Origin: Coralliovum pocilloporae
GTDB taxonomy: Bacteria > Pseudomonadota > Alphaproteobacteria > Rhizobiales > Cohaesibacteraceae
Length of the DNA: 64,000 nucleotides
NCBI RefSeq assembly: GCF_030845175.1
Contig: NZ_CP132542.1
Span: 2,081,501 to 2,145,500 of the forward strand
Direction of reading: 5' to 3'
Positions 1 to 64,000 of the stretch are shown here, one piece after another. The first letter of the stretch is position 1; the number at the start of each line of letters is the position of its first letter. Made by a program: the position numbers and the translations under genes. The notes below the pieces were generated by a model that saw only the letters and a program-made list of their open reading frames with translations, was not told the DNA's origin and ran no database searches.

Positions 1-729
1 CAGCACCAGAATGCTGACCTCTGCTGAAGGCAGATAGGCAGACCCCCAGGTGACAAAGGTCATGCCTGCGCCGATAGCAAAAAAGCCCATGAAAATGCAG
101 AGCGCAATATCGTAGGTGCTGGCCTCAAGCCCGTTGAACAGGGTGAGGGCAAGAATCGCGTTCAGGATCAGGGCAAACAGGCCGCCGAAAAACGTACCGC
201 CCAGCACATCCTCCCGTTTGCTGCGCCGGACAAAACCCAGCATCAAGGCAAAGCAGAAGGCCGAGGCGAGGGCGAACAAGTTACCTGTCAGGTGCCCGGT
301 CGAGAGACCGTCAACCACCATCAGCAACACACCCAGTGTTGCCAGAGCCATGGCAGCCCAAGTGATCCTGTCGGGCTTCTCGCCATTCCAGACCCAGCCG
401 ATAATCGCCGCAAAGAAGGGTGCTGCAGACAGAAGGAACAGCGTATTGGCCACAGTCGTTGCCATGATTGAAAAGATGTAGAAGCTGAAGGCAAGCCCGA
501 GGAACAGTCCCATGATCGCATCTGTTCGGTCAAGGGAGCGGAGGAATTGAAGCGGGCTGACCCTGCGACGCAGAGAGGCAATCAGTATGACGACAAGGCA
601 GATTCCGATGGACCGGTAGACAAGAACCTGGAAATTGTCTGCTGCCTCAAGAAGGCGGATCAGCAACCCCATAAAGCTCATACAGGCCGCGCCAAACAGA
701 ATGATTCCGGCTGCTGCTTGTCTGGTCAT
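1..729 (-). CDS. DMT-family (EamA) permease, 3' part missing
   Basis: Inner-membrane transporter of the drug/metabolite superfamily; the substrate cannot be read from sequence. The minus-strand frame stays open from the ATG at 727-729 to the window edge (243 codons). It translates as successive hydrophobic segments separated by short basic loops, starting MTRQAAAGIILFGAACMSFM and including a typical EamA stretch (GEKPDRITWAAMALATLGVL). About 50-60 residues of a usual 290-300 would lie outside the window. An in-frame alternative start was not seen: the ATG just upstream runs into a stop. It is not obviously linked to the nad operon downstream on the same strand. Confidence 0.8.
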   Translation of the reverse strand, partial: MTRQAAAGIILFGAACMSFMGLLIRLLEAADNFQVLVYRSIGICLVVILIASLRRRVSPLQFLRSLDRTDAIMGLFLGLAFSFYIFSIMATTVANTLFLLSAAPFFAAIIGWVWNGEKPDRITWAAMALATLGVLLMVVDGLSTGHLTGNLFALASAFCFALMLGFVRRSKREDVLGGTFFGGLFALILNAILALTLFNGLEASTYDIALCIFMGFFAIGAGMTFVTWGSAYLPSAEVSILVL

Positions 730-782
730 CAATTCATCCGCTGGTTCTGTCTTCAGATAAAAGCTCGCGCAGAAACAAACTT

Positions 783-826
783 TTAAAGCACCTCCGCCGA
801 TTCAGGTTTGAGGTCTGGTGCTTTAA
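783..826. terminator. Long-loop hairpin between the nad operon and the permease
   Basis: TTAAAGCACC (783-792) is exactly inverted as GGTGCTTTAA (817-826), with a 24-nt loop. It lies in the 157-nt gap between nadC and the permease gene. The long loop and lack of a run of T make it a weak terminator; an operator for the permease gene is the alternative. Confidence 0.35.
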
Positions 827-886
827 TAGGATCATGCTCCACAAGAGGCGTCCAATAAATTTACGACCGTTTCGGACAGGAAAGGG

Positions 887-1747
887 TCAGCTCTGAATTG
901 AAATGTCGAGGCCGAGATCAAGAACCGGCGCAGAATGGGTTATCCAGCCGGTGGAGATCATATCGACACCGCTTTCGGCAATCGCCTGAACGGTTTCAAG
1001 GGTGACGCCGCCAGAAGCTTCAGCCACGGCTCGTCCATCAATGATTGCGACGGCCTCTTTCAGAAGGTCTGGCCCCATATTGTCGAGCAGAACAGCATCC
1101 GGTGAGGCGGTCATGGCGTCTTTCAACTGATCAAGCGTGTCCACCTCGATTTCCACCTTGACCAGATGGCCGACAAAAGCACGGGCGGATCGAACCGCTT
1201 CGGCCACACCACCAGCGACCGCAATGTGATTGTCCTTGATCAGAACCGCATCATCCAGACCGAACCTGTGGTTCATGCCGCCACCACAGCGAACGGCGTA
1301 TTTCTCAAAGGCGCGCAGCCCGGGTGTGGTCTTGCGGGTGCAGCAGACTTTCGCCTTCGTGTGGGCAATGCGATCTGCGAACCGGGCTGTGGCTGTGGCA
1401 ATGCCGGAAAGATGCCCGAGATAATTGAGACCAACGCGCTCCGCCGACAGAAGTTCTCGCGCCGAGCCGGACAGGTGGGCGACCACATCACCTGGACCAA
1501 CCCGGTCACCATCGGATTTCTCAAACTCCACCGTCACATCGCCACCAATCTGCCGGAACGCGGCAGTGACGAAGTCCAGGCCGGCCAGGCAGCCATCCTG
1601 CCGCGATGCGATGACCGCACGGGCTGTCGCACCCTCGGGAATGGTTGAGAGTGTGGTGATGTCTCCGGCGCGTCCCAGATCTTCTCTGAGCGCCATGGAA
1701 ACCGCATCATCAATCAGCGGCTGGGGAAGGGTGAAACCGGGTTTCAT
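887..1747 (-). CDS. nadC: Quinolinate phosphoribosyltransferase (decarboxylating)
   Basis: Converts quinolinate and PRPP to nicotinate mononucleotide, the last step of de novo NAD synthesis, in the cytosol. The 286-residue length is normal. Family motifs are visible: TRKT at 137-140, GGGMNHR at 155-161 and KDNH at 171-174, which form the quinolinate and PRPP pocket; VLLDN and an ASGGV-type phosphate loop follow near the C-terminus. The start codon overlaps the nadB stop by 4 nt (ATGA), so it is translationally coupled and is the third gene of nadA-nadB-nadC. Confidence 0.97.
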   Translation of the reverse strand: MKPGFTLPQPLIDDAVSMALREDLGRAGDITTLSTIPEGATARAVIASRQDGCLAGLDFVTAAFRQIGGDVTVEFEKSDGDRVGPGDVVAHLSGSARELLSAERVGLNYLGHLSGIATATARFADRIAHTKAKVCCTRKTTPGLRAFEKYAVRCGGGMNHRFGLDDAVLIKDNHIAVAGGVAEAVRSARAFVGHLVKVEIEVDTLDQLKDAMTASPDAVLLDNMGPDLLKEAVAIIDGRAVAEASGGVTLETVQAIAESGVDMISTGWITHSAPVLDLGLDISIQS

Positions 1748-3348
1748 GAGGTGGTGCGATCCTTGGTGTCGCGATCAATGGTCTGGCGTATTGTCCGGTC
1801 CAGACTTGCGAGGGTCCAGTAGCTGCGCCTGGCCTGTGCCGGGTCTGTTTCGGTGCAGTCGCTCCGGTAATGACCGCCGCGGCTCTCGGTTCTGAGAAGA
1901 GCGGAGCCCGTCACGATACGGGCCGCGAGCGCCATATTGCGGAACCGGTCGTTGAAATTTTCAGCCGTCAGCCTGTCGATGGCGGACAGGGCGTCAAGCA
2001 GACCGTCGCGGTTGCGGACGACGCCCACATGGCGGCTCATGATCTGGCGGAGTGCTTTCACGGCGTCCACATCCGGGGCCTCGCTGACGAAGCCCGGCTG
2101 TTCATCAGCCTCACCGCTTTCATAGGTTTGCGGGTAGGGCAGGAGGTCGCGGATATCGCGCGCGGCGCGTCCGGCAAAGACCACGGCCTCCAGAAGAGAA
2201 TTGGAGGCGAGCCGGTTGGCACCATGTGCGCCGGTGGATGCGGCTTCACCAATCGCCCAAAGGCCGTCAAGACTGGTCCGGGCTGATGCGTCGGTCAGCA
2301 CACCACCCATGTGATAATGGGCGGCGGGTGCCACCGGGATGGGCTCTTTCACCGGATCAATTCCGGCATCAAGGCACATCGCATGGACACTCGGGAAACG
2401 CTCTGGGAACGAGGCACCCACGGCATCCCGTGTGTCCAGATAGGCACCCTGGCCTGATGTGTTCTGCTGGTGGATTGCCCGGGCCACGATGTCACGTGGG
2501 GCCAGCTCTGCCAGCTCGTGACAGTCCGGCATGAACCTGTGTCCGTCCCGATCAACCAGCCAGGCTCCCTCTCCACGCAGGGCCTCGGTCGCCAGGGGTG
2601 ATGGGTCGCGCTCGCTGACAATTGCGGTCGGGTGGAACTGGACAAATTCCGCGTCCGCAATGACGGCACCCGCCCTGGCTGCGAGTGCCAGACCAGAGCC
2701 TTGCGCTTCTGCCGGATTGGTGGTGGTCTCATAGAGATGACCAATGCCGCCGGTTGCCAGAACAACAGCCCGTGTTGGCAGAAACAGGGTGCGGGTGGCG
2801 CTGCCTTCATTGGGGCGTCCAAAGACCCCGGTAACGGCACGCCCGTTCCGGTAAAGCTCTTCCGCGACAACCCCTTCCATCAGTCGAATGGATGGCGTCT
2901 GCCTGACCTGCTCAATCAGCGCTGCCATGATAGCTTTGCCAGCCGTATCACCTCTGACACCAACGACCCGGTGGAAGGAATGAGCTGCTTCTTTGTGGGC
3001 TTTCAGACGACCTTCAAGATCTGTATCGAACGGAACGCCATAAGACAAGAGGTCATGTACCCGATCGCGCGCTTCAGACGCCATCAGCTGCGCAATGTTT
3101 CGGTCCACCAGTCCGGCGCCGGCTGCAATCGTGTCCGCCACATGCGCCGCGACCGTATCACCTTCTGTCACGGAGGCGGCAATACCAGCCTGAGCCCAGG
3201 CAGAGGATGCCCCGCGCCCGATAGGAGCAGCGGCCAGGACCGTGACAGGTCTTGGAGCGAGGCACAGGGCGCAGAACAGTCCGGCCAGTCCTGCACCGAC
3301 AATCACCACATCATCGGTTGTTGAGGCCGAAGCCCTGTTATCCGACAT
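1744..3348 (-). CDS. nadB: L-aspartate oxidase
   Basis: FAD enzyme that oxidises L-aspartate to iminoaspartate for quinolinate synthesis. The 534-residue protein starts with a Rossmann FAD motif (VIVGAGLAGLFCALCLA, about residues 15-31). It has the NadB/fumarate reductase signatures ASSAWAQAGIAA, HRVVGVRGDTAG and PAAHYHMGGV, and ends in the helical C-terminal domain. It lies 22 nt downstream of nadA and overlaps nadC by 4 nt. It is distinguished from succinate dehydrogenase flavoprotein by the nad context and the NadB-type active-site segments. Confidence 0.96.
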   Translation of the reverse strand: MSDNRASASTTDDVVIVGAGLAGLFCALCLAPRPVTVLAAAPIGRGASSAWAQAGIAASVTEGDTVAAHVADTIAAGAGLVDRNIAQLMASEARDRVHDLLSYGVPFDTDLEGRLKAHKEAAHSFHRVVGVRGDTAGKAIMAALIEQVRQTPSIRLMEGVVAEELYRNGRAVTGVFGRPNEGSATRTLFLPTRAVVLATGGIGHLYETTTNPAEAQGSGLALAARAGAVIADAEFVQFHPTAIVSERDPSPLATEALRGEGAWLVDRDGHRFMPDCHELAELAPRDIVARAIHQQNTSGQGAYLDTRDAVGASFPERFPSVHAMCLDAGIDPVKEPIPVAPAAHYHMGGVLTDASARTSLDGLWAIGEAASTGAHGANRLASNSLLEAVVFAGRAARDIRDLLPYPQTYESGEADEQPGFVSEAPDVDAVKALRQIMSRHVGVVRNRDGLLDALSAIDRLTAENFNDRFRNMALAARIVTGSALLRTESRGGHYRSDCTETDPAQARRSYWTLASLDRTIRQTIDRDTKDRTTS

Positions 3349-3370
3349 GAAAGAGGGCTCCGCTACGGCG

Positions 3371-4477
3371 TCAGCTTTTCAGGTTGACCATGCGTTCAAC
3401 GGCCAGGCGGGCCTTGTCGGCTACGGCAGGATCAACGGTCACCTCGTCAGTCATATAGACAAGGCTGTCGAGGATCTTGCTGAGCGTAATACGTTTCATA
3501 TGCGGGCAGAGATTGCACGGGCGTACATAGTTCACATCCGGTGTTTCGGATGCAATGTTGTCCGCCATGGAGCACTCGGTGATCATCATTACCTTTTCAG
3601 GCCTGTTGGTCTTGACCCATGAAATCATGTCCGCGGTCGAGCCGGAATAATCCGCTTCCTGGATAACTTCCGGCGGGCATTCCGGGTGCGCGATGATCTT
3701 CACCACCGGATCGGCCTTGCGATAATCCTGCAGCTCTTCAGCGGTGAACCGTTCATGAACCTCGCAGGCGCCGGCCCAGGTGAGGACCTCAACATCAGTC
3801 TTGGCCGCCACGTTGCGGGCCAGATACTGGTCCGGAATCAAGAGGACGCGATTGGTGTCCCACTGGGCGGCGACCGCTTCAACCACTTTTACTGCATTGG
3901 AAGAGGTGCAGCAGATGTCGCATTCCGCCTTCACATCAGCAGAAGTGTTTACGTAAGTGATGATCGGAACACCGGGATAGTGCTCGCGCAGGCCGCGCAC
4001 ATCAGCTCCGGTGATGCTTTCCGCCAGCGAGCAGCCGGCCTTTTCATCCGGGATCAGAACCGTCTTTTCCGGGCTGAGCAGCTTTGAGGTCTCGGCCATG
4101 AAGTGCACGCCACACTGGATGATGATATCTGCTTCTGCCTTTGTGGCTTCCTTAGCCAGCTGCAGGCTGTCACCAACGATATCGGCCACCCCGTGATAAA
4201 TTTCCGGCGTCATGTAATTATGCGCCAGAATGACAGCGTTGCGCTCTTTCTTCAGATCATTGATAGCCTTGATATAAGGCGCATAAACGGGCCACTCGAT
4301 GGCTGGAATAATATGCTTCACCCGCTCATAGGCGTCAGCGGTTTCCCGCGCCACCTCGTCGGTATAGGCAAGAGACGGCATGTCAACGGCTCCGTGACGA
4401 GCAAGAGCATCACTTGAACGGGAGCGTTTCAGTGCCGATGCATCTGTCGTCTGACGAGGGTCAAAAGCCAGTGCCAT
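3371..4477 (-). CDS. nadA: Quinolinate synthase
   Basis: [4Fe-4S] enzyme that condenses iminoaspartate with dihydroxyacetone phosphate to quinolinate. 368 residues. Iron-sulfur and active-site segments are recognisable: [44 protein letters not shown] and [12 protein letters not shown]. The N-terminus carries about 30 extra residues before the core, as in many alphaproteobacterial NadA proteins. It is the first gene of the operon; the start is preceded by AGGAGAATTCTC. A palindrome 28-48 nt upstream of the ATG (4505-4525) probably regulates the operon. Confidence 0.96.
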
Positions 4478-4504
4478 GAGAATTCTCCTTCACCCGGAAA
4501 ATGG

Positions 4505-4525
4505 TTATACTCACATTGAGTATAA
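4505..4525. promoter_or_regulatory. Palindromic operator upstream of nadA
   Basis: TTATACTC (4505-4512) and GAGTATAA (4518-4525) form a perfect 8-bp inverted repeat with 5 nt between, just ahead of the nadABC operon. Its size and place fit a dimeric regulator of NAD synthesis (NrtR/NadQ type). A regulator of that family is encoded at 44894-45865; the link is inferred. Confidence 0.6.
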
Positions 4526-4752
4526 GATGGGTGTTAAAATAGCTGACCGAAGTCAGCCAGTTACGAGTCACCGTTAATATAGGCATTCACTCTCTTCTTG
4601 ACCAGCCATAATTTAACCGGCTGATCAGCGGCAAGATGCATCTCATCATCATGATTGATGAATGGTGTCACAATCTCTGACTTTTCGGATCTGGCAACCG
4701 CAGTTATCGTGATCAGATAGATCATTCGGATCGCCTGAAGGAGAGAAGCAGA

Positions 4753-5982
4753 ATGACAGCACACGCCCAGACCGGACAGCCCTTCTGGCGACTGCCCGTT
4801 GTCATTATTGTCTGCGGATGTCTGATCGGGATGATCGGCTTCGGTGCCCGATCCACAATGGGCTTCTTCCTTGTTCCGATGACCGAAACCTATGGTTGGT
4901 CGCGTGAGGCATTCTCAACGGCGATTGCAGTCCAGAATCTGATCTGGGGCATGGCGCAACCCTTTGTCGGCATGCTGGCAGACAGATACGGCACGGCCCG
5001 TGTGTTGTCTGGTGGCGCTGTTCTTTATGGTCTTGGCATGGTCGCCATGGCCTATACGACAAATCCGTTGATGTTGCAGTTCACGGCAGGCGGATTGCTG
5101 GGGTTTGGCATTGCCGGTTCCGCCTTCTTCCTTGTTCTTGCTGCGTTTGCTCGGCTTCTGCCTGAACATTTGCGATCTCTCGCTTTCGGATTGGGCACCG
5201 CTGCGGGCTCCTTCGGGCAGTTTCTCTATGCGCCGCTTGGCCAGGCCTTCATCGGGGCTTATGGCTGGCAGACTACGCTCATTCTGATGGGGGCCAGCGC
5301 TTTTCTGATCCCCGTGCTGACGCTGGTGCTGAAAGGCAAACCACAGGCGGCGACCGGGCCGGGACATGTTGATCAGACCGTCAGACAGGCACTGGCTGAA
5401 GCCTTCGGGCACGGCAGCTATTGGTGGCTGATTGCGGGCTTTTTCGTCTGCGGCTTCCATGTGGCCTTCATCACTGTTCATCTGCCGCCTTACATCAATG
5501 ACCTGGGTCTGCCGCCGCATATTGGTGGGTGGGCCATCGGCCTGATCGGACTGTTCAATGTGATTGGTGCCATCGGTTCAGGAGCCTTGAGTGGCGCTTA
5601 TTCGAAGCGCTGGGTGCTGTCATCGATCTATTTCGGCCGGGTGATTGTCATCACTGTCTTTGTGCTGACGCCACCCAGTGTGGCTAGCGTGCTTATTTTT
5701 TCCGGAGCAATGGGTATTCTCTGGTTGTCGACCATTCCGCCAACCCAGGGGCTTGTCGCGGTGATGTTCGGAACGCGTTATATGGCCATGCTGTTTGGCT
5801 TTGTGTTCTTCTCCCATCAGGTCGGGTCATTCCTGGGTATCTGGCTGGGAGGTCTTCTGCGCGATATCACAGGCTCTTATGATATTTTCTGGTGGATTTC
5901 CGTTGCCCTCGGTGTCTTCTCGGGCCTGGCGCATATGCCAATCCGGGAAGAGGCCGTCCCTCGTCCGGCACCCGCTTCCTGA
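4753..5982 (+). CDS. MFS transporter
   Basis: Inner-membrane secondary transporter of the major facilitator superfamily, 409 residues with about 12 hydrophobic segments. The loop between segments 2 and 3 reads GMLADRYGTARVL, the family's G-x3-D-R-x-G signature. The long central loop (about residues 195-220, KGKPQAATGPGHVDQ) divides the two halves. Substrate unknown; the general look resembles the oxalate/formate-antiporter-like branch. A strong Shine-Dalgarno (GAAGGAGAG, 4737-4745) precedes the ATG. It is transcribed divergently from nadABC. Confidence 0.85.
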   Translation: MTAHAQTGQPFWRLPVVIIVCGCLIGMIGFGARSTMGFFLVPMTETYGWSREAFSTAIAVQNLIWGMAQPFVGMLADRYGTARVLSGGAVLYGLGMVAMAYTTNPLMLQFTAGGLLGFGIAGSAFFLVLAAFARLLPEHLRSLAFGLGTAAGSFGQFLYAPLGQAFIGAYGWQTTLILMGASAFLIPVLTLVLKGKPQAATGPGHVDQTVRQALAEAFGHGSYWWLIAGFFVCGFHVAFITVHLPPYINDLGLPPHIGGWAIGLIGLFNVIGAIGSGALSGAYSKRWVLSSIYFGRVIVITVFVLTPPSVASVLIFSGAMGILWLSTIPPTQGLVAVMFGTRYMAMLFGFVFFSHQVGSFLGIWLGGLLRDITGSYDIFWWISVALGVFSGLAHMPIREEAVPRPAPAS

Positions 5983-6292
5983 GTAGGGGCCACGATGGTA
6001 TTCGTACAGGCCTCTCGCAAATTGCGTGACATATGTGCGAATGCCCTGAAATAGTCTCAGAAGTCCCGAATCTGCGACAAACTTAAGCCGTCCTTGTCCA
6101 TTTCTTTCGCCTTTAACGCGTTCTGTTAACGGCTTCGCAAGGTTAATGAGACAAAAACAGAGTCTATGGACGGCTGAAATGCTGCCTTTCCGGTTGTGGA
6201 AAGAGGCCATTCAGCCCTTGAAACTTTCTGTAGAGAGTATGGCCAAAGGGCCCCGATCCAATCGATGCCCGGCTGGTTACTGGTGGTTGAGT
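5983..6292. other. Gap between the MFS gene and the wall hydrolase gene
   Basis: About 310 nt with no convincing gene. The reading frame of the downstream hydrolase stays open back to an ATG at 6146, so part of this may be its N-terminus. I see no clear terminator or operator. Confidence 0.4.
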
Positions 6293-7636
6293 ATGCGTAG
6301 AGTAAAAACCGGAACCCCGTCTCGGGGCCAGCGTCTTCTGAGACATACCACGTCCCATCTCCTCGGCGCCGTCGCCTTTCTGGCCATGACAGACACTGTG
6401 GCCTATCAGGATATTGCCGCCCTGATCCTGAGCGAAGGTCGATCAGGACTGTATCTGGCAGCCGCTCCGGAGGGCTCGACCCATTCCGCTACTCTCAGTT
6501 TCGGCAATCGTCCGACAGATGTGGATACCGCTGGTCTGATTGTTGGTTCCATTGACAAACAGCGCGCGGTTTCGGTTCCATTGCCTACGATGCCGAAAAC
6601 GGTAAGTGGTCACGATGTGGGCCATGAGGGCACCGTTGCCAATCGCAGCACCAAGGGCGATTTCCTGATGACGGATGTCATTCGCCGCAAGCGCGCTGTT
6701 GAAGAGCAGAAGAAGCTGCGTCAGGACACATCTGTTTTCCATCTGGCGAGCCTGTTTGCTCCGACAGAAGAGGATCTTCTGCCGCGCCAGCAGTTTACGC
6801 CACTGGTCTGGGCGGGTCGTACGGATACCCGTCTCGCCAAGGTTGACCCTGTGCCTCGCGACCCGGTTGATATTCCGGCTGCTGAAGTGACAGAAGTGGC
6901 TTATGCGCCGGATCACATCAAGGAACTTGAGAAGCCGTTTGATGCGGTGCTGGCAGCCCCTGATCCGGAAGCCAACGAGAAACAGGCTCCTGTTACAAAG
7001 ACGGAAGAGCCTGCCGTTACAGAAACCGCAAAGGTTGAGCCAAAGGCGGAACTTGCGCCGCCCGTCCCGACCAAGCGTCCAGAGGCACCGGCCCGCCGGA
7101 CCGTAAAGCGTGGCACCAAGCCGAATGAAAAGGTCGTCTCCGCGTCGTTCTTTTCCAACACACCGAAGCGTCTGCCAAAAGGTGAACATGCCTGGCTGCT
7201 GAATAAGCTGCCCAAGAATTCCTACACCAAGCGTCAGCGTGACTGTCTGGCTGAAGCGATCTATTTCGAGGCGCGCAGTGAATCGGAAAAAGGTCAGATT
7301 GCGGTCGCCCAGGTGGTTATCAACCGGGTGAAGAACCCGACCTATCCGAATTCCATCTGTAAGGTGGTCTACCAGAACCAGAAATGGCGCAACCGCTGTC
7401 AGTTCTCTTTTGCCTGTGACGGAATTCCTGAGCGTATCCGTTCCAAGAAGGCCTGGAAAACCGCGTTGCGTCTGGCAGATGACGTGATTTCCGGAAAATC
7501 TTATCTGAAGGATATCGGATCAGCGACCCATTATCACGCGACTTATGTGAAGCCGCGCTGGCGCAAAAAAATGCGCAATCGTAAGCGGATCGGAACTCAC
7601 ATTTTCTATCGTACCCGCAAGGGTGGCTGGAGCTGA
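6293..7636 (+). CDS. Cell wall hydrolase, SleB type
   Basis: Likely peptidoglycan hydrolase of the Hydrolase_2 (SleB) family acting in the periplasm. The C-terminal 140 residues carry the family core: CLAEAIYFEARSESEKGQ with the presumed catalytic Glu, then AVAQVVINRV, CQFSFACDG and ATHYHATYVKPRW. Before it lies a Pro/Ala/Lys-rich, probably disordered linker (PPVPTKRPEAPARR). An N-terminal hydrophobic segment (HLLGAVAFLAM) suggests a signal anchor. I chose the ATG at 6293, which puts that segment near the N-terminus. In-frame ATGs at 6239 and 6146 are possible, and none has a strong ribosome-binding site. Confidence 0.85.
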   Translation: MRRVKTGTPSRGQRLLRHTTSHLLGAVAFLAMTDTVAYQDIAALILSEGRSGLYLAAAPEGSTHSATLSFGNRPTDVDTAGLIVGSIDKQRAVSVPLPTMPKTVSGHDVGHEGTVANRSTKGDFLMTDVIRRKRAVEEQKKLRQDTSVFHLASLFAPTEEDLLPRQQFTPLVWAGRTDTRLAKVDPVPRDPVDIPAAEVTEVAYAPDHIKELEKPFDAVLAAPDPEANEKQAPVTKTEEPAVTETAKVEPKAELAPPVPTKRPEAPARRTVKRGTKPNEKVVSASFFSNTPKRLPKGEHAWLLNKLPKNSYTKRQRDCLAEAIYFEARSESEKGQIAVAQVVINRVKNPTYPNSICKVVYQNQKWRNRCQFSFACDGIPERIRSKKAWKTALRLADDVISGKSYLKDIGSATHYHATYVKPRWRKKMRNRKRIGTHIFYRTRKGGWS

Positions 7637-7665
7637 TCACCGTTCGGCTTCCGAGGTGATGTCTT

Positions 7666-8073
7666 ATGATTGAAGGCCTCAGCCATATGACCTTTATTGT
7701 CAGCGATCTCGACCGCATGGAAGAGATTCTGACCCGGGTTCTGGGTGCCCGTAAGGTCTATGACAGTGGTGATGCGACCTTCTCCCTCTCAAAAGAGCGG
7801 TTCTTCGATGTGGCAGGTCTGTGGATTGCTACCATGGAAGGGGAACCACTTCCCTCACGAACCTATAATCATATCGCCTTCAAGATCAGCGATGATGCCT
7901 ATGATGACAGGCTGCAGGAGATAAAGGCCCTGGGGCTTGAGGTCAGGGAAGGGCGTTCCCGCGTGGATGGTGAAGGACGATCAATCTACTTCTATGACCA
8001 TGACAATCACATGTTTGAGCTGCATACGGGCACGCTGGATGAGCGGTTGAGACGATACGCAGAGGGTAATTAG
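7666..8073 (+). CDS. fosX: FosX-type fosfomycin hydrolase (VOC family)
   Basis: Small metal-dependent enzyme of the glyoxalase/VOC fold. FosX enzymes open the epoxide of fosfomycin with water. The 135-residue sequence closely matches the Listeria FosX pattern as I remember it: GLSHMTFIVSDL, SGDATFSLSKERFF, GLWIATMEGEPL, RTYNHIAFKISDD, GEGRSIYFYDHDNHMFELH and GTLDERLRRY. Metal ligands would be His7, His66 and Glu115 or a near neighbour. Its TAG stop (8071-8073) falls on the first bases of a palindromic element. Natural function could be another small epoxide; many environmental FosX proteins are weak resistance enzymes. Confidence 0.88.
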   Translation: MIEGLSHMTFIVSDLDRMEEILTRVLGARKVYDSGDATFSLSKERFFDVAGLWIATMEGEPLPSRTYNHIAFKISDDAYDDRLQEIKALGLEVREGRSRVDGEGRSIYFYDHDNHMFELHTGTLDERLRRYAEGN

Positions 8074-8232
8074 AGCCTATCCACTCTATGTTGGTTCACT
8101 TGACCAGCTTTCCTTGCCCGCTGAGCGGCGTTGAGCAGTCTTTATGATCAACCAGATCACCACAGACTGCTCGCCTTGTCAGCAAACAAGGAAAGCTGGT
8201 CAAGTGAACCAACATAGAGTGGATGTGCTCTA
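8071..8232. mobile_element. 162-bp palindromic MITE-like element
   Basis: Arms 8071-8116 and 8187-8232 are inverted copies matching at 44 of 46 positions. The central 70 nt continue the symmetry: GAGCAGTCT at 8132-8140 against AGACTGCTC at 8164-8172, and TGATC/GATCA in the loop. The ends read TAGAGC...GCTCTA, consistent with a TA target duplication flanking GAGC termini, as in IS630/Tc1-type MITEs. No coding capacity. It fills the whole gap between convergent fosX and the Crp/Fnr gene and would also fold into a bidirectional terminator. Confidence 0.7.
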
Positions 8233-8238
8233 GATCGG

Positions 8239-8952
8239 TCAGCGTCCCTGATGCATGACAACGGACCGTTCCTGCTCAATGAAATCACGCAGGATATCGA
8301 TGTCGGAGATTGAGGCTTTGTTCTGCTGGATGCGGACACCATAGGACTTCAGCTTCTGGAAGGCCCGTGACAGACTTTCGGGCTTCATACCGAGACGACC
8401 GGCAATCAGTGCTTTGTCATAAGGCAGGATCAGCGTGCAGTCGCCGTCATCGACGGAGGTAAGGCTGACCAGGAATTCCGCCACCCTCTGTGCGCCCGTA
8501 TGGGCTTTCAAGGCTTCAATCTGACAGACCAGCTCGTGCAGATGCTTCGACGTTGACGCCAGCATGGTCAAGCCGATCTGCGGATTGGAGGCGATGGTCT
8601 GGGACAAGTGGGCTGCTGAGATCCGGATAATCCGGCATTCCGTCACAGCTTCGCTGGTTGCGGGAAATACCCCGCCGGAAAACGCTGCGGCCTCTGCAAA
8701 GCTCTGACCACGGGTGAAAACACCGACAACCGCCTCCTCGCCGGACGACGTCATCCTGTAGACCTTGATCCAGCCATCCAGCACGATGAAGAATGCATCT
8801 GCCGCATCCCCCTGCATAAAGATGGTCTCGCCGCGCTCGTAGACCCGGATGTGGGAACCGCGCAGAAGCTGATCGCGCGCATCGTCGCTCAATCCCTGAA
8901 TAATTGGAATTTCGCGCAAGGCTCGCATGTCGATTTTGTCGGCAGTATGCAT
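8239..8952 (-). CDS. Crp/Fnr-family regulator, probable NNR/DNR-type
   Basis: Transcription activator, about 237 residues: N-terminal cyclic-nucleotide-like sensor domain (about 20-140), dimer helix, and C-terminal winged helix. The recognition helix reads KPESLSRAFQKL; E-x2-SR is the FNR-type pattern for TTGAT half sites. There is no N-terminal cysteine cluster, so it is not an oxygen-sensing FNR, which leaves the NO-responsive NNR/DNR group as the best guess. Start chosen at the ATG 8950-8952, preceded by GGAGAGG; an upstream in-frame ATG at 8974-8976 lacks one. Its own promoter has a box at 9004-9017, so it may be autoregulated. It stands at the edge of the denitrification cluster. Confidence 0.85.
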   Translation of the reverse strand: MHTADKIDMRALREIPIIQGLSDDARDQLLRGSHIRVYERGETIFMQGDAADAFFIVLDGWIKVYRMTSSGEEAVVGVFTRGQSFAEAAAFSGGVFPATSEAVTECRIIRISAAHLSQTIASNPQIGLTMLASTSKHLHELVCQIEALKAHTGAQRVAEFLVSLTSVDDGDCTLILPYDKALIAGRLGMKPESLSRAFQKLKSYGVRIQQNKASISDIDILRDFIEQERSVVMHQGR

Positions 8953-8975
8953 GGCATCCTCTCCTGTGAGGCGCA

Positions 8976-9017
8976 ATCATACAGAATTGCTGTCTTGTCG
9001 GATTTGATCTGGCGCAA
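8976..9017 (-). promoter_or_regulatory. FNR/NNR-type promoter of the Crp/Fnr gene
   Basis: Read on the minus strand, the box TTGCGCCAGATCAA (9017-9004) is followed after exactly 22 nt by TATGAT (8981-8976), a good -10. One half site (ATCAA) is canonical and the other (TTGCG) imperfect. Predicted start of transcription is near 8969, 17 nt before the ATG. Confidence 0.55.
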
Positions 9018-9060
9018 ATTGCCGCAGTACAGATGGACTACGAAAAAAAGCGTACGGATC

Positions 9061-9843
9061 TCATTGAATGGATGACGCGATCAGTTGAGCGGCCTGTACA
9101 GAGTTGCCGACAATCCCGGTGACGCAGGAATGCTCAGGCAGAGCCTTGAGCGCTGCTGCTATATCCTCAATCCCGTGCGCTCCTTCACCAGCAAAGAGTG
9201 GTACCACAACAGTCGGGCGGTGCAGGGTCTCTATGGCCGGTTCCAGAAAGGGAGGCTCAGAGATATAGGCGCATCGGACCGCGGGGAATGTCCCCAGTGC
9301 CTGCAGCCGGGCTGCCAGGGCCTCTGTGCAGTCTTTCGGGCGTGGACCTGATGTGGAGCCGTGAGCGGCTATCAGAACATCCAGCGCTGACAGGTCCCTG
9401 TTCCCGGCTGCATCCCGCACAAGTGATGTGATGAGATCGGGGAGCATGTCAGACAGGCCAAACGGCTTCAGGATCTTGAAGCGCCGCTTCAGGGCACTGC
9501 AGCGGGTTTGCGACAGGCCGAGGCGTCGGGGCAGAACGGTGCGTACAAAATAGCCGTCACTCAGGAAATACGGATAGACCAGTATCCGCTCATTCCGCAT
9601 CCGGCTCAGAACGTCTTCCAGACTTTGCTCGCCGTTCAGCACCGCGCTGCAGACAGTCAGTTCCGGCAGGGCCAGGGAAACCGCCTCGGTAAGCTGGGCA
9701 AGGCCATCATTGTTGCCCTTGCCACCCCGTTCTCCGTGGGCCACGATCAGCAGGCCTGTTTCCGGCTCCGAATGCTTGCGGAACAGACCTGCAGCGACCT
9801 TAGTGGCTGGTGCCTTCGGAAAATGTAATCTTGTTCCAGACAT
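9061..9843 (-). CDS. CbiX/SirB-like sirohydrochlorin chelatase
   Basis: Predicted to insert metal (Fe2+ or Co2+) into sirohydrochlorin. The 260-residue protein has two similar halves, each with the chelatase signature: VAHGERGG (His36) and AAHGSTSG (His161), as in two-domain class II chelatases. It is the third gene of nirJ-nirN-chelatase and overlaps the nirN stop by 44 nt in another frame, so it is probably translationally coupled. In this place it most likely makes sirohaem, the substrate of NirDLGH on the haem d1 route. Cobalt chelation for cobalamin is the alternative, but no cob genes are in the window. Confidence 0.85.
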   Translation of the reverse strand: MSGTRLHFPKAPATKVAAGLFRKHSEPETGLLIVAHGERGGKGNNDGLAQLTEAVSLALPELTVCSAVLNGEQSLEDVLSRMRNERILVYPYFLSDGYFVRTVLPRRLGLSQTRCSALKRRFKILKPFGLSDMLPDLITSLVRDAAGNRDLSALDVLIAAHGSTSGPRPKDCTEALAARLQALGTFPAVRCAYISEPPFLEPAIETLHRPTVVVPLFAGEGAHGIEDIAAALKALPEHSCVTGIVGNSVQAAQLIASSIQ

Positions 9844-11350
9844 TGTATTTCCCGGACGGTTTGCTCATGGGGATACGCTTTACTTCTTCGAAGGTTTCCG
9901 CGTTATAGATCACAATCGCCCCGTCATTTTCCCAGATGGAGAGGATGGCGTGACTGCCGTCCCGGTCAAACTCGATATGGGCGGCGGTCTTGCCTGGAGC
10001 GGGCTTCAGTGTCCTGACGATCTCAAGCGTCTGCTTGTCGATAATGTGCATCAGATCCTTGTTGGGACCGAAGAACACGTCTGTCCAGGCATAGCGGGAT
10101 TTCTCGTGACTGCGCATGAAGAAGCCAGGGCCCTTGGTGGGAATGGTCTTGACCACAGACCAGTCCTTCATGTCGATCACACTGATCTTGCTGTCGCGCA
10201 GATGCGGCGTGGCCATGACCGTTTTGCCCTGCCAGTTCCAGCTTATGCCTGATCCCAGATGAGGCAGGCCTGACAGAGCCAGATCACTGATCTTGCGCCC
10301 GATGACCAGATCCACAACCTGGCCATTCTTGGCATTGCGTGCAGCCCCCATCAGAAACTCATATTTCTGATCGAAGAAGAAATCGTCCAGGTAATCGTCC
10401 AGTTTGATCCGGCGTACCGGGAACGGATCGGTCTGCTCCGGTGGGCCTTCATCCCTGTAATCATGGACAAAGCCGTAAAATGGCGGGTCTTCTCCATAAA
10501 AGACTTCCCAGACCTCTGGAATGTCTTTCAGGGCCATGATGAAACTGTTGCGGGGAGGGGCCTGATAAACGGCACTCACCCGTGAGGTCTTACCGTCAGA
10601 ACCCTTAATATCGATAATCTTCTCAACGCTAAGGTCATCAGCACTGAGGATAACCAGTGTGTGCGGCAGATAGTTGGCCAGCGCGATGTGCTTGTTGTCA
10701 GACGACAGTGCAATATTGCGCGAGTTCAGTGCCCCGCGTACACGACCGACTTCCTGCATGGACCAGATGTCATATTTCATCACCCAGCCATCGCGGGACA
10801 TGAAGAAGACATAGCGGCCATCAGAGGTGAATTTCGGCCCGCCATGGACAGCAAATGGTGTCGGGAAGCGGGTCAACCGTTCGAAACTATCCCCGTCCAA
10901 AAGCGAGGCGTGATGATCGCCCGTCTCCACCACAATGAACAGATTCATCGGATCAGACGAGAATTGCGGCTTGTCCGCCGGAACATAATCCGGGTTGAGT
11001 TCAAGGGATGCTGCGATTTCCTCCGCACCCCATGGCGGGATGGCATCGAGCGGTGTCTTGACCAGATCGGCAAGAGCCTTGATTTCGTCTTCGGTCAGGC
11101 TGTCGCTGAAAACAGGCATCTGGGTTGCTGGTCGACCATCACGGATGGCCTCCATAATCGCGTCCCCCTTCAGTCGCTTCAGGGTCTGGGGGATAAGCGC
11201 CGGGCCTGTTCCACCCAGTCGGGTTTCCGCGTGGCAGGACGCACAATTCTCCTGAAACAGAAGATTTGCGTCCGGGGCAGCTGAAAGAGGGGCGGTTGTG
11301 ACCCCCAGCAGCATGGCTGCCAGCTTAAGCGTAGACATGTTTCGCTTCAT
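9800..11350 (-). CDS. nirN: NirN, cytochrome c / d1-propeller protein
   Basis: Periplasmic paralogue of NirS that finishes haem d1 (dihydro-d1 dehydrogenation) and may hand it to NirS. The protein, about 516 residues, has a signal peptide (MKRNMSTLKLAAMLLGVTTA), one c-type haem site (CASCH) with a downstream Met ligand (ATQMPVF), and an eight-bladed d1 propeller ending near KYNVWNKITFS. Start taken at 11350, where GAGGAGCG lies 6 nt ahead; the frame is open further upstream but that part reads as nirJ shadow. It overlaps the end of nirJ by 26 nt. Confidence 0.93.
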   Translation of the reverse strand: MKRNMSTLKLAAMLLGVTTAPLSAAPDANLLFQENCASCHAETRLGGTGPALIPQTLKRLKGDAIMEAIRDGRPATQMPVFSDSLTEDEIKALADLVKTPLDAIPPWGAEEIAASLELNPDYVPADKPQFSSDPMNLFIVVETGDHHASLLDGDSFERLTRFPTPFAVHGGPKFTSDGRYVFFMSRDGWVMKYDIWSMQEVGRVRGALNSRNIALSSDNKHIALANYLPHTLVILSADDLSVEKIIDIKGSDGKTSRVSAVYQAPPRNSFIMALKDIPEVWEVFYGEDPPFYGFVHDYRDEGPPEQTDPFPVRRIKLDDYLDDFFFDQKYEFLMGAARNAKNGQVVDLVIGRKISDLALSGLPHLGSGISWNWQGKTVMATPHLRDSKISVIDMKDWSVVKTIPTKGPGFFMRSHEKSRYAWTDVFFGPNKDLMHIIDKQTLEIVRTLKPAPGKTAAHIEFDRDGSHAILSIWENDGAIVIYNAETFEEVKRIPMSKPSGKYNVWNKITFSEGTSH

Positions 11351-12539
11351 GACGCGCTCCTCTGAAAGGTTTGAGGGTGACCCGGTCGCCGACGGGCGTG
11401 TGCAGGCCGATTTCCTCGTCACTGAGATAGCAGGACGGATCTTCCGCCCACGGATCACCGGTGAGCTGCAGGGCCCGGACGCGGGTATTGCCACCGCAAA
11501 TGCTGAAATGCTGACAGGCACCGCAGCGCCCTTTGATGGCGCGTGGCTTCTGCTTCAGCCCGGCCATGATCGGGTCGGACAAATCGCTCCAGATTTCAGA
11601 GAACTTGCGGTCCTTCACATTGCCCAGCGTGTAATGCCACCAGAAGGAATCTGGATGCACATTCCCGAGATTATCGATGTTGCCGATATTCACGCCCGAG
11701 GCATTTCCGCCCCAGCGGAGCAGCAGTTGCTCAAGATGATCGGCCTTTTCAGGCATGCGCTCCCTGACCCATTGCAGTAGAAAAACGCCATCTGCATCGT
11801 TGTTGCCGGTGACATATTCGCGGCTGAGGCCAGCCTGAACATCAGCCCAGGCGCGCTCGAACAGTTTGACCATGGCATCGCGAGTGATCCTGTGACGGGC
11901 ATCGTCACCACGGTTCTTGTTACCGCGCCCAGCATAGACCAGATGAGACAGGTAGACCTTGTCGAGTTGTTCCCTGTCACAGAGAGCCAGATAGTCGTCC
12001 AGCGTGTCGGCATTGTCTTCTGTGAGTGTAAAACGCAGGCCGACTTTGACGGACCGGTCCCGCAGATGCCTGACCGCTTCAAGAGATTTGTCAAAGGCCC
12101 CGCGCACACCACGGAAGGCATCGTGAACAGCACCGATGCCGTCGAGGCTGATACCCACATAATCATAGCCAACCTCTGCAATGCGGTCAGCCATGGCCCC
12201 GTCAATCAGGGTGCCGTTGGTGGAGAGAGCCGTATAGAAGCGGAGGTTTTTGGCATGAGCTGAAAGCTCCAGCATATCCGGCCTCATCAAGGGCTCACCA
12301 CCTGAGAAGATGATGACCGGCACCCGGAATGCCTTGAGGTCGTCAATGACATTGAGAGCCTGCTCCGTGCTGAGTTCTCCCGGAAAGTCAACGTCGCCGG
12401 ATGTGGTGTAGCAGTGCTTGCATTTGAGATTGCAGCGGCGAATGAGATTCCAGATGACCACCGGCCCTGGTGGCTGGCGATGTGGCCCGAGCGGCTTGGG
12501 GTCAGCGATTTCTTTCAGGTAGTGTGTGAGGCGAAACAC
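11325..12539 (-). CDS. nirJ: NirJ, radical SAM enzyme of haem d1 synthesis
   Basis: Removes the propionate side chains of didecarboxysirohaem and installs the keto groups of haem d1. The 404-residue protein has the radical SAM cluster motif in RRCNLKCKHCYTTSGD (about residues 34-50), a GGEPLMRPD motif, and a C-terminal SPASM-like cysteine set (GRCGACQHFSICGG). First gene of nirJ-nirN-chelatase on the minus strand. An FNR/NNR box lies 121 nt upstream of the start. Confidence 0.95.
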   Translation of the reverse strand: MFRLTHYLKEIADPKPLGPHRQPPGPVVIWNLIRRCNLKCKHCYTTSGDVDFPGELSTEQALNVIDDLKAFRVPVIIFSGGEPLMRPDMLELSAHAKNLRFYTALSTNGTLIDGAMADRIAEVGYDYVGISLDGIGAVHDAFRGVRGAFDKSLEAVRHLRDRSVKVGLRFTLTEDNADTLDDYLALCDREQLDKVYLSHLVYAGRGNKNRGDDARHRITRDAMVKLFERAWADVQAGLSREYVTGNNDADGVFLLQWVRERMPEKADHLEQLLLRWGGNASGVNIGNIDNLGNVHPDSFWWHYTLGNVKDRKFSEIWSDLSDPIMAGLKQKPRAIKGRCGACQHFSICGGNTRVRALQLTGDPWAEDPSCYLSDEEIGLHTPVGDRVTLKPFRGARHEAKHVYA

Positions 12540-12987
12540 GGTATGCCCTCCAGGCCTGACGAAGACCTGCCGTTGCGAAATTTGGTGAGGGAAAACGCGC
12601 CCGGCAGGTTTGCGCTATCTGTCTTGTTCCAAACATGCGGTAAGAGACGTGGGCTCGCCTTGATCACGGTCAAGCCGGATATGGTTGCTTTGAGAAGGGC
12701 CTGTAACGTCGGTTGGCAAAGAAACTGGTGTTAAATGCAGTACATTTGCAGCCATAGTGAGGTTGGGTTCTGGTGGAATCGTGAGCCTAACAGTCGATCC
12801 AATTCAATACATCAAACTATACAATCGTGGTTACTGATTGAAACCGATTAAATCGATTAAAAAACTCTAACCTAGTGCTTAGTACTTTAGGCGAATGCGA
12901 GGTAACCTCGCGGAGGGGAACTAGGATAATTTTATCCGTTCTTTTGGGAGGCCGTGTGTGGAGCACGGACGTAATTGGGAGAGCAGA
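12540..12987. other. Divergent intergenic region nirJ / BCCT
   Basis: About 450 nt without a convincing gene. It holds the nirJ box at 12660-12673. Before the BCCT gene there is an AT-rich stretch with a 9-bp tandem direct repeat (CGATTAAAT then CGATTAAAA, about 12845-12862). No box or good -10 was found for the BCCT direction. Confidence 0.5.
12660..12673 (-). promoter_or_regulatory. FNR/NNR box for nirJ
   Basis: TTGATCACGGTCAA: both half sites are canonical (TTGAT / GTCAA). With the usual 22-nt gap the -10 would be CATGTT (12637-12632) and transcription would start near 12625, giving an 86-nt leader to nirJ. The -10 is weak. Confidence 0.75.
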
Positions 12988-14667
12988 ATGTCAATAAAAC
13001 CTCCATTGTCGGATCTGCCGATTAAAACTGCTGACAGCGGTTTTTATCGGGGATTCAGCGTAAATGTGGCCGTTGTCAGTAAGATTATAATCAGCGCGCT
13101 GGTGGTGTGGTGTATCGTATGGCCCACCCAGGCGGGGCGTGTTCTGGGGGATTGGAACGCCTCGATTCTATCGCATTTTGCTGCCTGGTATATTTGGGTC
13201 GTTGCTGCCTTTGTCATTGTCTGTCTTGGTCTCGCCGCCTGGCCGACCGCTGGTCGCATGAAGCTGGGCGCGGCAACAGATAAACCTGAATTTTCCAACT
13301 TCTCCTGGTTCTCAATGATGTTTGGGGCCGGTATTGGGGTCGGTATGTTGACCTGGGCGGTTGCAGAGCCGGTAGCCCATTTCAAGAATAATCCGTCGGT
13401 TATTCAGGGCGTGACGACTGCTCTCGCGGAGGACAATGTCCGCACGGCTTACGTCTGGTCATTCCTGCACTGGGGTGCCGGTGCATGGGCCTGTTATGCG
13501 ATTATCGGTCTTGCTCTTGCGTTTTTCGCTTATCGCCGGGGGTTGCCGCTGACAATCCGCTCCGCATTGACACCTATTTTCGGAAAGAGCCTGTCCGGTA
13601 CTGTTGGGCATATTATCGATATTGTGGCTGTGGTTGCGACTATTCTTGGTGTGGCTCAGACATTGGGTTTCGGCGTTGAACAGTTCGTTGCTGGCCTGAA
13701 CCGTATTGGTATCGGTGGTCTTATGGCCGAAGATGGCAGTGCCACGTTCCTCGGTATTATTGTTGCGCTGCTTGTGATTATGGGCGCATCGACCCTGTCC
13801 GCCTTGTCGGGTGTCGGAAAAGGCATCAAATGGCTGTCTAACATCAATATGGTGCTGTCGATTGTCCTGCTTGGCTTCTTTATCATCTTTGGTGCCACCT
13901 GGTTTGGCGCAACGGCTCTGATTGTTGGAATCTGGGATTACGTCCTGGCCCTGCCTTATCTCAGCTTCAACGTCTACCGCTCGGATGGTGTGGAAGGTTC
14001 TGAAGCGTTCCTGTTGGCTCAATGGCAAGGATGGTGGCCGGTCTTTTACTGGGCCTGGTGGATTGCCTTTGCTCCTTTTGTGGGTCTGTTCCTGGCGCGT
14101 ATTTCCAAAGGAAGAACCATTCGTGAGTTTGTGCTTGGCGCAATGATCGTCCCTGGACTGATGTGTATGATCTGGTTCTCATGGGCTGGCGGTACCGCGA
14201 TCGACCTTGAATTGAACGGTACAGCCAATGGCCTGATCCTGAATGCAGCCAATGGTGACAAGATTTTCGCCATGACTGAATTCATGCTGGCTCCGATTGC
14301 TGAAGTGTTGGCCTGGGCCATGGCGGTTCTGATCGTGGTGCTGCTGCTCACCTTCCTGGTGACCTCAGCTGACTCGGCCGTTCTGATTGTCAACACGATT
14401 AACGCAGCTGGTGATGAGGGGCCGAAGGCTCGCCCGCATATCCTGTTCTGGGGCAGTGCTCTGGCCCTTGTTGTGGGCGGTCTGCTGATCTCTGGCGGAA
14501 CAGGGGCGATTCAGACTGCAATGGTCATTGGCGCGCTGCCGTTCTCCATTGTGATGGCGCTGATATGCATTGCCCTGATCAAGGCAATCTACAACGACGG
14601 TCGTCGGGAGGCCGCTGGCGTAGCCACTACGATTGACCCTGAAACATCAACGATGCCCGCTGAATAG
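12988..14667 (+). CDS. BCCT-family transporter (betaine/choline/carnitine type)
   Basis: Secondary transporter for quaternary-ammonium or related sulfonium compatible solutes; exact substrate not readable. About 559 residues with 12 hydrophobic segments. The family signature is present: MMFGAGIGVGMLTWAVAEPV in segment 2 and the aromatic segment GWWPVFYWAWWIAFAPFVG. Start chosen at 12988 (MSIKPPLS) because GGGAGAG precedes it by 4 nt; a GTG at 12958 is in frame. Oddly placed between nirJ and norC with no box of its own. Confidence 0.9.
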   Translation: MSIKPPLSDLPIKTADSGFYRGFSVNVAVVSKIIISALVVWCIVWPTQAGRVLGDWNASILSHFAAWYIWVVAAFVIVCLGLAAWPTAGRMKLGAATDKPEFSNFSWFSMMFGAGIGVGMLTWAVAEPVAHFKNNPSVIQGVTTALAEDNVRTAYVWSFLHWGAGAWACYAIIGLALAFFAYRRGLPLTIRSALTPIFGKSLSGTVGHIIDIVAVVATILGVAQTLGFGVEQFVAGLNRIGIGGLMAEDGSATFLGIIVALLVIMGASTLSALSGVGKGIKWLSNINMVLSIVLLGFFIIFGATWFGATALIVGIWDYVLALPYLSFNVYRSDGVEGSEAFLLAQWQGWWPVFYWAWWIAFAPFVGLFLARISKGRTIREFVLGAMIVPGLMCMIWFSWAGGTAIDLELNGTANGLILNAANGDKIFAMTEFMLAPIAEVLAWAMAVLIVVLLLTFLVTSADSAVLIVNTINAAGDEGPKARPHILFWGSALALVVGGLLISGGTGAIQTAMVIGALPFSIVMALICIALIKAIYNDGRREAAGVATTIDPETSTMPAE

Positions 14668-14773
14668 GGGCGTTTAACAGGAGGCTGATTCTATCAGTCT
14701 AGAGGGACACGGAGTTCCTCGTTGCTATTCTTCTGGTCTGGTGGCACTCCGCGATCACCAGGTCTGAAGCGGA

Positions 14774-14803
14774 CCCACCCGGGCATTGAATTGTCCGGGT
14801 GGG
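14774..14803 (+). terminator. Hairpin after the BCCT gene
   Basis: CCCACCCGG (14774-14782) pairs with CCGGGTGGG (14795-14803) across a 12-nt loop. The following ACTTTGCTG is only weakly T-rich. Confidence 0.5.
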
Positions 14804-14921
14804 ACTTTGCTGTGGACGTTTCTGCAGAACGTAGTTCCTTGAAAGATCAATTCATTTTCTTGCTGAAGCGTTTATTGGCCGACGTTGCTATTTCATTGAA
14901 AAGTATAGTGATTCAAAGCCG

Positions 14922-14962
14922 TTGACTTTGGTCAAGGGTGAATCATCTGTGATCGCTAGGCT
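14922..14962 (+). promoter_or_regulatory. FNR/NNR class II promoter of norCB
   Basis: TTGACTTTGGTCAA (14922-14935) is a perfect dyad box; TAGGCT (14957-14962) follows after 21 nt as the -10. Predicted start near 14969, 29 nt before norC. Confidence 0.85.
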
Positions 14963-14997
14963 CAGGGTCGGGAAACAATCCTCGACTGGAGGGCTTT

Positions 14998-15450
14998 ATG
15001 AGCGACATGATGACGAAGTCGAGAGCCCGCAATATCTTTTATGGCGGATCTCTCTTCTTCTTTGCAATTTTTCTGGCATTGACCGTGCATAGTCATCTCT
15101 ATGTGGTCAATACTTCGACAGACAGCGCCGGGCTGACAGAGTCCGTCGCCAACGGCAAGCATGTTTGGGAAAAACATGCCTGCATCAACTGCCACACCAT
15201 TCTGGGTGAAGGCGCCTATTTCGCCCCTGAACTGGGCAATGTCTGGGTCCGTTATGGCGGCCCTGATGATGCCGAAGGCGCGCGGGAAGCCCTCAAGGCC
15301 TGGATGAAGGCACAGCCAACCGGCATTGAAGGCCGTCGGCAGATGCCGAACTTCAATCTCAGCGAAAAAGAGCTGGATGATCTGGTCAATTTCTTTGAAT
15401 GGGTCAGCCGCATCGACACCCAGGGCTGGCCGCCCAATGAAGCGGGTTAA
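14998..15450 (+). CDS. norC: Nitric oxide reductase, cytochrome c subunit
   Basis: Membrane-anchored cytochrome c that feeds electrons to NorB. 150 residues: one N-terminal membrane helix (about 13-35), c-haem motif CINCH (Cys62-Cys65-His66) followed by TILGEGAYFAPELG, and the Met ligand in RRQMPNF. Shine-Dalgarno TGGAGGG precedes the ATG. First gene of norCB, 15 nt before norB. Confidence 0.97.
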   Translation: MSDMMTKSRARNIFYGGSLFFFAIFLALTVHSHLYVVNTSTDSAGLTESVANGKHVWEKHACINCHTILGEGAYFAPELGNVWVRYGGPDDAEGAREALKAWMKAQPTGIEGRRQMPNFNLSEKELDDLVNFFEWVSRIDTQGWPPNEAG

Positions 15451-15465
15451 GGAGGGAGTCACACC

Positions 15466-16812
15466 ATGAAATATCAAAGTCAAAAAGTGGCATTTGCCTA
15501 TTTTGCAGTGGCACTGATCCTGTTTGCTTCCCAGGTTCTGTTCGGCGTGGTCGCAGGCTATGTCTATGTGGTTCCGAATTTCCTGTCGGAACTGCTGCCT
15601 TTCAACATTATCCGCATGGTTCACACTAACTCGCTGGTTGTTTGGCTGTTGCTGGGCTTCTTTGGGGCTGCCTACTTCCTGATACCGGAAGAGGCTGAAC
15701 GGGAGCTTCATTCACCGAAACTGGCCTATCTGCAGCTCATCATTCTGGTGATCGGTGCAGGCGGGGCCGTGGTCGGATATCTGTTCCGCATTCATGAAGG
15801 TCGTGAATTCCTCGAGCAGCCGCTCTGGGTCAAGCTCGGCATTGTGGTTGCGGCGCTTATCTTCCTCTACAACGTCTCCATGACCGTGCTGAAGGGCCGC
15901 AAGACGGCAATCACAAACGTCCTGCTGCTTGGTCTCTGGGGTATTGCCCTGTTCTTCCTCTTTGCGCTCTACAATCCATCCAACCTGGCGTTGGACAAGA
16001 TGTACTGGTGGTATGTGGTCCATCTCTGGGTGGAAGGTGTCTGGGAGCTTGTGATGGCATCCATCCTCGCCTTCATGATGCTGAAACTGACGGGTGTTGA
16101 CCGCGAGGTGGTGGACAAATGGCTCTATGCCATCGTGGCCCTGGCCCTGTTCTCGGGCGTACTGGGTACCGGTCACCATTACTACTGGATTGGCACGCCG
16201 GGCTACTGGCAGTGGATCGGTTCCATCTTCTCCACCCTTGAAGTGGCTCCATTCTTCGCCATGGTGGTCTTCACCTTCGTCATGGTCTGGAAAGGCCGCC
16301 GGGAGCACCCGAACAAGGCTGCGCTTCTCTGGGCGCTAGGCTGTTCAACCCTGGCTTTCTTCGGCGCAGGCGTCTGGGGCTTTCTGCACACTCTGTCATC
16401 GGTCAACTACCTGACCCATGGCACGCAGATCACGGCAGCCCATGGTCACCTGGCTTTCTTCGGTGCCTATGTGGCCCTGAACCTGGCCATCATCAGCTAT
16501 GCCATGCCATTGCTGCGCCAGCGTGAGCCCTACAATCAGGTGCTGAACATGGTCAGCTTCTGGATGATGGCCGGTGGTATGTCCTTCATGACCTTCACCC
16601 TGACCTTTGCCGGTGTCATTCAGACACATCTGCAGCGGGTCCTTGGTGAGAACTATATGGACGTACAGGATCAGCTGGCCTTCTTCTACTGGCTGCGGCT
16701 TGGCTCCGGTGTGGTTGTGGTTCTTGGTGCGGTTCTGTTCATCTACGCGATGTTCGTACCACGCAAGGAAATCCTGACCCGCCCGGTCGCGGATACTCAG
16801 CCGGCAGAATAG
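15466..16812 (+). CDS. norB: Nitric oxide reductase, catalytic subunit
   Basis: Integral-membrane haem b/b3-FeB enzyme reducing 2 NO to N2O. 448 residues, about 12 helices, slightly shorter than many NorB. Haem/FeB ligand segments are visible: MVHTNSLVVW (His53), HLWVEGVWE, GTGHHYYWIGTP, and the late AAHGHLAFFGAY. It lacks a quinol-oxidising N-terminal extension, so it is the short cNOR type partnered with NorC. A good terminator follows (16838-16863). Confidence 0.97.
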   Translation: MKYQSQKVAFAYFAVALILFASQVLFGVVAGYVYVVPNFLSELLPFNIIRMVHTNSLVVWLLLGFFGAAYFLIPEEAERELHSPKLAYLQLIILVIGAGGAVVGYLFRIHEGREFLEQPLWVKLGIVVAALIFLYNVSMTVLKGRKTAITNVLLLGLWGIALFFLFALYNPSNLALDKMYWWYVVHLWVEGVWELVMASILAFMMLKLTGVDREVVDKWLYAIVALALFSGVLGTGHHYYWIGTPGYWQWIGSIFSTLEVAPFFAMVVFTFVMVWKGRREHPNKAALLWALGCSTLAFFGAGVWGFLHTLSSVNYLTHGTQITAAHGHLAFFGAYVALNLAIISYAMPLLRQREPYNQVLNMVSFWMMAGGMSFMTFTLTFAGVIQTHLQRVLGENYMDVQDQLAFFYWLRLGSGVVVVLGAVLFIYAMFVPRKEILTRPVADTQPAE

Positions 16813-16837
16813 GACCTGACAATACAAACTGAACGTG

Positions 16838-16863
16838 AAAGGGGCAGAGAGATCTGCCCCTTT
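16838..16863 (+). terminator. Rho-independent terminator of norCB
   Basis: Stem AAAGGGGCAGA (16838-16848) / TCTGCCCCTTT (16853-16863), loop GAGA, then TTCTTT. It separates norCB from the nirS promoter. Confidence 0.9.
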
Positions 16864-17003
16864 TTCTTTGGCATAACTGATTCCAATGGTGCTTGAATCA
16901 ATAATTATTCGTATTTGCCCTTACGTAAAAACCAGAATTCCTGTTCTTTGCAGCAATGATCTTGTGATGAATCGTCTTATCTTCACGGTTTCGTCAGAAT
17001 GAC

Positions 17004-17044
17004 TTGATCTTGGACAAGGAGCTCTTTCCTGTCTGACTTACGGT
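17004..17044 (+). promoter_or_regulatory. FNR/NNR-type promoter of nirS
   Basis: TTGATCTTGGACAA (17004-17017) has one canonical half (TTGAT) and a near-match (GACAA). TACGGT (17039-17044) follows after 21 nt as a possible -10. Predicted start near 17051, 27 nt before the nirS ATG. Confidence 0.65.
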
Positions 17045-17077
17045 TCTTGTACTTCTTGGGAAATAGGAGTCGCGAGA

Positions 17078-18715
17078 ATGTCCAAAACATTGAAGAGAAG
17101 TTTGATTAGCGCTGGCGCAGCACTTCTGCTGTCTGGCGTCGCAACAGGGGTGATGGCGCAGGATGCTGCTGTGCCAGAGCTGTCAAAGGAAGCTTATGAA
17201 AGCTCCAAGACACTGTACTTCCAGCGCTGTGCTGGCTGTCATGGTGTTCTGAGAAAAGGCGCGACCGGCAAGAGTCTTCTGCCGGAGGAAACCCGCAAGC
17301 TGGGTCAGGAACGCCTTGAGCGGATCATTACGCTGGGTACCGAAGGCGGTATGAACAACTTTGATGACGTGCTCACCGAGCAGGAAATCAAGGACATGGC
17401 CACCTACATCCAGCTGGAGGCACCAAAGCCACCTGAAATGTCCCTGGCTCTGATGAAAGAGCGCCGCAAGATCTATGTGGAAGAGAAGGATTACCCAACC
17501 GCGCCGTTGCATGACCGCAATTGGGAAAACTTCTTCATCGTCATCGAACGTGACGCCGGTAAGGTGGCCATTGTTGACGGCGACAAGCACGAGATCATTG
17601 CCCACCTTGACACGGGTTATGCTGTTCACGTGATCAAGGGCACCGAGCATGCCGAAATGGAAGGTGCTGCGAAGGATCCGGGCCGCTTCTGGTACACGAT
17701 GGGTCGTGACGGCAAGCTGACCAAAATCGATCTCTGGCAGACACCGGACAAGATGCGTGTTGCCGAAGTCCAGGTCGCCTATGACGCCCGTGACGTGGCC
17801 GTCTCCAATGATGGCAAGTACATCATCGGCGGTGCTTACTGGCCTCCACACTTCGTGATCGTTGATGCTGAATCCATGGAGCCGAAGAAAGTGGTTTCCA
17901 CACGTGGTGTGAACGTCAACGGTGATTATGTGGAAGAATCCCGTGTGGCTGCTGTTTACACAGTGCCGGATGAGAATTCCATGCTCGTTTCCCTGAAAGA
18001 GCTTGGCCAGATGTGGCAGGTGGATCTGAACGATATCGATAACCTTCGTATCGAGCAGATGGATACATCCCGCTTCCTGCATGACGGGTTCTTTGACCCG
18101 ACCGGTCGTTACTTCCAGATTGCGGCGAACGCCTCCAACCAGATGGTTGTTGTGGATGCCAAGACCCGCAAGCATGAAGCCACCATTGATGTTGGCAAAC
18201 TGCCGCATCCGGGCCCTGGCGCGAACTGGATCGATCCGAAATGCGGACCGGTTGGCGGCACGACCCACCTTGGTGAAGGCACGGTCACTGTCTGGGGCAA
18301 CGACCCTGCAGGTCATCCGGATCAGGCCTGGAAGGTCTGCTACACGGTTGAAACCGACGGTCCTGGCCTGTTCATCCGGACACATCCGAAGAGCAAGTAT
18401 GTCTGGGCTGACCAGACCAAGCATCCGGAGCCGGAAGTTCAGCAGTCTATCCAGGTTATCTCCAAGGAAACCGGTGAAATCGTGAAAACCATGCAGCTGA
18501 CCGACAAGGAAGGCTACGCAGTGGTTCACTCCGAATTCAACGCCGATGGCACGGAAGTCTGGGTCTCCATCTGGAACCGTTCCACCAGCCTTGAGCCGAA
18601 TGGTGAGATTGTTGTGTTTGACGCGGAAACTCTTGAAGAGAAAACCCGCATCAAGGGCTTCTTCGCGCCGACCGGTAAGTTCAACGTCTACAACCGTGTC
18701 CATCACGTGACATAG
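17078..18715 (+). CDS. nirS: Cytochrome cd1 nitrite reductase
   Basis: Periplasmic enzyme reducing nitrite to NO. 545 residues: signal peptide with a likely cut after VMA (Ala27), cytochrome c domain with CAGCH (Cys51-His55), then the eight-bladed d1 propeller. The d1 iron ligand is probably His184 (TGYAVHV). The two distal active-site histidines are His335 (SRFLHDGFFD) and His377 (GKLPHPGPGANW), close to the His327/His369 pair of Pseudomonas aeruginosa. GGAGTCGCGAGA precedes the start. The d1 maturation genes lie on both sides of it (nirJN-chelatase and nirECFDLGH). Confidence 0.98.
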   Translation: MSKTLKRSLISAGAALLLSGVATGVMAQDAAVPELSKEAYESSKTLYFQRCAGCHGVLRKGATGKSLLPEETRKLGQERLERIITLGTEGGMNNFDDVLTEQEIKDMATYIQLEAPKPPEMSLALMKERRKIYVEEKDYPTAPLHDRNWENFFIVIERDAGKVAIVDGDKHEIIAHLDTGYAVHVIKGTEHAEMEGAAKDPGRFWYTMGRDGKLTKIDLWQTPDKMRVAEVQVAYDARDVAVSNDGKYIIGGAYWPPHFVIVDAESMEPKKVVSTRGVNVNGDYVEESRVAAVYTVPDENSMLVSLKELGQMWQVDLNDIDNLRIEQMDTSRFLHDGFFDPTGRYFQIAANASNQMVVVDAKTRKHEATIDVGKLPHPGPGANWIDPKCGPVGGTTHLGEGTVTVWGNDPAGHPDQAWKVCYTVETDGPGLFIRTHPKSKYVWADQTKHPEPEVQQSIQVISKETGEIVKTMQLTDKEGYAVVHSEFNADGTEVWVSIWNRSTSLEPNGEIVVFDAETLEEKTRIKGFFAPTGKFNVYNRVHHVT

Positions 18716-18734
18716 GGACGTCTGGCAATAACAG

Positions 18735-18759
18735 GGGAGGCGGATCTGATCCGCCTCCC
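18735..18759 (+). terminator. Hairpin after nirS
   Basis: GGGAGGCGGAT (18735-18745) / ATCCGCCTCCC (18749-18759), loop CTG; very stable, but the tail GTCTTTGTCTC has few T. It may stabilise the nirS 3' end and reduce read-through into the NirT-like gene rather than stop it fully. Confidence 0.7.
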
Positions 18760-18791
18760 GTCTTTGTCTCAGGATACAAGGTGCTGGCACA

Positions 18792-20588
18792 ATGGGCGAT
18801 CAGGCAAAACCAGGTTGGTGGGCGCGGTGGCGAAAGGTCATTCTGTTCGGCACACCACTATCTGCTGCTCTTATTTTCTTCTCCGCAGGGATTGTCTTCT
18901 GGGGTGGTTTCAACACCGCCATGGAAGCCACCAATACCCTGCCATTCTGTATTTCCTGCCATGAGATGGAAAACACCGTCTATCAGGAGTACAAGACCAC
19001 AATCCACTATCAGAACCGTACAGGCGTGCGCGCCACCTGCTCTGACTGTCACGTGCCGGACCCCTGGGTGCACAAGATGGTGCGCAAGGTCCAGGCTTCG
19101 CGTGAGCTCTACGGCAAGGTGGTTGGAACCATCGACACACCGGAGAAGTTCGAGGCCAAACGGCTGGAACTGGCAAAGCGGGTCTGGAAGACCATGAAGG
19201 CGACCGACTCCCGTGAATGCCGTAACTGTCACACGCTTGAATCCATGGCGCCGGAATATCAGCGCCCGCGCGCCCGGAAGCAGCATCTGAATGCCATTAA
19301 AACCGGCCAGACCTGTATCGATTGCCATAAGGGCATTGCCCATAACAGTCCACGCCATCTGCTGACGGAAGAAGAGCTGGAAGAGCTTGAAAAACCGGAT
19401 ATGGCCTTCGCCCGGGATATCCCCGAAACCTTCCTGGCCAGCCTGAAGAAGATCGAGACGCTTGAAGCGGAAGCTGCGGCGAAAGCCGAAGCCGATGCCA
19501 AAGCGGCCCAGGATGCCGTCAAGGCTCGCATCGCTGCAGCTGTTGCAAAGCGTGAAGAGGAAGTTCGCGCCGAGCTGGCCGGAACCGTCGATACCTCCTC
19601 TGGTGCAGGTGCAAGCGGTGGTGCAGACGCTCTGGCTCCTGTGGACTGGGATAGTGTGGATAGCAAGAACATCACGCTGTTCTATCCCGGGCAGGCCTCG
19701 TTTGAATGGGTCCAGACCGGCAAGGATCATGGCGGAGCACGTCCGTTCACCAAGGCTGGTGACCGTTGCTCGACCTGCCATGCCAAGGAAGTCAAGGATA
19801 TGGGGGCAAAGATTGTCTCCGGCTCCAAGGCTGAAGAAACGCCCATTCCCGGCAAGCCTGGCCATGTGGACATGACGGTCCAGGCCACCCATGATGCGGA
19901 CAATCTCTATCTCCGCTTCCAGTGGCAGCAAAGCGCTCACGCGCCCGTACCCTTCATCGATGGTGGCAAGCTTGATCCGGCCAACGAGACCAAGATTGCC
20001 GTGATGATTGCCGGCAAAGATATCAAATATGCCGAACAGGCCGGGTGTTGGGTGACCTGTCACCATGACTCCCGTTACATGCCGCACGCGCCGAAAGACG
20101 ATCAGTTGAAGGCTGTCGATTTTGGTGATCGGGTGGATGTCTCTGACGGTATCCGGAAATATCTGGCCCAGTCCCGGACCAAGGTTGAAGTCAAGGGGCG
20201 TCGTGGCAAGATCCGTGGTGGCTGGGACAAGCTGCGTGACAAGGCCGAGATCGATGAGGCCAGGGCTGCCGGTCAGTTTATGGATCTGCTCCGCTATCGC
20301 TCAGGTGAAACTGCGGAGAACGGTTCAATCCAGGAAGACCGGATCATGGCCGACGGTGTGGCTCTTGAAGCCGCGGGCACGCTCGACGGTGATATCTGGA
20401 CCGTGGTCATGAAACGACCGCTGAAAACCGGCGAAGCAGGTGATGTGGACCTTGAAGCGGGCCAGCAATATGTGGTTGGGTTTGCGATCCATGATGACTA
20501 TGCATCAGCCCGTTTCCACCATGTGTCTCTGGAATTCACGCTTGGTCTTGACGACCCGTCAGCCGAGATCAACGTCCAGGGTCAGTAA
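18792..20588 (+). CDS. NirT/NapC-type tetrahaem cytochrome fused to an EB_dh-like haem domain
   Basis: Membrane-anchored multihaem protein, 598 residues, probably a quinol-to-periplasm electron carrier for NirS. N-terminal part: one membrane helix (about 17-38) and four CXXCH sites (Cys53, 83, 143, 175), the NirT/NapC pattern. Then an Ala/Lys/Glu-rich coiled-coil-like linker (about 192-262) and a Gly/Ser spacer. The C-terminal part (about 285-598) carries a fifth CXXCH (CSTCH, Cys326) and a Cys-x3-Cys-His site (CWVTCHHD, 419-424) followed by a possible Met ligand. This part resembles the ethylbenzene-dehydrogenase-like haem-binding family. Ordinary NirT proteins stop near residue 200. It follows nirS by 76 nt and a hairpin. 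Confidence 0.87.
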   Translation: MGDQAKPGWWARWRKVILFGTPLSAALIFFSAGIVFWGGFNTAMEATNTLPFCISCHEMENTVYQEYKTTIHYQNRTGVRATCSDCHVPDPWVHKMVRKVQASRELYGKVVGTIDTPEKFEAKRLELAKRVWKTMKATDSRECRNCHTLESMAPEYQRPRARKQHLNAIKTGQTCIDCHKGIAHNSPRHLLTEEELEELEKPDMAFARDIPETFLASLKKIETLEAEAAAKAEADAKAAQDAVKARIAAAVAKREEEVRAELAGTVDTSSGAGASGGADALAPVDWDSVDSKNITLFYPGQASFEWVQTGKDHGGARPFTKAGDRCSTCHAKEVKDMGAKIVSGSKAEETPIPGKPGHVDMTVQATHDADNLYLRFQWQQSAHAPVPFIDGGKLDPANETKIAVMIAGKDIKYAEQAGCWVTCHHDSRYMPHAPKDDQLKAVDFGDRVDVSDGIRKYLAQSRTKVEVKGRRGKIRGGWDKLRDKAEIDEARAAGQFMDLLRYRSGETAENGSIQEDRIMADGVALEAAGTLDGDIWTVVMKRPLKTGEAGDVDLEAGQQYVVGFAIHDDYASARFHHVSLEFTLGLDDPSAEINVQGQ

Positions 20589-20669
20589 GACATGAAAAAT
20601 TACCGCCCGGTCCAGGCACCACCTGGCCGGGTGGTTCTGCTTGAACCAACTGAAGACAGGGAGACTGCA

Positions 20670-21128
20670 ATGAACAGGGCAATCATCTTATCGGCACTTG
20701 GTTTGGTGGCGGGTCTGGCCTGGGGCATGTCGCAGGCATCTGCGTCTGATCTTGTGGAAGGGTTTCTGGAAAAGAAAGACCCCGCAAAAATAGAAAAAAT
20801 CTGCGCCAAGGCTGAGAAACGCTATCAAAAGATTTTCGGCAAGCCGAGCGAGGACGAGGATGCAACAGTTATCCTCATGTACAAATACACGTTCTGCCCG
20901 GAGCGGGTTTCGGTGCCGCAGGGCACTTTGGTTCGCTGGGTCAATGTGGATAAGCGCACCAGCCACAGCACCTGGTTGAAAGAGGCCGGGCAGCCGGAAT
21001 CAGAGCGGATTTTCCCGGAAGAGATTGTTGAAATCCCGTTCGACATGCCGCCGGGTGACTATCCCTATCTGTGCGGGCCTCATTGGGAGGCAGACGGGAT
21101 GGTCGGGATTGTCACAGTGACCCCTTGA
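20670..21128 (+). CDS. Exported type-1 (blue) copper protein
   Basis: Small periplasmic cupredoxin, 152 residues, with a signal peptide (residues 1 to about 26). The type-1 copper set is complete: His99 (TSHSTW), Cys135 and His138 (LCGPHWE) and Met144 (ADGM). A charged stretch (about 27-65) precedes the cupredoxin fold. Start chosen at 20670, where GACAGGGAG lies 6 nt ahead and the signal peptide begins; the frame is open back to 20592. It lies 81 nt after the NirT fusion and before a terminator, so it is probably co-transcribed and may carry electrons to NirS, NorC or NosZ. Confidence 0.88.
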   Translation: MNRAIILSALGLVAGLAWGMSQASASDLVEGFLEKKDPAKIEKICAKAEKRYQKIFGKPSEDEDATVILMYKYTFCPERVSVPQGTLVRWVNVDKRTSHSTWLKEAGQPESERIFPEEIVEIPFDMPPGDYPYLCGPHWEADGMVGIVTVTP

Positions 21129-21142
21129 GACATGGAGAGACA

Positions 21143-21167
21143 AAAGGCCGCCTGACAGGTGGCCTTT
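21143..21167. terminator. Terminator after the copper protein
   Basis: AAAGGCCGCCT (21143-21153) / AGGTGGCCTTT (21157-21167) with one mismatch, loop GAC. It lies between the convergent copper-protein and chemoreceptor genes and can serve both. Confidence 0.75.
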
Positions 21168-21207
21168 GATGTTTGCTGCATTCCGTTGAAGCAGGAGATC
21201 CTGCCGG

Positions 21208-22689
21208 TCAGACGAGCCCTTGTGAGGCCTGCTTGATGTCTGCCGTGCCGGACATGATGGTCTCAGTCGCAGTGGCAATGTCATTCATGTTGTTTGTAAT
21301 CGTAGTGACACCATCCGAGGCAGACTGCATATTGGCCGAGATATCCCGGGTAACCGCAGACTGTTCTTCAATGGCCGCTGAGATTCCGGTCGAGATCTCG
21401 TTGATGTCCTGAATGATCTTGGCAATGTCATCAATTGCAGACACGGCATTGTCTGTTGATGTCTGGATATCTCCGGTATGATTGCCGATGGTCTCAGTCG
21501 CCTTGGAGGTCTGGCTGGCCAGTTCTTTGACTTCTGTAGCGACAACCGCAAAGCCCTTGCCCGCTTCGCCAGCACGCGCGGCCTCGATTGTCGCGTTGAG
21601 GGCCAGTAGATTGGTTTTTTCTGCAATATCGGAGATCAGGCTGACCACATCGCCGATCTGATTGGCAGCCGTAGAGAGGCTGGAGATGATCTGTCCGGTT
21701 CTCTCAGCCTGGTCCACAGCTTCATTGGAAATACCAAGCGCTTTTGAGACCTGACGGTTGATTTCTTCCACGGACGCGGCAAGTTCTTCAGCGCCGGATG
21801 CAACAGCCTGCACAGTGTTGGATGTTTCGCCAGCCGCTGCTGCGGATGACGTTGCACCATTGCTGGCCTGAGCAACAAGATCGGAAATGGTATCGAGATC
21901 AGCATCAATCTTGCGCTGTGTCTCTGCCTTGCGTATCCGTTCCTGTACCTGAGCTGTGATGTCGCTGGCGAACTTGACAACCTTGAACGGCTTACCGTTC
22001 CAGTCGAAGATCGGATTATAGGATGCCTGAATCCAGATTTCCTTGCCGCCTTTGCCAAAACGTTTGTATTCGGCCGCCTGGAACTCACCCCGGGCCAGCT
22101 TTGCCCAGAATTCCCTGTATGACGGGCTTTCGCATTCCTCAGGGTCTACGAACATCCGGTGATGCTTGCCCTGGATTTCTTCGAGAGAATAACCAACCGC
22201 ACCGAGGAAGTTGGCATTGGCCGTCTGGATTATTCCGTCAAGGTCAAACTCGATCACCGCCTGCGACTTGTGAATGGCGTCAAGCTGCCCGGCAGAATTC
22301 GCCTGGTCAAGTTTTTGGTCGGTGATATCAGATGCGAGTTTGATGACGCGTGAGACAGAACCGTTTGCGCCCATGATTGGATTGTAGGATCCATGCAGCC
22401 AGAGTTCTTCACCCGATTTCTTTTGCCGCTTGAATTCGCCACTGAAGAATTCACCGCGTGCAAGGCGACCCCAGAAGGCCTGATAATCTGCAGTCTGGCG
22501 CACGTCATCGGGGACGAAAATGCTGTGATGCTTGCCTTTGATCTCGTCCAGCCTGTAGCCCATCGTCTTGAGCAGGTTTTCATTTGCCTCAAGAATAGTC
22601 CCGTCCGGCTTGAATTCAATAATTGCCTGGGAGCGATGAAGTGCACCAAGGCGCGCGGTATCAAGACTGCGAAGTAAATTGAGAGGCAT
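21208..22689 (-). CDS. Soluble methyl-accepting chemotaxis protein with two PAS domains
   Basis: Cytoplasmic receptor, 493 residues, no membrane helix. Two PAS domains of similar sequence (about 18-125 and 140-247), each with a KGKHH or QGKHH segment and closing in SDIT, are followed by an MCP signalling domain with the hairpin tip [28 protein letters not shown]. The build resembles BdlA/Aer2-like soluble receptors that sense redox state, flavin or haem ligands. It separates nirS and its carriers from the nirECFDLGH operon, so sensing of denitrification or energy state is a reasonable guess. No box was found upstream. Confidence 0.9.
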
Positions 22690-22859
22690 CTGTAAATCCT
22701 GTAGGCTGAATTTGTCTCCATAGAAATATTTATGTAATTCGTTTAAGTATTTCCTAACATGATACCTTCTTCTGCGGCCTATTAACTTATACGTAGTTAT
22801 TAGTTGTAGGTATGGCGACTTTTGAATGAGAAAGGTCGTATTAATTAGAGGTTGAACAT

Positions 22860-22888
22860 CTTTTGAACAGGTTTTTTATGTTCAAAAG
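22860..22888. repeat. 10-bp inverted repeat between nirH and the chemoreceptor gene
   Basis: CTTTTGAACA (22860-22869) is exactly inverted as TGTTCAAAAG (22879-22888), spacer GGTTTTTTA, in a 265-nt AT-rich gap. It could be an operator for the chemoreceptor gene or a hairpin at the end of the nir operon; there is no terminal T-run in the nir direction. Confidence 0.45.
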
Positions 22889-22954
22889 GTGGCTTTGGTC
22901 TAATTTAATTTCGAGTAATTTGTAAGGTTCAAATGAGTTGCGGAGCGTAAAGCA

Positions 22955-23446
22955 TCAAATATTGCCCTGTGTTAATCTGAATCCGGTTTTCTTCAGAATG
23001 CTCTTTGAGAACAAGACGTCATGCTGATGAACAACATCGCCCAGTTCCTGTGCGATCAGAGAGACCTGTTTCATCACGTCATCCCGATTCGCACCATGGA
23101 CCATGGCAAACAGGTTATAGGGCCAGTCCGGCATATGGCGCGGGCGTCTGTAGCAATGGCTCACATAGGGCAGAGCGCCTATCACTTCGCCCAACCGGTC
23201 GACCGCCTCATCATCTATATCCCAGACAGACATGCCATTGGCTGTCATGCCCAGGGCATAGTGATTGGGAACCGCCGCGACCCGGCGGATGATGCCTTCC
23301 TCCTGCATCGAACGAACACGGGCAAGGACATCATTTTCAGTCATGCCTGTCTGGTCTGCAACCACCTGCCAGGGACGCGAGCAGCGCGGCAGCCCGGCCT
23401 GAAGGGCAGCAATCAGTTTCCGGTCCTGTTCGGAGAGAGAGGTCAT
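22955..23446 (-). CDS. nirH: NirH, sirohaem decarboxylase subunit
   Basis: Part of the NirDLGH complex that decarboxylates sirohaem to didecarboxysirohaem. 163 residues with the Lrp/AsnC-like layout: an N-terminal winged helix that need not bind DNA, then the sensor-like fold. It carries WPYNLFAMVHG, the segment typical of the L/H type of subunit. Last gene of the nirE operon; overlaps nirG by 4 nt. Confidence 0.9.
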   Translation of the reverse strand: MTSLSEQDRKLIAALQAGLPRCSRPWQVVADQTGMTENDVLARVRSMQEEGIIRRVAAVPNHYALGMTANGMSVWDIDDEAVDRLGEVIGALPYVSHCYRRPRHMPDWPYNLFAMVHGANRDDVMKQVSLIAQELGDVVHQHDVLFSKSILKKTGFRLTQGNI

Positions 23447-23907
23447 ACGGCTACCTTCAGTCTGATAAAGAACTCGCGCTCCTTGGGGAACAGCAGAACC
23501 GGATATCCGGTCTTCCTTTCAATCCTGTCTGCAACAGACTGGATCTGATTCCGGGTTTCGGTCGCGAGGACAAACCACATATTCAGTTGATGGTCGCGTT
23601 CGTAATTGTGTGCCACCTCGTCAAAGCTGTTGACGATTTCAACCACTGACTGGAAGGCATCTTCCGGCAGGGCCATGGCGCAGAGGCAGAATGCTCCACC
23701 CAGTTTCTCCACATCGAACATGGGTCCGAAGCGGGTCAGCGCCCGCTCGTCCACCAGGCGTTCCAGGCGCTCCAGCAGCAGGGTTTCAGTGATGCCGAGT
23801 TCTTCAGCCACGGCGGCATAGGGCTCTGCCACCAGAGGCAGGCCATCCTGCAGCCGGTTCACCAGCGTGCGGTCCAGATCATCAAGGAGCACCTGCTGAT
23901 GTCTCAT
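23443..23907 (-). CDS. nirG: NirG, sirohaem decarboxylase subunit
   Basis: 154-residue partner in the sirohaem decarboxylase. Lrp/AsnC-like fold with the HNYERDHQLNMWFVLATE segment shared with the D half of NirDL. It overlaps both neighbours by 4 nt, so it is tightly coupled. The assignment as G rather than D rests on being the separate copy ahead of nirH. Confidence 0.88.
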   Translation of the reverse strand: MRHQQVLLDDLDRTLVNRLQDGLPLVAEPYAAVAEELGITETLLLERLERLVDERALTRFGPMFDVEKLGGAFCLCAMALPEDAFQSVVEIVNSFDEVAHNYERDHQLNMWFVLATETRNQIQSVADRIERKTGYPVLLFPKEREFFIRLKVAV

Positions 23908-24905
23908 TCTGCCGCCTCCCGGTAAACCGGTGTCAGCGTTGCGCCCCGCTGCTTGAAGCAGCGTCGTGAAAACAGCACATCCCGGCCATTGAGCGCATCA
24001 CCAGCGACTTCTGCCAGCTCATCAAGCACAGCCAGCGCGTCTTCTCGTGCGCCAGCATGGACCATGCAATAAAGGTTATAGGGCCAGACGCCATTAACGC
24101 GGTTCCGCTCATAACAGAGTGTAACCTGCGGGTGGCAGGCAAACTGTGCTGCAACATCATTGATCCGGTCATCTGCAATATCCCAGACCGCCATGGCGTT
24201 GGATCGGAAACCGAACCGACGGTGATGAAGAACCGTGCCAAACCGGCGAATGATGCCATGCTCTGACAAGCACTGAAGGCGAGCCAGAATGTCCTCTTCG
24301 TCGCGCCCGAGTTCCGCGGCAATCTGGTGGAACGGTTCTGCTACAAGCGGCAGGCCGTTTTCGAGATGTTGCAGAAGAGGGCGGTCATCGGCCTGAAGGC
24401 AGGAGAGATTCGCTTGTCCCGGACGGGGAGCCTTGGGGGCCGAACGCTTGTCCGTCAGTGAAAAGCCGAGATCAAGGTGATACGCCCTCTGAAGCCGGAA
24501 GGCATAGACCGGCAGGCCGGTCTTCTGCTCAATCCGTTGAAGCGTTGCATCCACTGCATCCCGATCGGCGCCCGTGACAACGAACCAGAGATTCAGTGTG
24601 TTTTCCCGTTCGTAATTGTGATTGACGCCGGGCTCCTCGTTGACCAGTTCCGCGACCAGCTCCAGATAGCCGTCCATCACGGACATGGCAGCCAGAGTGC
24701 TGGCACCGATTGTGTTGGGAGCCAGAATGGTTCCGATCCGGCTCAGCAGGCCGTCCGCTTCCGCCTGGATATAGGTGTTGAGGACATCTTGCTCGGGCAG
24801 GTCATGGCGCACCGCGATATGGGTGAAGGGGCGTGATATCAGCGGAAAGCCGTGCTGCCAGTCGTTCAGGAGGGCCAGTTCATGCGTGTTGAGATGCTCT
24901 GCCAT
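23904..24905 (-). CDS. nirDL: NirDL fusion, sirohaem decarboxylase subunit
   Basis: 333 residues made of two Lrp/AsnC-like units. The N-terminal unit (about 1-150) has HNYERENTLNLWFVVTG and corresponds to NirD; the C-terminal unit (about 170-333) has WPYNLYCMVHAG and corresponds to NirL. A polar linker (DKRSAPKAPRPGQA) joins them. Fused NirDL is known in other denitrifiers. It lies 3 nt after nirF and overlaps nirG by 4 nt. Confidence 0.92.
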   Translation of the reverse strand: MAEHLNTHELALLNDWQHGFPLISRPFTHIAVRHDLPEQDVLNTYIQAEADGLLSRIGTILAPNTIGASTLAAMSVMDGYLELVAELVNEEPGVNHNYERENTLNLWFVVTGADRDAVDATLQRIEQKTGLPVYAFRLQRAYHLDLGFSLTDKRSAPKAPRPGQANLSCLQADDRPLLQHLENGLPLVAEPFHQIAAELGRDEEDILARLQCLSEHGIIRRFGTVLHHRRFGFRSNAMAVWDIADDRINDVAAQFACHPQVTLCYERNRVNGVWPYNLYCMVHAGAREDALAVLDELAEVAGDALNGRDVLFSRRCFKQRGATLTPVYREAAE

Positions 24906-24908
24906 GGA

Positions 24909-26093
24909 TCAGAGCCCCAGACGGTGAGCACGGGCAGTGAAGAAGATGCCGCTTGGCTTTTGAGCTGGCAGGACCTGCTTCTTCTCGAAGGTGGAGGTGT
25001 CATAGACGTGGACCTCGCCCGCATCCCGGACGGACATCCACACTTCTGCACCGCGCGGTTCAAACTCCATGTGCAGCACAGCCGGGCCTGGTTTGAATGT
25101 TTTGATGATGCTGCGGCTCGGCACATCAATCACCTGAATTGTGTCGTTGTGCGGTGGTGCGAAATTGACCCAGATCTGCCGCCCATCCGGTCGGGCCATG
25201 GCAAAGACGGGCTGCCCATGCACGGGGACGCGCCCCACTTCTTCAAAGCTCCGGTCATCCATCAGCAAAATTTCGTGCCGCCCGATAGCAGGCAGGGCAA
25301 ACAGGCCATCCGCATGGGCCCAGCCTTCAAGATGTGGCATCTTGTAGACGGGCAACTTGCGCTCGCCGCGCCCATAACCGGCCAGAATCCGTTTTGGCTG
25401 AAGAGGCGTCTGCCAGAAGTCGATATGTGTCAGGCCGTCCTCGCCAAACAGACCGGCAATGTAGTGGCGCCCGTCACCGGTCACCAGCGCGTCATAGGGA
25501 TACTCGCCAATATTGTCGAGCTTGGAGATCTGTGGTGCGCCCTCCGCAGAGAAGTCGGCTATCCACGTTTCCCCGGCATCCCAGAGCGTGAAGGCAAACC
25601 GGCGACCGGGCAGGTCCACAAGGCCGATCACTTTGGAGCGGACGTCGTCATCATCTCCATAGGCTGCGGGAATATCGGCCACGAGCTCCAGGCTGGCGGC
25701 GTCAAATACTTTGACGCCGCCCGGCTCATAATTGGACACAGCAATCAGCGTCCCGTCATCAGAAATGGCACCGCCAATCGAATTGCCACCCTGGACCACC
25801 CGCTTTTCGATTACGCCTTTCAGCATGTCGATCTTGGTTAGCCCGCCATCCCGTCCGAAGACATAGGCGTAACGCTCATCCCGGGAATAGACCGCTGAGG
25901 CATGCGAGACGTCCCCAAGACCCTGAACCTGTTTCAGAATTGTATTATCGGTGGTCTCGACAATCAGCGCGGCACCGGTAGCGCGCTCAATGATCAGGCC
26001 AAGATCCCCGGTTCCGCGCAGCTCGTCAGACTTTGCCTGGGCGGGCAGCAGGAGCGCGGTAGAGAGAAGAAGGGCAGAGAGAAGCTGTTTCAT
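24909..26093 (-). CDS. nirF: NirF, d1-propeller protein of haem d1 synthesis
   Basis: Propeller protein, 394 residues, related to the d1 domain of NirS but without a c-haem, needed late in haem d1 synthesis. It has a signal peptide (MKQLLSALLLSTALLLPAQA), which points to the periplasm, and repeated blade motifs such as GRDGGLTKIDM and PGPAVLHMEFEPRGAEVW. Start chosen at 26093, overlapping the nirC stop by 4 nt; the frame upstream is only nirC shadow. Confidence 0.93.
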   Translation of the reverse strand: MKQLLSALLLSTALLLPAQAKSDELRGTGDLGLIIERATGAALIVETTDNTILKQVQGLGDVSHASAVYSRDERYAYVFGRDGGLTKIDMLKGVIEKRVVQGGNSIGGAISDDGTLIAVSNYEPGGVKVFDAASLELVADIPAAYGDDDDVRSKVIGLVDLPGRRFAFTLWDAGETWIADFSAEGAPQISKLDNIGEYPYDALVTGDGRHYIAGLFGEDGLTHIDFWQTPLQPKRILAGYGRGERKLPVYKMPHLEGWAHADGLFALPAIGRHEILLMDDRSFEEVGRVPVHGQPVFAMARPDGRQIWVNFAPPHNDTIQVIDVPSRSIIKTFKPGPAVLHMEFEPRGAEVWMSVRDAGEVHVYDTSTFEKKQVLPAQKPSGIFFTARAHRLGL

Positions 26094-26407
26094 CGGATTG
26101 TTCCATTCTTCAGAGCGGTGGCGATCCACGCTGCATCCGCTTCGGTCAGAAGACCGCGCCATGGGGGCATGGCCGTTTCCGGCAACCCGTCGAGAATGAT
26201 GTCCCGCAGGGTTTCTTCATCCAGATGGGTGATGGCCTGGGGCAGGAGCGGGCGTCCGAGACCGCCTTTAAGGGTCAGTCCATGACAGGACCCGCAGTCC
26301 TGAATGACCATGTTACGCAGGTGTTCCACATCCACATCATCCGCCAGGACCGGGAAGGAGCAGAGCAGACCAGTGGCAGCCAGAACAGCTCTCCAGATCC
26401 TAGCCAT
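26090..26407 (-). CDS. nirC: NirC, small c-type cytochrome
   Basis: Periplasmic monohaem cytochrome c55x, about 105 residues. Signal peptide, then CGSCH with a Met ligand in ETAMPPW. In Pseudomonas it donates electrons to NirS and may help d1 maturation. Start chosen at 26407, overlapping the nirE stop by 8 nt; an ATG at 26449 is in frame but would overlap nirE by 50 nt. Confidence 0.9.
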   Translation of the reverse strand: MARIWRAVLAATGLLCSFPVLADDVDVEHLRNMVIQDCGSCHGLTLKGGLGRPLLPQAITHLDEETLRDIILDGLPETAMPPWRGLLTEADAAWIATALKNGTIR

Positions 26408-27212
26408 GAACGACCTCCAGCCGCGCCGGGCGGCGGCTGGAGGCCTCAACCTCCGCGCAGTCTTTCAACCGCTCCGGATGCAGGATGTTGCCGAGCCGGG
26501 TGACCTCGCCAATCATGAACAGGGTTGGAGACGGCAAGGCGGCAGCCTTTGCCTGTTCTGCGATGGTCGCCAGGGTTCCGGTCACATGGCATTCATCCGG
26601 CGTGGTGCCACGAGATACGGCCATAACGGGTGTTTCTGAATCAAGGCCATGGGCGATGAGCTGGTGACTGATCTGCCCGATGGCAGAAAGCCCCATATAG
26701 ACAACCAGAGTGGTGTCGGGATCAGCCAGGCTTTTCCAGTCCAGATCAAGGGGTTTATCTTCCCGGCAGTGCCCTGTCACATACCGGACGCCGGTCGCCA
26801 GTCCCCGATGGGTGAGAGGGACACCCAGTTGCGAGGCGCAGCCCTGTGCGGCCGTGATCCCTGGTACGATCTCGAACGGCACTTCGGCTTCCACAAGAGC
26901 AAGCGCTTCCTCGCTGCCGCGTCCGAATATGAACGGGTCGCCGCCCTTCAGACGAACCACCCGCAGCCCTGAACGGGCCAGGTCCACCAGCATCTGATTG
27001 ATCTCATGCTGGGGTACGGGGTGATTGCGCGGGGTTTTACCAACGGGGTAAAGCGCTGTCCGTGGCGGAACAAGGTCGAGAATATCCTTTGAGATCAGCC
27101 GGTCATAGACCACGGCTTCCGCCTGCTCGATCCGGCGCAGGGCCTTGACTGTCAGAAGTTCCGGATCACCCGGTCCGCCGCCAATCAGGGAAACTGTTCC
27201 AATACGTTTCAT
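26400..27212 (-). CDS. nirE: NirE, uroporphyrinogen-III C-methyltransferase
   Basis: SAM-dependent enzyme that makes precorrin-2, the entry to haem d1. 270 residues with the SUMT signatures VSLIGGGPGDPELLTVKA, VVRLKGGDPFIFGRG and the GITAAQG segment. First gene of nirE-C-F-DL-G-H. It could also be called cobA, but the operon decides for haem d1. The FNR/NNR box at 27282-27295 is 70 nt upstream of the start. Confidence 0.95.
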   Translation of the reverse strand: MKRIGTVSLIGGGPGDPELLTVKALRRIEQAEAVVYDRLISKDILDLVPPRTALYPVGKTPRNHPVPQHEINQMLVDLARSGLRVVRLKGGDPFIFGRGSEEALALVEAEVPFEIVPGITAAQGCASQLGVPLTHRGLATGVRYVTGHCREDKPLDLDWKSLADPDTTLVVYMGLSAIGQISHQLIAHGLDSETPVMAVSRGTTPDECHVTGTLATIAEQAKAAALPSPTLFMIGEVTRLGNILHPERLKDCAEVEASSRRPARLEVVHG

Positions 27213-27253
27213 GGTCCCGGCCTTTCCAGTTGATGCTTTTCAGCGTTGGCCTC

Positions 27254-27295
27254 ATGAAACTGTGTGAGGGACGATTCCACATTGACTTTCATCAA
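27254..27295 (-). promoter_or_regulatory. FNR/NNR-type promoter of nirE
   Basis: The dyad box TTGACTTTCATCAA (27282-27295) is followed on the minus strand after 22 nt by TTTCAT (27259-27254) as a weak -10. Predicted start near 27247, 35 nt before nirE. Confidence 0.75.
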
Positions 27296-27359
27296 GGTTG
27301 AAACTGGAACCGTTCCAGAATCTCAAAAAACTGTGAAAAATGGCCCGTTTCTGCCGATC

Positions 27360-27401
27360 TTGACTTTGGTCAAAGGCGATTCCCGTGAAGCTGCCTAGGG
27401 T
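27360..27401 (+). promoter_or_regulatory. FNR/NNR class II promoter of norQDEF
   Basis: TTGACTTTGGTCAA (27360-27373), identical to the norC box, then 22 nt to TAGGGT (27396-27401). Same geometry and -10 as nosR. Predicted start near 27408, which leaves a leader of about 423 nt before norQ. Confidence 0.8.
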
Positions 27402-27665
27402 CAAGACTCATTGCTGACGCCCATTCTGTTCATCAGGGAAGTACAGAATGGTCGCAAACAAAAGCGCAGGACAGGTGGACCCTATTCAAGCTGTTGTTTG
27501 TGGTCAGGCTGGACTTCCCTGATGAACCCAAAGGGCGGGGTCATTTTACCGTCCGGCTTTGTTGGAGATCCTTGAAAACCGGAAGGTTTCCTGCGGACCT
27601 CCGCCGCGCCGGGCGAAAAAATGACTATCGCAGAATGGACGTCAGCAATGAGTTTTGACCCTAGG
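27394..27665. repeat. 35-bp inverted duplication with nested hairpins in the norQ leader
   Basis: Positions 27394-27428 are repeated in inverted form at 27631-27665 with 33 of 35 identical; the left arm includes the -10 element and predicted start. Inside, 27429-27442 is exactly inverted at 27513-27526, and CCATTCTGT/ACAGAATGG (27421-27429 / 27443-27451) make a local hairpin. This may be an insertion remnant or a structured RNA leader. Confidence 0.7.
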
Positions 27666-27830
27666 GTCCATACATACGGATTATTCCTGAGGGAATGGAC
27701 CGGAGGATCTGCCGCTTCATACACAGCCACACTGACGTAGTGATGCATTCCAGACCCTTGCAGACCTGCTCATATGCCGGGAGACACACCTCCCGACATA
27801 TGGGAAATGACAGCAAACGTGGAGACCATG

Positions 27831-28646
27831 ATGACCGGATCAGTTGCTCATCTTGATGGTGTGGAGAACACCGATCAGCCTTTCTATCAGCCGCAGTCGG
27901 ACGAGTGCTCCATTTTCGGGATGGCCTATGACCGGAAACTGCCGGTATTGCTCAAAGGCCCGACCGGGTGCGGCAAGACGCGCTTTGTCAGCCACATGGC
28001 TGCCAGGCTTGGGCTGCCGCTTTATACGGTTGCCTGTCATGATGACCTGTCCGCAGCCGATCTGACAGGCCGCTATCTTCTGAAAGGGGGCGAGACGGTC
28101 TGGTCTGACGGGCCGCTGACACAGGCTGTCCGCAATGGCGGCATCTGTTATCTGGATGAGGTGGTCGAAGCCCGTAAGGATGTGACAGTGGTTCTGCATC
28201 CTCTGACGGATGATCGCCGGGTTCTGCCGCTTGAACGCACGGGAGAAACGCTTGTTGCGCCAGACAATTTCATGCTGGTCGTCTCTTATAACCCGGGCTA
28301 CCAGAACATTCTCAAAACCCTCAAGCCCTCTACTCGCCAGCGGTTTGTGGCGCTGGATTTCGATTTCCCTGCCATGGAGCAGGAAGTGGCGATTGTCGCG
28401 CGCGAAAGCGGTCTTTCAGATGATCGGGTCAGGCCGCTGGTGCTGCTGGCCAGGAAATATCGTGAGCTGAAAGGGCAGGACCTGGAAGAGGGCGTCTCAA
28501 CCCGTCTGCTCGTCTATTGCGCCGGACTGATAGCGGACGGCATGTCCATGGACCGGGCAATTGATATTGCCATGATCGGACCGCTGACTGACGACGAGGA
28601 TACCAGGGCCGGTCTCAAGGACCTGGTCTCCGTCACTATCGGCTAA
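27831..28646 (+). CDS. norQ: NorQ/NirQ, MoxR-type AAA+ ATPase
   Basis: Cytosolic AAA+ chaperone that works with NorD to activate NorCB (insertion of the non-haem iron). About 271 residues. Walker A in LLKGPTGCGKTRFVSHMA and Walker B in GGICYLDEVVEA, with sensor VVSYNPGY. Start at 27831 because GGAG (27821-27824) gives a 6-nt spacer; ATG 27828 and an in-frame ATG at 27774 are alternatives. It opens norQDEF, separated from norCB by more than 10 kb. Confidence 0.93.
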   Translation: MTGSVAHLDGVENTDQPFYQPQSDECSIFGMAYDRKLPVLLKGPTGCGKTRFVSHMAARLGLPLYTVACHDDLSAADLTGRYLLKGGETVWSDGPLTQAVRNGGICYLDEVVEARKDVTVVLHPLTDDRRVLPLERTGETLVAPDNFMLVVSYNPGYQNILKTLKPSTRQRFVALDFDFPAMEQEVAIVARESGLSDDRVRPLVLLARKYRELKGQDLEEGVSTRLLVYCAGLIADGMSMDRAIDIAMIGPLTDDEDTRAGLKDLVSVTIG

Positions 28647-28678
28647 TCTTCAGGGTCGCAGCATTCGGGAGTAATGCT

Positions 28679-30625
28679 ATGGGTGAGTTTCATATCAAAC
28701 CGTGGGAACCGGAAGAAAGTGTCGGCCATCTCTGGCATGGCTACGCATCACGTCTGGATCAGACACCACACTTCCCGGATGCTGCTGTTGCTCTGGATGA
28801 TATGACCACCCGTCTCGGCATTCTGTTTCGCGGGCTTGGTGGAGACGCATCCGTAGAGCTGGCTCCGGCTCCTCGCGAAACCGCCCGACACAGACTGTCC
28901 TGGCTGCGGCGGCTGGGCCATGCAGCGGATCATGTGGAAATGGCAAGTTTTGATGGCAGCACTCTGCGTCTGCCTGAAACACTTGATTGCCTGCCGAAGG
29001 AAGGCCTCAACGAGGACCTCTATAAATGGCTGGCGGTGACAGCCGCCATCATGCCGGAAATCCGTCTGACTGAAACCGATCCTTTGCGGCGCGATCTGGA
29101 AACACTGTGCTGGGCCTTCCGGATGAACTGGCTGATGGAAGCCACATTCCCGTCAATGAAGCCAATTGCGGATCGTCTGAAGGCCGGGCTGCTGGCTTTG
29201 CGTGCAAAACGCAAGCTGCCGGAAACAGAGCAAGCGGTCGAGTCTATCATTCGTATTCTGCTGGATGACCCTGCAGGCCTGTCAGAGCCTGCGGTTCTGT
29301 TCTATGCCGAAATTGTTGCCGAGAAGCCTGATTTTTCAAGGTTTTCTGCACCGCGCCGTTATCGACCCTTCCGTTATGTTCCGTTCTGGCTGGATATCCG
29401 GGAGCAGAAGTTCTCTGCTCCGAGGCAGCGACAGGAGGCGGATGAGACACCGGTTGGTGGTGACCAGTCCAACGACAAAAAGAAAAAGGCCCAGCGACGG
29501 GAAAGTGATCAGGCGGATCGTAATGATTCCCTGATCCTCAACCGGTTCGAGACCATCCTGTCCTGGACAGAGTTCATGAATATCAACCGCAAGGTTGAAG
29601 ATGATGATGAGGCCAGCGCCAAAAAGGTGGCGGATGATCACAACGAGATGGGTCTTGCAGAAATCAAGGAGCGTCCGGCAACCCGTCTCTCCTTCGATCT
29701 CGACATGGCTCCTGAGGACCTCGACAGGGAGCGTCTCTCCGGCGAGCGGCTCTATCCCGAATGGGATTGTCACTCCGGCAGTCTTCTGAAGGATTATTGT
29801 CGCATTCTTGTGAACAGATCCGAGAGTGAAGATGCGCCTGACCTTCAGCCGCTTTCGGCGGACATGCGTAAGCAGATCAGGCATGTGCGTCAGCGGTTTG
29901 AAGCTCTGAGGCCGCGCCGGACCATCCTGCCGCGACAGCTTGACGGAGATGACCTGGACATGGATGCAGCCATTCGGTCCTGGGTTGATATCAAGGCCAC
30001 CGGTGAGGCCAGCGACCGTGTGTTCCGCCAGATCCGCAATGCCAGCCGGGACCTGTCTGTTGCCACTCTGTTTGACACATCCCGCTCAACAGAAAGCCTT
30101 GTGGAAGAACAGCCGGTTATCGAGATTGCCCGCAACGCGGTGACAGCGTTTGCCTATGGGCTCGATCACACCGGTGATGACCATGCGATCTATTCCTTTT
30201 CGTCGCTGAAACGGGACCGTGTCTTTGTGGATGTCTGCAAGGAGTTCGGCGAGACAATGAACAGCCGGGTTGTCAGCAGGCTCGCGGCTCTCAAGCCGGG
30301 CTTTTATACCCGCATGGGCGCGGCCATCCGTTTCGCCTCAGACGAGCTGCAGAAACGGGGTGCCAGCAAGCGCCTGCTTCTGGTGATCACCGACGGCAAG
30401 CCCAATGATCTCGACCATTATGAAGGGCGCTATGGCGTGGAAGATACCCGCAAGGCCGTGACGGAAGCCCGGATGATGGGGCATACGGTTTTCGCGGTTA
30501 CCATTGACGCAAAGGCCAGAACCTATCTGCCGCGGATTTTTGGTCGGGACGGATATGCGATTGTGGCAAAACCTGAAAAACTGGCAGACAGCCTGCCGAT
30601 GATCTTCAGGCATCTTGTCACGTGA
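28679..30625 (+). CDS. norD: NorD, von Willebrand A-domain partner of NorQ
   Basis: 648 residues. The C-terminal third is a VWA domain with a MIDAS-type DTSRSTES segment and LLVITDGKPND; the middle contains an acidic/basic low-complexity stretch (KKKKAQRRESDQ). NorD forms a complex with the AAA+ NorQ to mature nitric oxide reductase. Shine-Dalgarno GGGAG precedes the ATG; it begins 32 nt after norQ. Confidence 0.94.
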   Translation: MGEFHIKPWEPEESVGHLWHGYASRLDQTPHFPDAAVALDDMTTRLGILFRGLGGDASVELAPAPRETARHRLSWLRRLGHAADHVEMASFDGSTLRLPETLDCLPKEGLNEDLYKWLAVTAAIMPEIRLTETDPLRRDLETLCWAFRMNWLMEATFPSMKPIADRLKAGLLALRAKRKLPETEQAVESIIRILLDDPAGLSEPAVLFYAEIVAEKPDFSRFSAPRRYRPFRYVPFWLDIREQKFSAPRQRQEADETPVGGDQSNDKKKKAQRRESDQADRNDSLILNRFETILSWTEFMNINRKVEDDDEASAKKVADDHNEMGLAEIKERPATRLSFDLDMAPEDLDRERLSGERLYPEWDCHSGSLLKDYCRILVNRSESEDAPDLQPLSADMRKQIRHVRQRFEALRPRRTILPRQLDGDDLDMDAAIRSWVDIKATGEASDRVFRQIRNASRDLSVATLFDTSRSTESLVEEQPVIEIARNAVTAFAYGLDHTGDDHAIYSFSSLKRDRVFVDVCKEFGETMNSRVVSRLAALKPGFYTRMGAAIRFASDELQKRGASKRLLLVITDGKPNDLDHYEGRYGVEDTRKAVTEARMMGHTVFAVTIDAKARTYLPRIFGRDGYAIVAKPEKLADSLPMIFRHLVT

Positions 30626-30632
30626 GACCAGA

Positions 30633-31217
30633 ATGTCGGAAGAGGTGACAGGCCCGCGCACCCCTGATGATGACTGGTCGCCAGACCGTCTGCCCGGTGA
30701 TCTGATGATGTGGATCCTGATCGCCAGCGAGCTTGCGGTCTTCGGGATTGGCCTGATTGCTTTTGTCATAGCGGGCAGTCTCAATCCGGATCTTTTTGCC
30801 AGGGGGCGGGCCGGTCTTGATAGCGCTCTTGCCGCCATCAACACGATGGTTCTGCTCACAAGTGGCTACTTTGCAGCATGCGCGCTTGAAGCCGTTCGTT
30901 CTGATAATCATCGGAAGACCTGTCTTCATCTCGGACTGGCCGGAACACTCGGTATCGGTTTTGTCGTGCTGAAGTGGATGGAGTACAGCGCCAAGTGGCA
31001 GGCAGGATACGGGCTTGAAAGCGACGTGTTTCAAACGCTCTATTTCATGATCACCGGATTCCATGCTGCCCATGTTGTCTTTGGTCTCGCAATCCTCGGT
31101 TATGCGGCCGTCTACCGGGATCGGGACACCGTGCAGACCGCAACGGTTTTCTGGCACATGGTTGATCTCATCTGGCTGCTGATTTTCCCCGTTATCTATC
31201 TGATGGGGGCAGCGTAA
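30633..31217 (+). CDS. norE: NorE, cytochrome oxidase subunit III-like protein
   Basis: Membrane protein, about 194 residues with five hydrophobic segments, of the haem-copper oxidase subunit III family (LPGDLMMWILIASELAVFG, FHAAHVVFGLA, TVFWHMVDLIWLLIFPVIY). In denitrifiers norE sits with norQD and is thought to support NOR stability or activity. Start at ATG 30633, 7 nt after norD; a TTG at 30615 is in frame. Its stop overlaps the norF start. Confidence 0.9.
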   Translation: MSEEVTGPRTPDDDWSPDRLPGDLMMWILIASELAVFGIGLIAFVIAGSLNPDLFARGRAGLDSALAAINTMVLLTSGYFAACALEAVRSDNHRKTCLHLGLAGTLGIGFVVLKWMEYSAKWQAGYGLESDVFQTLYFMITGFHAAHVVFGLAILGYAAVYRDRDTVQTATVFWHMVDLIWLLIFPVIYLMGAA

Positions 31218-31489
31218 TGATCGGCAGACCCAATGGACTGCATCGTCTGACAATAAGCTGGCTTATACTGATGGTCATGACGGCATTGAGCCTTATCACA
31301 GCCATCGGCGGGCTCGAGGCGTCCGGTCCCTATGCGACCATGACCCTGATTGTTGTGGTCACCTGGATCAAGGTCAGACTGGTCCTGAAGAACTATCTTG
31401 AGCTTCATCTGGCACCCGCATGGCTCGGTCTTCTGAGTGGATTGATCGGAACGCTGGTGATTGTGACTGCAGTTCTTTCACTTCTGTAA
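31217..31489 (+). CDS. norF: NorF, small membrane protein
   Basis: 90 residues with three hydrophobic segments, resembling the cytochrome oxidase subunit IV family (LIVVVTWIKVRLVLKNYLELH). The ATG overlaps the norE stop (taATGa), so it is the last gene of norQDEF. Its exact role in NO reduction is not established. Confidence 0.85.
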   Translation: MIGRPNGLHRLTISWLILMVMTALSLITAIGGLEASGPYATMTLIVVVTWIKVRLVLKNYLELHLAPAWLGLLSGLIGTLVIVTAVLSLL

Positions 31490-31522
31490 GCGGGCAAGAT
31501 CGTTCACTTGGGATTGTCCTAC

Positions 31523-31564
31523 CTAACCAAAGTCAAGGCTGGACCAACTGTGGAGGACTAGGGT
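31523..31564 (+). promoter_or_regulatory. FNR/NNR class II promoter of nosR
   Basis: CTAACCAAAGTCAA (31523-31536) has one perfect half (GTCAA) and a degenerate one; TAGGGT (31559-31564) follows after 22 nt. Predicted start near 31571, only 16 nt before the nosR ATG. Confidence 0.65.
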
Positions 31565-31586
31565 CGATTCCGTAAGGAGACGACCA

Positions 31587-33767
31587 ATGCCCCTGGTTCA
31601 TAAGGCGTGGCCAATTGCTTGGCTGCGAACCCTTATCCTATGTCTTTTTGCTGCTGTATTCTCTGCCTTTGGTCCGGCAGACAACGCAGAAGCGGACGTG
31701 CTTTTAACGCGTTATCTCGACAAGGTAACGCCTGGAGAACTCGTTCCGGGTGCTGATGCATTCGGGTCGCTGCATGCTGATTTGCCGGTCGTACCCGTTC
31801 TCCAGGGTGGAGAGCGCGTGGCCTGGGCATTTCTGACATCGGACTTTGTTGAAACCGGCGGTTATTCCGGCAAGCCGATCCATGTGATCGTTGCCGTGGA
31901 TGATGGCGCGGTTGTGCGTGGCGTAAACCTGGTCAAGCACTGGGAGCCGATTGTTCTCATCGGTATTCCGGAAAAGCGCATCGTGGCGCTGATGGAGCGT
32001 TACAAGGGGCTGGACCTCAAGGCGGAAGCGGTTGCTGAAGGCAGTGCGCACGAGCTGGATATCATCTCCGGTGCGACTGTCACTATCATGGTGATTGACG
32101 ATTCCATTGTCCGCGGTGGCCTCAAGGTCTCACGTGCATTGGGTCTTGGCGATCTCAAACCGGAAGATTCGGCCTCTGGTCCGAAACAAGTCATCAACCC
32201 TGACAAAAGCGAAGTCAGCGACTGGATGACATTGACCGGAGATGGCTCGGTTCGCCGTCTGTCGCTGGATATCGGACAGATCAACGATGCCTTTGCCCGG
32301 TCCGGTGATGTGAAGGCTGCCAAACGACCGGAGCCAGGCCCCGGCACAGATACTTATATCGATCTCTATGGCGCTCTTGCCAATGTGCCGACCATCGGGC
32401 GGACTCTGATGGGAGAGGCCGAATACGGCAATCTGGTCACCGATCTGAAAGAGGGCGAAAATGCCCTTATTCTGGCGGCGCGCGGACGCTATTCCTATAA
32501 AGGGTCCGGCTATGTGCGCGGCGGGTTGTTCGACCGTATCCAGCTGATCCAGGGTGATCTGAGTGTCCGGTTCCGGGACAGGCACCAGCGTCGCCTTGGG
32601 GTGATTGCAGCCGATGGTGCGCCTGAATTCACAGAAATCGACATTTTCAGAATCCCGGCAGAGAGTGAATTCGATCCGACCAAACCCTGGCGGTTACAAC
32701 TTCTGGCCCAGCGGGCAACCGGTCCGGTCGACAAAGCTTTCCTGACCTTCGATCTGGGCTATTCCATTCCCCAGCACTATCTCAAGACTATTGCTCCACC
32801 GGTTCAGGCACAGGCTGCTGAAGAGGATAATGGTCGGGCGCTGCTGTGGAAACGGATCTGGCAGGACCGCCGGTCTGACGTGCTGATCCTTGGTCTGATG
32901 CTGACGGTGCTGACCGGTCTCTTCTTCTTCCAGAAGCTGGCGACCATTGATGAAACCGTCTTCCTCTGGATCCGGATGACCTATCTGGCGGTCACTCTGG
33001 TCTGGCTCGGCTGGATGGCCAATGCCCAGCTGTCCATTGTCAACATCTTTGCCATTATGGGGGCCTTCGTAAACGGCTTCGCCTGGGACACGTTCCTGAC
33101 GGATCCGCTGGTTTTCATCCTGTGGTTCTCGGTGGCGGCGGCGCTGATCTTCTGGGGCCGAGGGGCGTTCTGTGGCTGGCTCTGCCCGTTTGGCGCCCTG
33201 CAGGAGCTGACCAACAGGTTGGCGAAAATCTGCCGTGTCCCGCAATGGACTGTGCCCTGGGCTCTGCATGAACGCCTGTGGCCGGTGAAATACATGATCT
33301 TCCTCGGCCTGTTCGGTCTGTCGCTCTATTCAATTGAATCGGCCGAACACTATGCAGAAATCGAACCGTTCAAGACCGCGATCATTCTCAAGTTCGACCG
33401 TGCCTGGCCTTATGTGCTGTTTGCGGTCGGACTGCTGGCCATCGGCCTGTTCGTTGAGCGGTTCTATTGCCGTTATCTCTGCCCGCTGGGTGCAGCGCTC
33501 GCCATCCCGGCCCGTATCCGCATGTTCGACTGGCTGAAACGCTATCGGGAATGCGGCTCGCCCTGCCAGCGCTGCGCCAGGGAATGCATGGTCCAGGCCA
33601 TCCATCCAGAAGGCGACATCAACCCCAATGAATGCCTGAACTGCCTGCACTGTCAGGTTCTTTATCAGCATGACCAGAAATGCCCGGTCTGCATCAAGAC
33701 ACGCGTCAAGCGGCAGAAGTTCAGGGACCGTAATCAACCAATATCCGGCGACCCCAGTGTTGCATGA
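31587..33767 (+). CDS. nosR: NosR, membrane flavo/iron-sulfur protein for N2O reduction
   Basis: 726 residues. N-terminal export signal, then a periplasmic FMN-binding domain with the flavin-attachment segment SGAT (in DIISGATVTIMV). Several membrane helices follow, two CxxxCP motifs (CGWLCPFG, CRYLCPLG), and C-terminal 2x[4Fe-4S] cysteines (CQRCARECMV, CLNCLHCQV). NosR is needed for nosZ expression and supplies electrons to NosZ. GTAAGGAG precedes the start. First gene of nosRZDFYLX. Confidence 0.96.
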   Translation: MPLVHKAWPIAWLRTLILCLFAAVFSAFGPADNAEADVLLTRYLDKVTPGELVPGADAFGSLHADLPVVPVLQGGERVAWAFLTSDFVETGGYSGKPIHVIVAVDDGAVVRGVNLVKHWEPIVLIGIPEKRIVALMERYKGLDLKAEAVAEGSAHELDIISGATVTIMVIDDSIVRGGLKVSRALGLGDLKPEDSASGPKQVINPDKSEVSDWMTLTGDGSVRRLSLDIGQINDAFARSGDVKAAKRPEPGPGTDTYIDLYGALANVPTIGRTLMGEAEYGNLVTDLKEGENALILAARGRYSYKGSGYVRGGLFDRIQLIQGDLSVRFRDRHQRRLGVIAADGAPEFTEIDIFRIPAESEFDPTKPWRLQLLAQRATGPVDKAFLTFDLGYSIPQHYLKTIAPPVQAQAAEEDNGRALLWKRIWQDRRSDVLILGLMLTVLTGLFFFQKLATIDETVFLWIRMTYLAVTLVWLGWMANAQLSIVNIFAIMGAFVNGFAWDTFLTDPLVFILWFSVAAALIFWGRGAFCGWLCPFGALQELTNRLAKICRVPQWTVPWALHERLWPVKYMIFLGLFGLSLYSIESAEHYAEIEPFKTAIILKFDRAWPYVLFAVGLLAIGLFVERFYCRYLCPLGAALAIPARIRMFDWLKRYRECGSPCQRCARECMVQAIHPEGDINPNECLNCLHCQVLYQHDQKCPVCIKTRVKRQKFRDRNQPISGDPSVA

Positions 33768-33824
33768 CGCCGGACAGATATGGAGCCGCAAAGGCAACGG
33801 GCTCCGAAACCAAGGGAGATCGAC

Positions 33825-35738
33825 ATGACGATCAAAGATGACAACACCACGCTTTCCAGACGTGCTCTTTTGGGCGGAACCGCCAAGACGGCGATTGTAG
33901 CGGGTGCCGCTGCTGCTTCCGGCGGCGCGACCATCGCAGTGACCCAGTCGAGCCCGGCACTGGCTGCTGAAGCAGACCACGTGCTGCATCCGGGTGAACT
34001 GGATGAATATTATGGCTTCTGGTCCAGCGGTCAGGCTGGTGAGGTGCGTATGATCGGTGTGCCGTCCATGCGCGAAATCATGCGTATTCCGGTGTTTAAC
34101 CGCTGTTCAGCCACCGGCTGGGGCCTGACCAATGAGAGTAAGAAAATCCTGACGCAGGATCTGCTGCCCGAGACGCAGGAATTCGTGGCGAAGCAGGGCG
34201 GTGACTATTTCAACGGTGACCTTCATCACCCGCATATGTCGTTTACAGAAGGCACCTATGACGGTCGTTATCTGTTCGTCAACGACAAGGCCAACACCCG
34301 CGTTGCCCGTATCCGCTGTGACGTGATGAAGTGCGACAAGGTGATTGAAATCCCCAATGCCAGCGATATTCATGGTCTGCGGCCGCAGAAATATCCGCGC
34401 ACCGGCTATGTGTTTGCCAATGGCGAACACCGGATTCCGCTGCCCAATGATGGTTCTGTGCTTGATGAGCCGGAGAAGTACGTGGCGATCTTCACGGCTA
34501 TCGACGGTGACACCATGGAAGTGGCCTGGCAGGTCATCGTGGATGGTAACCTTGATAACTGTGATGCGGACTATCAGGGCAAATATGCCTTCTCCACCTG
34601 CTACAATTCTGAAGGCGGCGTGACCCTTGCTGAAATGACCTCAAGTGAGCAGGACTGGGCTGTTATCTTCAACATCCAGCGCATTGAAGAGGGCGTCAAA
34701 GCCGGCGATTACAAACTGTACAATGGCGTCAAGGTTCTGGATGGCCGCAAGGGCTCCAAGTACACCCGCTATGTACCGGTCTCAAACAGCCCGCATGGCT
34801 GTAACACCGCCCCGGATGGCAAACATGTTGTCATCAACGGTAAACTGTCACCGACGGTAACGGTTCTTGACGTGAACCTGATCGATGATCTGTTCGAGAA
34901 AGATGCCGATCCGCGGTCCTGTGTTGTTGCTGAACCTCAGCTTGGCCTTGGCCCGCTTCACACCGCATTTGACGGTCGCGGCAACTGCTATACGACCCTG
35001 TTCCTCGACAGCCAGATGTGCAAATGGAACATGGAAAAGGCCCTTGAACAATATCAGGGCAAGGATGTGGACCCGATCATCCAGAAAGTGGATGTGCAGT
35101 ATCAGCCGGGCCATAACCACACGTCCATGGGCGAAACCAACGAGGCCGATGGCAAGTGGCTCATCTCGCTCAACAAGTTCTCCAAGGACCGCTATCTGAA
35201 TGCCGGCCCGCTGAAGCCCGAGAACGAGCAGTTGATCGATATCTCGTCTGATCCGATCAAGGTGGTCCATGACAGCCCAACCTTCGCCGAGCCCCATGAT
35301 TGTATTCTGGTCCACCGGTCCAAGGTGAACCCGAAGAACATCTGGGATCGCAACGATCCGACCTGGGCTGATGCAGCCGCCCAGGCCAAGGCTGATGGCA
35401 TTGACCTTGAAGACTGCGCCGATGTGGTTCGTGACGGCAACAAGGTCCGCGTCTACATGACCTCGATTGCACCGAGCTTCTCGCTTGAGCAGTTCACGGT
35501 CAAACAGGGTGATGAAGTGACCGTCTATGTGACGAATATGGACGATATCGATGATCTAACTCATGGCTTCACCCTGGGTAATCATGGTGTAGCTATGGAA
35601 GTTGGCCCGCAGGCAACGGCATCTGTCACCTTCACCGCGGATCGTCCGGGCGTTCACTGGTTCTACTGCCAGTGGTTCTGCCATGCCCTGCATATGGAAA
35701 TGCGTGGCCGCATGATTGTTGAGCCTCGCGCGACCTGA
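33825..35738 (+). CDS. nosZ: Nitrous oxide reductase
   Basis: Periplasmic copper enzyme reducing N2O to N2, about 637 residues. Tat signal (SRRALLGG), seven-bladed propeller with the His ligands of CuZ, and a C-terminal cupredoxin with the CuA set Cys615, Trp617, Cys619, His623, Met626, offset by three from Pseudomonas numbering. The Tat signal places it in clade I. Start chosen at 33825 with AAGGGAG ahead; the frame opens at 33780 but that ATG has no such site. Confidence 0.97.
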
Positions 35739-35752
35739 CCGGAGATAGACTG

Positions 35753-37030
35753 ATGGTTTCCCTGCCCAGAATCCTGTTTGCTCTTGCTGTTCAGACCGCT
35801 GCTTTCTGCGGTCTGGCCCAGGCGGCTGACCGGATTGTTGAACCCGGGCAGGGGACTTTACAGTCTGCCATTCTCAAGGCTGAGGCAGGGGACCATCTTC
35901 TGCTTCAGCCCGGAGATTACCGGGGGGCGGTTATCATTGATCGCCCTCTGGAACTGGACGGCAGCAATAAGGCCCGGGTGATTGGTCCGCACAAGGGGAC
36001 CGTCATCACCGTTGAGGCCGCAAACGTGACCATCCGAAACCTGACTGTCACCGGTTCCGGCCTCAGGCTGGATACGCTGGATTCCGGTATCAAACTTCTG
36101 AAAAAAGCCAAAAATACAAAGGTTCTCGGCAATCGCATTCTCGACAATCTGGTCGGCGTTGATGTGCACGGGGCTCGAAAGGCGCTTGTTGCGCGCAACC
36201 TGATCGAAGGTCGTCAGGATCTGCGCCTGAACGATCGCGGCAACGGTGTCTATGTGTGGAACGCCCCGGGACTGGTGGTCGAAGACAATATTATCCGCTT
36301 TGGCCGGGATGGCATTTTCGCCAATACCAGCCGCAAGAATATCTTCCGCAACAATCATTTCAGCGAACTGCGCTTTGCCGTGCACTACATGTACACCAAT
36401 GACGGTGTGGTCACAGGCAATGTCTCGGTTGGCAATCATATCGGTTATGCCCTGATGTTCTCGAGCCGTCTCAAGGTGGAGGGAAACCAGTCCATCGGTG
36501 ACCGTGATCACGGCATCATGCTGAACTACGCCAATGATGCGGATGTGAAGGGCAATCTCGTCCGCAATGGCGGCACCAAGTGCCTGTTTCTCTACAATGC
36601 CAATCGCAATGATCTGATCGGCAATCGCTTTGAAGGCTGCCCGACAGGCGTACACTTTACCGCCGGATCAGAGCGAAACACCCTGTCCGGCAATGCCTTT
36701 ATCCGCAATCGTACCCAGGTGAAATATGTGGGCTCACGCTGGCTCGACTGGAGCCGGGACGGAGAGGGCAATTACTGGAGTGATCATCCGGCTTACGACC
36801 TCGACAGCGACGGCATCGCTGACAATGTCTATCGCCCCAATGATGTGGTGGACCAGCTTCTGTGGACGCAGCCCTCCGCCAAGCTTCTGCTCGGCAGCCC
36901 GGCCATGCAACTGATCCGCTGGTCCCAGTCCCGGTTCCCGGCCCTGCTGCCCGGCGGCGTCTATGACCCGTCCCCTCTGATGCGGCCGGTGGAGCTGACC
37001 GGACTGAGAAAGGAACCATCCCATGACTGA
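35753..37030 (+). CDS. nosD: NosD, periplasmic beta-helix protein
   Basis: 425 residues with a signal peptide and a right-handed beta-helix (repeated N-x-x-x-x-N and GNxI units, for example GNRILDNLVGVDVHG). It works with the NosFY ABC transporter in CuZ-site assembly of NosZ (sulfur supply or copper delivery). Starts 15 nt after nosZ and overlaps nosF by 8 nt. Confidence 0.95.
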   Translation: MVSLPRILFALAVQTAAFCGLAQAADRIVEPGQGTLQSAILKAEAGDHLLLQPGDYRGAVIIDRPLELDGSNKARVIGPHKGTVITVEAANVTIRNLTVTGSGLRLDTLDSGIKLLKKAKNTKVLGNRILDNLVGVDVHGARKALVARNLIEGRQDLRLNDRGNGVYVWNAPGLVVEDNIIRFGRDGIFANTSRKNIFRNNHFSELRFAVHYMYTNDGVVTGNVSVGNHIGYALMFSSRLKVEGNQSIGDRDHGIMLNYANDADVKGNLVRNGGTKCLFLYNANRNDLIGNRFEGCPTGVHFTAGSERNTLSGNAFIRNRTQVKYVGSRWLDWSRDGEGNYWSDHPAYDLDSDGIADNVYRPNDVVDQLLWTQPSAKLLLGSPAMQLIRWSQSRFPALLPGGVYDPSPLMRPVELTGLRKEPSHD

Positions 37031-37937
37031 TCCTGTTCTTTCTCTTTCCAATGTGACCCGACGCTTTGACAATCATGTGGCGGTCTCGGACCTGTCTCTC
37101 TCCGTCGGCAAGGGAGAGCGTGTGGCTCTGCTCGGCCACAATGGTGCGGGCAAAACAACGCTGATGAAGATGATTCTCGGGCTGATCCCGGTAACCTCCG
37201 GCGCGATCAGTCTGTTCGGTCTCAGCCCCGGCACAGACGAAGCCCGTCGCCGCACAGCTTTCCTGCCGGAGAATGTCAGCTTCCAGAAAGCTTTGACGGC
37301 TCGGGAATATCTGACACTCTTCGCACGTTTGAAGGGCGAGAACGTCCGCAAGGCCCATGACCTTCTCGATCTGGTTGATCTGGCCGCTGCAGCAGACCGC
37401 CGGGTCGGGACTTATTCAAAAGGTATGCGTCAGCGCCTTGGCCTGGCCCAGGCTCTTATTGGTCAGCCTGATCTCCTGTTGCTGGATGAACCCACCAGTG
37501 GCCTTGATCCTGTCTCCCGACGCGGCTTCTACACCATCATTGAAGCCATCGCGCGCGAGGGAACAGCGGTTCTACTGTCCTCTCACGCCCTGACCGAGAT
37601 CGAAGCGCAGACAGACAGGGTCGCAATTATGCGGGCCGGTTGCCTGATGGCGGATTCGCCCATTCAGGAGTTGCGCCGGGCCTCCAATCTGCCCGTGCGG
37701 ATCAGAGTACGGGCTGTTGAAGGGACCGTGGATGCGCTGAACGAGCAGATCGGCGGAGAACGCGTCAACTGCCAGTCCATTGAACTGACCTGTCTGTCGG
37801 AGAACAAGCTGCGGACACTGGGCGATCTGTCCAGGCACCAGCATATGATCGAGGATCTGGATATCAGGTTGCCTAACCTTGACGATATCTACCGGCATTT
37901 CAGCCTTGACGACTCAAAGAGCGGGGGCATGTCATGA
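37023..37937 (+). CDS. nosF: NosF, ABC transporter ATP-binding subunit
   Basis: 304 residues. Walker A GHNGAGKTT, signature YSKGMRQRLGLAQAL, Walker B LLLLDEPTSGLDP, switch His in LSSHALTE. Powers the NosFY exporter-like transporter that provides a sulfur species for CuZ biogenesis. The ATG overlaps nosD by 8 nt and its end overlaps nosY by 4 nt. Confidence 0.96.
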   Translation: MTDPVLSLSNVTRRFDNHVAVSDLSLSVGKGERVALLGHNGAGKTTLMKMILGLIPVTSGAISLFGLSPGTDEARRRTAFLPENVSFQKALTAREYLTLFARLKGENVRKAHDLLDLVDLAAAADRRVGTYSKGMRQRLGLAQALIGQPDLLLLDEPTSGLDPVSRRGFYTIIEAIAREGTAVLLSSHALTEIEAQTDRVAIMRAGCLMADSPIQELRRASNLPVRIRVRAVEGTVDALNEQIGGERVNCQSIELTCLSENKLRTLGDLSRHQHMIEDLDIRLPNLDDIYRHFSLDDSKSGGMS

Positions 37938-38761
37938 TCAGACGTATTCTCACCATCTGTCAGGCTGAATTGACCTTGCGTCGCCGCAATTTCTGGGTCG
38001 TCATGGCCATCAGCGTTCTGACCCTGTTTGCGCTCGTTCTCGGGTTGGCCGGTGCTGCACCGGCGGGTGCGCGGGATGTGACCCATCTTCTGGCAACCAC
38101 GGTCAGCCTGACTAACTTGAGTGTCTATCTGGTACCGCTTCTGGCTCTTCTGCTGTCGTTCGACGGCCTGTCCGGAGAGGCAGAGCGCGGCACCCTTCTG
38201 CTGCTGCTCACTTATCCGCTGAAGCGTGGGGAACTGATTATCGGAAAGTTTCTTGGGCACCTGCTCATTCTGTCTGTTGCCATCCTGTTTGCCTATGGGC
38301 TTGTGGGTGGTCTGATTGCCCTGAAGTCCGGTACCCTGGACGGGGTTGACCACATGCTTCGCCTGATCTGGACCAGTGTGATGCTTGGAGCGGCTTTTCT
38401 GGCGCTTGGTGCGCTGATCAGCGCGTCGACCCGGCAGACCGGAACCGCAGCCGGGCTTTCGGTCGGCTTCTGGCTGTTGTTTGTGGTGCTTTATGACATA
38501 GGCCTGCTTGGCGGGCTTGTGGCCGATAATGGCGGCACTTTCACCAAAACCGTGTTCCCGTGGATGCTGGTGGCCAATCCGGCTGACAGTTTCCGCCTGT
38601 TCAACATGGCTATGGTGGAGACGGGCGAGCTGGCCACGGGCCTTGACGCCATCAGTGCCACATTCCCGTTACCCCTGTGGCTGGCTGTCGCCTCGCTTGT
38701 TACCTGGACAATCGGCGGTTTGCTCGGTGCCGCCGCCCTGTTCCGGAGGATTGAACCATGA
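37934..38761 (+). CDS. nosY: NosY, ABC transporter permease
   Basis: 275 residues, six hydrophobic segments, ABC-2 type. Includes the family segment SGEAERGTLLLLLTYPLKRGELIIGKF. Forms the membrane channel with NosF and receives NosD on the outside. Overlaps nosF and nosL by 4 nt each. Confidence 0.95.
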   Translation: MIRRILTICQAELTLRRRNFWVVMAISVLTLFALVLGLAGAAPAGARDVTHLLATTVSLTNLSVYLVPLLALLLSFDGLSGEAERGTLLLLLTYPLKRGELIIGKFLGHLLILSVAILFAYGLVGGLIALKSGTLDGVDHMLRLIWTSVMLGAAFLALGALISASTRQTGTAAGLSVGFWLLFVVLYDIGLLGGLVADNGGTFTKTVFPWMLVANPADSFRLFNMAMVETGELATGLDAISATFPLPLWLAVASLVTWTIGGLLGAAALFRRIEP

Positions 38762-39324
38762 TGTTTGAAACCTCAAAGAAAATATGCCTTGGAATAGCGC
38801 TGGCAGCGTCCATGCTGACCGCCTGCCAGGAAGAGCAGATTGTTGTTCCGGATGCAGTGTCCATGACCCGTGAAGCGGTCGGACATTATTGCCAGATGAT
38901 CATTCTGGATCATGAAGGCCCGAAGGCGCAGATCCATCTGAAAGGCAATCCCTTCCCGGTTTTTTTCAGTCAGGTCCGTGATGCAATCGCATTCATGAGG
39001 CTGCCTGAAGAGACCCAGGAGGTCACAGCCATCTATCTGTCTGATATGGGGCAGGCTGAGAGCTGGTCTGATCCGGGTGCGGATAACTGGATGCTGCTGG
39101 ATGATGCGATTTTCGTTATCGACAGCAAAGCACGTGGCGGTATGGGCGGACCGGAAACGGTGCCCTTCAAAACCCGTGCGGATGCAGAGGCCTTTATCGC
39201 CAGACAGGGTGGGCGGATTGTGGCTCTGAATGATATCTCCGATGATTATGTTCTGGCACCTGTGGATGTGGGAAATGTGTTGGACAGTCACGGCCTCAAC
39301 CATGGTGAAACAGCCCTTCGATAG
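38758..39324 (+). CDS. nosL: NosL, copper-binding lipoprotein
   Basis: 188 residues; lipobox LTAC (about residues 19-22) marks an outer- or inner-membrane lipoprotein. The metal-binding segment YCQMIILDHEGPKAQIH is typical: NosL binds Cu(I) and delivers it to NosZ together with NosDFY. Start overlaps nosY by 4 nt. Confidence 0.93.
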   Translation: MMFETSKKICLGIALAASMLTACQEEQIVVPDAVSMTREAVGHYCQMIILDHEGPKAQIHLKGNPFPVFFSQVRDAIAFMRLPEETQEVTAIYLSDMGQAESWSDPGADNWMLLDDAIFVIDSKARGGMGGPETVPFKTRADAEAFIARQGGRIVALNDISDDYVLAPVDVGNVLDSHGLNHGETALR

Positions 39325-39340
39325 GATGGCGGGGATGACA

Positions 39341-40285
39341 ATGAACCAGCCAACACGCAGACGCTTCCTGACCATCACCGCAGGTTTTACAAGTGCGATG
39401 GCAGGGCCGGGTCTTGCCTCAGCCCGTGAGGACCGCAGCCTTTATTCCTGGCAGGGATCAAGCCTTGGAGCGGAAGCATCCTTGCAGTTCGCCCACAGGG
39501 ATGAAGCGAAGGCGCGAGCTGCTCTGAAGGCCTGCAGGGCCGAGCTTGAACGGCTGGAGAATGTCTTCAGCCTTTATAGGGGAGAGAGCCAGGTCTCACG
39601 TCTGAACCGGCAGGGCTTTCTTGATGCGCCTGATCTGGATCTCGTGCGTTTGCTGGGCCTATCCCGGACGCTCTGGCAGATGACAGGCGGCCGCTTCGAC
39701 CCAACGGTTCAATCAGACTGGAAGGCATTGGCTGAGGGGTATCAAGCCGAAACAGACCGGGTTCATGACCTCTCCATGGTCTCGGTCGCACCGGACAGGG
39801 TCACCTTTGCAAAACCGCGTATGTCCATCACCCTGAACGGCATTGCGCAGGGTTGCATCACAGATCGGATTACAGAACTTCTGAGCCGTTTTGGTTATAC
39901 AGATACGCTTGTGGATATGGGTGAGATACGCGCATCAGGTCATCACCCGGATGGCTCGGACTGGCGTGTTGGCCTCGCGCCAGATAATGAAACTGACAAG
40001 AAAACGGGCAGGATAATTGGCAACAGGACTGTGCGGCGTGTCAGCCTGAAGGACGAGGCTCTGGCGACGTCTGCACCACTCGGCACGCTGATTGATGCGG
40101 AAAAAGGCATCGGCCATATCCTTGTCCCCGGTCAGGGGTGGCAGACCCTGCCGCAAACGCAAGTCAGCCTTACAGCACCGAGCGCCGCCCTTGCTGATGG
40201 CCTTTCAACGGCCTGCTGTCTGATGAATGACGATCAGATCCAGGCCCTGATCAGGACTATCCCGGGAGTGCGCAGAATCGCTTGA
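39341..40285 (+). CDS. nosX: NosX, ApbE-family FMN transferase
   Basis: Periplasmic flavin transferase that attaches FMN to NosR. About 314 residues, Tat-like signal (TRRRFLTITAGFTSAM). ApbE features: LNGIAQGCITDRI, LVDMGEIRASG and DEALATSAPLGTLID. Start taken at 39341, where GGCGGGG lies 6 nt ahead; ATGs at 39335 and 39326 are close alternatives. Last gene of the nos operon; only 10 nt separate it from the convergent TetR gene. Confidence 0.93.
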   Translation: MNQPTRRRFLTITAGFTSAMAGPGLASAREDRSLYSWQGSSLGAEASLQFAHRDEAKARAALKACRAELERLENVFSLYRGESQVSRLNRQGFLDAPDLDLVRLLGLSRTLWQMTGGRFDPTVQSDWKALAEGYQAETDRVHDLSMVSVAPDRVTFAKPRMSITLNGIAQGCITDRITELLSRFGYTDTLVDMGEIRASGHHPDGSDWRVGLAPDNETDKKTGRIIGNRTVRRVSLKDEALATSAPLGTLIDAEKGIGHILVPGQGWQTLPQTQVSLTAPSAALADGLSTACCLMNDDQIQALIRTIPGVRRIA

Positions 40286-40295
40286 AACTTAGGAT

Positions 40296-40886
40296 CTACT
40301 TCCCGTAGCGACTCAGGATCATATCAACACTGTCGTCGATCAGAACATCCATCTCCTCGCGCGAGATGATGTCGTCTGAGAAAACCATTGGCCAGAAAGC
40401 CTGGGCCTTGATCAGACCGACAAACTGGGTTGCAACCAGCTCGGCATTCTCCGCATCAAGTGCCGTATCCGCAATTGCGGCTTCCATGAACCGGTTGAAC
40501 ATGGACATGTGGTCCATCTTCCGGTTCATCTCGGCAGCGAGATCAGGATCGCGCATGGTCTCGCCAACCACCATGCGGGCCAGTTTCATGAAATCCCGTG
40601 ATGTGAGCAGCTGGCCCTCGGCCCAGCCCAGTTTCACAAGCTGATCCTGGATGGGTTCTCCCGGAATGTAGCTTACTGTGAAGGCCTCGCTACAGGCCTC
40701 GAGCATGATATCAAGGATGGCGCGAAACAGGGCTTCCTTGCTGTCGAAATGATTGTAGACCGTACGCTTCGACACATTCGCACGCGCGGCAACACGGTCC
40801 ATGCTGACGCCTGAAAACCCGTGTTCCTGAAATTCTGCAACGGCACCCTCTATGATCTGCCGTCGTTTGCCACTCAGTTCGCTCAT
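40296..40886 (-). CDS. TetR/AcrR-family regulator
   Basis: 196 residues: N-terminal helix-turn-helix (GFSGVSMDRVAARANVSKRTVYNHFDSKEALFRAIL) and a helical ligand domain. Divergent from the molybdenum hydroxylase pair, with an inverted repeat between them (40988-41012), so it most likely represses that pair and possibly itself. Ligand unknown. Confidence 0.9.
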   Translation of the reverse strand: MSELSGKRRQIIEGAVAEFQEHGFSGVSMDRVAARANVSKRTVYNHFDSKEALFRAILDIMLEACSEAFTVSYIPGEPIQDQLVKLGWAEGQLLTSRDFMKLARMVVGETMRDPDLAAEMNRKMDHMSMFNRFMEAAIADTALDAENAELVATQFVGLIKAQAFWPMVFSDDIISREEMDVLIDDSVDMILSRYGK

Positions 40887-40987
40887 TCCTTTGGTAATAT
40901 TCCATTTCTCCCAGGTTTCAAGCCCCTCTTTCAGGTGCCGCGCGGTAACGACGCCCCGTAATGTTCAAAAAAATGACGCAGGGCACT

Positions 40988-41012
40988 TGTAAACTACACC
41001 GTACAGTTTACA
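40988..41012. promoter_or_regulatory. Probable TetR operator
   Basis: TGTAAACT (40988-40995) and AGTTTACA (41005-41012) form a perfect inverted repeat around ACACCGTAC. It is the only strong dyad in the 190-nt divergent gap. Confidence 0.75.
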
Positions 41013-41076
41013 TTAAGCTCACCAGGCTGCAACGGGAAACCAGTCTGGTCATCCAAGAGAGACGGGAGTGGTCGTG

Positions 41077-41538
41077 ATGACGACGACATTGAATCTGAAC
41101 GGCAAGTCAGTTGTCGTGGAAGCAGCGCCGGACACGCCGCTGCTCTGGGTTATTCGTGACGAGTTGGGGTTGACGGGTACAAAGTTTGGCTGCGGTGTTG
41201 CCGCATGTGGTGCCTGCACCGTGCATGTGGATGGGGAACCGATGCGGTCCTGTTCTACAGCGCTGGAAGATGTGGCTGGCACAAATATAACAACCATCGA
41301 AGGCATCAACAGCCCGGTGGCAAATGCTGTCCAGTCAGCCTGGCGCGATCTTGATGTGGTCCAGTGCGGCTATTGCCAGTCCGGCCAGATCATGAGTGCA
41401 GTCGCGCTTTTAAGCGAGAACCCGAAACCCAGTGATGCCGACATTGATGAAGCCATGTCGGGCAATGCCTGCCGGTGTGCCACCTATCACCGCATTCGCG
41501 CGGCTATTCATCATGCTGCCGACAAGCTGGAGGCCTGA
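41077..41538 (+). CDS. [2Fe-2S] subunit of a molybdenum hydroxylase (IorA type)
   Basis: 153 residues with two [2Fe-2S] sites: plant-type ferredoxin Cys set in [16 protein letters not shown] and C-terminal CGYCQSGQ and CRCATYHRI. Small subunit that passes electrons out of the molybdopterin subunit encoded next. Start at ATG 41077, 8 nt after GGGAG; a GTG at 41068 is in frame. Three nt separate it from the large subunit. Confidence 0.93.
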
Positions 41539-41541
41539 TCC

Positions 41542-43719
41542 ATGACAGTTCATACCAATCGTCGCGGTTTTCTGAAGGGTGCAGCCGGTCTGGGTGCGGC
41601 CCTCTTCGTTGGTGTCTCGCCATCCGGCGTTCTGGCGGCCAGTTCTGAAAGCACGGTGCTGAATCCGTTCGTCAGGATTTCAGAAGATGGTGTTGTCACC
41701 GTTATCATCAAGCATTTCGAAATGGGGCAGGGCACAACAACCGGCCTGTCCACTCTGGTCGCTGAAGAACTGGATGCGGACTGGGACAGCCTGACTGTGG
41801 ACTTTGCCCCCTCGGATAATAACCGCTACGCCAATCTGCTGTTTGGTAGCCAGGGAACCGGCGGCTCCACGGCCATTGCCAATTCCTTCATGCAGTACAG
41901 GCAGGCCGGTGCGGCTGCGCGTGATGTGCTTGTACAGGCGGCTGCAAAACGCTGGGCTGTTGCGCCATCAGATATCCATATCGAGAAGGGTGTTATGAGC
42001 GCAGGCGACAGAAAAGCCTCGTTCGGTGCGTTCATTCAGGATGCAGCAAAGCTGACCCCGAAGAGTGAACCGGCCCTCAAGGATCCCTCCGCATTCCGGC
42101 TGATCGGCAAGGATCATATTCCCCGCAAGGACAGTGCCTCCAAGACCAATGGCACGGCGACATTTGCCATGGATGTGACCGTTCCCGGCATGGTCTATGC
42201 CGTGGTGCTGCATGCCCCGCGTTTCGGGGCCGTACTCAAGTCCTTTGACAGCTCAGAAGCGGCGAGCATGCCGGGCTTCATTGGTGCAAAGGCACTTGCA
42301 AACAAGACGGGTGTCGCCGTCTATGCCAAATCCACCTGGGCAGCCATCAAGGCTCGTGACGTCATCACAGCGGACTGGGATGACAGCAATGCCGAGACAC
42401 GCAGTTCAGACGCCCTGATAGCCCATCACAAGGATCTGCTGGATACCCCACAGCATCAGGGGCGCAAGGGGAGTGATGCCAAGACTGTCGAAGCGGCAGT
42501 GGCCGGAGCATCGTCTCATGTGGATGCCGAATTCATCTTCCCCAATCTGGCGCATGCCCCGATGGAGCCGCTCAATTGCGTCATTGAGCCAACGGAAAAT
42601 GGTGTCAGGGTTCATGATGGCTGCCAGTTTCCTGCCATTACCCACCCGACAATTGCCGCAATTCTCGGTCTCAAGCCCGAGCAGGTCGAGATCAAGACGG
42701 TTTATGCAGGTGGCTCATTCGGACGCCGGGCCACGCCTACGTCCGATTATCAGGCTGATGCGGCCTTTGCCTTTGCAGCTCTTGGCGGCAAGACACCGGT
42801 GAAACTGGTCTGGACCCGTGAGGATGACATTCGTGGCGGTTACTACCGGCCCATGGCGGCCCATCGCGCCCGGATCGGCCTTGATGAGGCTGGCAGGATT
42901 ACCGGTTGGGACCATCGCATTGCGGCCAAGTCTATCCTGAAGGGAACACCGTTCGAGGCTGTTCTGGTGCATGACGGCATTGATGAAACCTCTGTCGAAG
43001 GTGTGGGCAATTCGCCTTATGACCTGCCGAATTTCTCTGTCGGTCTGTCGGACGCGGAAAGCAGGATGCCGGTTCTCTGGTGGCGGGCCGTTGGGCACAC
43101 CCATAACGCCTATGCGATGGAAGTGTTGATGGATATGGCTGCGCATAAGGCTGGGCGGGACCCTGTTGAATTCCGGCTGGACTATCTGTCTGGCGGGAGC
43201 AAAGACCATCAGCGTCTGGCCGGTGTTCTCAAAAAGGCGGCGGAGGCCTCCGGGTGGGGACAGGCTGTGCCGGAAGGCAAGGGGCGCGGCATTGCGGTCC
43301 ACAAGTCTTTCAACTCCTATGTGGCCCACGTTGTGGATGTCTCACTGAATGATGATGGTGCCATTCGGATTGACAAGGTCACCTGCGCGGTTGATTGCGG
43401 TGTACCTGTGAATCCGGATGTCATTCGTGCCCAGATGGAGGGTGGCGTCGGTTATGGTCTTGGTGCCGTAATGCGAAATGCCATTACACTCACTGACGGT
43501 GTGGTCGATCAGGATAACTTCCCTGACTATGAGCCTCTGCGCATGAGCGATATGCCCGATGTCGAGGTTCACATCATCCCGTCAACTGAACCACCGACCG
43601 GTGTCGGGGAACCTGGCCTGCCACCGGCAGGGCCTGCCCTTGCCAATGCCATCCATGACGCCACGGGTCGCTGGGTGACCAGTCTGCCCATGGCTGAGAA
43701 TGGTATTGAATTCGCCTGA
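41542..43719 (+). CDS. Molybdopterin-binding subunit of a molybdenum hydroxylase (IorB type)
   Basis: 725 residues of the xanthine dehydrogenase superfamily, isoquinoline-1-oxidoreductase/aldehyde dehydrogenase branch. Twin-arginine-like signal (RRGFLKGAAGLGAALFVG) suggests periplasmic placement. Mo-pterin segments visible: MGQGTTTGLSTLVAEELDADW, FGSQGTGGST, GGSFGRRATP and VGEPGLPPAGPALANA with the likely catalytic Glu. Substrate could be an N-heterocycle or an aldehyde. No cytochrome, XdhC-like or cofactor gene is adjacent. Confidence 0.9.
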   Translation: MTVHTNRRGFLKGAAGLGAALFVGVSPSGVLAASSESTVLNPFVRISEDGVVTVIIKHFEMGQGTTTGLSTLVAEELDADWDSLTVDFAPSDNNRYANLLFGSQGTGGSTAIANSFMQYRQAGAAARDVLVQAAAKRWAVAPSDIHIEKGVMSAGDRKASFGAFIQDAAKLTPKSEPALKDPSAFRLIGKDHIPRKDSASKTNGTATFAMDVTVPGMVYAVVLHAPRFGAVLKSFDSSEAASMPGFIGAKALANKTGVAVYAKSTWAAIKARDVITADWDDSNAETRSSDALIAHHKDLLDTPQHQGRKGSDAKTVEAAVAGASSHVDAEFIFPNLAHAPMEPLNCVIEPTENGVRVHDGCQFPAITHPTIAAILGLKPEQVEIKTVYAGGSFGRRATPTSDYQADAAFAFAALGGKTPVKLVWTREDDIRGGYYRPMAAHRARIGLDEAGRITGWDHRIAAKSILKGTPFEAVLVHDGIDETSVEGVGNSPYDLPNFSVGLSDAESRMPVLWWRAVGHTHNAYAMEVLMDMAAHKAGRDPVEFRLDYLSGGSKDHQRLAGVLKKAAEASGWGQAVPEGKGRGIAVHKSFNSYVAHVVDVSLNDDGAIRIDKVTCAVDCGVPVNPDVIRAQMEGGVGYGLGAVMRNAITLTDGVVDQDNFPDYEPLRMSDMPDVEVHIIPSTEPPTGVGEPGLPPAGPALANAIHDATGRWVTSLPMAENGIEFA

Positions 43720-43738
43720 TGGGCGAGAGAGTTGGCGA

Positions 43739-44707
43739 TCAGAAACCGGGCGCAATCAGTGTTGTGCCCGGTTTTGTATAGAGGGACGGCACAGACGTGG
43801 CGGGTTGTCGTTCATCCGGCACCCAGCCGCACAGGGGCTGTGATGTCTGCCGGGGCAGGCCGTATTGGCGGGCCAGAAGTTCGGCGGCCTCTGTCATATC
43901 CGTGTAGGACAGAGTTGCAGTCTGCAGGCTGTTCTGCTGGCTTAAAACAGAGACAAGCCGGTCCGGGCCCGGGCCGCGATGATCCATCTGGCGGGTAAGC
44001 AGCCTGATCATTCGTCCGACATTCCCGGGGCTGAGACTGGCCTTGCTGTTCTGCTTCTGCTCCAGACTGACAAACCCCAGCAGAGGGCGTGTTTCACCAT
44101 AACCGGCCAGGCGTCGCTCATTCAGTGTCTGATAGCCGGATCGGGCTATAGACTGGGCCATAGACCGGGATAGGCCGGAACCCGTCAGATCGGTCTGTTC
44201 CCTCGGTTGCAGACCCAGGGCGCTGGCTGTTCTCAGGTGGTGGGACAGGCGCACGGCGTGGGTGCCAAAAATACGTCCGCCGATGCGGGCGAACTGGATG
44301 CACAGTCTTTCCGTTGCGCTGCGGTGCTCTGGCGATGATACCAGCAGGATCACACCATGCCGTGTCTCCAGCGCCGATGTTTCCAGGATCAGCTGATCGG
44401 ACAGGCAATAATGAACCCAGTCAAGAAGATCGTCATGGAAGTCAGACAGGACTTTAAGGGGTCTGGCTGCGGGGAGAATCCCAAGCGCAGGCATGGATCC
44501 TGAAGGCTGACCAGGCAGGGGCGTTTCCCAAAAATACTGACCAGCAGATTGCCGGAAAATAACGCCCGGCTGATCGGATGACGATTCACGGCGCAGTTCC
44601 ACAGGCCAGCCCAGAAAAATCCGGCGGAAGGCTTCCGCCAGATCGGCACAGTCCCGAAATGCAAAGCTGGATCCGAATGGATCCAGGCGCAGGCAAAGGC
44701 CGGACAT
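43739..44707 (-). CDS. Unknown protein, faintly HPr-kinase-like
   Basis: 322 residues, not confidently recognised. The segment LILETSALETRHGVILLVSS followed by PEHRSATERLCIQFARIGG has the order of secondary structure and spacing of HPr-kinase-related proteins (a strand, then a loop where the P-loop sits, then a helix). But the loop reads SSPEHRSATE and lacks GxxGxGKS, so nucleotide binding is doubtful. It lies 186 nt downstream of the HD-phosphatase-Nudix operon on the same strand. No signal peptide or membrane helix. Confidence 0.6.
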   Translation of the reverse strand: MSGLCLRLDPFGSSFAFRDCADLAEAFRRIFLGWPVELRRESSSDQPGVIFRQSAGQYFWETPLPGQPSGSMPALGILPAARPLKVLSDFHDDLLDWVHYCLSDQLILETSALETRHGVILLVSSPEHRSATERLCIQFARIGGRIFGTHAVRLSHHLRTASALGLQPREQTDLTGSGLSRSMAQSIARSGYQTLNERRLAGYGETRPLLGFVSLEQKQNSKASLSPGNVGRMIRLLTRQMDHRGPGPDRLVSVLSQQNSLQTATLSYTDMTEAAELLARQYGLPRQTSQPLCGWVPDERQPATSVPSLYTKPGTTLIAPGF

Positions 44708-44893
44708 GGGCTGTTCCTAAACCGTTTGTTCCAAAACGTGGATAGCAGCCTTAGCCCAAATCGACGGGCGTGAGGAGGGGGAGAGACGTCACATCCCATC
44801 ACGCTTTGGGCACAATCAATCACCCTGCTGTTATCAGCGGTAAAGAGGGACCGCCGCGAGATTTCAGGTGGTATTTCAGGAGGCTGAGAGTGC

Positions 44894-45865
44894 TTACACC
44901 CTGAGGCCGGGAGCAGGGCGTTCAGCCAGAACCGGGGACCGGAACTGAAAGAGGGCTGCAGGCCGCCCGCCGGTGGCTGTGGATGTCTGGCCTGTTGGTT
45001 CCACCAGCTCGGTGTTCTCCACCAGGCGTCTGAAATTCTGTTTGTGCAGAACGCGTCCTGAAATGGATTCCACAATCTGCTGCAGCTCAGTCAGGGTAAA
45101 GGCCTCCGGCATCAGCTCGAACACGACAGGTCTGTATTTCAGCTTGCTGCGGAGACGGGCCATGGCTGTGGCCAGAATGCGCCTGTGGTCATGCTGCATG
45201 CTGTGTCCGAGATCCGGGCGATCCTCGCGGTCGATGGCAACCGGTCGTCCGTCGCGTACGGCCTCATCCACTAGACCGGCTTCATACAGCAGCTCGTAAC
45301 GCTCTAGGACACGTTCTTCATCAAAGGCGATCGTGTCTGACCCGAAGGCCAATGCCAGCCGTTGGGCTCGCCCGAGCGCGCGGGGAGGCTGGTCGGTTGA
45401 TGGTGGCTGGCTGCTCCACTCTTCAAGCTTAGGAAGGATGACCTGGTCCAGAATTTTCGGGCGGCCATTCCGCCAGTCCTCCCAGGGGAAATACCGGTAC
45501 CAGGGCTGCCATTGTGCGCCATGCGCAAGAGCACTTGTTGAGGTCTCATCAGAGTAACGTGTCAGTGCGAGATAACCGACAGAGACCATATGGTGTTCCG
45601 CCTCCGCGGAAATGGCATGTCGTCCCCGGTCCCCGAACGTATAGAGCTGCTCCACATAACCGAGCGGCAGAGCGGTCTGTTCAGCCACCCAGGCCCGGAG
45701 GCCGGTTTCAAGGGTTCTGTGCTCAAGAGGATTGAACGGCCCGAAGGGCAGGGCGGTGTCTGATGAGGATGTCTCATCTGCAGGAGGAGCGGCCAGAATA
45801 TGCGGTTGTCCGTCCCTTACGGTGACGATGGCAGCATTCAGGCCAATCTCAACAGGAAGTGCCAT
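44894..45865 (-). CDS. Nudix-fold/winged-helix regulator, NrtR/NadQ type
   Basis: Probable transcription regulator of NAD metabolism, about 323 residues. The N-terminal Nudix-like domain (about 5-160) has a degenerate box (PLEHRTLETGLRAWVAEQT), suggesting ligand binding rather than hydrolysis. The C-terminal winged helix (about 240-315) reads FTLTELQQIVESI...RVLHKQNFRRLVEN with GGRPAALFQF, as in NrtR proteins. Start at 45865 (GGAGAT ahead). It overlaps the phosphatase gene by 17 nt. The palindrome before nadA (4505-4525) is a likely target; family assignment is from recall. Confidence 0.75.
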   Translation of the reverse strand: MALPVEIGLNAAIVTVRDGQPHILAAPPADETSSSDTALPFGPFNPLEHRTLETGLRAWVAEQTALPLGYVEQLYTFGDRGRHAISAEAEHHMVSVGYLALTRYSDETSTSALAHGAQWQPWYRYFPWEDWRNGRPKILDQVILPKLEEWSSQPPSTDQPPRALGRAQRLALAFGSDTIAFDEERVLERYELLYEAGLVDEAVRDGRPVAIDREDRPDLGHSMQHDHRRILATAMARLRSKLKYRPVVFELMPEAFTLTELQQIVESISGRVLHKQNFRRLVENTELVEPTGQTSTATGGRPAALFQFRSPVLAERPAPGLRV

Positions 45866-46409
45866 CAGGATCTCCTGCCGGAAGTGTGAAGACTTCACCC
45901 TCAAAGCAATCGGCACCGCGCCCGATCCGCTCTATGGCCCGTATCATGCGGCCGTTCCGGCCTAGGCGACCATCGGCCAGCCGGACCAGATGAGCGTTGG
46001 GGGTGGCAGAGGGGGACCTGTTTCTCAACATCTGTGCCAGGGTTTCCTCATCCTTGTCCGGGTTGAGAAGATTGGCTACGATATATGCCCCGGCTGTGGA
46101 GCGGGACACGCCAGCCCAGCAATGAACCAGCAGTGGCCCTGTCTGACTTCCTGTCTCATACCAGTCTCGGATGAACTCAAGCAGTGCCGTCATATGCTCG
46201 TCACTGGCAAAGACAAGGCCGGGCGTCGGGCTGGTGATGTCGTTGAAGGACAGGGTCAGATGATCTGCGTCCGTCAGGTGCTGCGGTCGTTCCACAAGCG
46301 TTCCCTCGCTCACAAGAGACAGCATGCGAGCAGGGCGATACTGTTCAGCGGTCTGCGCCAGCCTGGACAGGGGACAGACAACGATCTGCCTGTTTGAGGA
46401 AGCCGTCAC
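45849..46409 (-). CDS. Tyrosine/dual-specificity phosphatase-like protein
   Basis: 186 residues with the Cys phosphatase loop VHCWAGVSRSTAGAYIV (H-C-x5-R-S) and an upstream Asp-containing segment. Predicted to hydrolyse phospho-tyrosine or a small phosphorylated metabolite. It overlaps the HD hydrolase by 4 nt upstream and the Nudix regulator by 17 nt downstream, so the three are one transcription unit and probably one pathway. Confidence 0.85.
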   Translation of the reverse strand: MTASSNRQIVVCPLSRLAQTAEQYRPARMLSLVSEGTLVERPQHLTDADHLTLSFNDITSPTPGLVFASDEHMTALLEFIRDWYETGSQTGPLLVHCWAGVSRSTAGAYIVANLLNPDKDEETLAQMLRNRSPSATPNAHLVRLADGRLGRNGRMIRAIERIGRGADCFEGEVFTLPAGDPDGTSC

Positions 46410-47026
46410 GATGAACGCTCCTGACCCATGGCCTTCAGGAGACTGTGGAACCGTTCAAGGAAAGCGGCTTGAGCCTGGCCAGAGGGCAGGGGGTCAAGCC
46501 TGTAGCGATCCGGGTTGATGCCCCGCGGTCTGCCAAACAGTTTTGCTGCCTCAGTCTCGGCAAAGCCTGCCAGTTGCGTCGCTTCAAGATAGGCTGAGAT
46601 ATGGTCGGCCCGTTTGATATGGCTCTTGACCACCTGTGGCAGACTGGCTGGCAGGGCAAACCGGAGGTGAATGGCAGATTGCAGCCGGTCTTCCACAGCC
46701 TTGTAGCCACCGCCGACAACCGCCTTGAACGGTGAGATCATATCTCCGATCACATATTCGGGTCCGTCATGCAGCAGTGTGGCCAGTTGCCATTTTATCG
46801 GCCAGTCCGGTTTCAGATCGCAGGCAATTGCATCCACCAGCACGGAATGCTGGGCGACAGAAAAGGCGCTGTCTCCGTGTGTCTGTCCGTTCCAGCGGGC
46901 CACGCGCGCCAGGCCATGGGCAATGTCCTCTATCTCCACATCAAGCGGAGACGGGTCGAGAAGGTCCAGTCGTCTCCCCGATAACATGCGCTGCCAGGCG
47001 CGGCGGTCTTTTGATGCTGTGGCCAT
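46406..47026 (-). CDS. HD-domain phosphohydrolase, YfbR-like
   Basis: About 206 residues of the HD superfamily. Metal ligands: His in FSVAQHSVLVD, HD in LATLLHDGPEYVIGDM and a late Asp. YfbR-like proteins are 5'-nucleotidases for deoxynucleoside or other monophosphates. Start at ATG 47026, preceded by GGGGAA; the longer frame upstream has poor coding character. First gene of the HD-phosphatase-Nudix operon. Confidence 0.85.
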   Translation of the reverse strand: MATASKDRRAWQRMLSGRRLDLLDPSPLDVEIEDIAHGLARVARWNGQTHGDSAFSVAQHSVLVDAIACDLKPDWPIKWQLATLLHDGPEYVIGDMISPFKAVVGGGYKAVEDRLQSAIHLRFALPASLPQVVKSHIKRADHISAYLEATQLAGFAETEAAKLFGRPRGINPDRYRLDPLPSGQAQAAFLERFHSLLKAMGQERSS

Positions 47027-47146
47027 TGATTCCCCGTATGAGTAAGCAGAAAAGACCGTGCTTTTCTTTCCTGGGAGGGTCAAGAGGCAAAGACCGGTGG
47101 TCAAGATCGGAGGAATGCGGCATGGTGGTAAAAAAGGGAGTGAAAT

Positions 47147-48208
47147 ATGATCAGAACGGGTTTCAGAACGCTCATCAGCGCGCTTGCTTTCCTGGGCCTT
47201 GCAGAGGCGGCTTCTGCAGAAGGCATCAAGATGAATGTGCAATTGTTCGGCACAAAGGACCTTGAGGGGTTCGATGGCTGCCGGTTCGCGCTCTGGCAGC
47301 GGGGACGTAACCCGGAGAAGAATAAATATGCCTATGTGTTCTTCATGCCGTTCGGCGGGGATGGTGCTCCGCTTCCAGCCTGGGTGAAAACCAGTGGCAA
47401 GTTCTATGAACTGGAACGCCGTGCCGAGGATTTCGAACAGGTTGGCAATGTGGCCCGTAACAGCTTCTACAAGGATGCGAACGGTTCAACCGCGGCCCAT
47501 GTGGAGGTTTTCGAAGCGGAAGATACGGGCCGTGTGACGCGGATTACCAAAGCAGATGTCACGATTTACCGCTCAAAGAAACAGCCGTTCCGGGTCAATG
47601 CGGAAGGCATTATGGGATGTCCGGGCAGCCAGGATACTGGAGCGGATGCCAAAAGTGCATCAGGTGTATCCAGTACTCCGGCGGGGTACTCAGTGGCTGA
47701 CGCTATTTCTCTCGGCGCAGAGCAGACATTCGATGATCTGCGTTATATTCCCAGGCCTGTAAGGCAGGGCGTGCGCAACGAACTCTATAATCTTTGCGAT
47801 CTGGATGCGACGCCTCCCTTTGGCAGCAGCTACGAGATTTCAAGCGCTCTCACCCTGTGGCAGGTGCCCTGTTTCTCCGGTGCTTATCAAGGGGCATCGG
47901 TGTTTGCTGTCGTAACCAACAGCAATCCCAAGCATTTTGTCTTCCTGCCCCTGCAACAGCCGCCAGCGCTTCATGGCTCTGACAAATATGATGCCATGCT
48001 GGCGCAGATGGACACGAAAACCGGTATTCTGACCACAACCGAATTGAGCCGCGGTGTTGGCGATTGCGGCGTCTTCGCCCGCTATCAGCTTGTGGCGACA
48101 GAGGGCGAGGCGCTGGAATTCCGCATTCTGGAATATCGGGAAAAGCTGGACTGCGATGGGCGTGAAGAGGCGCCTGAAACCTGGCCGTTGGCCTGGTCTG
48201 CCCAGTAG
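47147..48208 (+). CDS. Exported DUF1176-like protein with extra N-terminal domain
   Basis: 353 residues, signal peptide cut near ASA-EG (about residue 24). The C-terminal half (about 180-353) looks like DUF1176: paired Cys, RGVGDCG and a closing LDCDG...WPLAWSA. The N-terminal half (about 25-160, starting MNVQLFGTKDLEGFDGCRF) is unlike the usual DUF1176 and I do not recognise it. Single gene, divergent from the HD hydrolase operon. Function unknown; periplasmic. Confidence 0.75.
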   Translation: MIRTGFRTLISALAFLGLAEAASAEGIKMNVQLFGTKDLEGFDGCRFALWQRGRNPEKNKYAYVFFMPFGGDGAPLPAWVKTSGKFYELERRAEDFEQVGNVARNSFYKDANGSTAAHVEVFEAEDTGRVTRITKADVTIYRSKKQPFRVNAEGIMGCPGSQDTGADAKSASGVSSTPAGYSVADAISLGAEQTFDDLRYIPRPVRQGVRNELYNLCDLDATPPFGSSYEISSALTLWQVPCFSGAYQGASVFAVVTNSNPKHFVFLPLQQPPALHGSDKYDAMLAQMDTKTGILTTTELSRGVGDCGVFARYQLVATEGEALEFRILEYREKLDCDGREEAPETWPLAWSAQ

Positions 48209-48254
48209 AGCAAGGTTGCGTTGAACGGGTTTGATGGGGCTCAGCCCCATCACT

Positions 48255-48956
48255 CTATTCCGGATAGAATGTTGCCCTGCCACGTTTGACATAATCCATC
48301 AGGAGAGGGTCATCGGCGACAAGCCTGCTGAGTGCGGTGCGCTCCGGGAAACCGGCCATTGTGCTCAGCATGGTCACCACGGTTATATCAGCTGCTGATG
48401 GCGTCTCGCCGAACAGGAACGGCTTGTCAGCAAGGAGATCGCGGATGGCATCGATGTCATGCCGGGCGCGGTCAAGCCGTTCTTCTTCCGAGTGGCGACC
48501 CATGCCCTGGGCTCTGGCCTGCTTGAACACATCCTTACGGATGAGGCCCGGCAGAAACAGACTGAGCGGGAAGGGCAGATGCGCAAAGAAGGTGGCCTTG
48601 ATGTGTTCCCAGCTCGCATCTCCCATCCAGCGGTCACTGAGAACGGCGAAATAGAGATGCTCTTCCACCATGCGGATGACAGCACGGCCCGTGGCCCGTT
48701 GTGAAGGTGTCAGCCCGGCATCAAAATCAATGCCGGTACGCTGTTCCAGATAGTCGCGGATCTGATCACTGTCCGGGATCAGTGTGCCGTTATCATCCAG
48801 AACGGGAAGCTTGGCCTTTGGCATCTTTCGAGGGTCATCCAGGTAGGAAACCTCCCAGTCGACCCCTGCCAGTTTGAGCATGCAGGCCGCCTTGACGCAA
48901 AAGGGGCTGCCGGACATCTCACCAAAGGCGGGACGAAATACAATAAGTTTCATCAT
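48255..48956 (-). CDS. Glutathione S-transferase family protein
   Basis: 233 residues with the thioredoxin-like N-terminal fold (GSPFCVKAACMLKLAGVDWE), the glutathione loop KLPVLDDNGTLIPDSDQI and a helical C-terminal domain (PSAADITVVTML). The FCVK motif places a Cys near the active site. Divergent from a WYL-type regulator at 49043, 86 nt away. Confidence 0.88.
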   Translation of the reverse strand: MMKLIVFRPAFGEMSGSPFCVKAACMLKLAGVDWEVSYLDDPRKMPKAKLPVLDDNGTLIPDSDQIRDYLEQRTGIDFDAGLTPSQRATGRAVIRMVEEHLYFAVLSDRWMGDASWEHIKATFFAHLPFPLSLFLPGLIRKDVFKQARAQGMGRHSEEERLDRARHDIDAIRDLLADKPFLFGETPSAADITVVTMLSTMAGFPERTALSRLVADDPLLMDYVKRGRATFYPE

Positions 48957-49042
48957 GATCGTTTCCTCAATCCTCTTCTGCGTTCTGGATAGCTGGTTTA
49001 TGCTGACACTTTCTGTCAGTAGAGAATTACATATTCAAAACT

Positions 49043-49726
49043 ATGTCACGAACCACACGCCTGCTCCAGCTCATGCATTTGCTCCGGATGCTCCCCAGCC
49101 CGGTTCGTGGCCAGGATCTGGCCTCGGAACTGGGCATATCGCTCCGATCAGTTTATCGCGACATTGAAACCCTGCGGCAGTCCGGCGCTGTCATCGACGG
49201 GGAGGCGGGATATGGTTATGTGCTGATCGAGGACCCGGCTCTGCCGCCCCTGATGTTCAGTCGTGAGGAAACCGAAGCCCTGGTGCTTGGTCTCCGGGAA
49301 GTGGGGGAGGTGGGCGACGAAAGCCTTGCAGCTGCTGCCGGCAGTGCCCTTGCCAAGCTGAAGGCCAGCCTGCCGGATCATGTGAGGCATCGACTGGAAC
49401 ACTCGGTGCTTCACGCCAAACGCTTTGCGCCGCGCCCGGAGGTGCGGATCGATATAGCCGCGCTCCGGGCTGCTATGTGGGATGAGATGATTGTCGAGAT
49501 TGGCTACTCAGATGGGCATGGGCGTGAGACCAGACGGATGATCAAGCCATTGTCCATTGTCTATCTGGATCGCGCCCAGATGCTCCTGGCCTGGTGTCTC
49601 CTGCGTTCAGCTTTTCGTGCCTTCCGGGTTGATCGCATACAGCAACTGTCTGTTACAAAAGACAGTTTCCGCCCCGCCCGGGTGGCGCTGCTGAAAGAAT
49701 GCCTGATCGCAGTTCGCGGAGATTGA
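49043..49726 (+). CDS. YafY-type HTH/WYL regulator
   Basis: 227 residues: N-terminal winged helix (GQDLASELGISLRSVYRDIETL) and a C-terminal WYL-like domain (MIKPLSIVYLDRAQMLLAWCLLR) that usually binds a small ligand. Divergent from the GST gene, which it may control. No partner domain or DNA-repair context. Confidence 0.88.
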   Translation: MSRTTRLLQLMHLLRMLPSPVRGQDLASELGISLRSVYRDIETLRQSGAVIDGEAGYGYVLIEDPALPPLMFSREETEALVLGLREVGEVGDESLAAAAGSALAKLKASLPDHVRHRLEHSVLHAKRFAPRPEVRIDIAALRAAMWDEMIVEIGYSDGHGRETRRMIKPLSIVYLDRAQMLLAWCLLRSAFRAFRVDRIQQLSVTKDSFRPARVALLKECLIAVRGD

Positions 49727-49794
49727 TATTAAATCTATTATGACAGTTATTTTTGTTATTAAAGGTTCTGTGAAAGATCTGTATCCACCCAACC

Positions 49795-49807
49795 TGCCAA
49801 ATTGGCA
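49795..49807. promoter_or_regulatory. 13-bp palindrome upstream of the aminotransferase gene
   Basis: TGCCAA-A-TTGGCA (49795-49807) lies 120 nt before tpa. Short but perfect; possible operator, not matched to a known regulator. Confidence 0.3.
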
Positions 49808-49926
49808 CCATTGAATGGGCCCAACTGGGGCCTTCCTTTCCCGAAATCTCTATGGACTGATAGATGCCAAGGATTGGATGCCAGCCGTACGTTTCGACGG
49901 CTGCGCAGACGGGTTAGGAAATCACA

Positions 49927-51312
49927 ATGGAACGTTCTGACGGATACAATGATTTTTCCGAAGTCATCGAGAATGACCGGGCACATGTCTGGCACCATCT
50001 GAGCCAGCACAAGAAGTATGAGACCGTTGATCCTCTGATGATCATTGAAGGCAAGGGCATGCGTGTCTGGGACGCAACAGGCAAAGAGCACCTTGATGCG
50101 GTCTCCGGCGGTGTCTGGACGGTCAATGTGGGCTATGGCCGCGAAAGCATTGCAGATGCGGTGCGTGACCAGCTGGTCAAGCTGAACTATTTCGCCAATT
50201 CCGCAGGCAATGTCCCTGGTGCCAATTTTGCCAAGGCTCTGATTGACAAGATGCCGGGGATGAGCCGGGTCTATTTTTCCAACTCCGGCTCAGAAGCCAA
50301 CGAGAAAGCTTACAAGATTGTCCGTCAGATTGCTCACAACAAATATGGCGGCAGGAAGCATAAGATCCTCTATCGGGAACGTGATTATCACGGCACGACC
50401 ATTGCCTGTCTCAGTTCAACCGGACAGCCTCAGCGTAAAGGGCAATATGGCCCGTTCACGCCGGGCTTCGTCGAGGTGCCCCATTGCTGCGAATATCGCT
50501 CCCAGTATGGTGATGTGGCTGACTATGGTGTTCGGGCTGCAAGAGCCATTGAAGATGTGATCCTGAGGGAAGGGCCGGATACGGTCGGAGCCATTGTTCT
50601 TGAGCCGATCACGGCAGGCGGTGGTGTGATCACTCCGCCGGAAGGTTATTGGGAGACGGTTCAGGAAATCTGCCGCAAGTACGATATCCTGCTGCATATT
50701 GATGAAGTTGTCTGTGGTCTCGGACGGACCGGCAAATGGTTCGGCTATCAGCACTACGGTATTCAGCCGGATATCGTCACCATGGCCAAGGGCGTTGCGT
50801 CCGGTTATGCGGCGATTTCCTGCACAGTGACAACCGAAGCTGTATTTGAGCAATTCAAGGCTGATCCCTCTGATCCAATGAGCTATTTCCGTGATATCTC
50901 CACTTTTGGCGGTTGCGCGGCAGGACCTGCGGCCGCACTCGAGAACATGCGGATCATCGAAGATGAGAACCTGCTCGAGAACACCACCAGAATGGGCGAA
51001 TATCTGCTTGGCCGATTGAACGAGCTGAAAGACAAGCACCCGATTATTGGTGATGTGCGCGGCAAGGGTCTGTTTGTGGGTGCAGAGCTTGTTGAAGATC
51101 GGGAGACCAAGAAGCCGGTTCATGAAAGTGTCACTCAGGCTATCCAGGGAGACTGTGCGGCCAATGGCGTTATCATCGGAGCGACAAATCGCAGCTTTGA
51201 TGAGTACAACAACACGCTTTGCCTGAGCCCGGCCCTGATCTGTACAAAGTCTGATCTGGACGAAATCGTCGATGCAATTGATGCAGCGATTACGCGGGTG
51301 ACATCCGCCTGA
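49927..51312 (+). CDS. tpa: Taurine-pyruvate aminotransferase
   Basis: PLP class III aminotransferase, 461 residues, that turns taurine and pyruvate into sulfoacetaldehyde and alanine. Closely like known Tpa: RAHVWHHLSQH, AVSGGVWTVNVGYGRESIA, GSEANEKAYKIVRQ, HIDEVVCGLGRTG with the PLP Asp, and MAKGVASGYAAISC with the PLP-binding Lys. GTTAGGAAAT precedes the start. Tpa in other alphaproteobacteria often sits with tauR, xsc or ald; here it stands alone. Other omega-amino-acid substrates cannot be excluded. Confidence 0.9.
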   Translation: MERSDGYNDFSEVIENDRAHVWHHLSQHKKYETVDPLMIIEGKGMRVWDATGKEHLDAVSGGVWTVNVGYGRESIADAVRDQLVKLNYFANSAGNVPGANFAKALIDKMPGMSRVYFSNSGSEANEKAYKIVRQIAHNKYGGRKHKILYRERDYHGTTIACLSSTGQPQRKGQYGPFTPGFVEVPHCCEYRSQYGDVADYGVRAARAIEDVILREGPDTVGAIVLEPITAGGGVITPPEGYWETVQEICRKYDILLHIDEVVCGLGRTGKWFGYQHYGIQPDIVTMAKGVASGYAAISCTVTTEAVFEQFKADPSDPMSYFRDISTFGGCAAGPAAALENMRIIEDENLLENTTRMGEYLLGRLNELKDKHPIIGDVRGKGLFVGAELVEDRETKKPVHESVTQAIQGDCAANGVIIGATNRSFDEYNNTLCLSPALICTKSDLDEIVDAIDAAITRVTSA

Positions 51313-51337
51313 CGGATATCGCCTTGAGCAACAGATA

Positions 51338-51371
51338 AACCGCCCGCGCTTTCACTTAAGCGCGGGCGGTT
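51338..51371. terminator. Bidirectional terminator, tpa / catalase-like gene
   Basis: AACCGCCCGCGCT (51338-51350) / AGCGCGGGCGGTT (51359-51371), 8-nt loop; lies between convergent genes. Confidence 0.9.
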
Positions 51372-51415
51372 GCGTTTATGGAGACATGCTGGAGCGGATG
51401 TCCTCCTGAAGCGTT

Positions 51416-52411
51416 CTATTCGCTGCGACGGGTCAGTGAGACCGCGTAGGAGGAGCTGCGGGCTTCCAGCATCGGATCGTCAGAGGGTTCAATCCCGTCC
51501 GGCAGTGCAAGCGGATCATAGACCTGACCCGTGCAGTCATTCGCAGACCCTTTTGTAACGTAGCTGTTTGCCACAAGGGTTCCGACTTTCATGGTTTCCC
51601 GATCATCCGGCCAGGCGATGTTAGCATTGTTAAGCGGGTCTCCCTCTTTGGGGAACTGAACCATGATGGACCAGCGAGCGGGTGCAGAAGTGACCCGGCC
51701 CTTGAATTCAGCCTCAAGAAAATCCTTCGGCATGGTTTTTTCCTGTTCCGCTGTAAGGCCCACATAGCCACCCTCAGGCTGGAAGACCCAGCGAACCGGA
51801 TGGGACTTGCCGTCCTGGCCCTCAAGATAGAAGGTGTGAATCATGAAGTAAGGCGTGCTTGCAACACTGGCAGGGGCCGGGCGGGCCTTGATGTATTTGC
51901 CGGTCTTCAGCGTGTGAGGATTGGCCTTGCTGTAAGCGTCAATCGCAGCCTTGTCCTTTTTGCCTGTCACAGGATCTTTGGCGCGAACCGTAAGGTACTC
52001 GACAAATTCTTCCGGTGTACTGGCAACAAACATGGGGACGTTCGACCCGGCCCAGTCCATGGTGTCATCATCCGGCAGCTCCATCTTGACGCCGATGCCG
52101 CGTGTGGATCGCGCACGGTCATCGGATGCAGGGTTGCCACCGCCATTGGAAAAGCGAATGGAGGCCTGATGCTGACCAGGCTGAAAAAGAGGTGAGGTGA
52201 AGCGCTGTCCGGCTTCGGCTGTCGGTTCAAGATACCCGGCAGCACAGAAGCCTTTCGCTCCTGATGCACGTTTTGCTGCATGACGCCCAAAAACGCCATT
52301 CAGCTTGTTGACGAGGACTTCTCCGTCAACCGGATTGGTTTCTTCAGCCTGGGCTGTCACACCTGTGGCTGCCAGCGCCAGACTACTCCATAAAAGAAAG
52401 GTTTTGCTCAT
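51416..52411 (-). CDS. Periplasmic catalase-like haem protein (SrpA type)
   Basis: 331 residues, signal peptide (MSKTFLLWSSLALAATGVTA). Catalase-fold core: FGRHAAKRASGAKGFCAAGYLEP, ASIRFSNGGGNP, TRGIGVKMELP and FYLEGQDGKSHPVRWVFQP. At the place where I would expect the distal His (N-H-A-K-G) the sequence reads S-G-A-K-G, so peroxidase activity is uncertain. Located alone, convergent with tpa and divergent from a GST gene. Confidence 0.85.
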   Translation of the reverse strand: MSKTFLLWSSLALAATGVTAQAEETNPVDGEVLVNKLNGVFGRHAAKRASGAKGFCAAGYLEPTAEAGQRFTSPLFQPGQHQASIRFSNGGGNPASDDRARSTRGIGVKMELPDDDTMDWAGSNVPMFVASTPEEFVEYLTVRAKDPVTGKKDKAAIDAYSKANPHTLKTGKYIKARPAPASVASTPYFMIHTFYLEGQDGKSHPVRWVFQPEGGYVGLTAEQEKTMPKDFLEAEFKGRVTSAPARWSIMVQFPKEGDPLNNANIAWPDDRETMKVGTLVANSYVTKGSANDCTGQVYDPLALPDGIEPSDDPMLEARSSSYAVSLTRRSE

Positions 52412-52581
52412 TGTTCGTTCGTCCCGACATACTATGAATTTTAGGTATCAAAATACCAATGCGAGGCTGTTACGTTAGAGTGATTGCTGCTTCAGGCTGA
52501 ATCAAAAAACTGTTTGTTTTGGGTCAGAATAAATGGAACAACTCGAGTGTTGCCAAAAGGCCTGAGATCGGACTAACGAAG

Positions 52582-53280
52582 ATGTATCAGCTTTATTTCG
52601 CGCCCGACAACGCATCAGTTATCGTTCGTATTGCACTTGAGGAAGCCGGGCTTGAATACCAGGACATCCTGGTTGACCGGGCGGTGGAAGAGCAGAAAAG
52701 CGAAGCCTATCGCGCACTCAATCCTGCAGGGCTGATTCCGGTTCTCATTATGGATGGGCAACCCGTTCATGAGACTGCGGCTATCCTTCTGGCACTGTCT
52801 GAACGTCATCATGTTCTAGGGCCGGGCCTGGGTGATGCCAACCGGAGTGAATTCCTCAAGTATTTGTTCTTCTTGAGTAATACGGTTCACATCGAGCTGC
52901 GTCAGATCTTCTATCCGCAGATTTTTGTTGGCAGTGACGGCACAATGATTGCGACCCTTCGTTCGCGTGCCAGAGCGCGGTTCCTTGAACACCTTGCCAT
53001 GCTCAACACACGGTACGAAACAGGCCCCGGGCCGTATCTTTACGGTGAGGCTCTGTCTGCGGTGGATATCTATCTGGCATTGTTTCTGCGTTGGGTGCAG
53101 CTTTATGGCGACGCGAAGGAATGGGTGTTTGATCTTGCGGAGTTTCCCTCACTCAAGCGGATGACTTCAGATTTCGAAACGCGCCCGGCTGTTATCCGAG
53201 CGTTCGGACAGGAAGGAATCCACCCGCCATTCATTGACAAACCGACGGGGCCGGACGGTTCTCGGGGGGCAGCTGTCTGA
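52582..53280 (+). CDS. Glutathione S-transferase family protein
   Basis: 232 residues: N-terminal thioredoxin-like fold (MYQLYFAPDNASVIVRIALEEAGLEY, LNPAGLIPVLIMDGQPVHETAAIL) and a helical C-terminal domain (ALSAVDIYLALFLRW). A Ser replaces Cys at the usual active-site position. Start at 52582, the first residue of the fold; the frame is open to 52519 but that part is not GST-like. Weak ribosome-binding site. Confidence 0.87.
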   Translation: MYQLYFAPDNASVIVRIALEEAGLEYQDILVDRAVEEQKSEAYRALNPAGLIPVLIMDGQPVHETAAILLALSERHHVLGPGLGDANRSEFLKYLFFLSNTVHIELRQIFYPQIFVGSDGTMIATLRSRARARFLEHLAMLNTRYETGPGPYLYGEALSAVDIYLALFLRWVQLYGDAKEWVFDLAEFPSLKRMTSDFETRPAVIRAFGQEGIHPPFIDKPTGPDGSRGAAV

Positions 53281-53289
53281 AGGTCAACG

Positions 53290-54777
53290 TCAGGTTCCGC
53301 AAAAGGTTTTGCGGACCTGCTCTTCCGGTTTCGGTGGTGCCTGATAAGCCTTCTTGTCCGGCTGGTCATCAAACGGGCGGGACAGAACGTCAATTAAGAT
53401 CTCAAAAGGGGTGAAATCATCCCGTAGGCCCGCCTGAATAGCGTCTTCAACTCGATGATTGCGCGGAATATAGGCGGGATTGATACGCTTCATATGGGCC
53501 TGTCGCTCAAGATCGGACCGTGTTTCCTGGCCAAGGCGTCGCCGCCAGTCGGACAGCCATTCCACAGCACGATGCGGGGCTTTGAAAAGGTCAAGAAACG
53601 CCTGATCTGCTGTGATGTCTGCCTCAATGGCAAGATCCGAGAGCGTGCGGAAGACCAGAGTGAAATCGGCCTCATTTTCTGCCATCAGTGTCAGAAGTCG
53701 GTGAGCCAAGTCGAGGTCTGTACGCTCTTCAATGGCTAAGCCTATCTTCTGCCGCAGGGCCTGCTCCCAACCTGTGTTGAAGTGCTCCGAGAACTGGCCC
53801 AGTGCATCCTTTGCGAGGGTGGCGGCTGTATCACGGTCATTATCGATCAGGGGCAGCAGTGATGTTGCAAGCTGGGTCAGGTTCCACTGGGCCACAGCGG
53901 GCTGTTGCTGATAGGCATAGCGGCCGTACTGATCGATGGAACTGAAGACCCGGTCGGGATTGTACGCATCCATGAAAGCGCAGGGGCCATAGTCAATCGT
54001 CTCGCCGGAGATGGTCATATTGTCGGTATTCATCACCCCGTGGATGAAACCGACAGACAGCCAGCGGATGACCAGTTCAGCCTGACGATGAACGACCGCT
54101 TCAAGAAGAGCTAGATAGGGGTTCTCTACGTGTTTCAGGTCCGGGTCATGCCGGTCGATTGCATAGTCTGCCAGCCGCATCAGAGCATCATCATCCCGGC
54201 GGGCGGCAAAATACTGAAATGTCCCGACCCGGAGATGACTGCGGGCAATGCGCGTCAGAACAGCACCGGGGTAAAGCAGTTCCCGAATGACCCGGTCAGC
54301 TGTGGTGACAGCAGCGAGTGCACGTGTGGTCGGAATGCCAAGAGCGGCCATGGCTTCAGAGAGAATATACTCCCTCAGAACAGGTCCCAGCCAGGCCCGT
54401 CCATCACCACCTCGGGAATAAGGTGTGCGACCTGCTCCCTTGAGCTGAAGGTCATAGCGCAGGCCATCTGAGCCGATAAGTTCTCCCAGAAGGATGGCTC
54501 GCCCGTCACCCAGTTGCGGGACCCAGCCGCCAAACTGGTGGCCAGCATAGACCATGGCCAGTGGAGCAGCGCCATCCGGTACGTGGTTCCCGGCCAGCAT
54601 GGCAATGCCGTCTGATGTCTTCAGGTTTTCCGGATCAAGGCCCAGATGGCGGGCCAGAGGCTCATTCAGACGGATCAGCCCAGGCTCGGCCACAGGGGTT
54701 GGGGCCAGGCGTGCATAAAACCTGTCCGGCAGGCGTGCATAGCTGTTGTCGAACGGAATTGCTTCAATGTCTGCCAT
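53290..54777 (-). CDS. selO: SelO/YdiU-type protein adenylyltransferase
   Basis: Pseudokinase that AMPylates proteins. About 495 residues. Typical SelO motifs: [23 protein letters not shown] near residue 75, the active-site segment [23 protein letters not shown] and a C-terminal NHRVEDAI with NPAYIPRN. Start taken at 54777 ([16 protein letters not shown], which matches the family start); the ATG at 54795 is in frame. Confidence 0.93.
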
Positions 54778-54843
54778 GCTCGTGCTCGCCACCATAACCT
54801 TATATCGTCCCTGACAATATAGGGCTTGGTGTCGGCAATGCCA

Positions 54844-55602
54844 TCATTCAGCCGCGAGGGCCGTTGGCGTGCAGCAGGTCAGATAGCGCCGGGTTGCATC
54901 AGCAAAGCCATAAAGCAGTGCATCCGCTGTCAGGCCATGCCCGATAGAGACTTCCCGGACAAAGGGAATGCGCGCAAGAAGCGGCGGCAGATTATCCAGT
55001 GTCAGGTCATGTCCGGCATTCACATCCAGACCACAGGCTCGAGCCGCTTCAGCCGTTGCAGCCAGTCTGGCTAGCAGCTGTGCCTTTTCCTGTTCGTCAA
55101 ACATGTCACCATAAGGACCGGTGTAGAGCTCGACCCGGTCCGCTCCAACATCGCGGGCCAGCAGTGCGATGGCCGGGTCGTCATCCACAAACAGGGAAAC
55201 CCGCATGCCGCCTGTTTTCAGGCGCGAGATAACCGTCTTGAGGAGGTCCTGATTGGCGGCAATATCCCAGCCGTGGTCTGACGTATTCTGGCTGGGATCA
55301 TCGGGAACAAGTGTAACCTGATCCGGTTTCACCTCTTCCACAAGAGACAGGAAGCGCTCGTCCGGATACCCTTCGATATTATATTCCCGGTCTCCATAGG
55401 TGTATGAGCGGATAACCTCATTCAGTTCAAACACATCGGTACGGCGAATATGACGCTCATCCGGACGCGGGTGAATGGTAATGCCATGGGCCCCGGCATC
55501 CAGAACAATACGTGCCATCCCGGTCACACTTGGCCATGGCAGGTCACGACGGTTACGGAGCATTGCCACCGCATTCAAATTGACACTCAGATCCGTCGAC
55601 AT
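54844..55602 (-). CDS. pdxJ: Pyridoxine 5'-phosphate synthase
   Basis: Makes pyridoxine 5'-phosphate from deoxyxylulose 5-phosphate and amino-acetone phosphate. About 252 residues, TIM barrel. Motifs: [48 protein letters not shown] and [11 protein letters not shown]. Start at 55602 with GGGAGG 5 nt ahead; the longer frame to 55641 is not conserved in type. No acpS follows, unlike in gammaproteobacteria. Confidence 0.95.
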
Positions 55603-55745
55603 CATCGCCTCCCGGTCAAACCAGTAGGAGTCTTCGGCCAAAACAGCCGGAACTCATCACAGTTTTAACAGGATGATGTATTTTTGGCCCTATGAAAAGT
55701 GCCAAATAAACAAAGAGACAGAACCAAGGTATGTTTGGCTTGGTA

Positions 55746-56735
55746 CTACTTCAGCAATTCACCATCCGGATGGAAGGCCCGATAGGCGAAGGCGAATGTT
55801 ACATCATAGACCACCGCGCTCTGCCGGTTGCCGCTATGTCTGAGAGCGGTGACATTGCCGACATCCTTTCCATCGGCAATCGCTTCTGTATCAAGAGCTG
55901 AGTTCTGACCTGCAATCCAGCGCAGTTCCACGTCGCCCAGGCGCAAGCGACCGTCCTCCCGCAGACGCGGCAGGGTAACAGCTCTCGGCTGTCCCGCTTT
56001 TGTATCCTTGATAACGACCACACGGGTCATCGGGTCCACATCACTCGGCAGATTGCCCATGAACAGCGGATAGGGGCGATCCCGGCTGTCATAATTCACA
56101 TATGGATTCTCTCCATAGCGTCGAAGACCGTCATGGTTGGGGACGAGAACCTTGCCGTTTGGATAGGCTGTCCGGAACAGTTCGAAGGATTCAACCGTGA
56201 CCGGCAACATGGTCAGCCGATCGCCTGTCTTCTTCCCGACAATGGCCTCGCCGGTGAACTGCTGCCACCAGCTTTCCGTCTTGCGATCATACATGATCAT
56301 GTCGGACTTGCGTAAAAGGCCCGTTGTTCCGAACTCAACGCTCTCGCCATCAAGCTGCCGTTGAAAGGCAATTGCTGAATTGCAGAGCGGGCAATAGGTG
56401 ACAGCGACAGGAACACCGCCCACCGTGTCGTTGACGATTTCGTGCCATGTCATGATACGCAGGGGATAGGCGCGTACATCGCCATTGATCTCCAGGCGAA
56501 TGACCGGTTCTTTCGGCTGGACTGTCTGCTCGCTTGTTGCCGATACAAACCGGGGGTCATCAATGGAGGGAATGCCATCGCGGGGCGGGCCGCCGGAAAC
56601 GATTTCGTCCATCTCGACTGACGAGACATTGAAATCCGTCATCCAGCCATGGGTCATGAAGCCCTGACTGTAGGACGTGGCAGCACCTGACAGGGTTGCG
56701 ATAACAAAGAGGCCGGCAGCAATCAGTCGGCGCAT
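55746..56735 (-). CDS. Exported DUF3179-family protein
   Basis: 329 residues with a signal peptide (MRRLIAAGLFVIATLSGAAT). DUF3179 segments are clear: PRDGIPSIDDPRFV, MTWHEIVNDTVGGVPVAVTYCPLCNSAIAF and KTESWWQQFTGEAIVG. Two Cys in CPLC could bind metal or form a disulfide. Biochemical role unknown. Single gene between pdxJ and the Nudix operon. Confidence 0.88.
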   Translation of the reverse strand: MRRLIAAGLFVIATLSGAATSYSQGFMTHGWMTDFNVSSVEMDEIVSGGPPRDGIPSIDDPRFVSATSEQTVQPKEPVIRLEINGDVRAYPLRIMTWHEIVNDTVGGVPVAVTYCPLCNSAIAFQRQLDGESVEFGTTGLLRKSDMIMYDRKTESWWQQFTGEAIVGKKTGDRLTMLPVTVESFELFRTAYPNGKVLVPNHDGLRRYGENPYVNYDSRDRPYPLFMGNLPSDVDPMTRVVVIKDTKAGQPRAVTLPRLREDGRLRLGDVELRWIAGQNSALDTEAIADGKDVGNVTALRHSGNRQSAVVYDVTFAFAYRAFHPDGELLK

Positions 56736-56870
56736 TCAAGACTCCATTGAGCAGAAGAAAACAGGAGTCTGATGGATTTTGAGACGTCAGGAAAGACAGG
56801 CGCCGGTCAATACGGTTCAAGCCTCCGTGAAATTCCGTCAGGTATCCGAGCAGAAGCGTCAAAAGTTCCG

Positions 56871-57326
56871 TCAGTCGGAGAGGATTTTTGAGGCTTCCGA
56901 GATGAGAAGGCTCAGTTCCGGTGTGGTGCGCAGCTCTGCCAGTTCGTCCGGATGAACCCAGCGGGCAGATTGGGCATCATCGCCCGCCTGTAGGGTACCG
57001 TCCGTATAGTGAGCGGTGTGAACGGCAATAACAAAATGCGCGTTCAGAAGACCATCATCACCGCGGCTGATCACCTCATTCAACCTGACAAAGACCGGGT
57101 TGTCACAATTGAGGCCGGTTTCCTCAAAGAGTTCCCGGCGGGCGGCATCCGCCACAGTTTCCCCGAATTCCACATGACCGCCAGGCAGGCTCCAGACCCC
57201 TTCAAGAGGTGGTTTCCCGCGCTGTATCACAAGAACGTCGTCCCCTTTCCAGAGAGCGAGACTGGCCGCCATTTTGGGGCGAGGGGAATCAGAGTGAGAT
57301 GAAGATGAGGATGCGTCCCGGGTCAT
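56871..57326 (-). CDS. Nudix hydrolase
   Basis: 151 residues with an intact Nudix box in GGHVEFGETVADAARRELFEETGL (G-x5-E-x7-REL-x-EE-x-G). Likely hydrolyses a nucleotide diphosphate derivative; substrate not readable. The ATG overlaps the methyltransferase stop by 4 nt, making it the last gene of a three-gene unit. Confidence 0.92.
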   Translation of the reverse strand: MTRDASSSSSHSDSPRPKMAASLALWKGDDVLVIQRGKPPLEGVWSLPGGHVEFGETVADAARRELFEETGLNCDNPVFVRLNEVISRGDDGLLNAHFVIAVHTAHYTDGTLQAGDDAQSARWVHPDELAELRTTPELSLLISEASKILSD

Positions 57327-58897
57327 TCAGGATGAACCACACCGCTTCGGATCAGGGCGGGTAGCCACAGGCTTTTGAAATGTGGCAGGGCTTCAGACAG
57401 CGCCCGCAACCGCTCTGTCTGGTCGGTCACGGCAACACCATTCTGAACCCATGTTTTGCCGGATTCTGCGATCAGGCGTTCTGCGGTAACAACAGCCTGG
57501 TCCTCTCCGGCTTCCACTGTCGCCCGCAACAGCACAGCCGTTGTGAATCCGAGCCGGATCGGCAGGCCTGTGGCCGGTGCAGGCAGATAAACGTGGCCTT
57601 CCCGGAACAGTGTCTTGCCAAGCAGAACCTTTGACAGTTCATGACCATACTGAAGCTGTGCTGAAGCCGAGGCCTTGCCCGGGAGGTTGAATGTCTGCGC
57701 CGTGATAAACGGGCTGACCCAGCGCTGGACAATCAGCAACTTGATCCGCTCAGCCAGCTCATCCATTGACATGCCGCCAAGGGCTGGCAGAGCCTTGAGG
57801 TCTGCAAGTGTCAATGTCTGGTGCTGAAGGGCGTTGATGATCAGTGTGTTCTCGACATCAAGCGGTCGGGGGCCGTAGGTGTTGATTGCGCTGGCATCAG
57901 CAAGGGCACCAAGCTGAAGTCCTGCAAGACTGGTGGCAAGATCTTCAAGCGCCGGTGGTTCCGCGCAATTCAGATAGGTATCGGAGCGATGCTTCTCCAG
58001 TCGTTGAATGGAGCGCAGATCCTCACTCAGAAGACGGTCGGAATAGCGGCGGAGTTTGCTGCTGGAAGGCTCCCGGCCCATATTGTGGTCAAGCTTGGTA
58101 TTGCCACAATAATACATGCCGATATTCGAGAAATCGTTGGAGACTTCCGAGAAACTGAACGGTTGCCAGTGATCGTTGAAAAACTCATGGGCAACATAGT
58201 TCAGTGACTTGTTGGCCAGTTCGTCAAAGATGGCTTTTGCATCCGGATGCGCATCCGCATAGTCGAAGCCGTTCTCCATCATGGTGCGCAGGGACTGATA
58301 AGCTTTCTGGATGCGTTCGGCCGTGGTGCCGAAATGCCGATTGGCCGCCTGAACAAAGAGATTGCGCAGCGGCAGGAAAGAGGCCCAGCCCGGCAGGGTG
58401 TTATAACTGATGTTACAGGTGCCGCCCGGTTTCAGAAGCTCGTGGATGATCTGCCGGATGTGGCGGCGGGTCGGTTCGCCGACCCAGCTGTAAACGCCAT
58501 GCAGACTGATATGGTCAAACGGACGTATGTCCCTCTGGCCGATCACCTCTGAAAAGTCGGCTTCGTGGAAGAACAGGTTCTTCAGACCAGCCTTTTCCTT
58601 CAGCCGCTCGCCATTGTCGATATGCACCGGATTGATGTCGACAGCATGGAAAATGCCGCGCGGGAAACTGGCCGCGAGGGTCGCAATGCCAAGGCCGTTG
58701 CCGCAGCCAAGTTCCAGATATCTGAACCGCGGATTGGGCATGGAAAGCGGAATGCCGTTTGTGCAGGCCGAAAGAGCCATCATCGATGGAGACTGGCCGG
58801 GGAAGTACCGCGCAATATAGGGCGTGTCGAGAACCACACCGGCATTGGCCAGATCGGAAGTGTGCGACTGGGAAGACGGAGCAACCGACATAGTCAA
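57323..58897 (-). CDS. SAM methyltransferase with regulatory domain
   Basis: 524 residues. N-terminal class I methyltransferase (SAM site ELGCGNGLGIATLA at about 62-75, then VDINPVHI), a middle segment resembling the methyltransferase regulatory domain (about 210-310), and a C-terminal winged-helix-like tail (about 340-520). Similar proteins are seen beside outer-membrane or lysine-methylation genes in bacteria; the substrate here is unknown. It follows the 180-residue protein by 3 nt and overlaps the Nudix gene by 4 nt. Confidence 0.82.
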   Translation of the reverse strand: MTMSVAPSSQSHTSDLANAGVVLDTPYIARYFPGQSPSMMALSACTNGIPLSMPNPRFRYLELGCGNGLGIATLAASFPRGIFHAVDINPVHIDNGERLKEKAGLKNLFFHEADFSEVIGQRDIRPFDHISLHGVYSWVGEPTRRHIRQIIHELLKPGGTCNISYNTLPGWASFLPLRNLFVQAANRHFGTTAERIQKAYQSLRTMMENGFDYADAHPDAKAIFDELANKSLNYVAHEFFNDHWQPFSFSEVSNDFSNIGMYYCGNTKLDHNMGREPSSSKLRRYSDRLLSEDLRSIQRLEKHRSDTYLNCAEPPALEDLATSLAGLQLGALADASAINTYGPRPLDVENTLIINALQHQTLTLADLKALPALGGMSMDELAERIKLLIVQRWVSPFITAQTFNLPGKASASAQLQYGHELSKVLLGKTLFREGHVYLPAPATGLPIRLGFTTAVLLRATVEAGEDQAVVTAERLIAESGKTWVQNGVAVTDQTERLRALSEALPHFKSLWLPALIRSGVVHPE

Positions 58898-58900
58898 ACC

Positions 58901-59443
58901 TCAGTCAAACAGCGCATCGACGGCCACCTGGGCAGTCGGCAGCTCGGCGGCCAGCATCGGATCGGTTTTCTCGGAAACCCCGTTGATCACACTGCTCGCC
59001 TGATCCAGGAGCGGACGAATTTCGGAGGACACCTTGAAGGCGATCATGTCAAAGGCGGACGGGTCATCGGTATGAACCGCATTTTCCACGTTTTCAAGAA
59101 CCTGCAGCATATGCCGGTCAATCTCTGCGACCACGGTGTCGAGGCGATCTCTGGTTTCGTGTGAAGCTTGATTGAAGGCTTCAAGGGCAAGGGCCTTGTC
59201 CTTGAAATGGGAATGTTTGAAATAGGCATCATAGGTCATCGGTGACCAGCCCAGGACATCCTCCGCACAGTCCGGCATGGAACTGAGCATCTCAATCAGC
59301 ATGACAACTTCATTGAAGTGATTCAGGTAATCAGTCGCAAGGTAGGTATCCGGATTGATATTGGCAGCAGTCAGAGCATCTCTGTTAAGAGATGCGGCAG
59401 AATCTGACGGACTGCCATTTTGAGAAAACGAGTTTTCCATCAA
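58901..59443 (-). CDS. Unknown helical protein, partner of the methyltransferase
   Basis: 180 residues, mostly predicted helix, acidic, no signal peptide or motif I recognise (NPDTYLATDYLNHFNEVVMLIEML in the N-terminal third). It is the first gene of the tight methyltransferase-Nudix unit, so it may be a substrate or partner of the methyltransferase. MM at the start: either ATG (59443 or 59440) could be used. Confidence 0.75.
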   Translation of the reverse strand: MMENSFSQNGSPSDSAASLNRDALTAANINPDTYLATDYLNHFNEVVMLIEMLSSMPDCAEDVLGWSPMTYDAYFKHSHFKDKALALEAFNQASHETRDRLDTVVAEIDRHMLQVLENVENAVHTDDPSAFDMIAFKVSSEIRPLLDQASSVINGVSEKTDPMLAAELPTAQVAVDALFD

Positions 59444-59549
59444 TCACTTACCCCATATTTACCAAGAATTTTAACGCTCGACGGTTGCCAATCGGTTACG
59501 ATTCACGCTTTTCTTTGAAAAAAGATCGGAAATTCGGGAGGCACCGTCT

Positions 59550-60269
59550 ATGTGTGGCCGGTATGCGCTGAACAGCGAACTGTTTGAGGTTCAACAGGCC
59601 TTCAAGGTGGATGAGCAGCCGCAATGGGCCGCCCGCTATAATATTACCCCGACCCAACCGGCTTTCATTGTGCACCGCCAGAGCCAGGAGCGGACCGGAC
59701 AGCTTGTGCGCTGGGGGTTCGTACCATCATGGGCCAAAGATCCGGCGGCCATGAGCCTGATTATCAATGCGCGATCTGAAACGCTTGAGGAAAAGCCGTC
59801 TTTCAGGGCGGCCTATAAGCATCGGCGCTGTCTTGTCCCGGCAACCGGATTTTATGAATGGCAGCGGTCGGGCAAGACCAAAACACCCTATTGGGTGCCA
59901 CCGGCAGGGGGAGGCCTGATTGCCTTTGCCGGGATCTGGGAAACCTGGAGTGATGCGGCGGGCACGGAAATGGATACAATGGCTATCCTGACCACCGAGG
60001 CCAATGCGACGCTGGCCGCTATACATCACAGACAGCCGGTCGTCATTCACCCTGATCAGTTTGATGCCTGGCTTGGAATTGACCCGGTTTCTCCCTCGGA
60101 ACTGAAAGAGATGACGCGACCCGCTCCTGACGATTTCTTTGCCCCTGTCCGGGTGGGAGAGCGCATCAACAAGGCCATCCACGATGATGCGGACCTGCAG
60201 AAGCCGCTCAGTACCGAAGACATTGCAAAGGCCGATGCCGCCGTACAGGAACAGTTCAGTCTGTTTTGA
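59550..60269 (+). CDS. HMCES/YedK-type SOS-response-associated peptidase
   Basis: Forms a DNA-protein crosslink with abasic sites in single-stranded DNA through Cys2. 239 residues. It starts MCGRYAL and has NARSETLEEKPSF, RRCLVPATGFYEW and the catalytic HHRQPVV. GGGAGGC precedes the ATG. The stop overlaps the convergent FAD oxidase gene by 14 nt. Confidence 0.95.
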   Translation: MCGRYALNSELFEVQQAFKVDEQPQWAARYNITPTQPAFIVHRQSQERTGQLVRWGFVPSWAKDPAAMSLIINARSETLEEKPSFRAAYKHRRCLVPATGFYEWQRSGKTKTPYWVPPAGGGLIAFAGIWETWSDAAGTEMDTMAILTTEANATLAAIHHRQPVVIHPDQFDAWLGIDPVSPSELKEMTRPAPDDFFAPVRVGERINKAIHDDADLQKPLSTEDIAKADAAVQEQFSLF

Positions 60270-61689
60270 GAACCCGACCCGGATTGAGAATATGGTTCGG
60301 GTCGAAGCTGTCTTTCAGCCGATGCATCATGGCCAGCTCCAGAGGATCCTTGACCTCAGCCAGAAGGTCGCGTTTGAGGCGACCTATGCCATGCTCTGCG
60401 GAAATGGAGCCGTCATAAGACAGGACGATGTCATGCACGAGCCTGTTCATGTCGTCCCAGAGGGCAAGGAAGGCCGCCTTGTCCATGCCAACAGGCTGGC
60501 TCACATTGAAGTGCAGATTGCCGTCTCCCATGTGACCGAAGGGCACCGGGCGGGCCCCGGGGAGAAAGGCTTCGACGGCTGGCAGAGCCTCGTTCAGAAA
60601 AGCCGGGATGCTGGCAACCGGAACTGAGATATCGTGCTTGATTGAACCGCCTTCATGCTTCTGGACTTCCGATAGTCCATGTCGCAATGCCCAGAATTCC
60701 TGTGAATGTTGCAAGGATTCTGCAAGTGCGGCGTCTGCAATCTGCCCGGCCTCAAGCCTGCCTGAAAGAATGCTCTCGATAAGCCGGCGCGGCGAGGCAT
60801 CCGGCTGACTGGTGCTGAGATTCATCAGCACGTACCATGGATAGCGCCTCTCTATCGGGTCGCGGGTGTCCGATAGATGTCGCAGGGCGAAGTCTACGCC
60901 GATCCGCGGCATCAGTTCAAAGGCGGTCAGCATGGTGCCGGCCTGGGCCCGGGCTGTATTGAACAGGGCCAAGGCGTCCTCTGGCGAATGAACCGCAACA
61001 AAGGCTGCTTCTTCCTTAAGCGGTGCCGGAAACAGTTTGAGCACTGCGGCTGTAATAATCCCAAGGGTTCCCTCTGCACCGAGAAACAGCTGCTTCAGAT
61101 CATAGCCGGTATTGTCCTTGCGGAGCTTTCGGAGTCCGTTCCAGATCTCGCCGGTTGGCAGGACCACTTCCAGCCCGAGAACCAGATCCCGGGCGGAACC
61201 ATAGGCGAGAACGCCGGTGCCGCCTGCATTCGTTGAGAGATTGCCGCCAATCTGGCAGGTGCCTTGAGAAGCCAGGGAAAGAGGGAAAAGACGGTCGGCA
61301 TTCTCCGCTGCCTGCTGGACCGCTTCAAGGGTTACCCCTGCTTCAACGGTCATGCTGTTGCCCGATGCATCAACCTCTCGAATGCGGTTCAGACGGGAAA
61401 GCGAGAGAACGAATTCCTGACCATCCTCGGATGGGACCTGGCCACCAACCAGCCCTGTATTACCACCTTGCGGGACCAGGGGGACCTTGTGGTTGTTCGC
61501 TATCTGGATGATGCGGGCCACCGCTTCTGTGCTGTCAGGCCTCAAGACAGCAGGCGTCCTGCCGCGATAGAGATTCCGCCATTCGACCAGATAAGCGTGC
61601 TGGTCATCATCAGGAAGCAGTACAGTGTCCCTGCCGAGAAGAGCGATAAACTCCTCAAGTGCAGCCTGTGTTCGAGATGCGGATGTCAC
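60256..61689 (-). CDS. FAD-binding 2-hydroxyacid dehydrogenase (D-lactate/D-2-hydroxyglutarate type)
   Basis: 477 residues of the GlcD/D2HGDH family. PCMH FAD domain: LVPQGGNTGLVGGQVP (about 93-108), GGNLSTNAGGTGVLAYG, and the family helix DNTGYDLKQLFLGAEGTLG. C-terminal substrate domain: PFGHMGDGNLHFNVS and EHGIGRLKRDLL, which hold metal and hydroxyacid. Oxidises a D-2-hydroxyacid and passes electrons to the chain or a flavoprotein. Single gene. Confidence 0.9.
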   Translation of the reverse strand: MTSASRTQAALEEFIALLGRDTVLLPDDDQHAYLVEWRNLYRGRTPAVLRPDSTEAVARIIQIANNHKVPLVPQGGNTGLVGGQVPSEDGQEFVLSLSRLNRIREVDASGNSMTVEAGVTLEAVQQAAENADRLFPLSLASQGTCQIGGNLSTNAGGTGVLAYGSARDLVLGLEVVLPTGEIWNGLRKLRKDNTGYDLKQLFLGAEGTLGIITAAVLKLFPAPLKEEAAFVAVHSPEDALALFNTARAQAGTMLTAFELMPRIGVDFALRHLSDTRDPIERRYPWYVLMNLSTSQPDASPRRLIESILSGRLEAGQIADAALAESLQHSQEFWALRHGLSEVQKHEGGSIKHDISVPVASIPAFLNEALPAVEAFLPGARPVPFGHMGDGNLHFNVSQPVGMDKAAFLALWDDMNRLVHDIVLSYDGSISAEHGIGRLKRDLLAEVKDPLELAMMHRLKDSFDPNHILNPGRVLKTD

Positions 61690-62010
61690 ATGGCCTCCGA
61701 CAGTTTGGGCGTTTCCGGGACCATATCCGATAAGCGTCTCGCGCCAAAGCAGGAACAGGCCGGTTTCAAGGGCTTTAACAAATTGTTGCAGAGATTTACC
61801 GCACCTGGGCCCGCAGATCGGCTAACACAGTCGCAATCTGGCTGCAGCCGGACGAATCGGGCAATTGTCGGATAGGGATCAAGGACGAAGCGTACACGCG
61901 CTTGCAGCCCGGCGTCTCCTGTGTCATAGGAAGCCGCCAGCATGTGGGGCGGTTTCGGTTTACTCGAGCATGCAACAGACGGTTTGGGCTGGTCAAAGAC
62001 GAGGATGAAG

Positions 62011-62829
62011 ATGGTCGAAGTTCAGGGTTTGATGGCTGGCAAGCGCGGGCTCATCATGGGGGTCGCGAATAACCGTTCGATCGCCTGGGGAATTGCCAAG
62101 GCCTGTGCCGATGCTGGTGCTGAGCTGGCGTTTACCTATCAGGGTGATGCGCTGCGCAAGCGGGTCGAACCTCTGGCTGAACAACTTGGCGCCCATGTGG
62201 CCGGTCATTGCGATGTGACCGACGGAGCGACAATTGATGCAGTCTTCGCCAATCTTGAAGAGAAATGGGGCAAGATCGACTTCCTGGTTCACGCCATTGC
62301 CTTCTCAGACAAGGATGAGCTGACGGGCCGCTATGTGGACACTACGGCTGAGAACTTCACCCGGACACTCGATATTTCCTGTTATTCGCTGACAGCTGTT
62401 GCCCAGCGTGCGGAAAAACTGATGACCGATGGTGGCTCCATCCTGACACTCACCTATTATGGTGCTGAGAAGGTCATGCCGCACTACAATGTCATGGGCG
62501 TTGCCAAGGCTGCACTGGAAGCCAGCGTCAAATATCTGGCTGCCGATCTCGGCAAGAAGGGTATTCGCGTCAATTCCGTTTCCGCCGGACCGATCAAGAC
62601 TCTGGCTGCTTCCGGCATTGGTGACTTCCGCTATATCCTGAAATGGAACGAATACAATGCACCGCTGCGTCGTACGGTCTCGATTGAAGATGTGGGCATG
62701 TCGAGCCTCTATCTCCTGTCAGACATGTCTCGTGGCGTGACAGGCGAAACCCACCATGTGGATTCCGGTTATCATGTGGTTGGCATGAAAGCTGTTGATG
62801 CGCCTGATATCTCGGTGGTCAAAGACTGA
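62011..62829 (+). CDS. fabI: Enoyl-ACP reductase (NADH)
   Basis: Final reductive step of the fatty-acid elongation cycle. About 272 residues, SDR fold: N-terminal AGKRGLIMGVANNRSIAWGIAKA and the catalytic Tyr-x6-Lys in HYNVMGVAK. Substrate-loop segment GPIKTLAASGIGDF. Start at 62011, six nt after GAGG; the upstream in-frame ATG at 62005 is directly on that GAGG. Followed by a bidirectional terminator. Confidence 0.95.
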   Translation: MVEVQGLMAGKRGLIMGVANNRSIAWGIAKACADAGAELAFTYQGDALRKRVEPLAEQLGAHVAGHCDVTDGATIDAVFANLEEKWGKIDFLVHAIAFSDKDELTGRYVDTTAENFTRTLDISCYSLTAVAQRAEKLMTDGGSILTLTYYGAEKVMPHYNVMGVAKAALEASVKYLAADLGKKGIRVNSVSAGPIKTLAASGIGDFRYILKWNEYNAPLRRTVSIEDVGMSSLYLLSDMSRGVTGETHHVDSGYHVVGMKAVDAPDISVVKD

Positions 62830-62859
62830 CGCCGGAAAACGTTATCTGGAAAAATAAAA

Positions 62860-62889
62860 AAAGCCGCAGCTTCCCCAAGCTGCGGCTTT
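62860..62889. terminator. Bidirectional terminator, fabI / DoxX-like gene
   Basis: AAAGCCGCAGCTT (62860-62872) / AAGCTGCGGCTTT (62877-62889), loop CCCC, flanked by A- and T-rich tails; both convergent genes can use it. Confidence 0.92.
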
Positions 62890-62909
62890 CTTGTGACTGG
62901 ATCGGATGC

Positions 62910-63404
62910 TTATTCAGCAGCGACCGGAGCCGTGTAATCTTCTGCCTCTTCATCCCGCTTGGCGAAGAACAGATTGTCCAGAGCCAGACGGTCCATGGAC
63001 CGGAAGACAATCAGTGTAGCGGATGCTGCCAGGATGATGGCTGATGGGTAAAACAGGTGCTGGATGCCAGCAACCTTGGCAACCGGCAGATACAGACCAA
63101 ACGGGTCCAGAAGAGCCTGCCAGATGGCCAGAGAAGAGATGCCGGTAATCATCAGCTGAGCCGGTACTGCGAAACGACGCAGGAAACCGCTGGCCACACA
63201 GGCACCAACGACGATCTGCACATAACCGAAATAGTATTGCAGCGTCTTGATGCTGAACATGTCGAAGTAGAATTTCTTCGAAACCATGACGCCCATGCCC
63301 GGATTGACCACTTTAGCCAGGCCCCACCAGACCAGCAGCATGCCGATGGTGATGCGAAGAATAAGAAGAGCGATTTCCTGAGATGTAATCTGTTTGTTGT
63401 TCAT
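62910..63404 (-). CDS. DoxX-like membrane protein
   Basis: About 164 residues with four hydrophobic segments; the first is ALLILRITIGMLLVWWGLAK. The family's usual role is poorly known (linked to redox or quinone chemistry in some cases). Start at 63404 (MNNKQITSQ); the frame extends to 63449. Strongly similar to the next gene, so the pair is a tandem duplication. Confidence 0.8.
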   Translation of the reverse strand: MNNKQITSQEIALLILRITIGMLLVWWGLAKVVNPGMGVMVSKKFYFDMFSIKTLQYYFGYVQIVVGACVASGFLRRFAVPAQLMITGISSLAIWQALLDPFGLYLPVAKVAGIQHLFYPSAIILAASATLIVFRSMDRLALDNLFFAKRDEEAEDYTAPVAAE

Positions 63405-63596
63405 ACCCCTAACCCCTTTTGCGTTTGAGTGAGGGCAGGTTACGGGCAACTACTTAAATAAAAGCTATGGTAACAGCTCTAATCTTAGCGTGATGTGGTA
63501 TGAATTTGTGGTTTTATGATACTCAAATACGAATAAGAAAATATATTACAAAGGCTTGTGGAGATTTTACACAAAAGTAACAATACTTGCGATTTG

Positions 63597-63640
63597 CCTC
63601 AAAAAGGGGCTCGACAGTGTGCGAGACACCCTTTTTGAGG
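63597..63640. terminator. Hairpin between the tandem DoxX-like genes
   Basis: CCTCAAAAAGGG (63597-63608) / CCCTTTTTGAGG (63629-63640), with an inner CTCG/CGAG pairing; likely terminator of the upstream (right) copy. Confidence 0.6.
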
Positions 63641-63648
63641 TCTTGACC

Positions 63649-64000
63649 TTAGGCAGAATGCTGCCCCAGCCAGCGATCAAGAGCCCATCTGTCCATAGAT
63701 TTAAAGGCGATAAGCGTCAGTGAGCCAGCGATAATGACGGCAGATGGGTAGAAGAGGTGCTGAACCTCTGAAATCTTCTCCAGCGGCAGGTAAAAGCCAA
63801 ACGGATCAAGCAGAGCCTGCCAGATGCTCAGAGAAGAGAGACCGGTAATGAGGAATTGGGCCGGAACCGTGTAGGTTCGCTTGAAGCCGACAACAACACA
63901 GAGGCCAATCAGAACCTGTGCAAAGCCGAAGTAATACTGCAGTGCGTCAAGGCTGAAGACATCAAGATAGAACTTGGCAGAAACGGCAACGCCCATATCA
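63649..64000 (-). CDS. Second DoxX-like membrane protein, 5' end missing
   Basis: Visible part about 117 codons, open to the right edge, so the N-terminus lies outside the window. Residues match the previous gene closely (LQYYFGFAQ/LQYYFGYVQ, SSLSIWQALLDPFGFYLP/SSLAIWQALLDPFGLYLP, QHLFYPSA, SMDR). Tandem paralogue of 62910-63404. Confidence 0.8.
   Translation of the reverse strand, partial: DMGVAVSAKFYLDVFSLDALQYYFGFAQVLIGLCVVVGFKRTYTVPAQFLITGLSSLSIWQALLDPFGFYLPLEKISEVQHLFYPSAVIIAGSLTLIAFKSMDRWALDRWLGQHSA

Follow-up and report, generated by a model that had tools for sequence, protein, structure and literature searches.

Bacterial MITEs are for the most part regarded as deletion remnants that are short-lived and confined to a genus. 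The closest known kinds to the element described here, which we term the Y element, are IS5-related MITEs and the two-armed CIR repeats of ~110 bp. MITEPsy1 of Pseudomonas syringae is an IS5-related MITE of 100 bp with a reported 4-nt duplication (PMC3189936). The Y element resembles it in being non-autonomous, in its IS5-type terminal repeats, in its CTAG or YTAA targets, and in its dispersed copies, but it is 264 bp long, duplicates TA, and has a two-armed body that is conserved across genera. CIR elements of Caulobacter and Brucella, as outlined from Chen and Shapiro (2003) in a later paper (PMC2229807), are ~110 bp long with unpaired ends. As far as that outline goes, they share with the Y element an alphaproteobacterial intergenic location, two hairpin arms, and conservation between species, whereas the ~268-bp length of the Y element and the pairing of its ends in a long stem place it outside the CIR group. 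The Correia/NEMIS elements listed for Neisseria (PMC2229807) are likewise MITEs with TA ends, a highly paired transcript, and proposed effects on neighboring mRNAs; at 107 to 155 bp, they are set apart from the Y element by description rather than by sequence. The same kind of distinction applies to the ERIC/IRU repeats of enterobacteria, which are also dispersed palindromic intergenic repeats with TA ends found in several genera (PMC2229807) but are shorter and single-stemmed. We found no description of the Y element, its end sequences included, in open-access full text; subscription papers and ISfinder lay outside the scope of this search. No match above the gathering threshold was obtained from Rfam 15 for the window or for six member loci, and a weak hit to MIR5534, far below threshold, was discarded.

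The window, 64,000 nucleotides of the Coralliovum pocilloporae genome, holds a large inverted repeat in front of norQ. An earlier note on this DNA had described a 35-bp inverted duplication with a nested repeat and a local hairpin, and all three are real. The arms at 27394-27428 and 27631-27665 (35 nt) are complementary at 33/35 positions (94%) across a spacer of 202 nt. Nested within lies a second inverted repeat of 48 nt at 79% (27418-27465 and 27490-27537), the arms of the local hairpin occupy 27411-27434 and 27438-27461, and a 14-nt direct repeat (86%) links 27394-27407 to 27660-27673. The folding energy of the whole stretch is -159.8 kcal/mol compared to -88.1 (standard deviation, 5.5) for shuffled sequences (z -13.2), and the opposite strand also folds (z -14.7 versus shuffles). 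Thus, the folding of the repeat upstream of norQ is far beyond chance.

Using the repeat stretch as the query, we searched the single 3.918-Mb contig of the genome and found ~20 full-length copies, 17 others at 90 to 95% identity and two at 76 to 78%. Further relatives include several at ~71% identity, which represent older subfamilies, and many partial copies. Alignment of the copies fixed the unit as TA-GGGTCAAGACTCATTG...CAATGAGTYTTGACCC-TA. At norQ this corresponds to TA, 264 bp, and TA, or 268 bp in total, with the ends GGGTCAAGACTCATT...AATGAGTTTTGACCC. TA flanks the element on both sides in 20/23 copies examined, and the target site reads Y-TA-R. The copies lie at sites unrelated to each other and in both orientations; inspection of reading frames placed nearly all of them between genes, and at six copies the stop codon of a neighboring frame falls on the element junction. 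The suggestion in the earlier note that the repeat is the trace of an insertion is therefore borne out by the genome search that it had proposed. The nested repeats, which resemble a local inverted duplication, would fit an insertion sequence that had decayed, or a scar left by rearrangement, at the norQ site alone. However, the exact boundaries recur in ~20 copies and related elements have equal length in many genera, which leaves this explanation with next to no probability.

The full-length element at norQ (27396-27663, plus strand, both TA included) aligned with the ~20 genomic copies and matched the covariance model described below with 291.7 bits. It is bounded by the duplicated target TA at 27396-27397 and 27662-27663. 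The outer stem pairs the terminal inverted repeats at 27394-27427 and 27632-27665 (both plus strand). Inside it stand two long imperfect hairpins on the plus strand, arm A (27428-27527), where nearly every pair shows compensatory changes across genera, and arm B (27535-27631), with the conserved apex CTTGAAAACC-NNN-AGGTTTCCTGCG. A junction linker between them (27524-27539, plus strand) carries a conserved CCC-NNN-GGG motif. Protein coding was ruled out, as no reading frame is conserved open among 33 members and stops occur in all frames. A GANTC site (GACTC), the CcrM methylation motif, lies at 27405 in the terminal repeat; the position varies and reads GACTC or GACCC in other genera.

Shorter elements of 53, 68, 77, 117, 122, and 129 bp are also present, their ends identical or similar to those of the full-length unit. 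The half at 27538-27663 (plus strand) occurs alone as derivatives of ~126 to 129 bp that begin at an internal pseudo-end, GGGTCATTTTACC; ~129-bp examples are at L022:655-783 and L021:641-769. These derivatives suggest that a transposase can use the arm junction as an end. An apparent 1.1-kb element at 1349953-1351041 was considered as an autonomous copy and rejected, since it is a host gene flanked by two separate short derivatives. Relative to their consensus, the copies carry 4 to 21 base differences, and for this reason the family may be inactive in this genome. Given its dispersal, its target duplication, its deletion derivatives, and ends that match IS5-family insertion sequences, we identify the Y element as a MITE. 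It is small and dispersed, has terminal inverted repeats and a target duplication, lacks a transposase gene, and shares its ends with an autonomous element, features by which bacterial MITEs are recognized.

That autonomous element is found in related genomes. The ends TAGGGTCAGGACYCATT are common to the MITE and to complete elements of 835 to 848 bp, which have two reading frames, with matches to DUF4096 and DDE_Tnp_1, and are of IS5 type. IS5-family elements with the same or nearly the same ends occur in several genomes (G033, G098, G261, and others), and in G033 a single mismatch in the first 20 bases separates the insertion sequence end from a Y-element end. A search of 297 genomes of the order for the ends TAGGGTCARRACYCATTGMT, allowing at most one mismatch, found them in 16 genomes, C. 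pocilloporae included. In C. pocilloporae itself, we found no transposase with matching ends and no DDE_3 match, the latter excluding an IS630 origin within this genome. Five IS5-like copies of ~860 bp are present (L053-L057, at 2176846, 402870, 1156812, 2788036, and 1220914); these DDE_Tnp_1 copies have the ends TAGGTTCAATCGACATTC, unlike those of the MITE, and were rejected as the partner. Also set aside were exact end matches in viral and GTDB contigs, which lacked a paired end and are attributed to chance, and a plasmid match to ISKpn12 that was weak and uninformative. With no such insertion sequence in the genome, we infer mobilization by an IS5-type enzyme, whose helper copy may have been lost or may have diverged here. 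The Y element would then be a non-autonomous 264-bp MITE moved in trans by an IS5-family transposase that duplicates TA. The match between insertion sequence and MITE lies in their ends; homologous interiors among elements with other ends argue against a recent origin by internal deletion.

At norQ, the element appears to have inserted into the TA of the promoter -10. The FNR/NNR-type box TTGACTTTGGTCAA (27360-27373, plus strand) flanks the element and lies outside it, and the TA of the presumed -10 begins 36 nt from the start of the box. This TA is the left copy of the target duplication, so the presumed -10 TAGGGT (27396-27401, plus strand) would be recreated from the target TA and the GGGT of the element. 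The spacing is like that of the norC promoter, where the same box at 14922 is followed 35 nt on by TAGGCT. The norC (14922-14962) and norQ (27360-27401) promoters thus share the box and a CTAGG-type -10, a common insertion target. Because CTAG is a common target of the Y element, -10 regions would be natural landing sites. With TAGGGT recreated, the norQ promoter probably still works and transcription probably continues through the element. From a start near 27408, nearly the whole element would lie in the norQ leader, ~420 nt to an ATG at 27828 or 27831 (norQ, 27831-28646, plus strand) compared to ~155 nt before the insertion. This agrees with the leader of about 423 nt claimed earlier. The accompanying claim that the other NNR leaders span 16 to 86 nt was compared for norC only, where the leader of ~30 nt is in line with it. 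It had also been proposed that the repeat includes the -10 and the start of norQ; the -10 and the presumed transcription start do lie inside, while the start codon lies outside the repeat. An empty site in the nirE-norQ gap would read GAAGCTGCCTAGGGTCCATAC. The proposed comparison of this gap in close relatives met another gene order and hence yielded no empty site: in relatives of the same family (L153-L160), norQ directly follows norB in an operon that lacks the Y element. In the window, norQ stands apart from norC and divergent to nirE.

Could the leader instead be an RNA switch controlling NOR maturation, as had been suggested? Such a switch would fold in the leader and control norQ translation or transcription upon a signal. 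The element does sit between the promoter and norQ, and the predicted leader transcript is strongly structured (z -7.7). However, the Y element occupies ~20 unrelated sites, beside unrelated genes and in both orientations, and because of these other copies a NOR-specific switch is not supported. Neither a terminator-like site nor an Rfam match was found, the norB-norQ operon of relatives does without the element, and its non-standard pairs carry no RNA strand bias (see below). A riboswitch should be tied to a particular gene class and show an excess of G-U on one strand; we saw neither. We consider a NOR-specific switch highly improbable, and any effect of the element on norQ would be a by-product of the insertion. 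Outside the MITE, a strong hairpin, CATATGCCGGGAG-ACACAC-CTCCCGACATATG, lies at 27771-27802 just 5' of the norQ start codon and is a possible local control element.

Elements of similar length occur in other genomes of the order. Identity between their sequences is low, and almost all of them form an outer stem that bears two long arms. RNAalifold found two-sided change in 56/78 pairs. A covariance model built from 17 members matched in 78/397 genomes of the order (46/141 genera), almost always at full length, and in a further 17 genomes elsewhere in the class. Nearly all loci inspected at these two taxonomic levels begin with TAGG and end with CCTA, and named members reside on plasmids of Nitratireductor, Phyllobacterium, and Sphingopyxis alaskensis. 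Members have a mean identity of 56% and a length of ~268 bp, with compensatory change on both sides in 72/77 stem pairs. Among 38 aligned members, two-sided change was seen in 65/75 pairs, and 91.5% of cells were paired compared to 66.7% in shuffled and 34 to 48% in slid alignments; the structure beat all 500 shuffles and all slid controls. Since these 38 members were found and aligned with the covariance model, their alignment leans toward the model fold, a bias that is addressed by the slid controls and by the independent alignment described below. Internal loops also recur across members. The covarying arms named in the earlier note as support for its reading are thus present, as a property of a mobile element in many genera and not of a norQ leader. 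The Y-element family extends across the order, and conservation of the palindromic, Y-shaped body is at the DNA level.

Selection on an RNA made from one strand would tolerate G-U pairs and would not tolerate A-C. We therefore counted G-T and A-C cells in pairs that had been predicted without G-U. The counts were 20 versus 15 in 18 copies of the own genome, 50 versus 72 in 33 alphaproteobacterial members, and 27 versus 24 in 17 members from other parts of the phylum that had been aligned independently, with no significant difference in any set; this test is blind at fixed G-T pairs, such as the minus-strand wobble conserved at the apex of arm B. Because the two mismatches are about equally frequent, the constraint looks to act on the DNA or on both strands and not on one RNA. 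The motif at the apex of arm A is found again in arm B, on the opposite strand.

These counts weigh on a further explanation, that the element bears a regulatory or processed RNA: read-through RNA would be cut, for example by RNase III, the expression of neighbors would change, and the fold would be selected as RNA. The very stable fold on either strand is consistent with this, and Correia/NEMIS elements have been proposed to be cut likewise (PMC2229807). Because none of the three data sets shows a surplus of G-T over A-C and because the two arms bear similar apical motifs on opposite strands, we regard an RNA-selected fold as quite improbable. Strand-neutral covariation would also be expected if replication corrected one hairpin arm from the other, so that functionless complementarity built up by neutral change. 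Correction of this kind is unlikely in our judgment, though less so than an RNA-selected fold: conservation is as high at unpaired interior positions as at paired ones (0.67 versus 0.64), the length stays close to 268 bp in different classes, and the internal loops recur. We infer instead that some protein or process acts on the folded DNA, as a hairpin or cruciform. Taken together, it is very probable that the norQ leader contains a MITE, moved in trans by an IS5-family transposase into the norQ -10, which was kept, with any effect on norQ as a by-product and the body conserved at the DNA level.

Beyond the Alphaproteobacteria, the model matched elements of 261 to 272 bp across the phylum with quite different ends, e.g., TAGGGCCTGTTGACGTTT and TATACCCAAGTGACTTCAAG. 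Named relatives are on records of Pseudomonas aeruginosa, Azotobacter, Halomonas, Vibrio campbellii, and Photobacterium. The window itself holds a near-perfect palindrome of ~162 bp (8071-8232; GAGCCTATCCACTCTATGTTGGTTCACTTGACCAGC... and its reverse complement), not related to the Y element by sequence and possibly another MITE. Covariance model R1 gave this palindrome 78.6 bits, so the model score alone was rejected as proof of homology: the model can score any palindrome, and counts of low-scoring hits are untrustworthy without a sequence test. For this reason, homology was tested without structure, using a sequence profile of the alphaproteobacterial interior with the ends removed. In a database of 8 kb, the profile matched 13/14 distant elements in register within ~3 bases (E values of 1e-5 to 1e-2), and it matched none of 1,000 shuffled decoys and not the unrelated palindrome. 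When 17 distant relatives were aligned separately, two-sided change was found in 60/65 pairs. Given these two results, the body appears to be homologous between the elements of Alpha- and Gammaproteobacteria while the ends have been exchanged. In Candidatus Fukatsuia, a Vibrio-type end (TATACCCAAGTGAAATCAAGATGCAGGATT; L215:1501-1536) is adjacent to an IS630-family transposase; the partner of this end was looked for there and not found, and an IS630 partner for Vibrio-type ends is at most hinted at.

We tentatively propose, as a possibility somewhat short of an even chance, one ancient superfamily of ~268-bp Y-shaped DNA elements in at least the Alpha- and Gammaproteobacteria, in which the folded body is the conserved, functional part and the terminal repeats have been exchanged, so that one body is carried by different transposases. 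If this is true, the transposase or a widespread host factor would bind or cut the body in its hairpin or cruciform DNA form. The Y element keeps its length and two-armed fold across classes despite sequence turnover, with almost every pair compensated, and the question of what recognizes folded DNA in a MITE becomes testable. Annotators gain a model for an element that Rfam misses, as well as a caution against reading leaders such as that of norQ as gene-specific RNA switches.

Follow-up and report, generated by a model that had tools for sequence, protein, structure and literature searches.

A conserved HD-PTP-nadQ gene cluster in alphaproteobacteria: two predicted hydrolases encoded beside a NadQ-type regulator

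NadQ is described as a novel regulator of nadABC that is found in alphaproteobacteria and in some beta- and gammaproteobacteria, and its published consensus site is ttATRCTCannntGAGYATaa (PMC5343134, in the part of the article accessible to us). Among HD-domain phosphohydrolases, the determinants of substrate choice have been set out for YfbR, in which steric hindrance by W19 confers specificity for deoxyribonucleotides and the deoxyribose is contacted by R18 and D77; for OxsA, W17 has been proposed as the residue that keeps ribonucleotides out (PMC8177086, accessible part). The same role against ribonucleotides is assigned to W20 of DatZ (PMC8065100, accessible part).

Here we consider a locus at which a regulator of the NadQ type is encoded together with two hydrolases, an HD-domain protein (HD) and a cysteine phosphatase (PTP). 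It lies in a stretch of 64,000 nucleotides of Coralliovum pocilloporae, referred to below as the window, and its three co-directional genes follow one another in the order HD, PTP, nadQ (Table 1). The NadQ repressor is already known, and the locus is not a new kind of system. The locus departs from the NadQ regulon as presented in PMC5343134 in that nadQ is the last gene after HD and PTP, neither of which is named in the accessible main text of that paper; the terms "phosphatase", COG1896 and COG5350 do not occur there. A literature search found no paper describing the HD-PTP-nadQ linkage, which may be listed in the supplements of PMC5343134 or in RegPrecise. The search returned COG5350 only in a count table and no paper with both COG5350 and COG4111, and the mentions of COG4111 in the accessible parts of PMC8469502 and PMC6800001 are unrelated to the linkage. 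We regard it as probable, on balance, that HD-PTP-nadQ is an alphaproteobacterial NadQ operon in which NadQ represses nadABC, HD is a deoxynucleotidase and PTP is a cysteine phosphatase.

Table 1. Positions in the window of the genes, overlaps and predicted operator under discussion
Feature	Position	Strand	Remarks
nadC	887-1747	minus	nicotinate-nucleotide diphosphorylase (carboxylating); likely NadQ target
nadB	1744-3348	minus	L-aspartate oxidase; likely NadQ target
nadA	3371-4477	minus	quinolinate synthase; likely NadQ target
Predicted NadQ operator, ATACTCACATTGAGTAT	4507-4523		exact consensus match
MFS transporter gene	4753-5982	plus	divergent from nadA across the predicted NadQ operator
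322-aa ORF	43739-44707	minus	downstream of nadQ
nadQ (regulator) gene	44894-45865	minus	323 aa, ATG start; NrtR-type winged helix
PTP end / nadQ start overlap	45849-45865	minus	17 nt, given ATG as nadQ start
PTP gene	45849-46409	minus	186 aa, GTG start; PTP/DSP-type cysteine phosphatase
HD stop / PTP start overlap	46406-46409	minus	4 nt, GTGA
HD gene	46406-47026	minus	206 aa, ATG start; YfbR-like HD-domain phosphohydrolase

The regulator and its predicted targets

The regulator aligns near full length (residues 28-321) with the NadQ of solved structure 7q91 (269 bits, E 4e-79) and carries a winged helix of the NrtR kind (Pfam PF21906, 79 bits, cut-off 27). Judged by these matches, it is an ortholog of NadQ (COG4111), a repressor of NAD biosynthesis. 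Its DNA-binding domain is common to it and to NrtR, the ADP-ribose-responsive Nudix repressor, but the effector half differs, as the accessible text of PMC5343134 also states for NadQ, and the score against the NCBI NtrR equivalog (77.4 bits, cut-off 400) is below threshold. A preliminary description of the locus, made from the letters alone, had spoken of a NAD-type Nudix regulator. The relation to NAD was upheld by the NadQ orthology, but "Nudix" is a loose label, as the Pfam scan of the regulator found no Nudix family at E<=1 and the weak N-terminal similarity to the MutT/nudix chain 3gz8 has an E of 0.068. A paper by Minazzato et al. (2022) is said to call NadQ Nudix-like and ATP-responsive in its title. 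The same description could match the genes to no described pathway; the regulator is the described NadQ, and a predicted operator stands before nadABC in the same window, with nadABC about 40 kb away from nadQ.

Only 29 nt separate the operator from the start codon of nadA, and no other site in the 3.9 Mb genome matches the NadQ consensus exactly. A reversed control of the pattern also gives one exact match in the genome, so the uniqueness of the match is in itself weak, and it is the position beside nadA that is telling. For comparison across genomes, contigs were scanned for HD, which gave 209 loci that could be confirmed, and the best 80 were analysed; among these best 80 of 209, an operator with at most one mismatch is present in the region upstream of nadA in 15/15 testable loci. 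A second NadQ-like site near nadA is present in several relatives; a search of the window found none. We conclude that nadABC is the likely target of NadQ, and its repression by NadQ is well supported in silico. The homology and the operator together argue strongly that NadQ would bind the palindrome and repress nadABC in response to nucleotide state (ATP, going by the title attributed to Minazzato et al.).

Regulation of the HD-PTP-nadQ genes by NadQ itself was considered and rejected. HD and NadQ occur together in 28 of the best 80 of 209 loci. In the 25 of these that were tested, the 300 nt before HD contain no NadQ site with fewer than two mismatches; the closest, in L065, has two mismatches, and the closest before HD in the window, at 47029, has three. 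For 16 of 21 relatives the listed exact sites were also inspected by eye, and none is situated just upstream of HD. Because no recognisable NadQ site precedes it, the operon is probably not self-repressed.

The MFS transporter encoded across the operator from nadA has weak similarity to lactate and oxalate/formate carriers. Homologs (E<=1e-20) occur in 12 of the best 80 of 209 HD loci and are placed between NadQ and nadA in three of them (L012, L021 and L023). Exactly one match at E<=1e-40 was found in 12 of 21 genomes, the genome of the window included, and three genomes (G388, G389 and G392) have an exact operator some 0.55-0.6 kb upstream of that match. The protein is a candidate NadQ-controlled transporter of a NAD precursor and a candidate member of the NadQ-linked group.

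The two predicted hydrolases

The families to which the preliminary description had assigned the two hydrolases were recovered: HD lies just over the Pfam cut-off for the YfbR-like family PF12917 (27.9 bits, cut-off 25.9), and a domain scan identifies PTP as a PTP/DSP-type phosphatase. Residues R44, W45, H60, H86, D87, E90, D95 and D141 of HD are invariant in 32/32 relatives. In profile alignments, H60/H86/D87/E90/D95/D141 fall on H33/H68/D69/E72/D77/D137 of YfbR, with a chain numbering that is offset by 2, in agreement with the E72A chain, and R44-W45 correspond to R16-W17 of OxsA; the YfbR alignment begins after W45, and the correspondence with R18-W19 of YfbR runs via OxsA only. Because the YfbR active-site residues, including the tryptophan that blocks ribonucleotides, are invariant in all 32 relatives, HD is likelier to be a 2'-deoxynucleotide phosphohydrolase, that is, a predicted 5'-(2'-deoxy)nucleotidase. 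On these residues it would be a metal-dependent 5'-nucleotidase of the YfbR type, with a preference for 2'-deoxynucleoside monophosphates.

Structure comparison places Atu1052 first (Z 26.8), followed by OxsA and YfbR (VIA Z 10.3, a score also reached by an uncharacterised Pyrococcus protein), DatZ (Z 9.4) and the MESH1-NADPH complex (Z 6.8), where helical proteins with Z below about 13 may have only their arrangement in common. HD is a clear ortholog of Atu1052 (54-60% identity, depending on alignment), the crystal structure of which has been available since 2006 as PDB 2gz4 under a title of "unknown function"; a literature search found no paper naming either Atu1052 or 2gz4. With YfbR, OxsA and DatZ it has in common the residues by which YfbR contacts metal, phosphate and sugar, and the fold, at Z of about 9-10. 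Unlike them, it represents a distinct subfamily, with identities of about 15-23%, that is not called by the NCBI YfbR equivalog (15.4 bits, below the cut-off of 122) and has a conserved N-terminal stretch, RAWQRMLSGRRLDLL..., which the OxsA and YfbR alignments leave uncovered. Given this stretch, the pocket of HD may differ from those of OxsA and YfbR. The model of HD is less certain around W45 (pLDDT 69 for the block), and its confidence at the entrance to the pocket is middling. The equivalog score, the N-terminal stretch and this feature of the model count against the deoxynucleotidase prediction.

PTP contains the loop HCWAGVSRS, a CX5R motif, and its residues C97, R103 and D57 are invariant in 32/32 relatives. 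D57, the candidate general acid, aligns with the ND of DUSP16, and the corresponding aspartate in the DUSPs acts as general acid. The structure model is of high confidence (pLDDT 94), and a Foldseek search with it gave 83 matches at E<=0.001, the best 50 of which are mostly dual-specificity phosphatases. Against Pfam, PTP scores just over the cut-off for Y_phosphatase (21.1 bits, cut-off 20.9) and below that for DSPc (23.8 bits, cut-off 33.5); it presumably corresponds to COG5350. The CX5R loop, the candidate general-acid aspartate and the fold are thus features in common with dual-specificity phosphatases and PTP-like phytases, from which it differs in its sub-threshold DSPc score, its bacterial origin and a length of about 170-190 aa. 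PTP is predicted to be an intact cysteine phosphatase of the dual-specificity type, and its fold suggests that it would be active. The substrate may be a phosphorylated protein or else a small phosphate ester.

Conservation of the gene order

Conservation was assessed in a class-wide sample of 387 alphaproteobacterial genomes. Matches were kept for NadQ in 101 of 106 genomes (weak partial matches being dropped), for NadA in 161 of 162, for HD at a minimum of 250 bits in 82 of 111 and for PTP at a minimum of 130 bits in 38 of 84, the bit-score thresholds having been chosen after the scores were seen. The number of families is taken as 155, the highest family label seen, and one genome with HD (G292) has no family label. 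Genes were called adjacent when they lay on one strand and no more than 2.5 kb apart.

Of the 387 genomes, 53 contain both HD and NadQ, and the two are adjacent in 39 of these, from 18 families, where random placement would be expected to give about 0.03 such genomes; HD is upstream of NadQ in 39/39. Conservation of the neighbourhood had been named beforehand as the check on the preliminary description, and the three genes are not rarely together: HD, PTP and NadQ all occur in 24 genomes and are adjacent in 21, from 11 families. Where HD and NadQ are adjacent, 18 of the 39 genomes have no adjacent PTP of at least 130 bits. HD and NadQ form the more widely conserved pair, and PTP stands between them in some families only. 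Inspection by eye found the triple in 13/13 genomes of the window's own family and in two (G400 and G404) of eight other genomes from the order. One of the eight (G399) has HD-NadQ without PTP, one (G402) has HD and PTP adjacent, one (G406) has them about 560 nt apart, and three have no two of the genes together.

At the level of families, NadQ co-occurs in 16 of the 18 that have PTP (Fisher p 3e-8, a value that is overstated by the phylogenetic non-independence of families). It is present in 30 of the 32 genomes with PTP of at least 170 bits and absent from 7 of the 38 with PTP of at least 130 bits; two alphaproteobacterial families (f29 and f60) have PTP of at least 130 bits without NadQ or HD. 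This near restriction of the higher-scoring PTP to NadQ genomes, together with the dual-specificity fold and the intact CX5R loop, could be read to mean that PTP is a true protein phosphatase that regulates NadQ, or a kinase-controlled step, and so tunes NAD synthesis by dephosphorylation. We consider this improbable, as no kinase is found among the 24 different HD and PTP neighbours outside the window that were scanned with Pfam in a partial survey, and nearly half of the adjacent HD-NadQ pairs (18/39) have no PTP of at least 130 bits beside them.

The best 80 of 209 HD loci comprise 25 with HD-PTP-NadQ, 3 with HD-NadQ, 11 with HD-PTP and 41 with neither, although one locus in each of the last two groups (L028 and L087, respectively) has less than 2 kb of sequence after HD. 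Within this set, one or more of nadA, nadB and nadC also occur in 21 of the 28 loci that have NadQ and in 3 of the 11 HD-PTP loci. In 23 of the same best 80 of 209, all among the 41 with neither PTP nor NadQ, HD is directly followed by an overlapping or adjacent gene, related to the acetyltransferase gene of L044, that replaces PTP-NadQ; the five of these 23 that were checked all encode GNAT proteins.

Such variety raises the question of whether HD, PTP and NadQ are neighbours by descent only, in a compact housekeeping operon that was inherited as a block and in which NadQ has no functional link to the hydrolases. The GNAT gene after HD in 23/80 loci, the occurrence of HD and PTP each alone beside unrelated genes and the inflation of the counts by related genomes in the samples all favour such an account. 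It is nevertheless the less likely one, perhaps a one-in-three matter at most, given that 18 families preserve the order of HD-NadQ and 11 that of the triple, with HD invariably upstream (39/39), and that PTP and NadQ co-occur at family level (16/18, p 3e-8, with families that are not independent). That HD and PTP are functionally linked to NAD is itself read from synteny, which may reflect common inheritance only.

The 4- and 17-nt overlaps between the three genes that had been described are borne out by the ORF coordinates, although the longest-ORF version of nadQ reaches 45916 instead of 45865. From its position the overlapping HD-PTP-nadQ unit would be co-transcribed and probably co-translated; a scan of 44600-47300 with the sigma-70 consensus found no promoter. 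Unlike the gene order, the exact overlaps show no conservation. Among 36 loci with usable starts from the best 80 of 209, a count that includes two with rough starts, the 4-nt HD-PTP overlap is present in 10 and a gap of more than 20 nt in 14, the maximum being 191 nt. Among sister genomes, 12 from the same family show 46-275 nt between the HD and PTP matches, compared with 29 nt in the window by the same measure, which would correspond, very roughly, to gaps of 10-240 nt. The 322-aa ORF downstream of nadQ matches nothing in Pfam or NCBIfam at E<=1 and has no tblastn match (E<=1e-3) in the best 80 of 209 HD loci, which places it outside the conserved cluster.

Possible roles beside nadQ and elsewhere

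The preliminary description had proposed a shared small-molecule pathway, with salvage of NMN, NaMN, ADP-ribose or cyclic phosphates as the suggested chemistry. The salvage role is not supported, because HD carries the YfbR residues, including the tryptophan that blocks ribonucleotides, and these argue for deoxynucleotides as its substrates. Moreover, 27 of the 82 HD genomes lack any NadA match, a count that fits the housekeeping of nucleotide pools better than a step in NAD metabolism. Among the best 80 of 209 loci, 23 have a GNAT gene after HD instead. The evidence for a shared pathway goes no further than genomic linkage.

A broader form of the same idea holds that HD and PTP are NAD-pathway enzymes, for example phosphatases of NaMN/NMN, ADP-ribose phosphates or NADP, and that the cluster groups pathway genes with NadQ. 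MESH1, which has the HD fold, possesses NADPH phosphatase activity and would be the model for the NADP version, and its NADPH complex is among the structural matches of HD (Z 6.8), albeit well below YfbR and OxsA in score. The conserved linkage with NadQ and nadABC and the presence of NadQ in 30/32 genomes with PTP of at least 170 bits also speak for it. Against these stand the invariance of the tryptophan gate and the deoxyribose-contact residues of HD, the HD genomes without a NadA match (27/82) and the lack of a NadQ operator with at most one mismatch before HD in 25/25 tested loci from the best 80 of 209, and we consider it unlikely that the hydrolases are enzymes of this pathway.

To return to the preferred reading, in which HD is a deoxynucleotidase and PTP a cysteine phosphatase of a NadQ operon, HD would, on its residues, be a housekeeping enzyme of the nucleotide pool and not an enzyme of NAD salvage, and the common thread would be the feeding of adenine/deoxynucleotide status into NAD supply. 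Some counts weigh against this reading: NadQ is missing from 29 of the 82 HD genomes and from 7 of the 38 with PTP of at least 130 bits, and HD is followed by GNAT in 23/80 loci. A more ambitious proposal, which we advance as speculative, is that HD, with its own N-terminal element, forms with PTP and NadQ an undescribed homeostatic module that wires deoxynucleotide/adenylate status to NAD synthesis, the hydrolases setting or clearing a nucleotide signal or phosphorylation state that is read by NadQ. The cluster links two hydrolase families without assigned function to a conserved genomic neighbour whose role is known. Judged by its residues HD would act on deoxynucleotides, while its neighbourhood suggests NAD, which makes for a sharp test, and either outcome would help to assign function to the orthologs across the Hyphomicrobiales and other alphaproteobacteria.

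HD and PTP also have lives apart from nadQ. The HD-GNAT loci (L038, L040, L044 and 20 others) belong mostly to roseobacter-type genera, and GNAT is an alternative recurrent partner of HD. Free-standing HD and PTP genes were examined in ORF maps of 38 stretches, and 20 of their neighbours were scanned, two of which had no family. The remainder are mixed: alcohol dehydrogenase, AMP-binding enzyme, transaldolase, exonuclease-like protein, solute-binding protein, GNAT, xylose-isomerase-like protein, transporters, MeaB, flavin reductase and adenylosuccinate lyase. No common pathway emerged among the 20. Relatives of PTP scoring 134-198 bits occur in genomes that lack NadQ (L093-L099). In one family they lie near genes for an AMP-binding enzyme (L093, L095 and L096) and a zinc alcohol dehydrogenase (L094-L096), and in another beside a divergent transaldolase gene (L097-L099), contexts that hint at other roles of the PTP family.
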